From an uncultured Flavobacteriales bacterium (GTDB lineage Bacteria > Bacteroidota > Bacteroidia > Flavobacteriales > Schleiferiaceae): a stretch of DNA of 51,138 nucleotides. Position numbers and translations under genes: made by a program. The notes under the pieces were generated by a model that was not told where the DNA came from, made no database searches, and saw only the letters and a list, made by a program, of their open reading frames with translations. Shown in pieces: positions 1-51,138 of this stretch. Position 1 is the first letter of the stretch. Each line of letters starts with the position of its first letter. The DNA is taken from positions 1 to 51,138 of the forward strand of contig CALDGA010000161.1 of assembly GCA_937942085.1 (NCBI GenBank). The letters run 5' to 3'.

Positions 1-37
1 ATTCGTTTAAAAAAGTATTAATTAAAATTTAATTGCA

Positions 38-307
38 ATGAACAAAGCACAATTGATCGACGCAATGGCAGCAGACGCTGGCATCTCTAAAGCACAAGCT
101 AAAGCAGCTTTGGATTCTTTTACTGGTAACGTAGGTTCTACCCTTGCAGGTGGTGGCCGTGTATCACTAGTTGGTTTCGGTTCTTTCTCTGTTTCTGAGC
201 GTGCAGCTCGTGACGGTCGTAACCCACAGACTGGTGCAGTTATCAGAATTGCTGCTAAGAAAGTAGCTAAGTTTAAAGCTGGTGCCGACCTAAACGGTAA
301 GCTCTAA
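38..307 (+). CDS. HU-family DNA-binding protein
   Basis: Small basic nucleoid protein of 89 residues, the usual HU length. It starts with the N-terminal helix pattern [11 protein letters not shown] and has the [15 protein letters not shown] stretch leading into the DNA-gripping arm, followed by the GRNPQTG arm tip, which is the most conserved HU/IHF signature. HU dimers bend and compact DNA without strong sequence preference. An AT-rich leader precedes the ATG but the window edge cuts off any promoter. A strong intrinsic terminator follows 26 bp after the stop, so this is probably a single-gene unit. HU and IHF subunits cannot be separated from sequence alone; HU is the more likely name in this lineage. 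Confidence 0.95.
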
Positions 308-332
308 TAGCCTGAACTTATTAGATACAAAG

Positions 333-357
333 AAGCCCTCCTCGGAGGGCTTTTTTT
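333..357 (+). terminator. Intrinsic terminator after HU gene
   Basis: An 8-bp perfect stem (AGCCCTCC / GGAGGGCT) with a two-base loop is followed by a run of T. It closes the HU unit before the convergent pdxH gene, whose stop lies 12 bp further on. The opposite strand has no clean T run, so it works mainly for the plus strand. Confidence 0.9.
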
Positions 358-368
358 ATGTGCTTATC

Positions 369-1007
369 TTAAGGTTGTAATCTACGAATCGTCCATTCGG
401 ATCCTTCAAGCATATACACTATTCGATCGTGGAGTCTCCCTTCTCTTCCTTGCCAAAATTCAAATGATAGAGGTTGAATGGCAAATCCACCCCAATTTTC
501 AGGCATGGGAACAGTACTACCTTCCGGGTATTCATTTTGATATTCAAAGAATTTAGTCTCCAGTGCAGCTCTGTTCGTAATGGGTTGACTTTGATCTGAA
601 GCCGCTGCGCCTATTTGGCTTAAATATGGGCGCGTAGCGAAATATGCCTTGCTTTTATCTTTAGATATTCGGATAACTTTTCCTTGAATACGCACTTGAC
701 GTTCTTGTTCTCTCCAAAAAAAGAGTGCACTAACCACGGGATTATTTAACAAGTCTTGCCCTTTGGCACTGCCATAATTCGTGAAAAAGATCAATTCATC
801 GTTTTCCACTGCCTTTAGAAGTACAATTCTGTTGCTTGGAAACCCTTGAGAATCTACTGTAGCAATGGCCATGGCATTGGAGTCCTTAATGCGCAGTTCC
901 GCATAACTCTTGTACCAAAGCTGAAATTGGTCGAAGGGATTGCTCTCTAAATTGGATTCTAATAATGAATCAAACTTGTAGCTTTCTCTTATGTTGTGTA
1001 AATCCAT
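369..1007 (-). CDS. pdxH: Pyridoxamine 5'-phosphate oxidase
   Basis: FMN-dependent cytosolic enzyme that oxidises pyridoxine or pyridoxamine 5'-phosphate to pyridoxal 5'-phosphate, the last step of vitamin B6 synthesis and salvage. At 212 residues it is full length. Family signatures are all visible: RIVLLKAV (FMN phosphate contact), FFTNYGSAKGQDL, FFWREQERQVRIQG, RPYLSQIGAAASDQSQ, PENWGGF and the C-terminal EFWQGREGRLHDR that binds the substrate phosphate. The gene is divergent from the yqgE-like gene with only 17 bp between the start codons, so any promoter must lie inside the neighbour's 5' end. I saw no clear TAnnTTTG box there. Confidence 0.96.
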   Translation of the reverse strand: MDLHNIRESYKFDSLLESNLESNPFDQFQLWYKSYAELRIKDSNAMAIATVDSQGFPSNRIVLLKAVENDELIFFTNYGSAKGQDLLNNPVVSALFFWREQERQVRIQGKVIRISKDKSKAYFATRPYLSQIGAAASDQSQPITNRAALETKFFEYQNEYPEGSTVPMPENWGGFAIQPLSFEFWQGREGRLHDRIVYMLEGSEWTIRRLQP

Positions 1008-1024
1008 ATGTCTAAATTAGTGTA

Positions 1025-1573
1025 ATGCATTGGAACAATCAGCCTGCTAAAGGAACACTTCTTATTTCTAAACCACTCATTGGCGACGGCTTTTTTGAGC
1101 AGAGTGTCGTGTACCTTACAGAACATAACGATGAAGGCACCCTTGGGTTTACTTTGAATAAAGAGAGTAATCTTTTCGTAAAGGATTTGATCGATGATTT
1201 CGAACGTGATAATGCTTTAATGTTCGGAGGACCAGTGGAACAAGATGCCCTATTCTACCTTCATGAAGAAGAGCGCATACCCAATAGTGCCCCTGTGGGT
1301 AATGGATTGTTTTTAGGAGGTGATTTCGAAGTATTCCAAAAGCTTATACAAGAGGATCAAAAAACAACCTTCAAAGCATTCTTAGGATATAGTGGTTGGT
1401 CACCAGGCCAATTAGAGGATGAAATTTCGGATGGCACCTGGGTAGTCCTTCATCCCCCCTTTAAGACTGATATATTGACATTGTCCAAAGATGCATGGCG
1501 TAACTACATGCACACTCTTGGTGGTGAATACCGCATTTGGGCCAATGCCCCAGAAGACCCTTGGATGAATTAA
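1025..1573 (+). CDS. YqgE/AlgH family protein (UPF0301)
   Basis: Protein of 182 residues, standard for the YqgE/AlgH family. Diagnostic stretches are the start (KGTLLISKPLIGDGFFEQSVVYL), the GTLGFTLN loop, MFGGPVE, and FLGYSGWSPGQLEDEI with its SGWSPGQLE core. The biochemical role is not established; the AlgH name comes from a proposed regulatory role in alginate synthesis in Pseudomonas. The protein has no signal peptide or membrane segment. Its stop codon overlaps the stop of the convergent aminotransferase gene in a shared TTAA, so no terminator separates the two. Confidence 0.93.
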   Translation: MHWNNQPAKGTLLISKPLIGDGFFEQSVVYLTEHNDEGTLGFTLNKESNLFVKDLIDDFERDNALMFGGPVEQDALFYLHEEERIPNSAPVGNGLFLGGDFEVFQKLIQEDQKTTFKAFLGYSGWSPGQLEDEISDGTWVVLHPPFKTDILTLSKDAWRNYMHTLGGEYRIWANAPEDPWMN

Positions 1574-2415
1574 AGCTTACTAAGCACCTCTAGCTTTCTA
1601 TTGATCAAGGCGACAGCTTCTGCCGCCTTATTGCTTGAGAACGTTTTTTTACGGTAGGTTTTAATCGCTTGAATACCCTTAATCGTATTCGTAATCCAGA
1701 GTTCGTCTGCCTTTTGTAGATCAAAGGGCGAAACACTTTTCTCCTCAATATCAAGCCCCAATTCCTTAGCCCATACCAACATATTCTTTCTGAATACCCC
1801 TCGTAAGACGCCATCCTCTAACGGTGGCGTAATAAGCTTCGACCCCTGCAGCAGAAAGAGGTTACCATAATTAGCCTCCACTACCATCTTCTGGTCATTG
1901 ATCAACAAAACAGCATCAAGGTTATTCTCCGTAGCAAAGATTCCACTGAGGATATAAGGCAATGCATTCGTAGACTTAACCGTGGTCAGTAATCCCGCTT
2001 GAAGGGGATGATCTTTGAATAGGTCTACTGTTAAATCATCACGCAACGTGTAATCAGCCTCCTCGAGTGGTTCTATTTCGACCCACCAGTGAACACCGTT
2101 AGATTGTATGGGCGTATATTTTCCCATACCATTTCTAACCACTTGGAATCTTAGCCTCGCATTGGTATAACCAAAATGATGAGCCAATTTTTCGCATTCT
2201 GCCACCAAATACTCTGGCGTAAATTCCATCGGAATGGTCATTCTCAAAATCCTCATGGACGCCATGAGACGGAAGTAATGGTCTTCGATAAAAAGCACCT
2301 TCCCTTCACGCATTCTCATCGTTTCAAACAACCCATCGCCGTAGCTAAGTGCACGCTTGACTTGAGAAATAGGAATTGTATTTAGGGCGACTAAGGAACC
2401 GTTGTAATTGACCAT
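1570..2415 (-). CDS. Class IV pyridoxal-phosphate aminotransferase (branched-chain aminotransferase / ADC lyase fold)
   Basis: Fold-type IV PLP enzyme of 281 residues. Near the start is the ALSYGDGLFETMR block, which binds substrate in this family. The catalytic lysine is Lys147 in TTVKSTNALPYIL, the PLP-ring glutamate is Glu180 in MVVEANYGNLF, and the phosphate-binding stretch LEDGVLRGVFR follows. The family covers branched-chain aminotransferase, D-amino-acid aminotransferase and 4-amino-4-deoxychorismate lyase (PabC). The short length and the lack of the classic ilvE ending favour a PabC-like or uncharacterised role, but substrate cannot be set from sequence. No pabA or pabB gene is nearby. 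It sits downstream of the esterase terminator and seems to be transcribed alone. Confidence 0.85.
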   Translation of the reverse strand: MVNYNGSLVALNTIPISQVKRALSYGDGLFETMRMREGKVLFIEDHYFRLMASMRILRMTIPMEFTPEYLVAECEKLAHHFGYTNARLRFQVVRNGMGKYTPIQSNGVHWWVEIEPLEEADYTLRDDLTVDLFKDHPLQAGLLTTVKSTNALPYILSGIFATENNLDAVLLINDQKMVVEANYGNLFLLQGSKLITPPLEDGVLRGVFRKNMLVWAKELGLDIEEKSVSPFDLQKADELWITNTIKGIQAIKTYRKKTFSSNKAAEAVALINRKLEVLSKL

Positions 2416-2444
2416 TAGTAGTGGATTTGAGGCAAACTTAGAGC

Positions 2445-2475
2445 AAAAAAAAGCCCCACACTAACGTGCGGGGCT
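2445..2475 (-). terminator. Intrinsic terminator after the esterase-like gene
   Basis: On the minus strand a 10-bp stem (AGCCCCGCAC / GTGTGGGGCT, one G-T pair) with a 4-base loop GTTA is followed by a run of seven T. It lies 20 bp after the stop of the secreted esterase-like gene and ends the TonB receptor-esterase unit. Confidence 0.9.
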
Positions 2476-2495
2476 CAAAATATCAATCGATAGAA

Positions 2496-4094
2496 TTATC
2501 TGATCGAAATTCGCTTGGTCATCTCTTGACCATTCGAACTAATCTTCAATAAATACATACCAGAACTTAGGTGTTCCGCTTGAAGTGTTTTGCTCATGGC
2601 ATTGATTTCCTCAGCGTGAACTAAGCGTCCTGTAATGTCCAAAATCTGAACGCGGTCTATGACCATACCGTTAGACTTCAAGGTGATTACACCATTCGAT
2701 GGGTTCGGGTATACATCAACTGAAAGCTGTACTTCGCCAATTCCTGCAGGCACACCTTCTGCTTGAAGTACAGTAGCCATACGTGGAACGATGAAAGACA
2801 TCACAGTATCGATCCAAGCCTGTGAAGTAGCCTCCACATTTGGATTCGCTGGATTCTGGTTAGCATACGGATCGTTAGGATCGTACCAGTTCCATGGCGC
2901 TGTATGTACAATCCATGGTGTCATTGCATTTGCTGGTGCAATTTCGATCGTGTACAAACACTCCTCACCTGTTGGGTTTGTCGCCTGTTGGTCTACCCAA
3001 ACTGCATCCGTGTAATTTGCGTTCAAGAACACATCATTATTACCGTAAGCGTTAGCCGCTTTGATGGCACCATACGACCCTGTTACGCTTACTACTGGGA
3101 AGAATTGTTGGCCAATTGGTACATAAACCATCCCTGTATCATACGGTGCGAAGAAATCGTACTTGCTGTGGATGCTCAACATAGGAACATCACCTTGCTC
3201 CAACCAAGCACCATCACCTAGGGCACCACCCATATTGATCACCATCAATACATCATCAGGCATACCTGCATGGTTCTCGTAGTTACGACCAGGAGTGCTG
3301 TAATCCATCGTAGGCACACCGAATGCGTTCTGACCGGTCACAGTAATAGCGGCACCGAAACCGTCGATATCACCCACCATACTTGTATCTACATAAGGAT
3401 CGCCTGGCAATACCGGCTGACCGAAGATACCGGTAGAATCCTGATACTTGAATTTAGCAGGACCCGCAACTTCTGAATACTTATCAATGGTCGCATATGC
3501 AAAGGTGATATATCCACCAGAGCCTTGACCTACCATAATGGTATTGCTCGCATTAATTCCATAAGGGTTACCTGCACCGATCTGTGTCAAGTTCAAGTAA
3601 CGTACCAATGCTTTTGCATCTTGAATAGAATAGTACACCGCAAGCAAGTTCGAACCACGACGAACGTCTAGGTTCGTGCTGTTCGCCAACCAACCGAGAC
3701 GGTAAGATGCTGCAATACTCACGTACCCCATTTTTGCAAAACGCTCACACATCTCAACTACAGCGCTATCTTTACGCGTGCCTAGAGGAGATCCGTTCAA
3801 CCCTTTCGGAATGAATGATCCTGTGTGCCAAATAATCACTACTGGACGATCCGTAGCTGTATCCACCGCTGGCGATGGCATGTAAAAATCAGCCTGAAGT
3901 GGCTGAAGATTCGTACCCGAAAGCGGGTTAGTTGCACTCGATGTAGTATCTACATAAGGGTTGAAATTCACCCCGTAGGAAACATCGGATTGCACAACAA
4001 TCTCAGAATCCGTGAAGATTTCCGTGGTATAGCGTTGTCCAAACGCTATCGAAGAGATCATCAAGGCTAGCATTAAAAGAGTAATCTTTTTCAT
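2496..4094 (-). CDS. Secreted alpha/beta-hydrolase (esterase-like) with T9SS type A sorting domain
   Basis: Exported protein of 532 residues. Residues 1-19 are a signal peptide ending in AFGQ. Residues 80-440 resemble a carboxylesterase-type alpha/beta hydrolase: VVIIWHTGSF (88-94) stands where the oxyanion HGGG loop is expected, YVSIAASYRLGW precedes the usual helix, and the IHSKYDFFAPYD segment carries the probable catalytic Asp. At the nucleophile elbow the sequence reads GQGSGGY (189-195). Aligned with the usual G-x-S-x-G-G, the serine is displaced by one position, so activity is uncertain. The last 75 residues are a typical type A sorting domain (VDVYPNPSNG ... GMYLLKIS ... KRISI), which directs the protein through the T9SS to the cell surface or medium. 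It lies 19 bp after the TonB receptor gene and probably shares its transcript. Confidence 0.85.
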   Translation of the reverse strand: MKKITLLMLALMISSIAFGQRYTTEIFTDSEIVVQSDVSYGVNFNPYVDTTSSATNPLSGTNLQPLQADFYMPSPAVDTATDRPVVIIWHTGSFIPKGLNGSPLGTRKDSAVVEMCERFAKMGYVSIAASYRLGWLANSTNLDVRRGSNLLAVYYSIQDAKALVRYLNLTQIGAGNPYGINASNTIMVGQGSGGYITFAYATIDKYSEVAGPAKFKYQDSTGIFGQPVLPGDPYVDTSMVGDIDGFGAAITVTGQNAFGVPTMDYSTPGRNYENHAGMPDDVLMVINMGGALGDGAWLEQGDVPMLSIHSKYDFFAPYDTGMVYVPIGQQFFPVVSVTGSYGAIKAANAYGNNDVFLNANYTDAVWVDQQATNPTGEECLYTIEIAPANAMTPWIVHTAPWNWYDPNDPYANQNPANPNVEATSQAWIDTVMSFIVPRMATVLQAEGVPAGIGEVQLSVDVYPNPSNGVITLKSNGMVIDRVQILDITGRLVHAEEINAMSKTLQAEHLSSGMYLLKISSNGQEMTKRISIR

Positions 4095-4113
4095 ACACTG
4101 TTTTTTAGGAAGG

Positions 4114-6909
4114 TTAATTTATTTGAATACTCAGGTAGGCCAACCTTCCCACTAAGGGCCCACCGAATACTTGATACACTTGATTATTCAATGCGTTGCT
4201 CGCACCGATTTTATAGGTTATTGTGGTTTTCTTATCACTTTTATTACGAATCTGAGTGAATGAACATTGTGCATCCACAAGACCGTAGGATGGTATACTT
4301 CCGGTAAACTGCGGGGAGCCTTCAAATACGAAGCCCTGTATCCATTTGTAGTTTACCCCTGCCCCTAATAATCTTTCCTTGTTGTTATTGATAGGGTAAT
4401 TACGGATGTTCCAGCCGACGTTGAACTTATGCTCTGGTGTGTTAAAGGCAGGCACAATAGGATCAGAAACTGCAGAGGTCAACTTATTCCAGCTGTAGTT
4501 TCCAGAAAGCGTGTGGTAATCACCTATGAAGGTGTTCAAACCAACTGAAAACCCTTGTGTGGTCACCTGCTCTGTAGCATTTGCCGCAATCCGATACACT
4601 TGCAATGATTTTAATCTATCAATTGCCGTAGTCCCCTCTTCAATTTCAGCTCCGATGATGTACCCGATGAAATCATCGTAGAGTGAATAGTAATAATTGG
4701 CATCTACGAAAACACGCTCAAATAAGGTAGCTCGATATCCACCTTCCAACGTCTTTACCTTTTCCGGACGAATCGCATCAACATTAAAATAGCCAAAATC
4801 ATGCGCTAGACGATCCGAGGCAGCTTTACCTAAATAATCGACGATGTTATCTAAGGTAACCAGGCTATCAAATCCGTTCAAATTGCCTTTAAGTACCGCC
4901 CTCCCCACATTGTAATACAGGTATTGATCCGCCAAGGTTGGGTTTCGGATGGCGCTTGAAAAACTGAGACGAACGGTTTGATTTTCGTCCAATTTATACA
5001 CCATGGAGACCGCTGGTGATACCAATGGTTGGAAGTTCTGATTCTTGTCCACACGTCCAGTAACACTCAACTTCAACCTGTCGTCCATCAAATCTTGCTC
5101 ATATCCTCCGTACACCCCAAATTCTTGGTTTGTAATGGCAATGCCTGCGGTATCTGAGAAAATCGTCCCCGCACTTTTTGGTGTATAGCGTCTATAATTT
5201 GCACCCAAGCGCAACGTACCTCCCTTCTCCGTGGTAAAGGTGCGCTCACCTTGTGTGTGATAAAGGGCCGATTTATCGTAGAATCTACTTCCGCCTTCTG
5301 TAAAAAGCGTGGACGTTATGTGGCTCTTCAAATCATCAAAGGCCTGAGTCCCTGGAGTAAGTAGATTTGAAAAATATTCTAGCTCTTCCGTGGTGGTGTA
5401 TCCCGCGGCCGAACCTGCGGCATACAACACACTATTTTGGTTACTGCGATGCAACTCCGTAAAGAAATCAAGATTTGTAGCGATTAATGAATCCATGACC
5501 GCTTGGAATTCATTCATTGGCAAGCTATTGGCTGGAGCCCCAGGTAAGGCACGTACCTGCGGCCTATTGATCATGTGCCAAAAGGTTCTGTAGTAGTTGC
5601 TGTAGAATTGGTTCGAGGCAATACTATCCTGCATTCTCAGCGCGGTGAAATAAGCATCATAGCTGTTTCCGGCATCCTCATGAGTGGAATAGGCACGTAT
5701 GAACCACTTATCGTCTTTTCGAAGCTCTACCCTATTCTGGAGGAATAGAATGTCTTTTAGACTATATCTATTATCACCCTGATATACAGTGGTTCCTGAA
5801 CCAAAGTTAACGGCATAAATGGCCCGTAAATCGTCTTTAATCTTGTAGTGAAATGCAGAGGTCAATTTGATGTTCTCAGTATCGTAGTCTACTAAATACT
5901 TCTCTTCAATCCCCGGACGGTAGAATCTACCAATCCCCGCATAATATTTCGAATCGCCTCCGTCGTCCCACCAATCTTCATCCCCGTAGCGATTGACTGC
6001 ATCATATCCTCCAGGGTTGGTCACACCATCACGGCTTATATCAGTAGGATCCATGTTCCCGGCCTCCCAATCATCCGCCTTAAGCGCAAATAGGTTGATC
6101 TTATACGCAAACTTATCATTGACCTTATCCGCCCAACGTACCGAAACTTCGTTAAGGTTTCTCTCTCCTACCTTAATACTACTGCTGAGCCCGGTAAACA
6201 AGAAAGGATCCTTGGTAGTCATGGAAATTACTCCATTAAACGCACTAGGTCCGTAAAACGCAGTCGACGCACCGGCGATGACATCCACTCCTACAATATC
6301 CAAGTCGGGGGCACCTAGGAAGTTACCCAGAGAGAAATTAAGACCAGGGCTCTGATTATCTACACCGTCGATTAGTTGAAGAGAACGAACGGGCGAGGTA
6401 CTGTTAAATCCACGGGTATTAATAATCTTAAACCCAATACTTGCACTGGTTAGATCCACCCCCTTTAGCGTTCCTAAATGGTCATAAAAACTGACGCTAG
6501 GACTTTCCTTGATGGCCAGTGCATCCATACTTTCGACGGTGAGCGCGCTTTTTTCTTGTTTCTCTGATAAGCGCTGTTGCACAACACTCACCTCAGTAAG
6601 CACATTTTGATCTGGCTCTAGGCCTATGGTAACAGGAGAGGTCGAACGGATGATTACATCTTTACTCGCAAAACCCAAACTGGCCACACGCACCGTCACA
6701 GAAGGTTGCCTGTCGGTAAGGTATACTTTGAGGGACCAATTCCCATCAAAATCCGTAACGGTTCCAATGTTTGAAGGCGTGCCATTCTGCAATACGGTAA
6801 TACTTGCGCCAACTATAGGATCTTTGAATTGATCCACTACAGATCCGCTTATTTGCGCATGCAGAAATCCCCCTAAAAGCAGGGCGAAAGTGAGTAGGGT
6901 TTTGTTCAT
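4114..6909 (-). CDS. TonB-dependent outer-membrane receptor with carboxypeptidase-like regulatory domain
   Basis: Protein of 931 residues, usual for this class. A signal peptide ends at LHAQ (about residue 19). It is followed by a beta-sandwich of the carboxypeptidase D regulatory-like type (ISGSVVDQFKDPIVGASITV...TDFDGNWSLKV, about 20-100), a plug domain (about 115-230, with GFNSTSPVRSLQLIDGVD and FYGPSAFNGVISMTTKDP) and a long beta-barrel ending in YLSIQIN. Such receptors import large substrates with energy from TonB-ExbBD. No SusD-like partner is present, so it is not a classical SusCD pair; the downstream surface esterase is the only clue to the substrate. A near-match promoter box (AATCTTTG on the minus strand, 6922-6929) lies just before the ATG. 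Confidence 0.93.
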   Translation of the reverse strand: MNKTLLTFALLLGGFLHAQISGSVVDQFKDPIVGASITVLQNGTPSNIGTVTDFDGNWSLKVYLTDRQPSVTVRVASLGFASKDVIIRSTSPVTIGLEPDQNVLTEVSVVQQRLSEKQEKSALTVESMDALAIKESPSVSFYDHLGTLKGVDLTSASIGFKIINTRGFNSTSPVRSLQLIDGVDNQSPGLNFSLGNFLGAPDLDIVGVDVIAGASTAFYGPSAFNGVISMTTKDPFLFTGLSSSIKVGERNLNEVSVRWADKVNDKFAYKINLFALKADDWEAGNMDPTDISRDGVTNPGGYDAVNRYGDEDWWDDGGDSKYYAGIGRFYRPGIEEKYLVDYDTENIKLTSAFHYKIKDDLRAIYAVNFGSGTTVYQGDNRYSLKDILFLQNRVELRKDDKWFIRAYSTHEDAGNSYDAYFTALRMQDSIASNQFYSNYYRTFWHMINRPQVRALPGAPANSLPMNEFQAVMDSLIATNLDFFTELHRSNQNSVLYAAGSAAGYTTTEELEYFSNLLTPGTQAFDDLKSHITSTLFTEGGSRFYDKSALYHTQGERTFTTEKGGTLRLGANYRRYTPKSAGTIFSDTAGIAITNQEFGVYGGYEQDLMDDRLKLSVTGRVDKNQNFQPLVSPAVSMVYKLDENQTVRLSFSSAIRNPTLADQYLYYNVGRAVLKGNLNGFDSLVTLDNIVDYLGKAASDRLAHDFGYFNVDAIRPEKVKTLEGGYRATLFERVFVDANYYYSLYDDFIGYIIGAEIEEGTTAIDRLKSLQVYRIAANATEQVTTQGFSVGLNTFIGDYHTLSGNYSWNKLTSAVSDPIVPAFNTPEHKFNVGWNIRNYPINNNKERLLGAGVNYKWIQGFVFEGSPQFTGSIPSYGLVDAQCSFTQIRNKSDKKTTITYKIGASNALNNQVYQVFGGPLVGRLAYLSIQIN

Positions 6910-6961
6910 ACCCTAATGTAACAAAGATTTTAATAAAAAGGTTGGCTTACCTCTTTATCTA

Positions 6962-7912
6962 TCAACGAGTTGCAGCTGCGCGCACCAAACGATCGTTAAT
7001 GGCACGACCTAAACCTTCCTCCGGCAATCTAACCGCATGAATTTCAGGATATTTGGAGCCCAATTCCCGCAACATGGCGAATAGGTTTTGTGCCGCTTCA
7101 CTATAGCTTTTTGTAGTACTCAAGCTATATTGATGTTCATAACCTGCCTCATCCTTAGGTCCAAAAAGCAGCACTGCAGTATCATTTGTGACACAAGCAG
7201 CACTCAGTGCATCGCCTACACTATGGTGTAAAAAGATCTTTGCCCCCGGATTGTAATGGGCACTTAACATCCCTGGAGCATGCGGAGTTGAACTACTGGT
7301 TTGTACAGGAAGTTCCCCAAGTACTAACTCTAATTGGGCCACATCCATCCCCCCTAATCTCAAGACTTTGGGTGACTCCCCTGTAAAATCAACAATGGTA
7401 CTTTCAAGTCCTACTGTACAGGGTCCACCGTCCAACACCCCGCTGATACGCTCACCGAGCTGCGCCAAAACGTGCTGTGCTGTTGTAGGTGAGGTATAAC
7501 CAAAAGGATTGGCACTTGGAGCCGCAACGAATAAACCGCTTTGTTGTAAAACTTGAAGCATCATGGGGTGTGCTGGGATACGCACCGCCACAGTGGGATG
7601 GCCGCTGGTCACTAAATCAGGAACAATGGACTTCTTCTTCAACACTACTGTAAGCGGTCCTGGTGAAAATGCGAGCAGCAAGGACTCAGCCGCAGGGGTG
7701 AGCTCCGCAATACTGCGTACGCCATCCAAATCTGCTACATGCACTATCAACGGATCAAAAGACGGTCGGTTTTTAGCCTCAAAAACTTTGGCAACAGCCT
7801 TGGTATCTAATGCATTAGCGCCTAGACCGTACACCGTTTCAGTTGGCAGGCCTACTACCTCTCCAGATTGCAATAAGCGTACTGCTTCATCTATGTTGCA
7901 GAGCCCGGCCAT
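6962..7912 (-). CDS. L-threonylcarbamoyladenylate synthase (Sua5/YrdC/TsaC)
   Basis: Makes threonylcarbamoyl-AMP from threonine, bicarbonate and ATP, the first step of t6A37 formation in tRNAs that read ANN codons. It has 316 residues, so it is the long Sua5 type: a YrdC domain (about 1-200) plus a C-terminal Sua5 domain. YrdC motifs are GLPTETVYGLGANA near the start, the KNRPSFDPLIVHV loop and SANPFGYTSPTTAQHV. The C-terminal part opens with APGMLSAHYNPGA, the linker typical of Sua5. It is the last gene of the eight-gene minus-strand block, 1 bp after queE. Confidence 0.94.
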   Translation of the reverse strand: MAGLCNIDEAVRLLQSGEVVGLPTETVYGLGANALDTKAVAKVFEAKNRPSFDPLIVHVADLDGVRSIAELTPAAESLLLAFSPGPLTVVLKKKSIVPDLVTSGHPTVAVRIPAHPMMLQVLQQSGLFVAAPSANPFGYTSPTTAQHVLAQLGERISGVLDGGPCTVGLESTIVDFTGESPKVLRLGGMDVAQLELVLGELPVQTSSSTPHAPGMLSAHYNPGAKIFLHHSVGDALSAACVTNDTAVLLFGPKDEAGYEHQYSLSTTKSYSEAAQNLFAMLRELGSKYPEIHAVRLPEEGLGRAINDRLVRAAATR

Positions 7913-7913
7913 C

Positions 7914-8561
7914 TTAAGGGATTCTCAAGTATTTATGTGTTTGAAGACTAATCTTCCACTTCGGATGTTCAAGAATATAATCCACCAGTAAGGGCATGAT
8001 TTCATCGCGCTTGCTCCATTCTGGCTGAAGGTAAAGGGTACACTTATCATTCACCTTGGCTGCATGTTCTTCCGCCCACTTCAAGTCGTGGCGATTGTAC
8101 ACAATCACTTTGAGTTCGTGCGCATGCTCGTAGTAGCCGGCTTTTACCGAAGCTGTTTTTTTCGGGCTCAAAGTGATCCAATCCCAATTCCCAGTCAAAG
8201 GATAGGCACCACTGGTCTCAACGTGCACCGTAATTCCCACGGCATGCAAGGCATCGACCAAGGGATTCATGTTCCAGGTAAGGGGCTCACCGCCCGTCAC
8301 CACAACTGTGTCGGAGTATTTCTTAGCTTCCTCAACGATACTAGCAATAGGTGTAGGAGGATGTGTATCCGGATTCCAGCTCTCCTTCACATCGCACCAA
8401 TGACAACCCACATCACATCCCCCAATACGCACAAAATAGGCGGCTTTTCCGGTATGTGCTCCCTCTCCTTGGATCGTGTAAAACTGCTCCATGAGCGGGA
8501 CTACCTCACCGCGACGTATGGTATCTTGAGCAAAGCTCTGTGAAGTGGTAATGTCTTTCAT
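7914..8561 (-). CDS. queE: 7-carboxy-7-deazaguanine synthase (radical SAM)
   Basis: Radical SAM enzyme that contracts carboxytetrahydropterin to 7-carboxy-7-deazaguanine on the way to preQ0 and queuosine. It has 215 residues, normal for QueE. The iron-sulfur ligands are Cys49, Cys53 and Cys56 (CxxxCxxC) just after FVRIGGCD. Upstream is the family mark FYTIQGEG, and the SAM-binding TGGEPL follows. Other queuosine genes (queD, queC, queF, tgt) are not in the window. Its ATG shares one base with the folD stop (TAATG), so translation is probably coupled. Confidence 0.94.
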   Translation of the reverse strand: MKDITTSQSFAQDTIRRGEVVPLMEQFYTIQGEGAHTGKAAYFVRIGGCDVGCHWCDVKESWNPDTHPPTPIASIVEEAKKYSDTVVVTGGEPLTWNMNPLVDALHAVGITVHVETSGAYPLTGNWDWITLSPKKTASVKAGYYEHAHELKVIVYNRHDLKWAEEHAAKVNDKCTLYLQPEWSKRDEIMPLLVDYILEHPKWKISLQTHKYLRIP

Positions 8562-9439
8562 TAGGCTTGGCCCAATTCTGTCACTTTCATCGTATTCATC
8601 ATCAATGCAGCACGAGTCATCGGTCCAACACCACCTGGAACAGGTGTGATGAAACTACATTTCGGCGCAACCGCATCAAAATCGACATCTCCAAGCAATC
8701 TGAAACCTGATTTTTTAGTCGCATCGTCCACTCGAGTAATGCCTACATCGATGACACATGCTCCTTCTTTTACCATATCCGCAGTTACAAAACCTGGACG
8801 CCCCAAAGCGGCAACGATGATATCGGCTTTACGACAGATTTCCTCCAAGTTCTTGGTGCGACTGTGGCACAGGGTGACGGTACAGTTGCCGGGGTAATTG
8901 TGTTGGCTTAGCAAGATGGACATAGGAGAACCTACGATATGAGAGCGGCCGATAACCACACAGTCTTTTCCTTCTGTAGGCACCTCATAACGACGTAACA
9001 ACTCTACAATTCCCATTGGCGTCGCAGGAATGTATGTTGGTAGTCCGAGGGTCATCCGCCCAACATTCTGTGGATGAAATCCATCCACATCCTTTTTAGG
9101 ATCAACGGCCATCAAAACGGCAGTTTCGTCGATGTGCTTTGGCAGGGGTAATTGAACAATATAGCCGTCAATATCCTCGTCATTATTGAGTTTATTGATC
9201 GCTTTAAGCAGCTCCTCTTGTGTCGTTTCAGCAGGTAGTTTAATCAAAGTCGAGCCAAATCCTACCTCTTCACAATCGCGAACTTTTGCATTCACATAGG
9301 TTCTCGATGCGCCATCTTCCCCTACGAGGATTGCTGCCAAATGAGGGACCTTCCCTCCTTCTGCTTTCAGCGCTTTTACTTGTTCCGCAAGTTCAGCGCG
9401 AATCTTTGCAGAAGTTTCTTTACCGTCTAAAACTACCAT
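8561..9439 (-). CDS. folD: Bifunctional methylenetetrahydrofolate dehydrogenase/cyclohydrolase
   Basis: Cytosolic enzyme that converts 5,10-methylene-THF to 10-formyl-THF, feeding purine synthesis and initiator tRNA formylation. It has 292 residues, as expected. The catalytic lysine lies in the [15 protein letters not shown] segment, the substrate loop is [24 protein letters not shown] follows, and the NADP-binding part has [14 protein letters not shown]. The C-terminal [15 protein letters not shown] is the family signature. It lies between ffh (12 bp upstream) and queE (1-base overlap). Confidence 0.96.
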
Positions 9440-9451
9440 TTTCTATAAGTG

Positions 9452-10783
9452 TTAGCGCATGCCGCGCATCATATTCATCATTCCTCGTTTGCCGCCTCCA
9501 CTCTGCATCATCTTCATCATTTTACGCATGTCGGTAAATTGCTTCAGCAATGCATTCACATCCTGAACCGTGCGGCCTGAGCCGTTAGCTATTCGTTTGC
9601 GACGAGAGCCATTAATAATATCTGGGTTTTGACGCTCGTCCAAGGTCATGGAGTTAATCATCGCTTCGATGTGCTTGAACGCATCATCATCGATATCAAC
9701 ATTTTTCAATGCCTTACCCATTCCAGGAATCATTCCCATGAGGTCTTTCATATTCCCCATTTTCTTGATTTGCTGGATTTGATTCATAAAGTCGTCGAAC
9801 CCGAAAGAATCGGTCGCGATCTTCTTACTCATCTTGCGCGCCTCAGCCTCATCGAACTGTTCTTGGGCCTTTTCCACGAGAGAAACAACATCTCCCATGC
9901 CCAAGATTCTATCCGCCATACGATCCGGATGGAACACATCGAGTGCATCCATCTTCTCGCCCATACCCACAAACTTGATGGGTTTATTGACGACAGATTT
10001 AATCGTCAAGGCCGCCCCACCACGGGTATCCCCGTCTAGCTTGGTAAGAATGACCCCGTCAAAATCAAGGACATCATTAAAGGCCTTAGCCGTATTCACG
10101 GCATCTTGACCCGTCATTGCATCCACGACGAAGAGCGTCTCAGATGGGGTAATGGCCTTGTGAATACTACCTATTTCCTGCATCATCGCCTCATCCACCG
10201 CCAAACGACCGGCGGTATCGACAATCACTGCGTTGAAACCATTGGATTTTGCGTGGGCCAAGGCATTGGATGCTATGGCTACCGGATCATTATTGCCTTC
10301 TTCTGAGTAGACCTCAATACCTAATTGTTCCCCAAGTACGTGAAGCTGGTTAATAGCCGCTGGACGATACACATCACAAGCGACCAGTAGTGGCTTTTTG
10401 GTTTTTTTACGCTTGAGGTAATTGGCCAATTTTGCACTGTGGGTAGTTTTACCCGATCCTTGAAGACCAGCCATCAAAATCACTGTGGGCGAACCTGTTA
10501 GGTTTAAGCCTTCAGCCTGACCTCCCATCAGTTCAGCCATTTCATCACGGACAATCTTGACCATCATTTGGCCCGGTTGCACCGCGTTGATCACGCCCTC
10601 GCCTATGGCCTTGTCCTTGACCTTATTGGTGAACTCTTTCGCAATTTTGAAGCTGACGTCGGCCTCTACTAAAGCACGACGAATTTGCTTTACACTATCT
10701 GCAATGTTCAGCTCGGTAATCTTGTGATTACCCTTTAATGTTTTAAACGCGCCTTCTAGACGATCACTTAAATTTTCAAACAT
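9452..10783 (-). CDS. ffh: Signal recognition particle GTPase
   Basis: Protein part of the signal recognition particle, which targets nascent inner-membrane proteins to FtsY and SecYEG. It has 443 residues. The N domain (1-90) is followed by the G domain with P-loop GLQGSGKTT (106-114), DTAGRLAVDE and TKLDGDTRGGAA, and then the methionine-rich M domain, which binds 4.5S RNA and signal sequences and ends in GGGKRGMMNMMRGMR. It is shorter than many Ffh proteins but complete. The gene is in the middle of the block headed by the guanidino-hydrolases, with a 4-bp gap to pepD and 12 bp to folD. The SRP RNA gene was not seen in the window. Confidence 0.97.
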   Translation of the reverse strand: MFENLSDRLEGAFKTLKGNHKITELNIADSVKQIRRALVEADVSFKIAKEFTNKVKDKAIGEGVINAVQPGQMMVKIVRDEMAELMGGQAEGLNLTGSPTVILMAGLQGSGKTTHSAKLANYLKRKKTKKPLLVACDVYRPAAINQLHVLGEQLGIEVYSEEGNNDPVAIASNALAHAKSNGFNAVIVDTAGRLAVDEAMMQEIGSIHKAITPSETLFVVDAMTGQDAVNTAKAFNDVLDFDGVILTKLDGDTRGGAALTIKSVVNKPIKFVGMGEKMDALDVFHPDRMADRILGMGDVVSLVEKAQEQFDEAEARKMSKKIATDSFGFDDFMNQIQQIKKMGNMKDLMGMIPGMGKALKNVDIDDDAFKHIEAMINSMTLDERQNPDIINGSRRKRIANGSGRTVQDVNALLKQFTDMRKMMKMMQSGGGKRGMMNMMRGMR

Positions 10784-10787
10784 GGTC

Positions 10788-12242
10788 TTATACCGATGGT
10801 ATGTTTTCTAAAGTTCTCAAGAAGAAGTCCCAACTCTTCTGTACGCTACTAATTTGACATTTTTCGTCTGGACTGTGAGCCCCGCGTATGTTCGGTCCAA
10901 AAGAGATGAGTTCCATCTCGGGGTAATTGGTCCCTAAAATTCCACATTCTAGCCCTGCATGGCAGGCCGCTACATGAGGCTGCTCTTTGAACATCTCAAC
11001 GTATAGATCACGCATCGTGGTTAGGATGGCACTGGAAGGGTTAGGCGTCCATCCAGGATAGTTTCCACTGAGTTCCACGGTGCAACCCATCTGCGCGAAG
11101 TTGCGCTCAATAGCACGTGCTAAATCCATTTTCTCTGATTCCACCGCACTACGTGTCAAGCACATGATCACTAATTGACCATTCTCAATGGCCACACGTG
11201 CGAGGTTGTTCGAGGTTTGTACTAGACCTTCGATATCTGGAGACATGCGATAAATACCATTAGGACAAGCATAGATGGCACTGATTAAGGCCTCTTTGAA
11301 ATCTGCACTCACTATTTCAGAAGGTACTGCTGCTTCTGTCCAAAGTACTTGAGCACTTGCATCCGTTGTGCGATGCTCGGCTTTAATTTCTGCCGATACG
11401 GCCTCCAACGTTGCTACTACATTACCTTCTAGAGCCGCATCGAATACCACCACTGCATTGCTTTCGCGAGGGATAGCATTGCGCAGACCGCCACCGTTTA
11501 GCGCAGATAATTGGACATTAGCACCTAACCTGTCCAAGATTCTATTCATTAGCTTATTGGCGTTGCCTAATCCTTTGTGGATGTCCATACCACTGTGGCC
11601 ACCGTTTAATCCTTTTACCGACAAGGCTAGAGTCTTTGTTCCTGAAGGTACTGCCACCATTGGCACCGCGGCTGTTGCGGTTACATCAATGCCTCCGGCA
11701 CAACCGATAGTAAGCTCATCGTCGTCTTCCGTATCAATGTTGAGCAAGATCTTTCCGTTCAACATGCCGCCCTTTAGCTCGAGCGCCCCGGTCATACCCG
11801 TTTCTTCATCAATGGTGAAGAGTGCATCGATGGCAGGGTGTGCGATATCCGTTGAGCTGAGGATGGCCATGATAAAGGCTACGCCTATACCGTTGTCCGC
11901 GCCCAAAGTGGTACCGTCGGCTTTGACCCAGTCTCCATCCACTGACATGCGGATGCCTTCTGTATCAAAATCGAAATCTGTACCGTTGTTCTTTTGGTGT
12001 ACCATGTCCAAGTGTGCCTGCAATACCACAGGAGTTCTTCCCTCCATACCTGGTGAAGCAGGTTTGCGAATGAATACATTGCCTATGTGATCTACCTCCG
12101 TGGGCAGCCCTAAGGAATGGCCAAAGTCCACCATGAATGTGATCACGCGCTCTTCTTTTTTAGAAGGGCGAGGTACGGCGTTTAAATCTGCAAAATAGTT
12201 CCAGACACTTGAAGGTGACAGGGATCTTACTGCTTCACTCAT
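10788..12242 (-). CDS. pepD: Aminoacyl-histidine dipeptidase (M20 family)
   Basis: Zinc peptidase of 484 residues that cleaves Xaa-His and other dipeptides in the cytosol. Metal and catalytic residues are in the expected blocks: VVLQAHLDMVHQKN (His and the Asp two residues later), GADNGIGVAF (bridging Asp), DEETGMTGAL (catalytic Glu pair) and HAGLECGIL near the C-terminus. The lid domain contains GLNGGHSGMDIHKG. The length and these motifs match PepD rather than the shorter PepT. It is separated from argS by 1 bp and from ffh by 4 bp, so it is almost certainly co-transcribed with them. Confidence 0.94.
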   Translation of the reverse strand: MSEAVRSLSPSSVWNYFADLNAVPRPSKKEERVITFMVDFGHSLGLPTEVDHIGNVFIRKPASPGMEGRTPVVLQAHLDMVHQKNNGTDFDFDTEGIRMSVDGDWVKADGTTLGADNGIGVAFIMAILSSTDIAHPAIDALFTIDEETGMTGALELKGGMLNGKILLNIDTEDDDELTIGCAGGIDVTATAAVPMVAVPSGTKTLALSVKGLNGGHSGMDIHKGLGNANKLMNRILDRLGANVQLSALNGGGLRNAIPRESNAVVVFDAALEGNVVATLEAVSAEIKAEHRTTDASAQVLWTEAAVPSEIVSADFKEALISAIYACPNGIYRMSPDIEGLVQTSNNLARVAIENGQLVIMCLTRSAVESEKMDLARAIERNFAQMGCTVELSGNYPGWTPNPSSAILTTMRDLYVEMFKEQPHVAACHAGLECGILGTNYPEMELISFGPNIRGAHSPDEKCQISSVQKSWDFFLRTLENIPSV

Positions 12243-12243
12243 A

Positions 12244-13995
12244 TTACATTCTATTTGGTACCTGAATACCCAGGCAATTCATCGACGAGGCTATAACCTC
12301 GCCTACTTTCTTACTCAATAACAATCGGAACGCGATTCGTTCATCACTCTCCGCGTTTAGGATGCTGTTGTTCTGGTAGAAACCGTTGTACTTCTTAACC
12401 AAATCGTAGGTGTAATTCGCCAAAACTGCTGGGCTCAGCTGCTTAGCGGCTTGCTCCACCATAGAAGGATACTGCACCAAGGCTTTCATCAACACGACCT
12501 CCTCTTCATTTGGATTTAGATCGGTCCAATTTACCGTAAGTCCCTCAGGCGCTTTGCGTTGCAAACTCTGAATACGCGCATAGGTGTATTGGATAAACGG
12601 TCCGGTATTCCCGTTGAAGTCAATACTTTCCGCCGGGTTGAATAGCATACGCTTTTTAGGATCTACTTTGAGGATGAAGTATTTCAATGCTCCCAATCCG
12701 AGGGTTTGGAATAATTGGTCCTGTTCCTCTTCAGGCATATTATCTAATTTGCCCAATTCCTTTGAGATCGCAGCTGCATCCTGGATCATAGAATCGATCA
12801 AATCATCTGCATCCACGACGGTTCCTTCGCGGCTCTTCATCTTTCCAGAAGGTAAATCCACCATGCCGTAGCTCAAGTGGTGGAGACTCTCCGCCCAAGT
12901 ATACCCCAAACGCTTGAGAATAATGAACAGCACTTTGAAGTGGTAATCTTGTTCATTTCCCACTACGTAGGTCATCCCTTTGGCATCAAAATCTTTGAAT
13001 CGCTGAATGGCCGTACCAATATCTTGAGTCATGTACACAGAAGTACCATCGCGGCGCAATACCAGCTTATGGTCTAATCCTTCATCTTCGAGATCAATCC
13101 AAACCGAGCCGTCCTCTTTGCGATAGAACACGCCATCTTCCAATCCTTTGAGCACATCGTCCTTCCCGAGAACGTAGGTTTGACTCTCGTAGTAGTTTTT
13201 ATCGAAGCTAACCCCTAGTTTTTTGTAGGTATGGTTGAATCCTTCGTACACCCAATTATTCATGGTGCGCCACAAGTCTATTACGGCTTCATCACCCTGC
13301 TCCCATTTCAAGAGCATCTCCTGCGCTTTTACGAGCGATGGCGCTAGCTTTTTAGCCTCGTCCTCGCTCATTCCGCCCTCTACAAGGGTTTGAATTTCAC
13401 TTTTATAGACTTGGTCGAACTTCACATAGTACTTACCGACCAAATGATCGCCTTTCAAGCCCGTGCTCTCAGGAGTTTCTCCATTGCCATATTCAGACCA
13501 GGCTAACATGGACTTACAGATGTGAATACCGCGATCGTTGATGATCTGGACCTTAGTGACGGCCACACCATCGGCCTCAAGAATATTGGAAACGCTACTT
13601 CCTAAGAGGTTGTTTCTAATGTGTCCAAGGTGCAAGGGCTTATTCGTATTTGGCGAGCTGTATTCCACAATATACTGACCCTTACTCCCAGGCGCCGGTA
13701 GATTTAGATTCGCATCCAACGCAAAGGCTTTGAAATCATTGACGAAAACATTTGAATCTAATACCATGTTCAAGAAACCCTTGACCACGTTGTAGGATAC
13801 AATGGCACCGGCTTGCACTAGGTCAGCACCGATTTCTTCCGCAACATCTTCAGGTCTTTTCTTCGCTGCACGGACAAAAGGAAATACCACCAAGGTGAGA
13901 TCGCCTTCAAATTCTTTGCGGGTTTCCTGCAATTCTATGGTGGCATCTACTTGGTAGAGGTTCTGTACAATGTCCTGAATCTGAGTCTCTAACAT
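12244..13995 (-). CDS. argS: Arginyl-tRNA synthetase
   Basis: Class I synthetase that charges tRNA-Arg. I chose the ATG giving a protein starting MLETQIQDIVQ (583 residues). It lies 2 bp after the upstream stop and matches the usual N-terminal domain start, whereas the longer frame adds 14 residues encoded inside the upstream gene. The HIGH motif appears as HLGHIRNN after SSPNTNKPL. The KMSKS loop is the degenerate form seen in most ArgRS (GKMKSREG). A C-terminal DALR anticodon-binding domain ends the protein. Lying directly downstream of two guanidino-hydrolase genes, it links charging of arginine to enzymes that may consume it. Confidence 0.96.
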   Translation of the reverse strand: MLETQIQDIVQNLYQVDATIELQETRKEFEGDLTLVVFPFVRAAKKRPEDVAEEIGADLVQAGAIVSYNVVKGFLNMVLDSNVFVNDFKAFALDANLNLPAPGSKGQYIVEYSSPNTNKPLHLGHIRNNLLGSSVSNILEADGVAVTKVQIINDRGIHICKSMLAWSEYGNGETPESTGLKGDHLVGKYYVKFDQVYKSEIQTLVEGGMSEDEAKKLAPSLVKAQEMLLKWEQGDEAVIDLWRTMNNWVYEGFNHTYKKLGVSFDKNYYESQTYVLGKDDVLKGLEDGVFYRKEDGSVWIDLEDEGLDHKLVLRRDGTSVYMTQDIGTAIQRFKDFDAKGMTYVVGNEQDYHFKVLFIILKRLGYTWAESLHHLSYGMVDLPSGKMKSREGTVVDADDLIDSMIQDAAAISKELGKLDNMPEEEQDQLFQTLGLGALKYFILKVDPKKRMLFNPAESIDFNGNTGPFIQYTYARIQSLQRKAPEGLTVNWTDLNPNEEEVVLMKALVQYPSMVEQAAKQLSPAVLANYTYDLVKKYNGFYQNNSILNAESDERIAFRLLLSKKVGEVIASSMNCLGIQVPNRM

Positions 13996-13997
13996 GG

Positions 13998-14936
13998 TTA
14001 CGATTTTTGGGGTAGGTAAATTTCTGCAAGCATACATCTCGCACTTCCACCGCCCAACGTTTCAATGGTGGGAAGGTCGGAATAAATGATTGTATGGTCC
14101 AATTCTATTCTAGCCACTTGCTCCGGGGTAAGCGCGCGGTACGCACTACCGCTCATGACCAAAAATAATTGGTCCATTGCCCCCTTTACTAAGAGCATGT
14201 TTCCAGCGAACTGTATTTTCTGTTCTTTCGTGATTTCAAGAATGTCTTTACCGCTGTCTTTAATGGCCTTAACCACGGCAGCGCGTTCCGTAGCATCGTG
14301 GATGGTATCTAGGCATATGAGCGCGTAAGTATCGGTCATGCACATCAGCACATTTGTGTGGTAAATAGGCTGAGGTCCCGCGGGGGTATCTTGGAATGCG
14401 CTGAATACGACGGGTGTATATTTTAATTGGCCACAAAGCGAAACAAAGGCCTGTTCATCTGCACGTTGACTGCGCGCTAGATAGGCGCTGCGCTGATCGT
14501 GATCAAATACAATGGAGCCTGTCCCTTCGAGGAATACCCCTTTTTCTTCCAAACCGGTCAAGTCAATGAGCGCATCTGTGGTAAAGCCCCATTTTTTGAG
14601 GATTTGGAAAATCTCTTCGCGACGTTCTAAACGTCGGTTTTCAGCCTTCATTGGATAAAGCACTACGGTTCCGTCCGAGTGCATACTGATCCAATTATTG
14701 GGGAAAATGCTGTCCGGGGTGTGTGGCTCTGGAGTATCCTCCAACACATGAACGTTCACGCCATGGGCGGTAAGGGTCGCTACGAAGTGTTCAAATTCCG
14801 CTAGTGCTTTTTCTTGGTCCGAGGCGCCAGAGGCAGCTTCCTGATTTTGATAGAAATTATCCACCGCAGTTTGGGCGTTCATACCAAAACGAACGGGACG
14901 GACCATTAAAATATGTGAACTAGCGTTATTCGTCAT
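13998..14936 (-). CDS. CtlX-type guanidino-group hydrolase (arginine deiminase / DDAH superfamily)
   Basis: Protein of 312 residues if it starts at MTNNASSHILMVRP, whose ATG lies inside the last codons of the upstream gene; a longer frame would add 14 residues. It has the guanidine-modifying enzyme fold and closely resembles proteins named citrulline utilization hydrolase (CtlX): MVRPVRFGMNAQTAVDNFYQ near the start, PDSIFPNNWIS, FLEGTGSIVFDH, YHTNVLMCMTD with a probable catalytic His, and GGGSARCMLAEIYLP with the probable nucleophile Cys301. All catalytic positions appear intact, so hydrolysis of a guanidino or ureido compound is likely, but the substrate (citrulline, arginine or a methylated arginine) is not shown. 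Confidence 0.83.
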   Translation of the reverse strand: MTNNASSHILMVRPVRFGMNAQTAVDNFYQNQEAASGASDQEKALAEFEHFVATLTAHGVNVHVLEDTPEPHTPDSIFPNNWISMHSDGTVVLYPMKAENRRLERREEIFQILKKWGFTTDALIDLTGLEEKGVFLEGTGSIVFDHDQRSAYLARSQRADEQAFVSLCGQLKYTPVVFSAFQDTPAGPQPIYHTNVLMCMTDTYALICLDTIHDATERAAVVKAIKDSGKDILEITKEQKIQFAGNMLLVKGAMDQLFLVMSGSAYRALTPEQVARIELDHTIIYSDLPTIETLGGGSARCMLAEIYLPQKS

Positions 14937-15849
14937 AAGCCCTCTGCAGTGGCAAGGTACTGCAACGGAGCAGCCCACCCATTTTTACGATTTCATTGTA
15001 CTCAACCAAATGAGTGTTATACCCTTGTCCCAGCAACCATTGGTTTAGCTTCGTTGCGGAGGCCGGCAAAATGATGTCATTTGGGCTTACGCTAAAGAAA
15101 TTGGTATTCAGGTCGTACGCCTCATCGGCATCACATTCATATACATTTTGTTCGCCGAAGAATTCTTTCAGCCACTGTACGTCTTTTTGGTGCTTGAACA
15201 GGTGTGGTGCGATCACAGCGCCTCTACCAATGGGCTGGAAGGCACAATCTAAATGCAAACTTCCGCAACGAGGATTGGTATCGTCCTTCAAAAGTTCAAA
15301 TCCTTTGAATTCCTTGGCCGGGAATTCATCGTTGAGGTATTCCATACCCGCATAATTTGTACGGGCCGTTGTGTAACGATAGAAATCCTCCTCGTTGCTA
15401 ACGCCCACAAAAATGTGGTCATTGTGCACAATGACATCCCCTCCTTCTGCGTGACAGCCCGAAGGCATCATAATGATTTGTGCCGAAGGTATACCGGCTT
15501 CAATGAGGGCCATAGCGTCGCGTTCCTCCGATCTGTCTTCAATGATATTCGGTATAATAAACTGATCCTCAATAACAAAAGCGATATCTCTAGCAAACAC
15601 CTGGTTCAACGCAGGCAATACTTCGGGACGCAACACCATCACGTCCAAAGACTCTAAAACCTCAATCAAACCTTTCATTTGCGCCATGCAGTCCTCCTCT
15701 AAGGGATAGTTTTTTAGTTGTACGGATTCATAGCTCCGCGCATCGTAGCAATCCTCGAGTTCAGGAGTCCCTCCCATTCTTCGAGCCACGCCCACGACGA
15801 CACTAAGCAACCTTCCATATTCGTTATGAATTTCCGGTTGTATCTGCAT
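14926..15849 (-). CDS. Arginine deiminase / amidinotransferase superfamily enzyme
   Basis: Protein of 307 residues starting at MQIQPEIHNEYG. A TTG seven codons upstream is open, but it overlaps the promoter -7 box, so I reject that start. Family marks are VFARDIAFV (substrate-binding Asp), CHAEGGDVIV, SLHLDCAFQPIG (catalytic His) and MGGLLRCSTLPLQR (nucleophile Cys296). These fit the superfamily of arginine deiminase, dimethylargininase and amidinotransferases. It pairs with the CtlX-like gene (11-base overlap) and is the first gene of an eight-gene run that goes on with argS. The two enzymes share catalytic layout but little sequence, so they probably act on different or successive guanidino substrates. 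Exact reaction not determined. Confidence 0.82.
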   Translation of the reverse strand: MQIQPEIHNEYGRLLSVVVGVARRMGGTPELEDCYDARSYESVQLKNYPLEEDCMAQMKGLIEVLESLDVMVLRPEVLPALNQVFARDIAFVIEDQFIIPNIIEDRSEERDAMALIEAGIPSAQIIMMPSGCHAEGGDVIVHNDHIFVGVSNEEDFYRYTTARTNYAGMEYLNDEFPAKEFKGFELLKDDTNPRCGSLHLDCAFQPIGRGAVIAPHLFKHQKDVQWLKEFFGEQNVYECDADEAYDLNTNFFSVSPNDIILPASATKLNQWLLGQGYNTHLVEYNEIVKMGGLLRCSTLPLQRAYDE

Positions 15850-15867
15850 GCATTGAGGTTTAAGCGA

Positions 15868-15875
15868 CAAAAATA
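15868..15875 (-). promoter_or_regulatory. Bacteroidota-type -7 box for the guanidino-hydrolase/argS operon
   Basis: The minus strand reads TATTTTTG, a full match to TAnnTTTG. The implied transcription start is about 12 bp before the chosen ATG. No good -33 TTTG is present. It is back to back with the ftsK promoter 60 bp away. Confidence 0.55.
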
Positions 15876-15914
15876 GGACTTAAAAGTGTTGATAACGCTA
15901 TTCAACCTCCCGAG

Positions 15915-15942
15915 TTTACTAATACTTGAGACATTATTTTTG
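15915..15942 (+). promoter_or_regulatory. Bacteroidota-type promoter for ftsK operon
   Basis: The -7 box TATTTTTG is at 15935-15942, with a partial -33 element TTTA at 15915-15918 and a 16-bp spacer. The ftsK ATG is 22 bp downstream. This leaves a short divergent promoter region between the two long operons. Confidence 0.6.
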
Positions 15943-15964
15943 AATAAAACATCCTAAGTCAGCT

Positions 15965-18361
15965 ATGGCGAAAAAAGCAACGTCTTCGAAGTCAAAATCC
16001 CCCTCTAAAATTCAATTGCGTTTTCAAGAATTGAATGCAAATAGGAAGGAAATCGCCGGTGACCCAACCGTTAAAGTATTTACAGCCGTTCTATTCATTT
16101 TCTTAGGATTGTTCACCCTAGTTTCTAGTTTAAGTTTTATGGCTAATTGGTCCAAGGACTTCACCCTTCAATGGTCCTCCTCTATAGACGACCACACAGG
16201 TATTGGGAATGTTTTCGGGCTATTAGGACATAAGCTGGGTTGGACTTTGATCATGCGCGGCTTCGGTCTGAGCGCTTTGGTATTTCCAGTTTGGTTTATG
16301 GCGGTGGGAGCGCGAAATGCTTTTGCCTTACACAGAATAAAACCTGCGAAGCTTTTGCTCCACATGATCTTCTTTGCCTTGATCGGTAGTACGTTGATCG
16401 CTTGGGTAGTACCCGCGCATCCGACAGTATGGAGTGGCCTTTCCGGGCATTACATGTATCACCACTTGGCAATTATTGTGGGCCACATGGGAGTAGCACT
16501 TATTGGCTGCGTGGCGCTATTACTATATATAGTTGTGGCGAGAAAGCTAGAAACCCTTCGTTTGCCGAAGAAGCAGAAAGTAGAAGAATCTCCTGAGGAA
16601 GAAGAGGAACCTGAAGAGCAAATCATCGAGTTCAACAACGAGGTTGATGAAGATCCTTGGGCTCCGGAACCAAAGGCTGTCGAAGTGGATGAGGAACCTT
16701 TGCCAGAACCAGAGATGATTATCCCTACACCTGCTCCGACAGCTGTCGCCGCCAATGCGGACGAAAAAGAAGAGGATACTATTGACGTGCAGGTTGAAGT
16801 GCATCAAGAATTGATCGAAGATGATAAAGCCATCAATAAAAAGGTTAAGGATTTCGGGGAATACGACCCTACGCTTGACTTGAGCAGGTTCCAATTGCCT
16901 AAAATTGATTTGCTACAACAATACGGCGATGGACAAATCACCTTTGATAAAGATGAGATTGAAGCGAACAAAAACCGCATTGTAGAAACGCTTCAGAATT
17001 ACAACATTGAAATCAAGGAAATCAAAGCCACCATTGGACCTACGGTGACCTTGTATGAAATTGTTCCCGCAGCGGGTATTCGGATTTCCAAGATCAAAAA
17101 CTTGGAAGACGACATTGCCCTAAGCCTTGCAGCGCTAGGTATCCGTATCATCGCTCCTATTCCTGGAAAAGGGACTATTGGTATTGAAGTACCGAATGCC
17201 AACGCACAAATGGTCAGCATGCGTCAAGTCATTGCCTCGAAGAAATTCCAAGAAGCAAAAATGGAATTGCCGGTAGCTATGGGACGTACCATCACTAATG
17301 AGAACTTCATTTTCGATTTAGCTAAAATGCCACACCTATTGATGGCAGGTGCTACGGGACAAGGTAAATCTGTTGGGTTGAATGCCATCCTAACTTCATT
17401 GCTCTACAAAAAGCATCCTAGCCAATTAAAGTTTGTCTTAGTCGATCCTAAAAAAGTCGAGCTCACGCTCTACAACAAGATCGAACGTCATTATTTGGCC
17501 ATCTTACCAGATTCAGATGAAGCCATCATCACCGATACCACCAAGGTGATCAACACGTTGAATAGTCTTTGTATTGAGATGGACAATCGTTACGAGTTGC
17601 TCAAATCAGCCATGGTCCGCAACATTAAAGAGTACAATGCCAAATTCATTGCACGACGCTTAAATCCAGAAGAAGGACACAAATACTTGCCATATATCGT
17701 CCTCGTGATTGATGAGTTCGCAGATTTGATCATGACTGCAGGTAAGGAAGTAGAAATGCCTATAGCCCGACTTGCCCAGCTTGCGCGTGCCATAGGAATC
17801 CACCTCATTGTTGCTACTCAGCGTCCATCTGTGAATGTGATTACCGGTATTATTAAGGCAAACTTCCCTGCACGAGCAGCGTTCCGCGTAACCTCGAAAA
17901 TTGATTCTCGTACGATTTTAGATGCAGGTGGTGCCGATCAGCTCATCGGTAAGGGTGATATGCTCTTCTCTCAAGGATCAGATTTGGTCCGTTTGCAATG
18001 TGCCTTTGTCGATACGCCGGAAGTCGAAGAAATCTGTGATTTTATCGGCAACCAGCAGGCCTACCCTACAGCTTACCAACTTCCAGAGTACGTAGGCGAA
18101 GAAGGCGGTGGCGTCGGTGATATAGACCCTTCGGAAAGAGATTCCCTTTTTGAAGATGCCGCACGATTGGTGGTCGCAACACAGCAAGGATCAACATCAA
18201 TGATTCAGCGAAAACTCAAGCTTGGATATAACAGAGCTGGTCGTATTGTGGACCAATTAGAAGCTGCAGGCATACTAGGACCATTCGAAGGATCCAAGGC
18301 CAGACAAGTATTAGTTCCAGATGAAATGGCGTTGGAACAAAAATTGAACGGAGATGCGTAA
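15965..18361 (+). CDS. ftsK: DNA translocase FtsK/SpoIIIE
   Basis: Septum-anchored ATP-driven DNA pump that clears and aligns chromosome ends at division. It has 798 residues. The N-terminal membrane part (about 35-200) has several transmembrane helices. It is followed by a short acidic linker rich in Glu, Pro and Asp (about 205-290) and the motor: Walker A GATGQGKSVG near residue 465, LVDPKKVEL, Walker B VIDEFADL and VATQRPSVNVITG. The last 65 residues are the winged-helix gamma domain that reads orienting sequences (SMIQRKLKLGYNRAGRIVDQLE). It is first in a seven-gene envelope-related run; its stop overlaps the next start by 8 bases. Confidence 0.97.
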   Translation: MAKKATSSKSKSPSKIQLRFQELNANRKEIAGDPTVKVFTAVLFIFLGLFTLVSSLSFMANWSKDFTLQWSSSIDDHTGIGNVFGLLGHKLGWTLIMRGFGLSALVFPVWFMAVGARNAFALHRIKPAKLLLHMIFFALIGSTLIAWVVPAHPTVWSGLSGHYMYHHLAIIVGHMGVALIGCVALLLYIVVARKLETLRLPKKQKVEESPEEEEEPEEQIIEFNNEVDEDPWAPEPKAVEVDEEPLPEPEMIIPTPAPTAVAANADEKEEDTIDVQVEVHQELIEDDKAINKKVKDFGEYDPTLDLSRFQLPKIDLLQQYGDGQITFDKDEIEANKNRIVETLQNYNIEIKEIKATIGPTVTLYEIVPAAGIRISKIKNLEDDIALSLAALGIRIIAPIPGKGTIGIEVPNANAQMVSMRQVIASKKFQEAKMELPVAMGRTITNENFIFDLAKMPHLLMAGATGQGKSVGLNAILTSLLYKKHPSQLKFVLVDPKKVELTLYNKIERHYLAILPDSDEAIITDTTKVINTLNSLCIEMDNRYELLKSAMVRNIKEYNAKFIARRLNPEEGHKYLPYIVLVIDEFADLIMTAGKEVEMPIARLAQLARAIGIHLIVATQRPSVNVITGIIKANFPARAAFRVTSKIDSRTILDAGGADQLIGKGDMLFSQGSDLVRLQCAFVDTPEVEEICDFIGNQQAYPTAYQLPEYVGEEGGGVGDIDPSERDSLFEDAARLVVATQQGSTSMIQRKLKLGYNRAGRIVDQLEAAGILGPFEGSKARQVLVPDEMALEQKLNGDA

Positions 18362-18992
18362 ATTCGCCCCCATGAGAATATTAGCCCTTTTATTGTTGCC
18401 CTTTTTTACTCTGGCACAATCCCACAACGAGGCCAAAGACCTACTCAACAAGGTTTATGAGAAGACCTTAGGCTTGGAAACACAGCACATCTCTTTCACC
18501 AATACCATTGCAGCACCAAGTAACGGAGGAATGAAAGAACGCAGCTCAGATGGGGAACTCTATGCCATTGGTGAAAAGGTGCGTATTAAAACGGATGCCT
18601 TTGAATTTCTCTCTGACGGCAACAACGCTTACTTGATTTATCCCGAGGATGAGGAGATCGAAAAAACCGCTTCAGGTGAAGAAACGTCTCTAAGCCCTTC
18701 AGATATCTTGAAGAACTACCAGAGCGGATACAGCTACAAGATGGCTGGAAAAGCCACAGAAAACGGCAAGTCCATACAATATGTCGTCCTAAAACCCGTT
18801 GCTAGTGAAGAGGTTAAGGAGATCATGATCGGTGTTGATACGAAAAGTATGTTGCTTGAAAATTATACTCAGTTCGGAACCAATGGGATCAACACCACCT
18901 TCACGGTTAAAAAGTATGAAGTAAACGTCCCATTAAGTGCTGAGATGTTCAACATCAACGCCAAGGAGTTTGACGGGTTTTATCGACTATAG
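18354..18992 (+). CDS. LolA-like outer-membrane lipoprotein carrier
   Basis: Exported protein of 212 residues with a signal peptide ending LLPFFTLAQS. The mature part has the LolA pattern: EAKDLLNKVYEKT near the start, alternating beta-strands with ISFTNTI, GELYAIGEKVRIKTD, NNAYLIYPEDEEI and FTVKKYEVNVPLSAEMFNI near the end. LolA carries lipoproteins across the periplasm on a hydrophobic half-barrel. Two starts are possible: the ATG that overlaps ftsK, or an in-frame ATG at 18372; both keep the signal peptide. It lies between ftsK and an LPS-export permease, which fits an envelope role. No LolB or LolCDE gene is in the window. Confidence 0.85.
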   Translation: MRKFAPMRILALLLLPFFTLAQSHNEAKDLLNKVYEKTLGLETQHISFTNTIAAPSNGGMKERSSDGELYAIGEKVRIKTDAFEFLSDGNNAYLIYPEDEEIEKTASGEETSLSPSDILKNYQSGYSYKMAGKATENGKSIQYVVLKPVASEEVKEIMIGVDTKSMLLENYTQFGTNGINTTFTVKKYEVNVPLSAEMFNINAKEFDGFYRL

Positions 18993-18994
18993 GA

Positions 18995-20419
18995 ATGAAT
19001 AAACTAGACTGGTACGTCTTAAAAAGTTACGTAAGACCATTGCTCCCCACCGTGGGAATTATGGTCTTTTTCTTTTTGATGCAGATGGTCTGGAAGTACG
19101 TAGATGACCTTGCGGGCAAAGGCATCGAATGGTATGTACTTCTAGAACTCATGATGTATTGGGCAGCCAGTGTAGTGCCTTTCGCACTGCCCGTGAGTGT
19201 GTTGTTTGCCTCCCTCCTCACCTTTGGAAATTTTGGCGAACACTACGAAATGGCTGCTATGAAGAGCTCCGGTATTAGCTTGTTTAGGGGCATTCGTTCA
19301 TTGATTATTTTGAATATTGGAATCGCCATAGGCGCCTTCTACTTCTACAATGATGTTATTCCTGTAGCCAATTTAAAAGGCCAAAGCCTCCTTATAAACA
19401 TCTCCAAGAGCAAGCCCGCCTTTCATATTACACCCGGCATTTTTTACAATGGCTTCGAAGGGTATTCTATCAAGATTGGAGAAAAATCAGGCGACGGAGA
19501 ACAAGAGCTCCAGGACATCTACATCTACGACCATAAAGAGAATAAAAAGGGAAATCAGAAAGTCCTCACCGCCGCCAGTGGCATCATGCGTACGGTGGCC
19601 AATGATCAATACCTGGAGATCGAACTGCACGACGGGGCTACCTATGAAGATATTGTGAAGGCAGATCGTGAGGAACGCAAGAAGATGCCTTGGGCACGTA
19701 GCGAGTTTGATACGGCCTTTATCAGATTTAACCTTGGCGGTTTTGATAATCCAAACCTGTACAAAACGCGCCGCAGAGACTTTATGATGCTCAACACCCA
19801 GCAGTTGAAGCTCAAAGCGGATACGTTGAAAGATCAGATGATTGAGCGCGAAGCAAACTTCAAAAAGAACTTGACGGGCAAGTACAAGTTTGACTATATC
19901 GAACCAGAGACGGCAGATGCCACGGATGCCCTGAGAGACGATATTATGAAGAACCTCCTCAGTGGCATGCGATTGAGAGCCTCACAAAACGCCATACGAT
20001 TGGCCAGGTCGAATCTCGATTACCTCCGACAAATGGACCGTGAGATGGATTGGCGCAATGAAACCAGATTGCGTCATTGGCTGGAGTATTATAAGAAGTT
20101 CGCACTGGGTGTTAGTGTATTGATTATGTTCTTTATCGGCGCACCCTTAGGAAGTATCATTCGCAAAGGTGGTATAGGCTTGCCTTTGGTCATTAGTACT
20201 GTGGCGTTCTTGATCTTCCATGTCTTGAACACCACCTTCGAAAAAATGGGACGTGAGGAGTTGATGGACCCACTCATTGCTACCTGGTTACCTTCAATGA
20301 TTTTGGCGCCCATTGCCTTGTGGTTAACCTACAGTGCTTCAACGGATAAAGCGTTGATCTCAGGAGAATGGTTTAGTACCATTACTGCAAGATTCTATCG
20401 AAAGAAGGATGAAAAATAA
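18995..20419 (+). CDS. LptF/LptG family permease (YjgP/YjgQ)
   Basis: Inner-membrane protein of 474 residues. Three transmembrane helices are near the N-terminus (about 15-35, 55-80, 100-125), then a long periplasmic domain, and three helices near the C-terminus (ALGVSVLIMFFIGAPLGSIIRKGGIGLPLVI is the characteristic block). LptF and LptG form the channel of the ABC transporter that lifts lipopolysaccharide towards the outer membrane with LptB. A charged helical insert lies just before the last helices. Only one permease gene is present here and no lptB or lptC, so the partner must be elsewhere. It follows lolA by 2 bp. Confidence 0.92.
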   Translation: MNKLDWYVLKSYVRPLLPTVGIMVFFFLMQMVWKYVDDLAGKGIEWYVLLELMMYWAASVVPFALPVSVLFASLLTFGNFGEHYEMAAMKSSGISLFRGIRSLIILNIGIAIGAFYFYNDVIPVANLKGQSLLINISKSKPAFHITPGIFYNGFEGYSIKIGEKSGDGEQELQDIYIYDHKENKKGNQKVLTAASGIMRTVANDQYLEIELHDGATYEDIVKADREERKKMPWARSEFDTAFIRFNLGGFDNPNLYKTRRRDFMMLNTQQLKLKADTLKDQMIEREANFKKNLTGKYKFDYIEPETADATDALRDDIMKNLLSGMRLRASQNAIRLARSNLDYLRQMDREMDWRNETRLRHWLEYYKKFALGVSVLIMFFIGAPLGSIIRKGGIGLPLVISTVAFLIFHVLNTTFEKMGREELMDPLIATWLPSMILAPIALWLTYSASTDKALISGEWFSTITARFYRKKDEK

Positions 20420-21581
20420 GGTTCTCATTCTATCGAACAAACTCCCCTATCCAAGTGATGACGGAAGTTCTATTGCCATGGCACGGTTGCTAGAAACCTT
20501 GGTGATGAAGGAATTGGACCTACATTATTATGCCATCAATACCGACAAGCATGGCAAAGATGTGGACGAGAGCAGAGCACATCAACCCAATGTAAGGTTT
20601 GAAGCATTTGATTGGAATACCTCGCCTAAGCCCAGTACTGCACTAGGGAATTTGGCGACCAACTTACCTTACCACGTTAGTCGCTTTTACATCCCTACCC
20701 TCCTACAACGACTTGAAGCATTCGAGACCAATAGTTTTCATATGGTTGTTTTGGAAGGTGCATTTATGGGAATGTATGTAAGCGAGGCTAAACGTATCGG
20801 GAAACAGACCATATTACGTGCACACAATGTGGAACACGAAATTTGGCAACGTTTGGCTGAGAACGAGAAAAATCCATTTAAACGCTGGTATTTAAAGCTT
20901 CAGTCTCGAAGATTACGAAAGTTTGAAAGTCAATTATCTCAGGCTATGGACCAAATCTGGTGCATCTCACAAAAGGACCAGCAATGGTTTAAATCCTTAT
21001 GTTCAGCGGCTTCATTTATTCCCACCGCTGTGCTACCCAAACCTGGACCATCGAACATTCAACCGCTTCGTTGCCACCACTTGGGAGCCTTGGATTGGGC
21101 GCCTTCCATCCAAGGTCTACAATGGTTCATGGCTGATATTTGGCCACAGGTCCTCCACAGAGTTCCTCAGGCTGAATTCCACATTGCGGGCAACAATCCC
21201 CCCGAGAATTTCCAACTCCCCAAAGACCAAAACATATTTTTTCACGGTCGAGTTGCCGATGCCACCGCTTTCACCCACGAGCACGGAATCAGCGTCATTC
21301 CCCTATTGGCGGGCTCTGGGATGCGTATAAAAATCCTACAGAACAGCGCTGCCGCGGTTCCGTCTATTTCCACCGATATTGGTGCGGAAGGAATTTATAC
21401 CAAGGACTCCACCGAGGCCATTATTGTTGAATCTGCCGCCGAGTTTATAGAGGCTCTTGTAGAACTCGTACAGCAGCCGGAACGGGCCTTAGCCTTAGGA
21501 CAAAATGCCCAAGAGGATATTTTGAATAGGTTCGGAATGCAACCTACCTTGCAACGCATAGAAAAGGTATGGTCTTGCTAG
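20409..21581 (+). CDS. Glycosyltransferase family 4-like (GT-B)
   Basis: Protein of 390 residues with the two-domain GT-B layout. The N-terminal half begins VLILSNKLPYPSDDGSS, typical of family 4 enzymes that open with a nucleotide-fold strand and a Pro-Gly/Asp loop. RAHNVEHEIWQR in the middle is a frequent family mark. The C-terminal half holds HHLGALDWAPSIQGLQW, FHIAGNNPP, and SVIPLLAGSGMRIKILQ with the nucleotide-sugar site, followed by an EGI motif in DIGAEGIY. It overlaps the upstream permease gene by 11 bases and the next glycosyltransferase by 13. It probably adds a sugar during surface glycan synthesis; donor and acceptor are unknown. Confidence 0.9.
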   Translation: MKNKVLILSNKLPYPSDDGSSIAMARLLETLVMKELDLHYYAINTDKHGKDVDESRAHQPNVRFEAFDWNTSPKPSTALGNLATNLPYHVSRFYIPTLLQRLEAFETNSFHMVVLEGAFMGMYVSEAKRIGKQTILRAHNVEHEIWQRLAENEKNPFKRWYLKLQSRRLRKFESQLSQAMDQIWCISQKDQQWFKSLCSAASFIPTAVLPKPGPSNIQPLRCHHLGALDWAPSIQGLQWFMADIWPQVLHRVPQAEFHIAGNNPPENFQLPKDQNIFFHGRVADATAFTHEHGISVIPLLAGSGMRIKILQNSAAAVPSISTDIGAEGIYTKDSTEAIIVESAAEFIEALVELVQQPERALALGQNAQEDILNRFGMQPTLQRIEKVWSC

Positions 21582-22705
21582 CTACAACAATATTTTTCAT
21601 TTGTCTTCTTTGGATCACCATACCCTACTTGTGGTATCCGTTGTGGCAATTGGCATTTACAGGTAAACCACTGGAAATCAACACGCCATCTTCTTTTCCT
21701 AAGATCAGTGTAGTGTTTGCGGCATATAACGAGCGAACCATCATTGAAGAGAAAATCAGGAGCATTTTCGCCTCGCGCTACCCACAAGATCTCATTGAGG
21801 TTTGGATAGGTAGTGATCTTTCGGATGACGGTCAAGACGATATCATTCGTGAACTTCAAAAGGAGTTTACAGGTCTGAACCTGCACGTTAATGCCCAGCG
21901 TTCGGGTAAGTCTGCCACCATTAATAGATTGGTGGAACTGTGTACGGGTGAGATCATCGTTGCCACCGATGCTAATATCATTTTTGATGAGAATACCCTA
22001 GTGGAATTGGCCAGTCCAATTATCTCCTCACAAGCCACCGCCGTCGCTGGCACCCTAACCTACGGTAAGGCTAAGACCGCCGGCACCACAGCAACCACTG
22101 AGCGACAATACCTCACCATAGAGAACAAAATACGGAAATCTGAAAGCCAGAAATACGGATTTTGCCTGGGCATGGAAGGCGGTCTGTATAGCATTCTAAA
22201 ATCTGCATGGCAACCTATTCCTCCGCACACCTTCATGGAAGATTTCTTCCAAACGGTTCAGCTCATTCAGAACGATCATCGAATTTATTACAGTGATAAC
22301 GCTCTTGGATACGAAGATGTGAGCACCTCATTGCAGGAGGAATTCAAACGCAAAAAGCGCATCAGTATTGGGAATTATCAAAACTTAAAGCGTTTCCGCA
22401 GCCTACTGCTGAAGAAACTCCATCCTTTCGGATGGGTCTTTTTATTCCATAAAATTTTGCGTTGGACTGCCCCTCAAGCCATGCTCATTGGGGCATTGGC
22501 CTTAGCATTTACTCCTTTCGCGCTGCCAACTTTTACAGGTGTTGGAGTGTTAGTGTTGTTGGAACTGCTCTTCTATCGCGGTGCAGGTCCTTTGGTGTAT
22601 TTTTGCGCCATGAACCTTGCAATGTTGAAAGGTTACCTAACCTATTTAAAAGGGGTGTCGTCGAGTGTATGGCAACCAACCAAAAGAAATCAGAATGAGT
22701 CTTAA
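21569..22705 (+). CDS. Membrane-anchored family 2 glycosyltransferase (GT-A)
   Basis: Protein of 378 residues. An N-terminal helix (about 5-25) is followed by a GT-A domain: SVVFAAYNERTIIEEKIRSI (strand 1), GSDLSDDGQDD, the metal-binding ATDANIIFD (about 132-140), the catalytic MEDFFQT (223-229) and the RKKRISIGNY block (261-270) at the position of the Q/RxxRW motif. Two or three further transmembrane helices lie after residue 285. This layout is common to processive or envelope-glycan synthases of COG1215 type. It overlaps both neighbours, so it is co-translated with the GT-B gene and the ribB-like gene. Confidence 0.9.
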   Translation: MVLLATTIFFICLLWITIPYLWYPLWQLAFTGKPLEINTPSSFPKISVVFAAYNERTIIEEKIRSIFASRYPQDLIEVWIGSDLSDDGQDDIIRELQKEFTGLNLHVNAQRSGKSATINRLVELCTGEIIVATDANIIFDENTLVELASPIISSQATAVAGTLTYGKAKTAGTTATTERQYLTIENKIRKSESQKYGFCLGMEGGLYSILKSAWQPIPPHTFMEDFFQTVQLIQNDHRIYYSDNALGYEDVSTSLQEEFKRKKRISIGNYQNLKRFRSLLLKKLHPFGWVFLFHKILRWTAPQAMLIGALALAFTPFALPTFTGVGVLVLLELLFYRGAGPLVYFCAMNLAMLKGYLTYLKGVSSSVWQPTKRNQNES

Positions 22706-23804
22706 CACCATAGAAGAAGCAATAGAGGATATCAAAGCCGGCAAAGTGGTCATTGTCGTTGACGATGAGGACCGCGAGAACGAAGGTGATTTCGTTGCTG
22801 CAGCCTCTAAAGTCAGCCCGGAGATGATCAATTTCATGGCGACTGAGGGACGTGGATTGATTTGTACGCCCATTCTCCCGGCACGTGCGGCGGAATTGGA
22901 CCTCCCTCCTATGGTGAACAATAACACAGACCCCAATAAAACGGCCTTTACGGTGAGTATTGACCGCATTGGAGAAGGATGTACCACGGGAATTAGTGCC
23001 TACGACCGTTATATGACCGTGAAGTCGTTGGTGGACCCTGCCATTAAGCCGGAACAACTCGCGCGCCCTGGTCACATATTTCCATTGATTGCCAAACAGG
23101 GCGGTGTCTTACGCCGTGTCGGCCATACCGAAGCAGCGGTAGATTTGGCACGTTTGGCCGGATTAGAACCTGCCGGTGTTATTGTAGAAATCATGAACGA
23201 AGACGGTACCATGGCGCGTTTGCCCCAGCTTCGTGAAATAGCAATGAAGCACGGCTTGAAAATCGTGTCTATTGAAGACTTGGTAGCGTATAGAATGGCG
23301 CAGGAAAGTCTTATAGAATTGGCCGAAAAATTCCAAATAGAAACGCCACACGGCATGTTCTGCCTGCACGCGTTTGAGCAAAAGACCAATCACCAAGTGC
23401 ACATCGCCCTAACCATGGGCCAGTGGACTGATGCGGAAACCTTACCGGTTCGTATTCAAAGCGCGGGTGTAGCCAATGATATTTTCCACCTGCTCACCAG
23501 CAATGAAAGTTCACAACTGGAGAAGTCTTTAAAGGCCATCAGCCAACGCGGGAAAGGAGCGATTATTTACATGAATCAAGAGCCAAATGGCGACCGATTA
23601 CTCCATAGAATTCGCTCGTTCAACAAAGGAAATACCGATCCGAAATCTAGTTTCAGTAAAGACGCACGAGATTTTGGGGTTGGCGCTCAAATCATTAGAT
23701 TTCTAGGGATTAAGCATATTGATTTGCTGACCAACAATCCTATCAAGAGAATTGGGGTAAGCGGATACGGCCTTGAAATTGTACAAAACTCACCCTTAGA
23801 TTGA
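22695..23804 (+). CDS. ribB: 3,4-dihydroxy-2-butanone 4-phosphate synthase with degenerate GTP cyclohydrolase II domain
   Basis: I chose the ATG giving MSLNTIEEAIEDIKAGK, which overlaps the previous stop by 11 bases; the longer frame adds ten unlikely residues. Residues 1-203 are a complete RibB domain: DDEDRENEGDF (25-33), GCTTGIS (95-101), RVGHTEAAVDLARLAG. It turns ribulose 5-phosphate into the four-carbon precursor of riboflavin. Residues 210-369 align with GTP cyclohydrolase II (end block DFGVGAQII ... LLTNNP ... GVSGYGLEI), but the zinc site, normally three cysteines in CLTGD...RCDCG, reads GVANDIFHLLTSNES, and the RQEGRGIGL loop is lost. The second half is therefore probably not a cyclohydrolase (a RibBX type). 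A separate RibA should exist elsewhere. Confidence 0.92.
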   Translation: MSLNTIEEAIEDIKAGKVVIVVDDEDRENEGDFVAAASKVSPEMINFMATEGRGLICTPILPARAAELDLPPMVNNNTDPNKTAFTVSIDRIGEGCTTGISAYDRYMTVKSLVDPAIKPEQLARPGHIFPLIAKQGGVLRRVGHTEAAVDLARLAGLEPAGVIVEIMNEDGTMARLPQLREIAMKHGLKIVSIEDLVAYRMAQESLIELAEKFQIETPHGMFCLHAFEQKTNHQVHIALTMGQWTDAETLPVRIQSAGVANDIFHLLTSNESSQLEKSLKAISQRGKGAIIYMNQEPNGDRLLHRIRSFNKGNTDPKSSFSKDARDFGVGAQIIRFLGIKHIDLLTNNPIKRIGVSGYGLEIVQNSPLD

Positions 23805-24634
23805 AAGAAGGAAACACCATAGTAGCTGCCATCCGGTTTTATAGGTCTTTTGACCAATTACCTTCGCTAGGTGCTATGTTCCTATTGACCGGTCTTAGCG
23901 GCATCTTCGAAACCCTTCCCATCCTCGCTTCCCTCCCACTGTTGCGAACCATTTTCCTTGATCAGCCCAGCATCCACATTGCAGGAATGGACTTCCAATG
24001 GATCGAATACGGTACAATCCTGCTCGTAATTCTCGTAGCGCGACTGATTTTAGGGTATTGGAGCCAATACAAGAACGGTTCTATTAGGGTCCAATTAATG
24101 ACGGAGTTCCGCCAAAATCCTTCCAACGATAGAAGTGCTCGATTTGAATTTGGGAAACGCACCCAAGGTTTGAACTTCCTGTTTGTCGGTTGGTCTCAAT
24201 TCGTCCCAGGCATAGCTTTTCTAGCACTAGGAGTATTCCTGATGCCAAAATTTGGAGCCTTAGTTCTTGCCACACTTTTACTATGGTCGTTCTCGATCAA
24301 CCAGCTGAAGAAGAAACAAGACCAACAACACCATTTGGTGTCGGAACTGCAACAAGAATTGGACACTGAAGAAAATTCGAATCTCTTATCGCAATGGGGA
24401 AAGGCCAGACAACGCGCTATTCACTGGGATGCGCTCAATAAAAATGCCCGTGAATTCATCATTCTATCGACCTTGATTCTTACCCTTTGGGCTGCCGAGC
24501 AATGGGGTTGGTTGGGCGACAATGCCTCGTTGATTTCCATCATTATGCTGCTTCGCGGCATGCAGCAACTTTACACGGCGTACCATATGTCACAGCAATT
24601 GTCAGGATTGCGTCGTTACTTCTCTGTAGATTAA
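23801..24634 (+). CDS. ABC-exporter transmembrane domain without ATPase domain
   Basis: Membrane protein of 277 residues that starts at TTG (its TTG shares bases with the ribB stop TGA); no ATG is in a good place. It has six hydrophobic segments (about 23-45, 68-90, 125-147, 150-170, 220-240, 243-262) with a charged coiled stretch at 171-215, the arrangement of a type IV ABC exporter membrane domain. The opening LTGLSGIFETLPILASLPLLRTIF resembles the first helix of PglK- and MsbA-type exporters. After the sixth helix the protein stops; no nucleotide-binding domain follows on any frame. It is either a remnant or a half that borrows an ATPase. It follows two glycosyltransferases and ends the ftsK block. 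Confidence 0.6.
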   Translation: MKEGNTIVAAIRFYRSFDQLPSLGAMFLLTGLSGIFETLPILASLPLLRTIFLDQPSIHIAGMDFQWIEYGTILLVILVARLILGYWSQYKNGSIRVQLMTEFRQNPSNDRSARFEFGKRTQGLNFLFVGWSQFVPGIAFLALGVFLMPKFGALVLATLLLWSFSINQLKKKQDQQHHLVSELQQELDTEENSNLLSQWGKARQRAIHWDALNKNAREFIILSTLILTLWAAEQWGWLGDNASLISIIMLLRGMQQLYTAYHMSQQLSGLRRYFSVD

Positions 24635-24658
24635 TAGGTCCTTAATACTTAGACCTAT
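24634..24658 (+). promoter_or_regulatory. Inverted repeat next to the lipoprotein promoter (possible operator)
   Basis: A 7-bp perfect inverted repeat, ATAGGTC and GACCTAT separated by 11 bp, lies between the upstream stop and the -7 box, touching it. No T run follows, so it is a poor terminator. The position across the -33/-10 interval suits a repressor or activator site. Inferred only from symmetry. Confidence 0.35.
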
Positions 24659-24665
24659 ACCTTTG
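24658..24665 (+). promoter_or_regulatory. Bacteroidota-type -7 box for lipoprotein-DUF5723 unit
   Basis: TACCTTTG is a full match to TAnnTTTG, 29 bp before the lipoprotein ATG. It separates this pair from the preceding ftsK block. Confidence 0.6.
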
Positions 24666-24694
24666 TAGTACTAAGCAACCTGAGTTTTCAGCAT

Positions 24695-26749
24695 ATGAAA
24701 AGAATCTTTCCTGTAGCTCTTCTCGGAGCACTCGGCTTGTTCAGTTGTCAATCTGATGTAGTAAACCCTACTGATGTCAATATTGTCGCCGAACCCGCCC
24801 TCGCCTTCCCGTTAGGAAGCGTAAACCTGACCATGGAGCACCTCCTAGCTCCTGACGACAGCTTGATTTACAACGACAATGCCACTTACAAGGTGGTTGT
24901 CGCGCAAGACAGCGTTTTTGGAATCAACGTGAACGATTTGATTTCAATTCCTGCTCAAAGTCCTTCCTCTAGCGCGATTAGCATGGGGACGATTGCCGTG
25001 GACAACGTAACGATGTCACAAAGCATTGCACTTGGTGCTATTGCGAGTGATGCAGGCTTGACCTCAATCACTTCGGCTCACGGATCTAATGCACCTTTTC
25101 CATCAATGAATGAAAGTAATGTTGGAACATACGGTGGTAGCGGATTTGGATCTTTCAGCAGTGCTTCCTTTTCAAACGGTACGCTCTCGTTGGAATTGAC
25201 CAACAACTGGCCTGTGCCAGTTTCCCTCGGTGTAGATTTGGTCAATACTGCAACCGGAAGTACAATCGTATCATATTCTTTATCAAACGCTAGTGCCAAT
25301 GGAGGAACGGTAACAGATACAGAATCTCTCGTGAACAAAACGCTGCCAAGTAGCATAGGTTTCAAAATCACTTCTTTGACTTCTCCTGGCTCAGGGACTT
25401 CATTTGTTGGTATTGATACCACTGATAACCTCGTATTGGACATCTCTTCGGCAGATTTGGAAGTATATACTGCAGTGACTCAAATTAATTCGCAAGATAT
25501 TTCCTCGGATACTCAATACGTTGATTTGAGCACAGGCGGTAGCGAAGAATTAAGGGAACTAATGCTTGCAACTGCAAGTTTTGATTACGAATTCACTTCC
25601 TCACTCGCGACTGATTTGGAATTGAACTTGAACTTCCCTGGTTCGGACAAAAACGGTAATGAAATAGATACCACCATTACTATTTCAGCCGGTGCCACGA
25701 CTACAGGTTCAATCAACATGAACAACACCATTTTGGATCTTACTCAGGACCCAGCTCAGAACCACAGCAGATTACCTATTGCGGTAAGCGCTACTCTTTT
25801 AGGTTCCACCAGTATGGTAACTGTGGATAGCTCAGATGCATTGAACATGACCTTTGAAATGGCCAATCTCCAGTTCGGTCACATAAAAGGTTTCTTCGGT
25901 ACACAGCAGATCACTATTGATCCAGGGGCTGTGGATTTAGCCATAGACTTCCTTGATAACTTCGATGGTTCGATCAGTTTTGCAGAACCTAGTATTTCTA
26001 TGGATGTGACCAATTCTATTGGCCTACCCATCGAATTAGTCCTAGATTTTGCTTCTTACAAAGATGGAACTGCTTACGCTTTGAATGGTCCAAATTATGT
26101 ATTGCCTTACCCTACAACACTAGGCAATACAGCTACGGGAACCTTGAGCTTCGACAACACGAACTCATCCATCGTAGATGTCTTCACCCTTCCAAAAGAT
26201 AGTATTGTATACGGAGGAGAGGTCAATGTAAATCACGATACCGCGACTTTCGGCACAGATAATTTTGTGACCAATACCTCTTCTATTTCTGGAGATCTTC
26301 TCATGGAAATGCCCTTTTACTTCACCGCTTCAGGTCTAGCCTTCGGTGATACCTTGGCAACGGATATGGACAACGCCAATGCCTTGCCAGAGGGCGCTAC
26401 GTTGGAAAGTGCTAAAATTCTTTTGCAAACGACCACTACCCTGCCTTTGGACGCTAATGTTCAGATCAAGTTCTACGATGCTTCTTGGAACGAGGTCATG
26501 ATGAAGGATCTTGGATTGATGGAAAGTGGGACGCCAGATGCGGCAGGTATCATTACCACTGCCAATGTTCTCGATAGTGAATTAGCACTAGATGCTACAG
26601 AAGCGCTTACGCTATTGAACGCTAAGCATATTGTCGCAGAAGCTACTATGGATACTTACAACGCAGGCAATGATCCTGTGAAGTTGAGGATGGATGCTAC
26701 ATTAAAATTGGACCTAGGGGTTCAATTTCAAGTGAAATACGAACTATAA
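24695..26749 (+). CDS. Large predicted lipoprotein of unknown function
   Basis: Protein of 684 residues with a lipoprotein signal: basic start, hydrophobic core and LGLFSC, giving Cys18 as the lipidated residue. The mature chain is rich in Ser, Thr, Asp, Asn and Gly and low in charge, with many alternating strand-like stretches, as in secreted beta-sandwich proteins. No catalytic motif, repeat unit or T9SS sorting domain was seen. Segments such as LELTNNWPVPVSLGVDLVN and ITNSIGLPIELVLDF-like stretches recur in weakly similar form, hinting at two or more related beta domains. It shares a promoter with the downstream DUF5723 gene (12-bp gap), so the two may form a surface complex. I do not recognise the family. 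Confidence 0.75.
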   Translation: MKRIFPVALLGALGLFSCQSDVVNPTDVNIVAEPALAFPLGSVNLTMEHLLAPDDSLIYNDNATYKVVVAQDSVFGINVNDLISIPAQSPSSSAISMGTIAVDNVTMSQSIALGAIASDAGLTSITSAHGSNAPFPSMNESNVGTYGGSGFGSFSSASFSNGTLSLELTNNWPVPVSLGVDLVNTATGSTIVSYSLSNASANGGTVTDTESLVNKTLPSSIGFKITSLTSPGSGTSFVGIDTTDNLVLDISSADLEVYTAVTQINSQDISSDTQYVDLSTGGSEELRELMLATASFDYEFTSSLATDLELNLNFPGSDKNGNEIDTTITISAGATTTGSINMNNTILDLTQDPAQNHSRLPIAVSATLLGSTSMVTVDSSDALNMTFEMANLQFGHIKGFFGTQQITIDPGAVDLAIDFLDNFDGSISFAEPSISMDVTNSIGLPIELVLDFASYKDGTAYALNGPNYVLPYPTTLGNTATGTLSFDNTNSSIVDVFTLPKDSIVYGGEVNVNHDTATFGTDNFVTNTSSISGDLLMEMPFYFTASGLAFGDTLATDMDNANALPEGATLESAKILLQTTTTLPLDANVQIKFYDASWNEVMMKDLGLMESGTPDAAGIITTANVLDSELALDATEALTLLNAKHIVAEATMDTYNAGNDPVKLRMDATLKLDLGVQFQVKYEL

Positions 26750-26761
26750 ACAGTACTAAAG

Positions 26762-28285
26762 ATGAAAAAGATAGCACTATTACTATTGACCATCGTTACT
26801 GTTTCGAGTAACGCACAGAACTTGACTACTTTCGGTCTATCGGGGAATGCCAATAACTTAACACACAACCCGGCCGCTGATCCATTGACTTCATTTCACC
26901 TTAACTACGCTGGTCTCAACGCTACTCTCGGAATGAATCAAACGGCAGGTAATATTTTCGCCACTACGGATGTACTTGCAAATTTGAGTAATCTCAATTC
27001 GAATACATTGAGTCTTACTGGAGAAACCAGCATTGATATTTTCCACCTCGGGTTTAAGGCAGGTAAAAACTATGTTTTCGCCGGCTATACCCAGAACATT
27101 GCCTTTGGATTAGATTTCGATAAGGACCTTGCCCAATTTGCGAAATATGGTTTCGGAGATGGCAATGGCAACTTGAATTTGAACTACCAAGGTGATTTCA
27201 GCGATCTCGGTACCTCGCTCGATGTTACAAACGATGTATTCGTAGGGTTGCAGCGTTCTTTCATGGAGAACAAACTACGATTAGGTGTGAGTGCGCATCA
27301 GATTGGTTATGGTTTGGGCATGAGAGTGCAAGCCGATGCATTCAGCATCAACAGCACAGCCACGTCCGTTCCCGGACGCAACAATGTGAATGTGAATTAT
27401 GACTTCACCATAGCTACAGCGGGTGTATTGGATGCTACAGCAACGACAGATCAGCTATCTGATTTGGGCAATGCTCTAGCCGCTACAGATGCGCTTGTTG
27501 CGAGCCTTACTACCCCAGCGAACAGTACAACGGCCTTTACCCTGGGAGCAAATTACAAACCTATCGATAAGCTTAGCCTCCAGTTCAGTATGAGTGGCTT
27601 GGGAGCCTCTCCTATTGCCATTTCAACAGATGTGGCAAAGCGCCTTGCAGGAGGTGTATCCATCGATGGTTTCGAGTACATCAGCAATGCAACTGATACA
27701 CTTGGCACTGCTGTACGCAACGAGGTACAGAGCTTTACGGACGGTATTTCTAATGGTCTCAACACCAACCTAGAGAACACTACCTTCAGCTACGAATATG
27801 CGGTACCACAAGTAACTAATGCAGCGATGAACTACCACCTCAAGGGTCAAACCTATGTTGGTGTGCATTACACGAGCCGTACGAACTCCATTACGGATTA
27901 TGAGTACTTAGGGTTCACCTCATTATTGTGGTTGCACAAAAACATTCAATTGAAGGGTGCTTACTACCTAACGATGAATGAGAATAATGCAGATCTAATC
28001 ACAACCGCATTACAATTCAGAGTTACACCACTATTACAGGTATATATTGGAACTACTACAACTGGCGATATCGCAACGGTTGCAGCTAATTCAAGCGAGT
28101 CTATTATGGTAGGTGCTGCCACTCAAGGAGTAAACGTGACGGCAGGTTTAAGTATGGTATTCTTCGATCAAAGATTTAAAAAAGGCAGTAAGAAAAAAGA
28201 AGAAACTCCAACCCTAACCCCTCAAGAGGTTAAGAAGGTCATTGAGGCATACGATCAAAGCAAAACGGTTAAAAGTAACAAGTGA
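26762..28285 (+). CDS. DUF5723-like outer-membrane beta-barrel protein
   Basis: Protein of 507 residues with a signal peptide ending SSNAQ. It has the features of the DUF5723/PorV-like barrel group: an early NPAADP motif (cf. NPA in FadL/PorV-type barrels), many short amphipathic strands (FHLNYAGLNATLGM, YVFAGYTQNIAFGLDFD, KLSLQFSMSGLG, IQLKGAYYLTM, QVYIGTTTTGD), and the end of the barrel near GLSMVFFDQRF. A lysine-rich tail (about 470-507) follows the barrel and would lie in the periplasm. Function is not known for this group. It is second in a two-gene unit with the lipoprotein, and a perfect bidirectional terminator follows its stop. Confidence 0.75.
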   Translation: MKKIALLLLTIVTVSSNAQNLTTFGLSGNANNLTHNPAADPLTSFHLNYAGLNATLGMNQTAGNIFATTDVLANLSNLNSNTLSLTGETSIDIFHLGFKAGKNYVFAGYTQNIAFGLDFDKDLAQFAKYGFGDGNGNLNLNYQGDFSDLGTSLDVTNDVFVGLQRSFMENKLRLGVSAHQIGYGLGMRVQADAFSINSTATSVPGRNNVNVNYDFTIATAGVLDATATTDQLSDLGNALAATDALVASLTTPANSTTAFTLGANYKPIDKLSLQFSMSGLGASPIAISTDVAKRLAGGVSIDGFEYISNATDTLGTAVRNEVQSFTDGISNGLNTNLENTTFSYEYAVPQVTNAAMNYHLKGQTYVGVHYTSRTNSITDYEYLGFTSLLWLHKNIQLKGAYYLTMNENNADLITTALQFRVTPLLQVYIGTTTTGDIATVAANSSESIMVGAATQGVNVTAGLSMVFFDQRFKKGSKKKEETPTLTPQEVKKVIEAYDQSKTVKSNK

Positions 28286-28291
28286 TATTTC

Positions 28292-28322
28292 TAATAAAGC
28301 CCGGCTCCGCCGGGCTTTATTA
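28292..28322. terminator. Perfect bidirectional terminator between convergent genes
   Basis: A 14-bp perfect stem (TAATAAAGCCCGGC / GCCGGGCTTTATTA) with a 3-base loop has A-rich outer arms that give a T run on both strands. It serves the DUF5723 unit from the left and the DUF58 unit from the right; the DUF58 stop codon at 28320-28322 is part of the stem. Confidence 0.92.
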
Positions 28323-29204
28323 TGCCAATAATTTTCTAAGTAGTACGACCGGATCTTCGTCTACATTGAGTGCATCTATGGATATCCCCGCCCCTCTTGA
28401 AGTGAGCTCCAAGGTGGAGAGTTGCTCCATACAGAAATTCGTGAATCGGCGCACTTCCTCCTCCGTGAGGTAGGTCTTTTTGCCCGTTTCATGATCAATC
28501 ACCTGGTGACCGGATAGTCCTTTTCCATCTATCTCAAACTGCTTGCTATACATGATCATTAACCGAACATGATGATTGACGTGTTTGAATTTTGAAAGCG
28601 ATTGAACTAATGCAGGAATATCTTGGTGATAGACATCTGTGAAGGCTAGAATTTGACTTCGCTTCGGCAACCTCGAATGCAGAGTTTCGAGCTGGTCTAA
28701 AAATACCTCATTACCAATCTGGCGCTCTTGTAAACCCCGGATGTTGTGTAAGAGCAGTTGAATGTTTTCCTCCTTGTTGGAGCTTTCAAAAAATTGGGCA
28801 TCGGCATCATTCACCTCAAACAATCCCAATGCATCTCGTTGCTTCTGCAGTAGGGATGCAATGAGGGTGATCACTTGAACGGTACGCTCCCACTTCCCTG
28901 CATCTTCATTCGGGTAAAACATACTGGAACTGGAATCCAAAACGAAGAATGTCCGCATATTAGATTCTGCCTCATACAATTTGGTCAGGAAGCGATCCGT
29001 CTTCGCATATACCGACCAATCAATGTGTTTGGGGGAATCACCCGGTACATACTGACGGTGCTGGGCAAATTCTACGCTGTAGCCGAAATCAGGGCTGCGG
29101 TGCAGCCCTGATATAAAGCCTTGGACGCGTTCTTGCGCCCACCAATACAAGTCGTTGATTTGGTCTGTATTCACTAGCTCAGCTCTAATTTCTTCCGAGC
29201 CCAT
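28320..29204 (-). CDS. DUF58 family protein (vWA-like)
   Basis: Protein of 294 residues in the DUF58 family. The N-terminal mark is present as GYSVEFAQHRQYVPGDSPKHIDWSVYAKTDR (the usual form is F.E.R.Y..GD..R.IDW..TART). Next comes a von Willebrand A-like fold with the metal-site motif FFVLDSSSSM. DUF58 proteins usually work with a MoxR AAA+ ATPase in assembling or activating protein complexes; no MoxR gene is adjacent here. Instead two small helical proteins precede it. Its ATG lies 31 bases inside the previous gene, so the three are translated as a unit. The first hundred bases of the gene contain an 11-bp perfect inverted repeat. Confidence 0.9.
   Translation of the reverse strand: MGSEEIRAELVNTDQINDLYWWAQERVQGFISGLHRSPDFGYSVEFAQHRQYVPGDSPKHIDWSVYAKTDRFLTKLYEAESNMRTFFVLDSSSSMFYPNEDAGKWERTVQVITLIASLLQKQRDALGLFEVNDADAQFFESSNKEENIQLLLHNIRGLQERQIGNEVFLDQLETLHSRLPKRSQILAFTDVYHQDIPALVQSLSKFKHVNHHVRLMIMYSKQFEIDGKGLSGHQVIDHETGKKTYLTEEEVRRFTNFCMEQLSTLELTSRGAGISIDALNVDEDPVVLLRKLLA
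29088..29112 (-). repeat. Perfect inverted repeat inside the DUF58 gene
   Basis: ATCAGGGCTGC and GCAGCCCTGAT flank a 3-base loop within the codons of the DUF58 N-terminal region. It would form a strong hairpin in the mRNA. No T run follows on either strand, so it is not a standard terminator. Confidence 0.8.
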
Positions 29205-29587
29205 GAAGATAAGGTGATGTAATCAAGGGGCACCTCAGAATTCACAAGCTCGAGAACTAATTTTATTCTCCATCGCAATAAACGAATTCGTTCAATCAAA
29301 TCCGAAGGAAACCCGCCCCTTATCATGCGCGCAGTGTTGGCAATTCTAATGTGTTCCAATAGCAGTGTCAATCGCTTCATCGCATTTTGATAATAGCTAA
29401 TGAACGTATGCTCGAATCTAGCACTGACCCCTAAATCCAAATCATTGCAAATACCGACAATATCGTCCTTGATTTTAAAGGCAAGATTGAAGGTCCCATT
29501 GCTATGATATCCTCTGGTAAGGTCTTGAATGGTTCTATTGATGGCCAGGGATTCCTGATACATCGGTTGAGAGATATGTGTTTTCAT
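29174..29587 (-). CDS. Small all-helical protein, possibly four-helix-bundle (IVP/Avd-like)
   Basis: Protein of 137 residues with no signal peptide and four predicted helices. The run YQESLAINRTIQDLTRGY, then FNLAFKIKDDIVGICNDL, FEHTFISYYQNAMKRLTLLLEHIRIA and LIERIRLLRWRIKLVLELV follows the layout of the four-helix-bundle family found in 23S rRNA intervening sequences and related to Avd accessory proteins, but the match is distant. The usual N-I-A-E-G motif between helices 2 and 3 is replaced by NDLDLGVSAR. It starts 2 bp after the companion gene and overlaps the DUF58 start by 31 bases. I cannot assign a function. Confidence 0.5.
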   Translation of the reverse strand: MKTHISQPMYQESLAINRTIQDLTRGYHSNGTFNLAFKIKDDIVGICNDLDLGVSARFEHTFISYYQNAMKRLTLLLEHIRIANTARMIRGGFPSDLIERIRLLRWRIKLVLELVNSEVPLDYITLSSWARKKLELS

Positions 29588-29589
29588 GG

Positions 29590-30018
29590 TTAGTTCGGGC
29601 GGTTTAAGTTTTGAATTTGAAAAAGATAAATACGCATCTGCCCTACCTCATTTTGCAGGCGGTAGTACAATTCATGAATTTCGTGCAGCACATGGTCCAT
29701 CCCAGGAAAATCAAGTCCTTCTTGAATGATACACCGCAATAAGGTCTTGAATTCAATGACTTGGTGAACAAGAAAATCATACGCTAGAATGTGTTGTTCT
29801 AGCGGGCTTTGCTCATTGAATTCACAAATCGCTTGCGTCATAAATACATGGCATTGCAACATACTTTCATAAACCGGTTGGCCTTTAAGCTCATGGAAAT
29901 ACGTTAGCACGCGATGCGCGGATTGCTGAAGGAAGAAAGTCGATTTACTCTGGATCAAATGTGTATTACTGTACATTTTTACGGTATTTGAGTGTTGTTT
30001 ATTGATGACCGAAGGCAT
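29590..30018 (-). CDS. Small all-helical protein of unknown function
   Basis: Protein of 142 residues from the ATG giving MPSVINKQHS; a TTG seven codons upstream and an ATG 14 codons downstream (MYSNTHLIQ) are alternatives. The core is helical: FFLQQSAHRVLTYFHEL, YESMLQCHVFMTQAICEF, LEQHILAYDFLVHQVIEFKTLLRCII and LHEIHELYYRLQNEVGQMRIYLFQIQ. Spacing of the helices is like the next gene, so the two may be distant paralogues. There is no signal peptide or membrane segment. It is the first gene of the three-gene unit ending in DUF58. No promoter box was found in the 190 bp upstream. Confidence 0.55.
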   Translation of the reverse strand: MPSVINKQHSNTVKMYSNTHLIQSKSTFFLQQSAHRVLTYFHELKGQPVYESMLQCHVFMTQAICEFNEQSPLEQHILAYDFLVHQVIEFKTLLRCIIQEGLDFPGMDHVLHEIHELYYRLQNEVGQMRIYLFQIQNLNRPN

Positions 30019-30179
30019 TGGTTGGATATGGTGGACCAATGGCCCTTAGGTTCTCGAAAAAAGTAGTCTTCATACCACTGTTTTCTTCGTGGAAGAGAAA
30101 TGTTCATGGCGATTAACGGTTTTGTCTGTTTTTAAAACTACGAGGATATCCTTCAAAAAATTGTGAGTTTGGAAAACTT

Positions 30180-30199
30180 TAGGTTATTCACAATACCTA
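30180..30199 (+). promoter_or_regulatory. Imperfect palindrome before the GHMP kinase gene
   Basis: TAGG(T)TATT and AATACCTA pair as eight base pairs with one bulged base and a 3-base loop, ending 10 bp before the ATG. It could be an operator or a leader hairpin. Apart from this the 190-bp divergent region shows only AT-rich sequence and a weak box TGAGTTTG at 30164-30171. Confidence 0.25.
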
Positions 30200-30209
30200 T
30201 TTTAGGGCC

Positions 30210-31193
30210 ATGATTATCACCAAAACCCCTTTCCGTATTTCCTTTGTTGGCGGCGGTAGTGATTTGCCCGCCTTCTTCGAGAAACAAAAAGGTGCCGTGC
30301 TCAGTACTAGCATTAATAAGTACATGTACATTAGCACCCATCAGTACTTCGAAGCGGATAAAATCCGTTGTAAGTACTCTCAAACAGAGACGGTTGGGGA
30401 TGTCAAGGAATTGAAGCACCCCATCCTAAAAACGGTACTGAGCGATTTTCATCTCAACGGGATCGAGGTGAGTTCCATTGCGGATATACCTGGTGGGACA
30501 GGTATGGGCAGTAGCTCGAGTTTTACCGTTGGGCTGCTCCACAATCTGAATACCTACATCGGAAAGGAAGTTAGTAAGGAGGCATTGGGTGCCGGCGCGT
30601 GTCGCATTGAGATTGAGCTTTTGGGCGAGCCCATAGGCAAGCAGGATCAATATGCGGCGGCCTACGGAGGCTTGAATGTGATTGAATTCAATCCGAACGG
30701 TACGGTGACGGTGAGCCCTGTGAATATTAGTGATGAGATCAGGGACCAATTGGATCAAAATCTAAAACTCTATTATCTCGGCAATCAAAGATCTGCCAGC
30801 GCCATTCTTTCCGAGCAGAAGAAAAACACCTCTGCCGAGGATAAATTCAAGGCCTTGGAACATATGGTGAGCCTCGTTTACAAACTTCGAGACAGTTTGG
30901 AAGCCGGTAAATTGGATGATTTTGGAGCCCTGATGCATGAGAATTGGTTGCTTAAACAGCAACTCGCTTCTGGTATTACCACCCCTCAAATCACTGAAAC
31001 TTACGATGCTGGCTTAAAAGCGGGTGCCTTGGGAGGCAAGTTATTGGGAGCCGGTGGTGGCGGCTTTATGCTGTTCTATGCTCCAGAAGAGGTGCATGAA
31101 GCACTGGATCTGGCTATGGAAGGTGTCGGGGCTACTCCTTTTGAGTTCTCTATGGAAACGGAAGGCTCCAAACTCATACATGTGGAAAGATAA
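30210..31193 (+). CDS. GHMP kinase, D-glycero-alpha-D-manno-heptose 7-phosphate kinase-like
   Basis: Sugar kinase of 327 residues. It begins TKTPFRISFVGGGSDLPAF, the typical opening of HddA-type enzymes. The GHMP ATP loop is IPGGTGMGSSSSFTVG (about residues 93-108), DQYAAAYGGLN follows, and the C-terminal motif is LLGAGGGGFMLFY. The HddA branch phosphorylates heptose 7-phosphate at C1 on the way to GDP-heptose for S-layer or O-antigen glycans; related kinases act on fucose or other sugars. None of the partners (gmhA, gmhB, hddC) is nearby, so substrate is inferred by resemblance only. It is transcribed alone between the divergent helical-protein unit and the rpsP promoter. Confidence 0.87.
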   Translation: MIITKTPFRISFVGGGSDLPAFFEKQKGAVLSTSINKYMYISTHQYFEADKIRCKYSQTETVGDVKELKHPILKTVLSDFHLNGIEVSSIADIPGGTGMGSSSSFTVGLLHNLNTYIGKEVSKEALGAGACRIEIELLGEPIGKQDQYAAAYGGLNVIEFNPNGTVTVSPVNISDEIRDQLDQNLKLYYLGNQRSASAILSEQKKNTSAEDKFKALEHMVSLVYKLRDSLEAGKLDDFGALMHENWLLKQQLASGITTPQITETYDAGLKAGALGGKLLGAGGGGFMLFYAPEEVHEALDLAMEGVGATPFEFSMETEGSKLIHVER

Positions 31194-31206
31194 TCCGCAT
31201 TAGTAC

Positions 31207-31234
31207 TTGCATTCAATTACTTTCCTTACTTTTG
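31207..31234 (+). promoter_or_regulatory. Bacteroidota-type promoter for rpsP operon
   Basis: TTG at 31207-31209, a 17-bp spacer and TACTTTTG at 31227-31234 give the best promoter match in the window. The leader is about 50 nt and holds a small GC hairpin (31260-31272, GGGT / ACCC with a TTCGG loop). Confidence 0.75.
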
Positions 31235-31289
31235 CGCCTCATTAATTTATTAATTAACTGGGTTTCGGACCCTTGTAAAACAATTAATT

Positions 31290-32093
31290 ATGGCAACAAA
31301 GATTCGTTTGCAACGTGGTGGACGCAAAGCACGTCCTATTTACTCAATCGTAGTGGCAGATGCTCGCGCTAAGCGTGACGGTCGTTTCATCGAGAAACTA
31401 GGTACGTACAACCCTAACACCAACCCGGCAACAATCGATCTAAACTTTGACTCAGCTCTATCTTGGGTCATGAAAGGTGCTCAGCCTACTGATACTGCTC
31501 GTGCAATTCTATCTTACCGTGGTGTAATGATGAAAAAGCACTTGTTGGAAGGTGTACGCAAAGGTGCTTTGACTGAAGAGCAAGCAGAAGCAAAGTTTGA
31601 AGCTTGGACAAACGAGAAGGAGTCTAAGATTCAAAACAAAGTAGAATCTCTAGCTAGTGCAGATGCTAAGGCGAAGTCAGAACGTTTGGCTGCTGAATCT
31701 GAAGCAAACAAAGCACGTGCTGCAGCTATTGCTGCTGCAAACGCACCTGTAGAGGAAGCACCGGCTGAAGAAGCAGTTGCTGAGGCAGAAGAAGCTACTG
31801 AGGAAGTACCGGCTGAAGAAGCGGTTGCTGAGGCAGAAGAAGCTACTGAGGAAGTACCGGCTGAAGAAGCGGTTGCTGAGGCAGAAGAAGCTACTGAGGA
31901 AGCACCGGCTGAAGAAGCGGTTGCTGAGGCAGAAGAAGCTGCTGAGGAAGCACCGGCTGAAGAAGCGGTTGCTGAGGCAGAAGAAGCTGCTGAGGAAGCA
32001 CCAGCTGAAGAAGCGGTTGCTGAGGCAGAAGAAGCTACTGAAGAAGTAGTTGCTGAAGCTGAGGAAGCTACTGCAGAAGAAAGCGCAGAGTAA
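31290..32093 (+). CDS. rpsP: Ribosomal protein S16 with long repetitive acidic tail
   Basis: S16 of the 30S subunit. Residues 1-80 are the normal domain ([50 protein letters not shown]). Bacteroidota S16 has an extra helical part, seen here to about residue 150 as a Lys/Ala/Glu-rich coiled stretch. From residue 155 a further tail of about 112 residues is made of six near-identical 16-residue units ([16 protein letters not shown] type) and a partial one, giving 267 residues, about three times the E. coli length. The tail is strongly acidic and low in complexity, so it is probably flexible on the ribosome surface. rimM follows 2 bp later. Confidence 0.95.
31752..32072 (+). repeat. In-frame 48-bp tandem repeats in rpsP
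   Basis: Six full 48-bp units and a partial seventh encode the acidic 16-residue repeats. Units differ mainly at the GTA/GCA (Val/Ala) and ACT/GCT (Thr/Ala) codons, so nucleotide identity is very high. Such arrays change copy number easily. Confidence 0.92.
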
Positions 32094-32095
32094 TT

Positions 32096-32608
32096 GTGCA
32101 AAAGGAGCAGTGTTTTTCACTCGGTAAAATCACGAAACTCCACGGGTACAAGGGAGGTCTTATTTTACATATAGACTCTTCTACCCCACAATACTTTAAA
32201 GATTTGGAATCAGTTCTACTGGACCTTGACCAGGAACTGGTTCCATTTTTTTTGAGTCAAAAGGGAAAACTCAACGGCAAGAAATTACTCATTTACCTCG
32301 AAGACGTTCGTCCTGAGGATGCTCACAAATATGTGGGTCGTGAGGCATATTTACCTGAATCCATGCTGCCTGAGGTTGAGGATGATGCGTATTATGACAA
32401 GGCCATTATTGGATATACGGCGTGGGACGGACCCAATGAAATAGGTGAAGTGGTTGATGTCGTGGAGAATTCAAGCCAAAACCTCTTTGTCGTAGAAAAG
32501 GGTGAGCAAGAATACCTAATTCCGGCCGTAGATGCGTTCATCAAGGGCATCGATACCAATGAAAAAATCATTTATCTTGAATTGCCCGAAGGTCTGCTTG
32601 ACCTATAA
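32096..32608 (+). CDS. rimM: Ribosome maturation factor RimM
   Basis: Protein of 170 residues that binds S19 in the 30S head and helps 16S rRNA mature. It starts with GTG, 2 bp after the rpsP stop. The N-terminal half has FSLGKITKLHGYKGGL, the RimM signature, and DVRPEDAHKYVGREAYLP. The C-terminal PRC-barrel half holds GEVVDVVENSSQNLFVV and EYLIPAVDAFIKGID. The gene order rpsP-rimM is conserved in most bacteria, but trmD and rplS, which usually follow, are missing here. Confidence 0.96.
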   Translation: MQKEQCFSLGKITKLHGYKGGLILHIDSSTPQYFKDLESVLLDLDQELVPFFLSQKGKLNGKKLLIYLEDVRPEDAHKYVGREAYLPESMLPEVEDDAYYDKAIIGYTAWDGPNEIGEVVDVVENSSQNLFVVEKGEQEYLIPAVDAFIKGIDTNEKIIYLELPEGLLDL

Positions 32609-32614
32609 TTCAAG

Positions 32615-33043
32615 ATGAACGAAAAACCCGCTTACGATCCCAGTTCCCTGCAACTGATCTATTCAGTATTGTTAATGGCCCAATTAGTCATTACAGTAAT
32701 AGTCATGTATGTAGCACAAGAGCACGCCAACGTACGCTTCGAATGGGGCTATTGGAATCACATCGCTATTCCCATGATCGCTGGGGTTTTAGGCTCTTTA
32801 GGCAAGACCATTTGGAACAAGGGGATGGTGAAGATTAGTCAAACTCAGGAGATTGAAGATAAACTGCAGATATTGACGCGTATTCATATTTGGCAATGGG
32901 TAATGGTAGAATTGGCCACCATATTACTCCTGACCTATACATTGATGGAGTCGAACTTCTTTTACTTCATATTTGCCTTGGTGAATATCATCTATTTTTT
33001 CACCTTGCGTCCTAAGATTTTTAGTTTGACTGGAGGCATATGA
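32615..33043 (+). CDS. Small membrane protein with four transmembrane helices
   Basis: Protein of 142 residues with four hydrophobic segments (about 14-35, 48-64, 93-110, 113-131) and short polar loops. There is no signal peptide, and the charged loop KISQTQEIEDKLQILTRIHIWQW lies between helices 2 and 3. I do not recognise the family. It lies 6 bp after rimM and its stop overlaps the trmN6 start (ATGA), so it is part of the rpsP operon. Confidence 0.8.
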   Translation: MNEKPAYDPSSLQLIYSVLLMAQLVITVIVMYVAQEHANVRFEWGYWNHIAIPMIAGVLGSLGKTIWNKGMVKISQTQEIEDKLQILTRIHIWQWVMVELATILLLTYTLMESNFFYFIFALVNIIYFFTLRPKIFSLTGGI

Positions 33044-33765
33044 ATTACCTCAAACCGTTCGAAATGAAAGAATTCACCGTGGCGCACGATCAATGTGCGA
33101 TGCGGGTGAACACCGACGGATGCTTGCTTGGCGCCGTTGCGGGCGAGGAATTCAAGTCCGATCAAGTCCAACATGTGCTCGATATCGGCACAGGTAGTGG
33201 TGTCATTGCGATGCAATTGGCCCAGCGCTTTGAAAAGGCCTATGTAGATGCCGTGGAAATCCACGGCCCTAGTGCAAAACAAGCCACCGAAAACTTCAGT
33301 AAAAGCCCTTATGCCGGCCGAATGGTATGCTATCATGAGCCGATCCAAGAATATGAGCTGAATCTTCTATACGATCTGATCGTCAGCAATCCTCCCTATT
33401 TTGAGGCGGGCCCCACCAAATTAGATGCAGGTATCGCTGCGGCAAGGCATGCCCTAACCCTTGATTTCAAGAGTTTGGTGATGAATGCGGCACGATTATT
33501 AAAAAATAACGGCCAATTCTGGGTCATCCTCCCGTGTGACCAAAGCGACCGTTTCTTAGACGAAGCCATGGACGAAGGGTTGAGTTTAAAGACTATCATT
33601 CACGTGCACCCAAAAGCCGAACGTGAAGCCAACAGATGTATTTACGGGTTGTGTAAATGTGAGGTAGACGAACCCATACGCAAAAAGATCACCTTGTACG
33701 CGGAGGATCACCATTTTACCGAGGAGGCACGTGAAGTGCTCTCCCCTTTCTACGCTTCGCTTTAA
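33040..33765 (+). CDS. trmN6: tRNA1(Val) (adenine(37)-N6)-methyltransferase (TrmN6/YfiC)
   Basis: SAM-dependent enzyme of 241 residues that methylates A37 of tRNA-Val. The start KPFEMKEFTVAHDQCAMRVNTDGCLLG is a family mark, followed by the SAM loop VLDIGTGSGVIAMQLAQR and the amino-methylation motif NPPYF with its flanking SNPPYFEAGP. It ends the rpsP-rimM unit. Its stop overlaps the stop of the convergent saccharopine dehydrogenase-like gene by 4 bases, with no terminator between them. Confidence 0.93.
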   Translation: MNYLKPFEMKEFTVAHDQCAMRVNTDGCLLGAVAGEEFKSDQVQHVLDIGTGSGVIAMQLAQRFEKAYVDAVEIHGPSAKQATENFSKSPYAGRMVCYHEPIQEYELNLLYDLIVSNPPYFEAGPTKLDAGIAAARHALTLDFKSLVMNAARLLKNNGQFWVILPCDQSDRFLDEAMDEGLSLKTIIHVHPKAEREANRCIYGLCKCEVDEPIRKKITLYAEDHHFTEEAREVLSPFYASL

Positions 33766-35120
33766 TATCCGCTATACGGGACTGATTTCTCGTAGAATTG
33801 GACCCCGAAATCCGAACTAAGTTCCTCTAATATAGGCCCATACCATTGTGCGGTCATCGGTAATTGCACTCCTGTGCTTTCGATTTTTCCCTCTAAGATC
33901 AAGCGCGCTGCAATGGCCAATGGAAGCCCCACTGTAGCCGCCATAGCTGTTTGTGTGGCGCTCTGCCCTTCTACTCCCATGGAACTTTCCACCATGAAGC
34001 GCTCGCCATTCTTTTCCCAGCCAATCTTATGGTACATCACAATCAAATCCTTATCAGATTCTTCCAACGTCCACACCTGGCGGAGAATGTACTCCAAGCA
34101 CTGCGCCGGTGAGCCGGATTCAAACGGGAACATCTGAGATGAGAATAACCCCGCCCAAACTAATTTGTCCATTAAATCAGAATCCTGTGGGATACCCAGA
34201 TAGTATTTCAGCTTTAATTCCACACTATCCTGGGGATTATACGCTAGGAAGAGATTCGTGAATTCACGAAACGAAAGCAGATGAGTATTGGCGATTTGGT
34301 ACGAATCATCGGTCATGCCCAATTTCACAAAAGAATCCCAAGCACGCGCAAAACCGGGCCTACGCAACGTTCCTCTATAGAGTGTTTCCACATTTTCAAG
34401 GCCATATACTTCGCGGTATTTCAGACTGTCACGATTCGCGATCCCTTCAAATTTGCCAAACCCTTCTACATTCATGAATTCGGTTCTGCGGAAGACCATG
34501 TGCGGGGGAATGTATTTGTACTTTCCTTCTTGAATGAACTTCACAGTCCCTCCCTGCCCAGCCAGAACCACATTGCGAGGATTCCAAGTAAACTTATATC
34601 GCCAAGGGTTTCCTTCCTCAGAAGATGGGCTCAGCAAACCACCGGTAAAACTTTCGAAAAGCACCACCTTTCCACCATCACTTCGAATGGCATCTAAAAG
34701 CTTCATGGCGCTCATATGGTCAATCCCAGGGTCTAGCCCACATTCGTTTAAGAATACCAATCCTTCGCGTTGCACATCAGGGTTCAATTCGTGCATCTCT
34801 GGCGTTGCATAACTGGCCGTCACCAAATGCGCACCAAATTTCAAGCACATCTTCGCCACCGGTAAATGCATATGTGCGGGGACCATGGAAATGACTAATT
34901 GGCACCCCTTAATTTCCTCTGTTAGCGCCTGCTCATCCTGAATATCTAAGGCACCGGACGAAGCATGTGGCACCACCTCACCGAGGCGCTTGGCAGCCAA
35001 GGCTCCATCTCGATCGACCACCCTTAGCTCCCATTGATGGGATGCTATTCTCTTTTTGAGATATGGGACCAATTGCTGTGTGCTCAAACCAGCACCGATG
35101 AGTAGGATTTTTTGACGCAT
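33762..35120 (-). CDS. Saccharopine dehydrogenase (reductase) family protein
   Basis: NAD(P)-binding enzyme of 452 residues. It begins ILLIGAGLSTQQLVPYLKKR (Rossmann loop). The substrate domain has ECGLDPGIDHMSAMKLLD, FESFTGGLLSPSSEEGNPWRYKFTWNPRNVVLAGQGG, and YRGTLRRPGF, which match saccharopine-forming or -cleaving dehydrogenases of the Lys9 type. The reaction interconverts saccharopine with aminoadipate semialdehyde and glutamate, a step in lysine breakdown. No lysine-ketoglutarate reductase or aminoadipate semialdehyde dehydrogenase gene is beside it, so the metabolic role is uncertain. It is transcribed alone. Confidence 0.88.
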   Translation of the reverse strand: MRQKILLIGAGLSTQQLVPYLKKRIASHQWELRVVDRDGALAAKRLGEVVPHASSGALDIQDEQALTEEIKGCQLVISMVPAHMHLPVAKMCLKFGAHLVTASYATPEMHELNPDVQREGLVFLNECGLDPGIDHMSAMKLLDAIRSDGGKVVLFESFTGGLLSPSSEEGNPWRYKFTWNPRNVVLAGQGGTVKFIQEGKYKYIPPHMVFRRTEFMNVEGFGKFEGIANRDSLKYREVYGLENVETLYRGTLRRPGFARAWDSFVKLGMTDDSYQIANTHLLSFREFTNLFLAYNPQDSVELKLKYYLGIPQDSDLMDKLVWAGLFSSQMFPFESGSPAQCLEYILRQVWTLEESDKDLIVMYHKIGWEKNGERFMVESSMGVEGQSATQTAMAATVGLPLAIAARLILEGKIESTGVQLPMTAQWYGPILEELSSDFGVQFYEKSVPYSGY

Positions 35121-35213
35121 GAAGCGGTATATACTAAATTGCGGTTGTTACGAATTCAACTGTATGTGGAATTACCGTCCTAAATATAACACATCTTCGT
35201 GCCGATTAGGATG

Positions 35214-35221
35214 TAACTTTG
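35214..35221 (+). promoter_or_regulatory. -7 box directly before the DUF423 start codon
   Basis: TAACTTTG matches TAnnTTTG and ends 4 bp before the ATG. With the usual spacing to the start site, the transcript would begin at or beside the start codon. No -33 TTTG is clear. Confidence 0.5.
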
Positions 35222-35225
35222 AAGT

Positions 35226-35588
35226 ATGAAAAGAATTGCTGCAATTTTTGGAGGCCTTGCCGTGATCTTGGGCGCCTTAGGTGCACATGCACTCAAAGAT
35301 TTGTTGGACACAACTGCCATGGAAAGCTTTAAAACAGCCACCATGTACCAACTTTTTCACGCCATTGCCCTCGTTGCTCTTCCTTCTAACGAGAAATTTA
35401 TCTGGACTGCGAGATTTTGGATTGCAGGAATTCTACTCTTTTCTGGCAGCATTTACTTCTTGGTTTTCGATGAACTCATAGGCATGAACCTTTCTTTCAT
35501 TGGTCCCATTACCCCTTTTGGTGGCCTATTCTTAATTGCCGGTTGGATAGCGCTTTGGTTCGCATATCCCAACAAAACAAGTCATTAG
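35226..35588 (+). CDS. DUF423 family membrane protein
   Basis: Small inner-membrane protein of 120 residues with four hydrophobic segments (about 3-22, 43-55, 58-78, 88-112). DUF423 marks are GLAVILGALGAHALKD near the start, YQLFHAIAL, FSGSIYFLVF and GPITPFGGLFLIAGW near the end. The function of DUF423 is not known. A promoter box lies so close to the ATG that a leaderless or nearly leaderless mRNA is suggested. The gene stands alone between the saccharopine dehydrogenase-like gene and pckA. Confidence 0.9.
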   Translation: MKRIAAIFGGLAVILGALGAHALKDLLDTTAMESFKTATMYQLFHAIALVALPSNEKFIWTARFWIAGILLFSGSIYFLVFDELIGMNLSFIGPITPFGGLFLIAGWIALWFAYPNKTSH

Positions 35589-35653
35589 GATAATTTCTGA
35601 TTTTTCGCAGATAATTTTTGACGATTTAAGGCCCAATTCTATTCTAAGGTCTC

Positions 35654-35661
35654 TACATTTG
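35654..35661 (+). promoter_or_regulatory. Bacteroidota-type -7 box for pckA
   Basis: TACATTTG matches TAnnTTTG, 32 bp before the pckA ATG. The -33 region is weak. Confidence 0.5.
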
Positions 35662-35693
35662 TCATACCTATTATAGAACCAACCACATTACGA

Positions 35694-37298
35694 ATGACCA
35701 CCCAGAACCACCTTGAGTTTTTGAACTCATTGGGTATCATGCCGAACGTTGTGCATAGCAACTTGCATCCAGATGTTTTGGAACAGCATAGTCTTGGCCG
35801 AAACATGGCAGTGCGCTCAACCTTAGGTGCCCTAGCTATCCAGACCGGTAAATTCACCGGGAGAAGTCCAGAAGATCGTTTTATTGTCAAAGATTCGTAC
35901 ACCGAAGATGCCCTTTGGTGGGGAAGTATCAATAAACCGTTCACCACAACCCATTACAATCTCCTCAAACGAGATATTTGTCAGTACTTAAGTGACAAAG
36001 AAATTTATGTTCGTGATGCATTCGCCGGTGCACACCCAGCGTATCGCTTGTCTTTACGTGTTGTGAACGAGTATCCCTGGTCGAACCAGTTCGCTTATAA
36101 CATGTTCTTACGCCCGACACAAGAAGAGCTGCAAAACTTCTCTAATGAGTGGACCATCTTGAACGCGCCTGGCTTCTTAGCCAACCCCGATAAGCATGGA
36201 ACTAGACAAGAAAACTTTGCAGTATTGAATTTCACAGAGAAGTATATCCTGATCGGTGGTACTGGCTATACGGGAGAGATTAAAAAAGGTATTTTCAGCG
36301 CCTTGAATTTTATCCTTCCTTACGAGAAAAATGTGTTGAGTATGCATTGCTCGGCAAACGTAGGCTCTCAAGGAGATACTGCCATCTTCTTTGGATTGAG
36401 TGGCACTGGAAAAACCACCTTAAGTGCTGATCCAGAGCGTAAACTCATTGGAGATGATGAGCACGGCTGGTGTTCCGATGATACTATTTTCAATTTTGAA
36501 GGAGGATGCTATGCAAAGGTCATTGACCTGTCAGAAGAAAAGGAACCTGATATCTATCACGCCATTAAAAAGCACGCCATCCTCGAGAATATAATCATGG
36601 ATGAAAATGGGAATGTCGATTTTACGAATACGAGCATTACCCAAAATACACGCGTTAGCTACCCCATAGATCACATAGACAACATTCAACCGGGGAGTCT
36701 AGCTCAAAACCCTAAGAACATATTCTTCCTAACCGCTGATGCATACGGAGTCCTCCCTCCTATCTCGAAGTTAAATGCAAACCAAGCTGCATACCATTTC
36801 ATCTCTGGATATACGGCCAAAGTTGCTGGAACAGAGGAAGGGATTAATGAACCTAAGGCCGTTTTCAGTGCATGTTTTGGTGCACCATTCATGCCTTTAC
36901 ATCCAACGTATTATGCCACCATGCTATCAGAAAAAATGGAGGCAGCTGGTGTGAATGTGTGGCTTATCAATACCGGATGGGTTGGAGGAGCATATGGTAC
37001 AGGCAGTAGAATTAAACTGGGCTATACGCGCGCAATGATTCGAGCAGCACTATCTGGAGAATTGCAAGACGTAAATTATATCGAGCACCCCATCTTTGGT
37101 TTAATGATGCCGGAAAATTGTCCTAATGTTCCCACCGAATTGTTAGACCCAAAAAATACGTGGGCAGATAAAGAGGCATACGATCTACAAGCTATCACAT
37201 TGGCCAAGAAATTTGAGGAAAACTTTAAAACATTTGAAGATCAGGCCTCGCCTGAAATTCTAAAAGGCACCCCTAACCTCTATGTATCGGCTGAATAG
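35694..37298 (+). CDS. pckA: ATP-dependent phosphoenolpyruvate carboxykinase
   Basis: Converts oxaloacetate and ATP to phosphoenolpyruvate, the entry of gluconeogenesis. It has 534 residues, typical of the ATP class. Motifs seen are TGKFTGRSPEDRFIVKD, the kinase loop GLSGTGKTTLSADP (about 234-247), GDDEHGW with metal-binding Asp, NFEGGCYAK, and NTGWVGGAYGTGSRI with its active-site Arg. A strong intrinsic terminator follows the stop. The gene has its own promoter box and stands as a single-gene unit. Confidence 0.97.
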   Translation: MTTQNHLEFLNSLGIMPNVVHSNLHPDVLEQHSLGRNMAVRSTLGALAIQTGKFTGRSPEDRFIVKDSYTEDALWWGSINKPFTTTHYNLLKRDICQYLSDKEIYVRDAFAGAHPAYRLSLRVVNEYPWSNQFAYNMFLRPTQEELQNFSNEWTILNAPGFLANPDKHGTRQENFAVLNFTEKYILIGGTGYTGEIKKGIFSALNFILPYEKNVLSMHCSANVGSQGDTAIFFGLSGTGKTTLSADPERKLIGDDEHGWCSDDTIFNFEGGCYAKVIDLSEEKEPDIYHAIKKHAILENIIMDENGNVDFTNTSITQNTRVSYPIDHIDNIQPGSLAQNPKNIFFLTADAYGVLPPISKLNANQAAYHFISGYTAKVAGTEEGINEPKAVFSACFGAPFMPLHPTYYATMLSEKMEAAGVNVWLINTGWVGGAYGTGSRIKLGYTRAMIRAALSGELQDVNYIEHPIFGLMMPENCPNVPTELLDPKNTWADKEAYDLQAITLAKKFEENFKTFEDQASPEILKGTPNLYVSAE

Positions 37299-37322
37299 CC
37301 AGACGTAGATGTGTTGTGTTCG

Positions 37323-37353
37323 AGCCCGCGTTAAAAACGCGGGCTTTCTTTTT
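37323..37353 (+). terminator. Intrinsic terminator after pckA
   Basis: A 10-bp stem (AGCCCGCGTT / AACGCGGGCT) with a 3-base loop is followed by TTCTTTTT. It separates pckA from the phoH-like gene. Confidence 0.9.
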
Positions 37354-37386
37354 CCACAAACTATGGTTAGTAACTCGCAAGGGAAA

Positions 37387-37415
37387 TTGATTTTACCACT
37401 TCCTTCCAAATTTTG
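37387..37415 (+). promoter_or_regulatory. Possible promoter for phoH-like gene
   Basis: TTG at 37387-37389, an 18-bp spacer and AAATTTTG at 37408-37415 (one mismatch to TAnnTTTG) lie 31 bp before the ATG. The rest of the 148-bp gap holds only the pckA terminator. Confidence 0.35.
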
Positions 37416-37446
37416 CATTGGGTAATTTGACGCAAACATCTCTGTT

Positions 37447-38811
37447 ATGCCTGCCAAGAAAGCAACCACTCGTAAGAGCAAGCCTCGTAAAATCTTTGTT
37501 TTAGACACTTCTGTCATTCTTTTTGACCATAATTCCATCAACTGTTTTGAAGAACACGATGTCGTTCTACCCATCTCAGTACTAGAAGAATTGGACGAGT
37601 TTAAAAAGGGACACGATTCAAAAAATTACGAGGCTCGTGAATTCATTCGCAATCTAGATCGAATCACAGAGGGTAGAGATTTCACAAACTGGATTCCCCT
37701 AGAGGGAGAACAAAAAGGCTCCATAAAAGTCATTATGGATACCTCACGCACGGGCGTCGATGCTGAAAAAGTCCTGGGCAGAAAAATGGATCACCGCATT
37801 ATTAATGCCGCATTGAACATAGCCGATGAGGAACCTGGCCGCCCTACCATTCTTATTACGAAAGACATCAACCTCAGATTAAAGGCAAAAGCCTTAGAAC
37901 TCGAAAGTCAGGATTACTTAACAGGTAAAATCAAAGACGTCGACTCACTGTTCAAAGGCAAAGAAACCATTGAGAATTTCAATGCCCTTACCTTATCGAA
38001 TCTATATGAGCACAAGGCATTAGACATCGATGATGTCATAGCAGAAAACCCTGACTTTTCTCCCATTCCAAACTGTTTCTACATTCTGAAATCCGAAACA
38101 AGCAGCGGTCTCGCCTACTATAATGCCCACAACAAGACCTTAGATCATGTCGAAAAACGAAGCGTTTATGGCATAAAACCTCGTAATGCGGAACAGGCCT
38201 TTGCATTACATGCCATATTGAATCCAGATATTAAGTTGGTAAGCTTAACGGGAGTGGCAGGAACAGGGAAGACACTCATTGCACTTGCCGCCTCACTGGA
38301 GCAACGTAGAGATTTCAAACAAATCTATTTGGCACGACCAATAGTACCATTATCGAATAGAGACTTGGGGTATCTACCGGGCGATGCCAAAGAGAAGATC
38401 AATCCTTATATGCAACCGCTGTGGGATAATCTAAAGTTTATCAAGAACAACTTCTCTGATCGCGACAAGGAGTACAAGCAATTAGAGGCCATGGTAGAAA
38501 AAGAGAAAATTGTCATTACCCCATTGGCCTACATTCGAGGCCGATCATTGGCAAATATTATTTTCATCGTTGATGAGAGTCAAAACCTCACGCCACACGA
38601 AGTCAAAACCATTATCACACGTGCAGGCGAAGGTGCGAAATTCATTTTCACGGGAGATGTCCGTCAAATAGACACTCCCTACCTCGATGAACAATCTAAT
38701 GGATTGAGCTACCTAGTAGATAAAGTCAAAGGACACGATATGTACGCACACATCACATTAGAAAAGGGCGAACGATCCGCCCTCGCGAATTTGGCAAACG
38801 ATTTGCTATAA
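37447..38811 (+). CDS. PIN-PhoH family ATPase (PhoH2-like)
   Basis: Protein of 454 residues made of an N-terminal PIN-type ribonuclease domain and a C-terminal PhoH ATPase. The PIN part begins after a lysine-rich start and has VLDTSVILFD (catalytic Asp near residue 20) and ISVLEELDEFKKG with an acidic pair. The PhoH part holds the P-loop GVAGTGKTLIALA (about 269-281), IIFIVDESQNLTPHEVKTI (Walker B) and FTGDVRQID. Proteins of this layout have been described as RNA-unwinding, RNA-cutting enzymes. It is followed after 20 bp by the DHFR-like gene, which may be co-transcribed. Confidence 0.93.
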   Translation: MPAKKATTRKSKPRKIFVLDTSVILFDHNSINCFEEHDVVLPISVLEELDEFKKGHDSKNYEAREFIRNLDRITEGRDFTNWIPLEGEQKGSIKVIMDTSRTGVDAEKVLGRKMDHRIINAALNIADEEPGRPTILITKDINLRLKAKALELESQDYLTGKIKDVDSLFKGKETIENFNALTLSNLYEHKALDIDDVIAENPDFSPIPNCFYILKSETSSGLAYYNAHNKTLDHVEKRSVYGIKPRNAEQAFALHAILNPDIKLVSLTGVAGTGKTLIALAASLEQRRDFKQIYLARPIVPLSNRDLGYLPGDAKEKINPYMQPLWDNLKFIKNNFSDRDKEYKQLEAMVEKEKIVITPLAYIRGRSLANIIFIVDESQNLTPHEVKTIITRAGEGAKFIFTGDVRQIDTPYLDEQSNGLSYLVDKVKGHDMYAHITLEKGERSALANLANDLL

Positions 38812-38831
38812 CACCAATAAACCAAACTACC

Positions 38832-39365
38832 ATGGGCAGAACTATTCTTTACACCGCAGTATCACTTGACGGGTATATTGCTGATACAGAAGGAAAAATT
38901 GACTTTCTCGACCATCCTCGCTTCGATTTACCCGATGAGGATTATGGTTACGAAACATTTATGGAAGGGATTGATACCATTGTCATGGGGTACAATACCT
39001 ATGCACAAATTCTTCAGTTTGAAGGCGGATATCCCTATAAGGGTAAGCACAGCATTGTCTTAAGCCGTGATACAAATATTCCATTAGCAGATGAGAATGT
39101 TGAAGTCTTTACCGAAGGTTCCGTAGCTCTTTTGCAGGAACTAAAGGAACAAGGCAAGCAAATCTGGATCGTGGGTGGTGGTGCCACCAATGCCAGATTC
39201 CACGAAGCGGATCTCATTGATGAGCTGATCCTCACCTATATCCCTACCATGCTAGGCAATGGCATTCCACTATTTCGCGAAAATGAAGGGAAATCAGAAT
39301 GGAAAACTGAAGGCGTTAGATCCTATTCCAATGGCCTGGTTCAGCTCCATTTGGTGAGAAGCTGA
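38832..39365 (+). CDS. Dihydrofolate reductase-like (RibD C-terminal fold) protein
   Basis: Protein of 177 residues with the DHFR/RibD-C fold: TILYTAVSLDGYIADTEG at the start, TIVMGYNTYAQIL, IWIVGGGATNARFHEADLIDEL (the nucleotide-binding GGG loop) and MLGNGIPLF. Members of this group (YwjB/YyaP type) are annotated as reductases with unknown substrate. True FolA usually lacks the SLDGYIAD form seen here, and RibD would carry a deaminase domain. Its 3' end overlaps the 3' end of the convergent coaE gene by 25 bases. Confidence 0.87.
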   Translation: MGRTILYTAVSLDGYIADTEGKIDFLDHPRFDLPDEDYGYETFMEGIDTIVMGYNTYAQILQFEGGYPYKGKHSIVLSRDTNIPLADENVEVFTEGSVALLQELKEQGKQIWIVGGGATNARFHEADLIDELILTYIPTMLGNGIPLFRENEGKSEWKTEGVRSYSNGLVQLHLVRS

Positions 39366-39922
39366 TCCAACTTCTCTTGAAGTGCTTCAGGAGTACCTGA
39401 ATTATCTAAGACCTGGTGTGCCAAGTGCAATCTTTGCTCCTCCGGCAGCTGATTCCTCATTCGCGCCTCAACATCTTCCCTAGACCAATTTGAGTTGCGG
39501 CTTAGCACTCGGGAGATACGTAGTTCTGCTTCCGCATGGACTACCACTATGGTTTGGCAGCTTTGGTCGCCAATCTCTAGAGCAAGCGGGCTTTCTTTGA
39601 AAAGAAGAGCACTTGTTTGAGCGTTACGCCACCGCACAAAGTCTTCATGCACACGTGGATGTACGATAGATTCAAGGGATTCCTTTAGATCTGGATGATT
39701 GAAGATGCGCTTGGCTAATTCGGGACGATTCAATTCGTTTTCGGTATAAATAGCAGGGCCAAAAACTTCCATGAGTTGTTCTCGGATTTGGAGATTACTT
39801 TCCATAAGTGCCTTGGCCCGTATATCACTGTAGTAGACTGGAAATCCGCGTTGTTCCAGGTAGCTACAAACTGTACTCTTTCCGGAACCTATACCGCCCG
39901 TAATACAGATTACCTTACTCAT
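39341..39922 (-). CDS. coaE: Dephospho-CoA kinase
   Basis: Last enzyme of coenzyme A synthesis, phosphorylating the 3'-OH of dephospho-CoA. It has 193 residues. The P-loop is ITGGIGSGKSTVC (6-18), YYSDIRAKALM has the substrate-binding Asp, IVHPRVHEDF follows, and VVVHAEAELRISRVLSRN is the usual lid region. It overlaps the ybbR-like gene by 4 bases (ATGA) and ends inside the 3' end of the convergent DHFR-like gene. Confidence 0.95.
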   Translation of the reverse strand: MSKVICITGGIGSGKSTVCSYLEQRGFPVYYSDIRAKALMESNLQIREQLMEVFGPAIYTENELNRPELAKRIFNHPDLKESLESIVHPRVHEDFVRWRNAQTSALLFKESPLALEIGDQSCQTIVVVHAEAELRISRVLSRNSNWSREDVEARMRNQLPEEQRLHLAHQVLDNSGTPEALQEKLDQLLTKWS

Positions 39923-40800
39923 GGCTGCACATATTTTGGTTCGTAATTTAAAACCTCTACTCCCGGAGCAAGAGATCTGATATCAACCCTTAGCCTTTGA
40001 TCCTCCATGCGCCATTCTAGGTCAACATAAGACTCCGAGGTATTCATCAAAGTACTCATTGGGCCGCTCAACCATAAAACAATAGGATAATCCTGATTTT
40101 GATAACGGAGATTTACTTGTTGTTCTACCTCCGTCCAAGCATCTGTACTCGCAGAAAGATTTAACCAATTCACATTTGCACTGATGTACCTCGGAAGCTT
40201 ATCTAAAGGCAATTCTTTTTGATCCAAGCCATCCCAAACGAAGGACGGTGCAGTAACAGTCGGTTGAAATTCTGCCAATAAGGCTTCTGGCCCTATACAT
40301 TGAATACTATCCGGCTTTATGGTTGGGTGTTGTATCCAGCGATGACTTTCTGGAATGGATATATTTTGTGGAGATAGTAAAGTAATAGGCAAGGTTTTAC
40401 TGACTAGCGCACTAGAAGGAAAAATCAGAGAATCACCCGACCAATTGAATCTGTATTCTCGCCCATATTCCTGCTGGAGAATCGTTTGGATATCGACATT
40501 GAGTAGGTATGCGCTCTTTATTGAAGTCCTTAAAAAGTCATCCGAACCAAATTGAATCAACCGCTCATCAAACCTATCCATGAACAAGGCGTCCAGTCCA
40601 CTCGCTTCAATGATGATATTTAATTCCTGAGTGCTATCCTCAAGCCACAATCCATCTACTGTACGGCCCACAGCAATCAACTCCACATTGATCTGACGGG
40701 TCACCTCAGTATTGGAGATGCGCATGGCCAGCCATACCGCAAAAGCAAAGCCAATAAAAAGCAATGCTTCTAATCCTTTATTTGAGGTGATTTTCGACAT
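39919..40800 (-). CDS. YbbR-like domain protein
   Basis: Protein of 293 residues with one N-terminal transmembrane helix (about 9-28) and an extracytoplasmic part composed of weakly conserved beta domains. The short repeats ITLLSPQNISIPE... and INVELIAVG resemble YbbR repeats. Position between yajC and coaE is typical for the Bacteroidota YbbR-like gene, which supports the call although sequence similarity is faint. In Firmicutes YbbR (CdaR) regulates the cyclase CdaA; no cdaA is in this window. The ATG follows directly on a terminator-like hairpin, so its expression is probably controlled by read-through. Confidence 0.7.
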   Translation of the reverse strand: MSKITSNKGLEALLFIGFAFAVWLAMRISNTEVTRQINVELIAVGRTVDGLWLEDSTQELNIIIEASGLDALFMDRFDERLIQFGSDDFLRTSIKSAYLLNVDIQTILQQEYGREYRFNWSGDSLIFPSSALVSKTLPITLLSPQNISIPESHRWIQHPTIKPDSIQCIGPEALLAEFQPTVTAPSFVWDGLDQKELPLDKLPRYISANVNWLNLSASTDAWTEVEQQVNLRYQNQDYPIVLWLSGPMSTLMNTSESYVDLEWRMEDQRLRVDIRSLAPGVEVLNYEPKYVQP

Positions 40801-40824
40801 AAAAAAACCGGCATGTGCCGGTTT
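40801..40824 (-). terminator. Terminator-like hairpin between yajC and ybbR-like gene
   Basis: On the minus strand an 8-bp stem (AAACCGGC / GCCGGTTT) with a 4-base loop runs into a T stretch that directly touches the ATG of the next gene. It starts 13 bp after the yajC stop. It is either a partial terminator within the operon or a leader hairpin. Confidence 0.7.
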
Positions 40825-40837
40825 CTAAGTTACAATG

Positions 40838-41155
40838 TTACTTGTTGTATTGGGCACTGAGCTCTTTACTCACCGCGTTTTTTTCGATTTTCAATCGAGT
40901 GTTTTCACTCTCAATAATCAAATGCGTATCCCCTACTTCTAAAATTTTAGCGTGAATCCCTGAAGTCGTAACGATGCGGGCACCTTTCTTAACCTCTTGA
41001 CGGAACTTAGTTTCTTCCTTTTGCTTCTTAATCTGAGGACGGAAGAAAAATAAATACATCACCAAAAGAATAAGCATAAAGAAAGTGAAATTGGCATTCC
41101 AAAGTTGGCTCATATCACCGCCTGGTGAGGTTTGCTGTAGAAATAAAGTTGTCAT
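40838..41155 (-). CDS. yajC: Preprotein translocase subunit YajC
   Basis: Small inner-membrane protein of 105 residues that joins SecDF and aids protein export. It has a single transmembrane helix (about 20-40) with the FFFRPQIKKQKE mark right after it, then the cytosolic domain (KKGARIVTTSGIHAKILEVGD). It lies 2 bp after the DUF1573 lipoprotein gene and is followed by a terminator-like hairpin. Confidence 0.95.
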   Translation of the reverse strand: MTTLFLQQTSPGGDMSQLWNANFTFFMLILLVMYLFFFRPQIKKQKEETKFRQEVKKGARIVTTSGIHAKILEVGDTHLIIESENTRLKIEKNAVSKELSAQYNK

Positions 41156-41157
41156 TA

Positions 41158-41598
41158 TTAATTGTTTGAAATTACGTTGGAGGTGATGTTCAACACCTTT
41201 GATTGTGGGACTGCATTAGTTGTCAACGTTACACGCTTGTCTTGACGTCCTGCACGACTTGTAGAATTAAAGCTAACCTTAATTTGACCTTTCTGACCAG
41301 GCGCAATAGGTTGACGTGGCCAATCTGGCACAGTACAACCACAAGAGCCTTGAGCATTAGAGATGATAAGAGGACCTTCACCTTCATTGGTAAAAGTGAA
41401 CGTATGTTCCACTACTTCTCCTTCTTGTACTTCACCAAAATCGTGGAATTCTTCCACGAAAGCAATGGTTGGTAAGGCATCCATCATGGCTTCTGTACCA
41501 GAAGCTGCATCATCGGATGATTTAATACGATCAGTTGCGCTGCTACAAGATGCTAATGAGATTGCGACTAAAGAGGCAATAAAAAATGTGCGTTTCAT
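41158..41598 (-). CDS. DUF1573 lipoprotein
   Basis: Protein of 146 residues with a lipoprotein signal (SLASCSS, lipidated Cys18). The mature part is one DUF1573 beta-sandwich: FHDFGEVQEGEVVEHTFTFTNEGEGPLIISNAQGSCGCTVP and the later IAPGQKGQIKVSF. The paired cysteines in SCGCT are typical. The role of DUF1573 is not settled; it is often lipidated and surface-exposed or periplasmic in Bacteroidota. It lies between nusB (14-bp gap) and yajC (2 bp), the usual order in this phylum. Confidence 0.92.
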   Translation of the reverse strand: MKRTFFIASLVAISLASCSSATDRIKSSDDAASGTEAMMDALPTIAFVEEFHDFGEVQEGEVVEHTFTFTNEGEGPLIISNAQGSCGCTVPDWPRQPIAPGQKGQIKVSFNSTSRAGRQDKRVTLTTNAVPQSKVLNITSNVISNN

Positions 41599-41612
41599 AA
41601 TTATGGTTGCAA

Positions 41613-42551
41613 TTATTGAATCATTCCACGGCCTACTTTATTGATGAGGCCATCTTCCTGCAAATTAGTAACGATTTTGTCAAGTATACCATTGATGAAG
41701 GCAGAACTTTTTGGTGTACTGTATTGCTTGCTCAAATCGAGGTATTCATTGAGCGATACTTTTACTGGAATTTCTTCAAAACCACGCCATTCCGCGATGC
41801 AAAGCTTCATTAACATAATATCCATCTTGGCAATGCGGTCGCTTTCCCAATTTCTACTCTTACTCTCAATTCTTGATTGACTGTCCTTATTGAACTCAAA
41901 GTATTTACGAGCCAACAAGGCCCCAAAGGCCGCATCTGATTCGTCTTTGTATAAGGATGGGATAATGAGCTGGTCTACGTCCTCTTTCCAGCTGGCGATG
42001 ACTTTTCCAGACATCATTTGAGCCGCATCTAAATCATCACTCCAAGCAGCTTGCTCATCTTCATAGATATCATGAAGTAGCTCGTTTTCTGCGATGTAGA
42101 GCTGATACACCTCACGGATGAAACGCTTTTGTTGGGTAAAATCCGGAGTGCTTTCAACGAAGTTCTCGTACGACTCGCTCGCAAATAAAGTGTCCCATTG
42201 CTTCCGGAAGTGTTGGTCATAATCAGCCCAACGAGCGTGCGAACCTTCCATTAAAGTATTCAAAGCAGCACTCTCCTTACACAATGTCCAAAACTTGAGT
42301 TGGGTGAACTTTGCAATGCGCTCCATCAATGCGTAATCCGGCTGCTGACGCTCCGAAACTCTTTGATACTGGCGCTCTGCCTCTTCGTGCAATCTCAAGA
42401 ATGCTCCCATATCCCATGCGAACAGGCGGTGCACCTCATTGAGACTCTTGTTGAGATTCTTTAACAACAAGGCAGCGTCCATACTCTCGTCTGTACTTTG
42501 GGCAAAAAGGTGGTGCAACACCTTGATACGAATGTGGCGTCTAGTAATCAT
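41613..42551 (-). CDS. nusB: Transcription antitermination factor NusB (long form)
   Basis: NusB with S10 binds boxA in nascent rRNA and helps antitermination. At 312 residues it is about twice the E. coli size, the long form usual in Bacteroidota. The opening RRHIRIKVLHHLFAQ and the C-terminal domain (AIAEWRGFEEIPVKVSLNEYLDLSKQYSTPKSSAFINGILDKIV) are clear NusB marks. The central insert of about 150 residues is helical and acidic. The gene heads the unit nusB-DUF1573-yajC-ybbR-coaE. Confidence 0.93.
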   Translation of the reverse strand: MITRRHIRIKVLHHLFAQSTDESMDAALLLKNLNKSLNEVHRLFAWDMGAFLRLHEEAERQYQRVSERQQPDYALMERIAKFTQLKFWTLCKESAALNTLMEGSHARWADYDQHFRKQWDTLFASESYENFVESTPDFTQQKRFIREVYQLYIAENELLHDIYEDEQAAWSDDLDAAQMMSGKVIASWKEDVDQLIIPSLYKDESDAAFGALLARKYFEFNKDSQSRIESKSRNWESDRIAKMDIMLMKLCIAEWRGFEEIPVKVSLNEYLDLSKQYSTPKSSAFINGILDKIVTNLQEDGLINKVGRGMIQ

Positions 42552-42609
42552 TAGAATATATAAATGCAGGTATGCGGGTTCAGAATGAACGACTTCATTA
42601 AAGAGGTGT

Positions 42610-42617
42610 TATTTTTG
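42610..42617 (+). promoter_or_regulatory. Bacteroidota-type -7 box for the ABC exporter gene
   Basis: TATTTTTG matches TAnnTTTG, 67 bp before the exporter ATG. The -33 region is weak. It faces an opposite box 35 bp downstream, so the two transcripts would overlap at their 5' ends. Confidence 0.5.
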
Positions 42618-42651
42618 TGGCTCCGCATGTAAAGGACTGTTTTTACTGCGG

Positions 42652-42659
42652 CAAATATA
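42652..42659 (-). promoter_or_regulatory. Possible -7 box for the nusB operon
   Basis: The minus strand reads TATATTTG, a full match to TAnnTTTG; a TTG at 42674-42676 (14-bp spacer, short) may be the -33 element. It lies about 93 bp before the nusB start. Confidence 0.45.
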
Positions 42660-42684
42660 CATCCTCACGTAGGCAACTCGCACC

Positions 42685-44454
42685 ATGCAGGCATTAAAAA
42701 AACTCAATCCCTATTTCGGCAAACACAAATGGTTATTGATCGCGGGTGCGTTTTTTGTGATCATCTCAGTCATTTTCAAGCTGTTCCCTGCCCTATTCAT
42801 TCGGAACAGCTTCGATGCCATTGCCGTGATTATTGAGAATTACCGCAACGGAGTGGCTCAAGATGGTAATGTGAGCGGAGAATTGGTCCGTTATGGGGTG
42901 TACATCATCGGAGCAGCCGTTTTACAAGGGATCTTTATGTATTTCATGCGCCAAACCATCGTGGTAATGTCGCGTCACATTGAGTTTGATCTGAAAAACA
43001 CAGTTTTTGAGCATTACCAAAGGTTGACTCAAAAATTCTACAAGAACAACAGCACCGGGGATTTGATGAATAGAATTTCCGAGGATGTGAGCAAGGTTCG
43101 TATGTATGTGGGCCCCGCCATTATGTACGCGCTGAACACTGGATTCACCATCATTTTGGTCATTAGCATCATGATTTCCGTAAGTCCTAAGTTGACGCTA
43201 TTGACCTTAATTCCACTGCCCTTCTTGGCTTTTTTGGTATATCGTGTGGCCAATTTAATCCATACCCGTTCTCGAAAAGTCCAAGAACAATTGAGCGAAC
43301 TCAGCACCTTTGCCCAAGAATCATTCTCTGGGGCCCGTGTCATCAAAGCCTACCACAAAAGCCCATGGTTTGGTGCAAATTTCAAAGCACAAGCCATAGA
43401 ATACCGCAGTGTGAACGAGCGTTTATTCCGCGTAAACGCTACGTTCCAGCCCTTGATGATCCTTATGGTTGGCATCAGTACGTTGATCACCATCTACGTT
43501 GGCGGTAGATTATATTTTGCTGGCCAAGTAAGTGCCGGAAACATCACAGAGTTCATTTACTACGTGAATTTGTTGACTTGGCCCATCGCTTCCATAGGTT
43601 GGGTCACTTCCCTGGTTCAAAGCGCCGATGCCTCCATGCAACGATTGGATGAGTTTTTAAAAGAACAACCTGAATTCTCCAACGGTACGCACAAGCCTTC
43701 CACCTTTGAAGGCCGAATTGAATTTAAAAATGTGTCCTTCACCTATCCCAATAGTGGTATTACAGCGCTAAAGGATGTTTCATTTACCATAGAGCCGGGT
43801 AATAGTCTTGGAGTACTGGGTAAGACTGGAGCAGGAAAGAGTACCATTGCTGCATTGATGGTGCGCCAATACGATCCTACCGAGGGTGCCATCTTGGTGG
43901 ACGGTGTGGACATCAAGAATTGGGACCTTCCCACCCTAAAATCCTATTTAGGTTGGGTGCCTCAAGAAGCCTTCCTCTTTAGTGATACCATTGCCAACAA
44001 TATCGCTTTCGGAATGGATACCATGGAGATTGATGCGGTCAAAAGTGCGGCGATGGCTGCTGGGGTGCATGAAAACATCATGGGCTTTGATAAGCAATAC
44101 CAAACCAAGGTGGGCGAACGCGGCATTACCCTGAGCGGAGGACAAAAGCAACGTGTGAGCATTGCACGCGCTCTGATTAAATCTCCAAAAGTCATTGTAT
44201 TAGACGATTGTTTGAGCGCAGTGGACACCGAAACAGAAGAGCAGATTCTATCAAACCTCAAAAAAGCTACAGAAAACCTAAGCGGCATCATCATTGCCCA
44301 TCGTGTGAGTAGTGTGAAGCATTGCCAACAGATTATTTGTCTGGATCAAGGTGTGATTATCGAAAGAGGAACACCGGCGGAACTTGAAGCTGCTGGAGGT
44401 CATTATGCAGATCTCATTTCAATGCAGCTCGAAGGGCAGTTTGAAGGTTCCTAA
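42685..44454 (+). CDS. ABC exporter, MsbA-like (fused membrane and ATPase domains)
   Basis: Half-transporter of 589 residues. The N-terminal six-helix exporter domain (about 15-310) includes the long coupling segments RMYVGPAIMYAL and SGARVIKAYHKSPWF. The ATPase domain (about 335-585) has Walker A GKTGAGKST (about 380-388), the Q-loop WVPQEAFLF, the signature LSGGQKQR (about 483-490) and Walker B VIVLDDCLSAVDTETE with a switch His in IIAHRVSSV. Homodimers export lipids, drugs or peptides; substrate cannot be told here. It has its own promoter region and is followed by parA after 80 bp. Confidence 0.95.
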   Translation: MQALKKLNPYFGKHKWLLIAGAFFVIISVIFKLFPALFIRNSFDAIAVIIENYRNGVAQDGNVSGELVRYGVYIIGAAVLQGIFMYFMRQTIVVMSRHIEFDLKNTVFEHYQRLTQKFYKNNSTGDLMNRISEDVSKVRMYVGPAIMYALNTGFTIILVISIMISVSPKLTLLTLIPLPFLAFLVYRVANLIHTRSRKVQEQLSELSTFAQESFSGARVIKAYHKSPWFGANFKAQAIEYRSVNERLFRVNATFQPLMILMVGISTLITIYVGGRLYFAGQVSAGNITEFIYYVNLLTWPIASIGWVTSLVQSADASMQRLDEFLKEQPEFSNGTHKPSTFEGRIEFKNVSFTYPNSGITALKDVSFTIEPGNSLGVLGKTGAGKSTIAALMVRQYDPTEGAILVDGVDIKNWDLPTLKSYLGWVPQEAFLFSDTIANNIAFGMDTMEIDAVKSAAMAAGVHENIMGFDKQYQTKVGERGITLSGGQKQRVSIARALIKSPKVIVLDDCLSAVDTETEEQILSNLKKATENLSGIIIAHRVSSVKHCQQIICLDQGVIIERGTPAELEAAGGHYADLISMQLEGQFEGS

Positions 44455-44498
44455 CGACAGTGTTCATTACTTTTTTAGCATTTCGATAAGCAATGGTT

Positions 44499-44506
44499 TA
44501 CTTTTG
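44499..44506 (+). promoter_or_regulatory. Bacteroidota-type -7 box for parAB
   Basis: TACTTTTG matches TAnnTTTG, 28 bp before the parA ATG. No clear -33 TTTG was seen at the usual distance. Confidence 0.5.
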
Positions 44507-44534
44507 AGTTTACCATTTCTGAAAGCACATCTCT

Positions 44535-45299
44535 ATGTCACAAATAATCGCAATTGCCAATCAAAAAGGCGGCGTTGGAAAGACCACGACCGCGGTAAAC
44601 TTGAGTGCAGCCCTCGGAGCGCTTGAAAAACGAGTTTTACTGGTGGATGCAGATCCACAGGCAAATGCTACTAGTGGATTGGGCATACAGCCTGATCAGG
44701 CGCTGCAAGGCACCTATGAGTTGATTGAAGGTGCGAAGCCAGCGGCAGAATTGGTCCTAAAAACCGATGCTCCAAACGTGAGCATTATTCCGGCACATCT
44801 GGATTTGGTGGCTGTGGAACTCGAAATCATTGACCAACCCAAACGCGAGTATTTTCTCAAGAAAGCCTTGGAATCTGTGGCCAATGATTTTGATTATATC
44901 ATCATCGATTGTGCCCCTTCCCTTGGTCTTATTACCCTAAATGCCTTGACTGCGGCAAACTCCATTTTGGTGCCTATTCAATGTGAATATTATGCCCTCG
45001 AAGGATTAGGTAAGCTGCTGAATACCATTAAAAAGGTGCAAGAATTACACAATGAAGACCTCAGTATTGAAGGGCTTTTGCTGACCATGTTTGATAGCAG
45101 ATTGCGCTTGTCCAACCAGGTTTCTGACGAAGTGCGGAACCACTTCGAAGGATTGGTCTTTGAAACGGTGATTCATCGCAACGTAAAACTGAGCGAGGCA
45201 CCTAGTTACGGGGAGAACATCTTGAAGTACGATGCCGGTAGTAAGGGCGCTGAGAATTACCTTACTTTAGCACAAGAGATACTGGCAAAAAGCGCATAA
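44535..45299 (+). CDS. parA: Chromosome partitioning ATPase ParA (Soj)
   Basis: Deviant Walker ATPase of 254 residues that moves ParB-parS complexes apart. It begins IIAIANQKGGVGKTTTAVNLSAA (deviant P-loop at 10-17), then LLVDADPQANATSGLG and IIIDCAPSLGLITLNAL. The size and the lack of an N-terminal DNA-binding domain mark it as the chromosomal Soj type. parB follows 2 bp later. Confidence 0.96.
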   Translation: MSQIIAIANQKGGVGKTTTAVNLSAALGALEKRVLLVDADPQANATSGLGIQPDQALQGTYELIEGAKPAAELVLKTDAPNVSIIPAHLDLVAVELEIIDQPKREYFLKKALESVANDFDYIIIDCAPSLGLITLNALTAANSILVPIQCEYYALEGLGKLLNTIKKVQELHNEDLSIEGLLLTMFDSRLRLSNQVSDEVRNHFEGLVFETVIHRNVKLSEAPSYGENILKYDAGSKGAENYLTLAQEILAKSA

Positions 45300-45301
45300 G
45301 C

Positions 45302-46222
45302 ATGGCAAAACGAGCAATGGGAAAAGGCCTATCGGCCATTTTGGGAGAAGAAATCGCGAAAGTGAATAAAGTTACCGATGCGGGTGCTGAGAAGCTCGTG
45401 GGTCAGGTGGCGATGATTTCATTGGATGCCATTACAACGAATCCTTTCCAGCCTCGATCAAACTTTGATAATGATGCCTTGGTAGAATTGGCCCAGAGCA
45501 TCAGTGAACTCGGTATCATTCAGCCCATTACCGTTCGTAAGAATGGCATGAAGTTCGAATTGATTTCGGGAGAACGTCGCTTTCGCGCATCACAAATCGC
45601 TGGTTTAGAGGAGATTCCTGCCTACGTGCGTCTTGCGGACGATCGTAACATGTTGGAGCTGGCCATTGTAGAAAACCTTCAACGTGAGGATTTAGACCCT
45701 ATTGAGATGGCCTATTCCTGCAAACGCATGATGGATGAACTAGGCTTAACTCAGGAAGAGGTGGCTAAGCGATTGGGAAAAGGACGCTCTACAGTGACCA
45801 ATTTTCTGCGCTTGCTCAAGCTTCCAGCCATCATACAGGCTGAATTGCGCGACATCAACCGCAACGAAAGTCTAGATGAAAATAGCGACGGCATTACTTC
45901 AGTAGTGTTCAGCATGGGACATGCGAGAGCCTTATTGAACTTGCCGTCTGAAGAATCACAGATCGACCTCTACAAGAAGATTCTCAAAGGAGGATTGAGT
46001 GTGCGTCAAACGGAGGCACTTGCTGCTGCCATTAAGAAGCCAAAGGAGAAAGCGCCTAAAGCGCCAGTGCAGCCGGGCATGAAGGAATTAGGAACGGAAT
46101 TGGGTCAATATTTCCAAACAAAGGTGAACATTCAAGTAAAACCTAATGGTAAGGGACGTATCCAAATTGACTTTGATTCTGACGACGATCTACAGCGCAT
46201 CATCTCGAAATTCAACTCATGA
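45302..46222 (+). CDS. parB: Chromosome partitioning protein ParB (Spo0J)
   Basis: Protein of 306 residues that binds parS near the origin and spreads along DNA. It starts AKRAMGKGLSAILGEE, typical of ParB. The CTP-binding part has NPFQPRSNFD, SISELGIIQPITVRK, LISGERRFRASQIAGL and VENLQREDLDPIEMA, followed by the helix-turn-helix LTQEEVAKRLGKGRSTVTNFLRLLKLP. The C-terminal dimer domain ends the protein. No full parS palindrome was seen in the window. Confidence 0.96.
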   Translation: MAKRAMGKGLSAILGEEIAKVNKVTDAGAEKLVGQVAMISLDAITTNPFQPRSNFDNDALVELAQSISELGIIQPITVRKNGMKFELISGERRFRASQIAGLEEIPAYVRLADDRNMLELAIVENLQREDLDPIEMAYSCKRMMDELGLTQEEVAKRLGKGRSTVTNFLRLLKLPAIIQAELRDINRNESLDENSDGITSVVFSMGHARALLNLPSEESQIDLYKKILKGGLSVRQTEALAAAIKKPKEKAPKAPVQPGMKELGTELGQYFQTKVNIQVKPNGKGRIQIDFDSDDDLQRIISKFNS

Positions 46223-46824
46223 GATATGTATTGAGTGTATTGGTGTTGTTTGCGTGCCTTTCTGTGAAGGCTCAACACAGTGATTCCACTCATACCGCAG
46301 ATGAATTGCACAATATAAAACTGGCCACTACCCTTTCGCTCATTCCAGGTGGAGGACAGATATACAATGGAAAGTATTGGAAAGCCCCAGTATTCTGGGC
46401 AGGTATAGGGGGTACCGCGTATTATTATGGACAACTCAATACACAGTTCAAATCCTACGAAAGTGTATTGCAGTTTATCATTGATAACCCGAGCTACACC
46501 ACTAGAGCAGAGTTAGAAAGTGCCGCTCCTGAAATTTTCACCGCCATACCCTCGCCATTTTATCAAACTTCAGTGAACGGTGTAGCCCAAGAAGCGATGG
46601 GTTATATGGAGCAATTACGCACCCAAAGAGAGTATACCTTGTTCGGGATATTAGGCATCTATCTCTTGGGAATATTAGATGCAAATATTGATGCTCACCT
46701 CCACGATTTTGATGTGAGTGATGATTTAAGCATTAGTCCGCAATTCACTCAAAAACAATATTTTGCAGGTAGTGAGAGTACCATCCAAGCTCCTGGCCTG
46801 TCTTTAACGATTTCTCTGCCATGA
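46219..46824 (+). CDS. DUF5683 family protein
   Basis: Exported or membrane protein of 201 residues with a signal peptide ending VKAQ. The DUF5683 mark is ATTLSLIPGGGQIYNGKYWKAPVFWAGIGGTAYYY, with hydrophobic segments at about 35-80 and 139-153 (LFGILGIYLLGILDANIDAHL). The function is unknown; in Bacteroidota it regularly lies between parB and dapB, as here. It overlaps both neighbours by 4 bases. Confidence 0.88.
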   Translation: MRYVLSVLVLFACLSVKAQHSDSTHTADELHNIKLATTLSLIPGGGQIYNGKYWKAPVFWAGIGGTAYYYGQLNTQFKSYESVLQFIIDNPSYTTRAELESAAPEIFTAIPSPFYQTSVNGVAQEAMGYMEQLRTQREYTLFGILGIYLLGILDANIDAHLHDFDVSDDLSISPQFTQKQYFAGSESTIQAPGLSLTISLP

Positions 46825-47522
46825 ACATTGCCATCATAGGATATGGACGCATGGGTAAAACCATCGAACGAATCGCCCAAACTCGCGGACATCACATCGT
46901 GCATATTCACAATGGAGGCCCCATGGATTTGGAGGCCTTGAAAGCGGCCGATGTGGCCATTGAGTTCACCCAGCCAGAAGCGGCCGCGGAGAATATTGCT
47001 GCCCTCTTAACTCATGGAATTCCTGTGGTCAGTGGAACGACCGGCTGGTTGGAGCATAAAGCTTCCATGGATGCATTGGCAGAGCAACATAAGGTAGGAT
47101 TCTTGCATGCGTCCAATTTTTCTCTCGGCGTGAACTTGTTCTTCGTGATGAATGAGAAATTGGCCGCCATGATGCACGCCTACCCTGAATTCAAACCAGG
47201 CATACATGAAATCCATCACACCGGTAAAAAAGATGCACCTTCCGGCACAGCCATTACCGCTGCGGAAGGCGTACTGCAAGCCTATAAAGAGCTGAAAGGT
47301 TGGACCATGAATGAGGATGACCAGGCATTGCGCATCACTGCAGACCGGCTCGACCCCTATTTTGGAACGCATGAAGTGCATTACACAAGTGATATCGATA
47401 CCATCACTTTTACCCACGAGGCAAAGAGCCGCGATGGCTTTGCCTTAGGGGCGGTTATGGCCGCTGAATGGCTTCCCGGAAAGGCCGGAAGCTTTGGTAT
47501 GCGCGATGTTTTGAACCTCTAA
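46821..47522 (+). CDS. dapB: 4-hydroxy-tetrahydrodipicolinate reductase
   Basis: NAD(P)H enzyme of lysine and diaminopimelate synthesis. It has 233 residues, shorter than E. coli DapB but usual in this phylum. The Rossmann start is IAIIGYGRMGKTIERIA, then VSGTTGWLE, SNFSLGVNLFF, and the active-site block EIHHTGKKDAPSGTAI, with catalytic His and Lys. It overlaps the DUF5683 gene by 4 bases. DUF5683 separates it from parAB. Confidence 0.95.
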   Translation: MNIAIIGYGRMGKTIERIAQTRGHHIVHIHNGGPMDLEALKAADVAIEFTQPEAAAENIAALLTHGIPVVSGTTGWLEHKASMDALAEQHKVGFLHASNFSLGVNLFFVMNEKLAAMMHAYPEFKPGIHEIHHTGKKDAPSGTAITAAEGVLQAYKELKGWTMNEDDQALRITADRLDPYFGTHEVHYTSDIDTITFTHEAKSRDGFALGAVMAAEWLPGKAGSFGMRDVLNL

Positions 47523-47576
47523 GCTTTTCACAATACCCTAACAACCTATTCCTCTTAAAAGAAATAGATTCGCCCT

Positions 47577-49184
47577 ATGGAATTTATCATATTCACCTTA
47601 GTACAAGCAGTGTGGTTCGGAGCCATCTCTTGGAAGTTCTACGTTGCCGCCGACCGCAAGGCTTGGGAGGCATTTATCCCTGTATATAATGCGTACGTGC
47701 TCGTAAAGATTGCCGAACGACCTGTGTATTGGGTACTGCTGTACTGTATTCCTGTAGTGGGTGTAGTTATGGGGATTATTATGATCTACGAATTGTTGCA
47801 CGTGTTTAAATTCCGTAAGACTTGGCAAACGGCGGCAGTGATGGCCTCTTTTGGGTTGTATTTGGGGTATTTGAATTACCAGGAAAGTTTGAAATATTGG
47901 GGTCGCGACGATGAGTACATCAAGAAGAACTTAGGCGAAGGGGTAAATAGTATTTTCTTCGCGGTAGTAGTAGCAACGGTCATTCGCTCCACCACGTTTG
48001 AGGCTTATACCATTCCTACGAGCTCGATGGAGAAGAGTTTGATGGTGGGAGATTTCTTGTTTGTGTCGAAGATGCATTACGGGGTTCGCGTACCGATGAC
48101 GCCTATTAGTTTGCCGTTGGTGCACAACAAGGTACCTTTTGCGGGGGTTCCCTCTTATTTGAATTGGCCACAGATTCCTTACCTAAGACTTCCTGCCATT
48201 TCACCTATTAAATCTGGTGATCCGGTGGTATTCAACTATCCGATGGACAATATGCCCGTGGATAAGAAGGAAAACTACGTGAAGCGCTGTATCGGAACAC
48301 CGGGCGATAGCTTGGAAATTGTGGACCGTACCGTGCTGGTCAACGGCAATGCCTTCAGGTTTCCAGACCGCAGTTATCCGCAATACCTGTATTATGTCAA
48401 GACGGACGGTCGTGGATTCTCGAAGAGTTGGTTGAAAGAACGATTGGACATCAACTACCTCACGAATGAGGAAATGCGTCAATATCCTACGGATCAGGAT
48501 GTGTATCAACGCACTCAGGACGAATACATCATGTTCCTACAGTCAAGACATGTGGAAGCTATTTCGGCACTGGAAAATGTAAAAAAGGTTTGGCCCATCG
48601 TGGCTCAGCGCCCAGGAACACCTATTGACTCAACGCTTCCGCAAGGGTTGATCGATATTCAGTTGGGACAAGCAGAGGAGATTCTTTTCCCTAATCCAGA
48701 TACGGGCCACGGAGAGCGTCCGTACAACGATACTTGGGACAATTTCGGGCCTATTTATGTACCGAAAGCGGGCCAAACCGTTGAACTCACGCCGAAAAAC
48801 TTGAACAGTTATAGACGTATTATCGGCGAGTATGAAGGTCATGATTTGAAGATCAGGAAGGACGGTGAAGTGCTCATTGACGGCGTCGCTGCAACCACTT
48901 ATACCTTCGAAAAGGACTATTACTGGATGATGGGCGATAACCGTCATAACTCGCTAGATAGCCGCAAATGGGGCTATGTACCTGGGGATCATATTGTCGG
49001 AAAGCCTGTATTCATTTGGATGTCATGGGATAAGCACGGTGAAGGACTGAAGAAGATTCGTAGCGAGCGTGTCTTCACGACCGTGAATGGAGAAGGCGAA
49101 CGCACCAGTTACTTCTGGTATTTTATCGCTGCGATTGCGTTGTACCAAGTAGTCCAATTCTTACGTCGTCGTAAAAAAGCATAA
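47577..49184 (+). CDS. lepB: Signal peptidase I (long Bacteroidota form)
   Basis: Membrane protease that removes signal peptides from exported proteins. It has 535 residues, well above the usual 200-320. An N-terminal membrane part (1-110, about three helices) precedes the catalytic core. The catalytic Ser150 is in IPTSSMEKSL and the general-base Lys236 in NYVKRCIGTPGDSLEI. The C-terminal box is GDNRHNSLDSRKWGYVP. Between the Lys box and the C-terminal box lies a long insert (about residues 265-430). One more helix is near the C-terminus (YFWYFIAAIALYQVVQFL). Its stop overlaps the wbqC start by one base. Confidence 0.95.
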   Translation: MEFIIFTLVQAVWFGAISWKFYVAADRKAWEAFIPVYNAYVLVKIAERPVYWVLLYCIPVVGVVMGIIMIYELLHVFKFRKTWQTAAVMASFGLYLGYLNYQESLKYWGRDDEYIKKNLGEGVNSIFFAVVVATVIRSTTFEAYTIPTSSMEKSLMVGDFLFVSKMHYGVRVPMTPISLPLVHNKVPFAGVPSYLNWPQIPYLRLPAISPIKSGDPVVFNYPMDNMPVDKKENYVKRCIGTPGDSLEIVDRTVLVNGNAFRFPDRSYPQYLYYVKTDGRGFSKSWLKERLDINYLTNEEMRQYPTDQDVYQRTQDEYIMFLQSRHVEAISALENVKKVWPIVAQRPGTPIDSTLPQGLIDIQLGQAEEILFPNPDTGHGERPYNDTWDNFGPIYVPKAGQTVELTPKNLNSYRRIIGEYEGHDLKIRKDGEVLIDGVAATTYTFEKDYYWMMGDNRHNSLDSRKWGYVPGDHIVGKPVFIWMSWDKHGEGLKKIRSERVFTTVNGEGERTSYFWYFIAAIALYQVVQFLRRRKKA

Positions 49185-49783
49185 TGTCTGGCGTTGTTCT
49201 TTCTACCGCATACTTCCCTCCTATTGAGTGGTTGGCGCATTATGTGCAACAGAACAGCATTACCCTTGAGGCACACGAGTTTTATCAGAAACAAACCTAC
49301 AGGAGTCGGGCATTGATTGCCGGACCCAACGGCACGCAAATTCTCAATGTTCCAGTCAAGCGCAAGGTTCGGGAGATCCAGCACAGCTTGATTAGCTATG
49401 AGGAAGATTGGGTCAAAGACCACGTGAAAGCGTTGGAGAGTGCCTATGCCAAAAGCCCGTACTATGAAGTATTGATGCCGGATGTTGTGGCGTTGTTGCG
49501 AGAAAAACGAACGACGTTATGGGAGTTGAATTTAGGCACCTTGGCACTTTTTGAGCGTTGGTTGGATGTGAACAGGAAGTGGGAATTGTCGGATCGGTTT
49601 GAGCTCGAGGCCCATGGATTGGACCTTCGCAACCTTAGTCCGAAGGTGGAGAGCACCTTGGTGTTCATGCAATATCCGCAGGTTTTTCAGGAAAAAATTG
49701 GTTTTCAAAACAACTTGAGTGCCTTAGATCTGTTCTTTAACTTAGGGCGTAGCAGTTGGGATTACCTCAATGCGCTCAAATAA
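49184..49783 (+). CDS. WbqC-like family protein
   Basis: Protein of 199 residues. It begins VVLSTAYFPPIEWLAHYVQQNSITLEAHEFYQKQTYRSRALIAGPNGTQILNVPVKR-type sequence, the WbqC core, and continues with ISYEEDWVKDHVKALESAYAKSPYYE. WbqC members lie in O-antigen clusters in some bacteria, and their reaction is unknown. In Bacteroidota the gene often follows lepB, as here (1-base overlap), so a role tied to the envelope is an inference only. Confidence 0.88.
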   Translation: MSGVVLSTAYFPPIEWLAHYVQQNSITLEAHEFYQKQTYRSRALIAGPNGTQILNVPVKRKVREIQHSLISYEEDWVKDHVKALESAYAKSPYYEVLMPDVVALLREKRTTLWELNLGTLALFERWLDVNRKWELSDRFELEAHGLDLRNLSPKVESTLVFMQYPQVFQEKIGFQNNLSALDLFFNLGRSSWDYLNALK

Positions 49784-49813
49784 CCATCACAGCAGTAAGA
49801 ACCACAGCAACCT

Positions 49814-51138
49814 ATGGACCTAACATATAACAAAAACGAAGACGCCTTAAAGCTCCTACTTAGTGAAGTCAAACGTCGCGAAGCCATCTTAGCCAAAGGT
49901 GGTGGTGAGGCGAAACTTCAAAAACAGCGTGATCAAGGTAAACTGACCGCCAGAGAACGTGTGGCAGCGCTTGTCGATGCAAAAAAGCCCTGTTTGGAGC
50001 TCGGTATTTTCGCTGGTGATGGCATGTACGAAGAATACGGTGGCTGTCCTGCTGGCGGCGTTGTCGTTGTACTGGCTTACGTCAAAGGAACACAATGTAT
50101 TATTGTTGCCAACGATGCTACGGTCAAAGCTGGAGCTTGGTTCCCAATTACCGGAAAGAAAAACTTACGTGCGCAACAGATCGCTCTTGAAAACCATACG
50201 CCCATCATCTATCTAGTCGATAGCGCAGGTGTATTCCTTCCATTACAAGATGAAATTTTTCCGGATCGTGAGCACTTTGGACGCATATTCCGAAACAATG
50301 CAGTCATGAGTAGTTTGGGAATTCCGCAAATTTCAGCCATCATGGGCAGTTGCGTTGCCGGTGGTGCTTATCTCCCCATCATGAGCGACGAAAGCTTGAT
50401 CGTCAAAGGCTCCGGCAGTATTTTCCTGGCAGGATCCTATTTAGTTAAGGCGGCTATTGGCGAGTCTGTAGATAATGAAACGCTCGGAGGAGCCGATACC
50501 CACTGTGATATAAGTGGTGTAACCGACTACAAATGCGAGGACGATCAGGAAGCCATCACTACAATCCGAGGATTAGTCGACAAGATGGGCGCCTTTCCCA
50601 AAGCAGGCTTCGATCGAACCACTCCCCTAGATCCTGAACGCGCCACCACTGACATTTACGGCTTTGTGCCTAGAGACGGTAAACCCTTTGAAAGCCTACG
50701 TATTATTGAATGTATCATAGATAAAGAGAGTTGGCAGCCGTACAAAGAAACGTACGGTCAGACTATTCTATGCGGATATGCCAGAATAGACGGATGGGCG
50801 GTAGGAATTGTGGCCAACAATAGAGCCATAGTCAAAAATGCAAAAGGTGAAATGCAATTTGGCGGTGTGATTTATTCCGACAGTGCCGATAAAGCGGCCC
50901 GATTCGTAGCCAACTGCAATCAAAAGCGCATTCCGCTCGTTTTCCTTCAAGACGTTACTGGTTTTATGGTCGGTAGTAAGAGTGAACACGGCGGTATCAT
51001 CAAAGACGGCGCTAAAATGGTAAATGCCGTGGCAAATTCGGTAGTTCCCAAATTCACGGTTATCGTTGGTAATAGCTTTGGCGCTGGGAATTACGCAATG
51101 AACGGAACGGCTTACGATCCTCGTCTCATTGTGGCTTG
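49814..51138 (+). CDS. Acyl-CoA carboxylase carboxyltransferase (beta) subunit, methylcrotonoyl-CoA type, partial
   Basis: The reading frame stays open to the window edge, giving 441 codons of an expected 530-540. It begins MDLTYNKNEDALKLLL and has the crotonase-like carboxyltransferase layout: the KQRDQGKLTARERV opening, ANDATVKAGAWFPITGKKNLRAQQIA, YLVDSAGVFLP, DREHFGRIF, SCVAGGAYLP, FLAGSYLVKAAIGE, GGADTHCDISGV and TGFMVGSKSEHGGIIKDGAKM. These stretches match 3-methylcrotonoyl-CoA carboxylase beta (leucine breakdown) more closely than propionyl- or acetyl-CoA carboxylase. The biotin-carrying alpha subunit should lie beyond the edge or elsewhere. It follows wbqC after 30 bp. Confidence 0.9.
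   Translation, partial: MDLTYNKNEDALKLLLSEVKRREAILAKGGGEAKLQKQRDQGKLTARERVAALVDAKKPCLELGIFAGDGMYEEYGGCPAGGVVVVLAYVKGTQCIIVANDATVKAGAWFPITGKKNLRAQQIALENHTPIIYLVDSAGVFLPLQDEIFPDREHFGRIFRNNAVMSSLGIPQISAIMGSCVAGGAYLPIMSDESLIVKGSGSIFLAGSYLVKAAIGESVDNETLGGADTHCDISGVTDYKCEDDQEAITTIRGLVDKMGAFPKAGFDRTTPLDPERATTDIYGFVPRDGKPFESLRIIECIIDKESWQPYKETYGQTILCGYARIDGWAVGIVANNRAIVKNAKGEMQFGGVIYSDSADKAARFVANCNQKRIPLVFLQDVTGFMVGSKSEHGGIIKDGAKMVNAVANSVVPKFTVIVGNSFGAGNYAMNGTAYDPRLIVA

Follow-up and report, generated by a model that had tools for sequence, protein, structure and literature searches.

We find that an operon of two genes for small helical proteins and one for a DUF58 protein, in an uncultured member of a marine genus of the Schleiferiaceae, is mostly explained as a variation on the MoxR/DUF58 theme to which an unusual, genus-restricted pair of proteins with a predicted S23-type fold has been added; it is not a new kind of system. 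The operon lies near the middle of the window, by which we mean the whole stretch of 51,138 nucleotides analyzed here (contig CALDGA010000161.1). The reading that we favor, with confidence that is about evenly balanced, is that the DUF58 protein and a MoxR protein acting in trans form a chaperone-type pair, and that the two small proteins (“pA” and “pB”) serve this pair as a lineage-specific adaptor or regulator.

The initial annotation described an operon of two small helical proteins and DUF58, with 2 bases separating the small genes, and this layout stands: the three genes are co-directional on the minus strand, with DUF58 last (Table 1). The product of the last gene matches PF01882 at 84 bits (cut-off 23.4, E 1.1e-23). 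Two gene starts had to be revised. The first small protein had been given 142 residues; all 17 pA orthologues start at a methionine matching the ATG at 29976, at the head of the motif MYxSxxLIQSK, and with this conserved start pA has 128 residues. The overlap of 31 bases ascribed to pB and DUF58 is more probably one of a single base. The ATG at 29204 is not conserved, the closest relative (97% identity in pB) has a TAG in the upstream frame, and among congeners DUF58 mostly begins at the position equivalent to the GTG at 29174, which points to this GTG as the probable true start, overlapping the pB stop by one base in TAGTG. Elsewhere in the window, the gene for ribosomal protein S16 (31290-32093) encodes 267 amino acids, of which the S16 domain takes up residues 9-67 only, with a long Ala/Glu repeat tail; the ORF at this site differs in length among several congeners (about 182-221 aa).

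Table 1. Features of the operon and its surroundings, in coordinates of the window.
Feature	Position	Strand	Evidence
pA, small protein, 128 aa, predicted S23/Avd-type four-helix bundle, fast evolving	29590..29976	-	17 orthologues, structure model
pB, 137 aa, divergent S23 / 23S_rRNA_IVP family protein	29174..29587	-	PF05635, structure model
DUF58 (vWA-like) protein, 284 aa, probable GTG start	28320..29174	-	PF01882, comparison with congeners
In-frame ATG extension upstream of DUF58, probably not the start	29175..29204	-	TAG in closest relative
Perfect 14-bp inverted repeat, likely a bidirectional terminator shared by DUF58 and the convergent DUF5723 gene	28292..28322	.	contains the DUF58 stop
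Divergent neighbor, GHMP-type kinase	30210..31193	+	PF00288 2.8e-13, PF08544 5.6e-11
Convergent neighbor, DUF5723 protein	26762..28285	+	PF18990 3.2e-24

The operon is real and far from a chance arrangement. Across 25 genomes of the genus, pB is found in 21 by single-sequence search and in 22 by profile, remnants included, and pA in 17. Wherever the contig permits, the three genes are adjacent in the order pA-pB-DUF58, and their coupling by one to a few bases is retained across the genus, deeply diverged species included. The dN/dS ratio is at most 0.09 in every pA or pB pair compared (0.04-0.09 for pA) and lies between 0.03 and 0.15 for DUF58, so all three genes encode functional proteins under strong purifying selection. 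At long distance, pB is the best conserved of the three proteins (65-69% identity), followed by DUF58 (41-58%) and pA (about 20-45%). A search of the other genera of the family found no homologue of either small protein, and neither gene stands beside DUF58 at 18 further loci outside the genus; the pair was found in one Schleiferiaceae genus only. Between the window and one congener (G005, locus L087), DUF58 differs little (dS 0.68), yet the synonymous sites of pA and pB are saturated, and this disparity within a single genome pair suggests mosaic ancestry, with recombination inside the operon.

A resemblance of one small protein to the four-helix bundle of rRNA intervening sequences and Avd proteins had been proposed, and it is borne out for pB, which its profile matches and structure model place as a divergent member of the S23 family (Pfam 23S_rRNA_IVP, PF05635). 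Matches to PF05635 occur in 13 of 14 pB members, the best at 8.1e-9. The pB of the window itself reaches 14.2 bits against a cut-off of 33.8, and two of its orthologues pass that cut-off (36.4 bits in G007 and 35.9 in G009). The pB profile also aligns without gaps to 53 canonical IVPs over columns 8-103 (P 1.5e-4); in this alignment helix 2 of pB carries GICNDLDLG in place of SIPSNIAEG, the SIPxNIAEG motif that we take as typical of S23, not as defining it. The pB model (pLDDT 83) has helices at residues 3-24, 33-54, 59-85 and 95-115. Its top PDB match is 2RLD (Z 16.2, rmsd 2.1 over 111 residues), with 2GSC at Z 15.6, the Avd structures (4DWL, 8UB7/8UB8) at Z 14.1-13.5 and the first unrelated fold at Z 14.0. 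A profile search of PDB sequences with pB returned chance matches only.

For pA, it is the predicted fold that points to the same group. Its model (pLDDT 92.5, pTM 0.84) has helices at residues 11-26, 34-51, 59-85 and 93-124; these boundaries are close to those of pB, and helix 3 is the same in both, in keeping with the similar helix spacing remarked on in the initial annotation. The first three PDB matches of the model are 2GSC (Z 12.2), 2RLD (12.2) and 4DWL, an Avd structure (11.4), and the top value of 12.2 is no higher than unrelated helical bundles can attain; with pA these reach up to 11.3. Searches with pA gave no Pfam, PDB-sequence profile or hhalign match and no sequence relatives outside the genus, and hhalign found no similarity between pA and either pB or the 53 canonical IVPs (probability 0.2%). 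We infer that pA probably has the S23/Avd fold; as the likeness is one of fold alone and common ancestry is unproven, we do not file it as a member of the S23 family. Both proteins are similar in size to S23 proteins (PF05635; 2GSC, 2RLD), pB matching them in full-length profile and fold and pA in fold only. They differ from the canonical family in that the helix-2 motif is replaced in pB, in that their genes do not lie in a 23S rRNA gene, and in that two such genes, both diverged, stand one after the other and are coupled to DUF58.

The apparent lack of MoxR had made the operon puzzling. It holds for linkage: no moxR lies near the operon, nor is there a set of moxR, DUF58, vWA and TPR genes (Bat operon) at the site. 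It does not hold for the genome, which has two MoxR genes, one beside a second DUF58 gene (G000:C153, in an arrangement that is complete in G006) and one orphan (G000:C243). The missing moxR is also not peculiar to the window, and on comparison the puzzle vanishes. In 35 genomes from outside the genus, MoxR is encoded within 4 kb at 0 of 25 loci of this DUF58 subfamily (delimited at E below 1e-27, with a clear gap to the next class) versus all 48 other DUF58 loci. The subfamily is present in most Flavobacteriales families, and its vWA-type DxSxS metal-site motif, LDSSSSM in the window, is kept in 37 aligned homologues with few exceptions. The typical order elsewhere is dnaE-trxA-DUF58 (12 of 18 loci, one of them checked with Pfam). 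At the three dnaE loci of the genus that we read, dnaE and trxA stay together and DUF58 does not follow them. Judged by gene order, dnaE-trxA-DUF58 is the putative ancestral arrangement, from which the DUF58 gene of this genus would have moved behind pA-pB.

Outside the genus, 26 genomes have a MoxR of the orphan type (delimited at E below 1e-100, the next class being at 1e-84), in none of them with DUF58 within 4 kb. Its gene directly follows a gene for a SurA-like PPIase in all 11 loci read (the locus of the window's own genome was checked with Pfam), and the genus keeps it. Across the 35 non-genus genomes, this MoxR and this DUF58 occur together in 25 and are both missing from 9 (7 genera); MoxR alone is seen in one, G037, whose congener G052 has both. 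When all 60 genomes are counted there are three such MoxR-only cases, two of them in assemblies that are 72-74% complete. Counted by genus, the two occur together in 24 and are both missing from 7 (Fisher 3.8e-7, with no correction for phylogeny). Such co-occurrence of two genes that are never linked to a counterpart suggests that the proteins are likely a split pair acting in trans. That MoxR proteins partner with VWA-domain proteins is already known (for example PMC9976466 and PMC10585395). Like the known pairs (RavA-ViaA, NorQ-NorD and the MoxR-DUF58 of Bat operons), this putative one has the DxSxS motif and a MoxR subfamily of its own, whose distribution among genomes matches that of the DUF58, the pairing being drawn from co-occurrence; unlike them, its two genes lie apart, with the orphan MoxR in a SurA-like operon. 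The locus further differs from the Bat operon, which is described together with DUF58 in PMC11834572, in that it has no BatA/B/D partners and in that two S23-fold genes precede DUF58. Since this DUF58 subfamily and the SurA-linked MoxR travel together across Flavobacteriales, each orphan gains a likely partner. In six genomes of the genus (G012:C1, G022:C37, G009:C5, G010:C13, G014:C27 and G023:C24) the orphan moxR lies ~17 kb from dnaE, the ancestral neighbor of this DUF58 gene.

Within the genus, the two small genes have been lost together at least four times, DUF58 staying each time. In G003, G004, G015 and G016, a deletion spans pA and the greater part of pB, so that no more than a C-terminal pB stub precedes DUF58. 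In G011 (L101), pA is deleted and pB, still ~95% identical to that of its sister, carries a frameshift and a stop; it is a fresh pseudogene that captures the pair in decay. Trees of DUF58 and of the neighboring GHMP-type kinase, which served as the reference gene, resolve these losses into four separate events. Neither pA nor pB was seen intact without the other, and contiguous deletion could be part of the cause. In all five genomes DUF58 persists under selection, and pA and pB are thus dispensable, which counts against the reading that we favor. Loss of linkage in close relatives had been named as an outcome that would speak against the operon. The small genes are indeed deleted outright in some relatives; they were never seen relocated.

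On these observations, the arrangement that we favor would work as follows. DUF58 would supply the vWA side of a chaperone-type pair with MoxR, which is encoded at a second site in the SurA-like PPIase operon and would supply the AAA+ side in trans. The DUF58 gene of this Schleiferiaceae genus would have left dnaE-trxA and come to lie behind the coupled pA-pB genes. Because proteins of the S23 and Avd type form pentameric rings, we propose that pA and pB most likely assemble together as a hetero-oligomer of the S23 fold. Translated just before DUF58, they may bind it as an adaptor or regulator, with pB as the conserved core and pA as a fast-changing specificity part, and the whole may act on a client. 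A three-part remodelling machine, in which a pA/pB hetero-ring of the S23 type acts as adaptor for clients or nucleic acid and serves a DUF58 that the orphan MoxR drives in trans, seems to us somewhat unlikely. If it were true, chromosomal S23-family proteins would gain a defined role outside retroelements and would be linked to MoxR/vWA chaperones.

The main rival to the adaptor reading is that pA and pB are an S23-type unit of their own, for instance a ring that binds RNA or other nucleic acid, which shares a transcript with DUF58 and makes no direct contact with it. We take this to be quite possible, if tentative. S23 genes adjoin many unrelated genes, and no DUF58 or moxR is near 48 of the 54 S23 loci sampled; this counts against the adaptor reading, because the S23 fold alone then implies no link to DUF58. 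The independent unit also gains from the patchiness among congeners of an S23 gene found between moxR and DUF58 in another family (see below), and it would explain how pA and pB vanish while DUF58 stays, although their repeated loss fits the adaptor view too. It is harder to reconcile with a gene order and tight coupling that outlast deep divergence, and RNA binding in particular sits poorly with isoelectric points of 6.5-9.6 for pB and 5.1-9.2 for pA and no conserved net positive charge.

The absence of MoxR beside so tightly coupled an operon could also mean that pA and pB took over the role of MoxR beside DUF58, which would then work without an AAA+ motor. We judge this improbable, because in all the other genera as well, which yielded neither pA nor pB, members of the DUF58 subfamily have no moxR beside them, and because the subfamily tracks an orphan MoxR that the genus keeps. 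The idea that DUF58 swapped MoxR for small helical proteins is therefore not supported by the comparison across the order, and at least four lineages retain DUF58 without them. The identity of pA, which falls to about 20% where pB still has 65%, and the repeated loss of the pair might be read as signs of a defence or toxin-antitoxin-like cassette with a fast-evolving pA; with no PADLOC match, no informative PHROG family match, a fixed chromosomal site, low dN/dS in pA and no signs of mobility, we consider it very improbable. Hardly credible is a remnant of a diversity-generating retroelement with pB as its Avd. The predicted four-helix bundle is indeed that of Avd (4DWL, 8UB7/8UB8; Z 13-14), but S23 structures fit pB better, pA and pB are not consistently basic as Avd is, and matches to reverse transcriptase families were found in 0 of the 25 genus genomes with positive controls, so we rejected this candidate.

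To our knowledge, S23-family genes have no established role outside Avd, and the conserved and strongly selected pA/pB pair beside DUF58 is a concrete place to seek one. Matches to the family are common (232 of 296 Bacteroidota genomes sampled, often several per genome). In Xanthomonas, S23p forms a homopentamer whose subunits are four-helix bundles, and S23p proteins are described as having no known function (PMC4990558); Avd resembles PF05635 (PMC10053308). None of the papers that we searched contains the terms DUF58 and “four helix bundle protein” together. Within our own sample, six genomes of another family of the same order (f6; L169, L170, L171, L173, L180 and L191) have a canonical S23 gene flanked by moxR and the gene for a 440-aa DUF58 protein. 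As in the window, an S23-family gene directly precedes DUF58. The arrangement differs in its canonical S23, its longer DUF58 of another class and its adjacent moxR, and it is patchy within its genus, the S23 gene having no counterpart in the congeners L231 and L232. We set it aside as independent support and regard it as suggestive only: it is a single orthologous site, and S23 genes are so numerous that chance could produce one of this kind. The f6 pattern looks as if S23 genes insert between the genes of operons. The genome of the window also has a canonical stand-alone S23/IVP gene (G000:C198:2517-2831, 121.5 bits), which lies on a short contig, unlinked to DUF58 or moxR.
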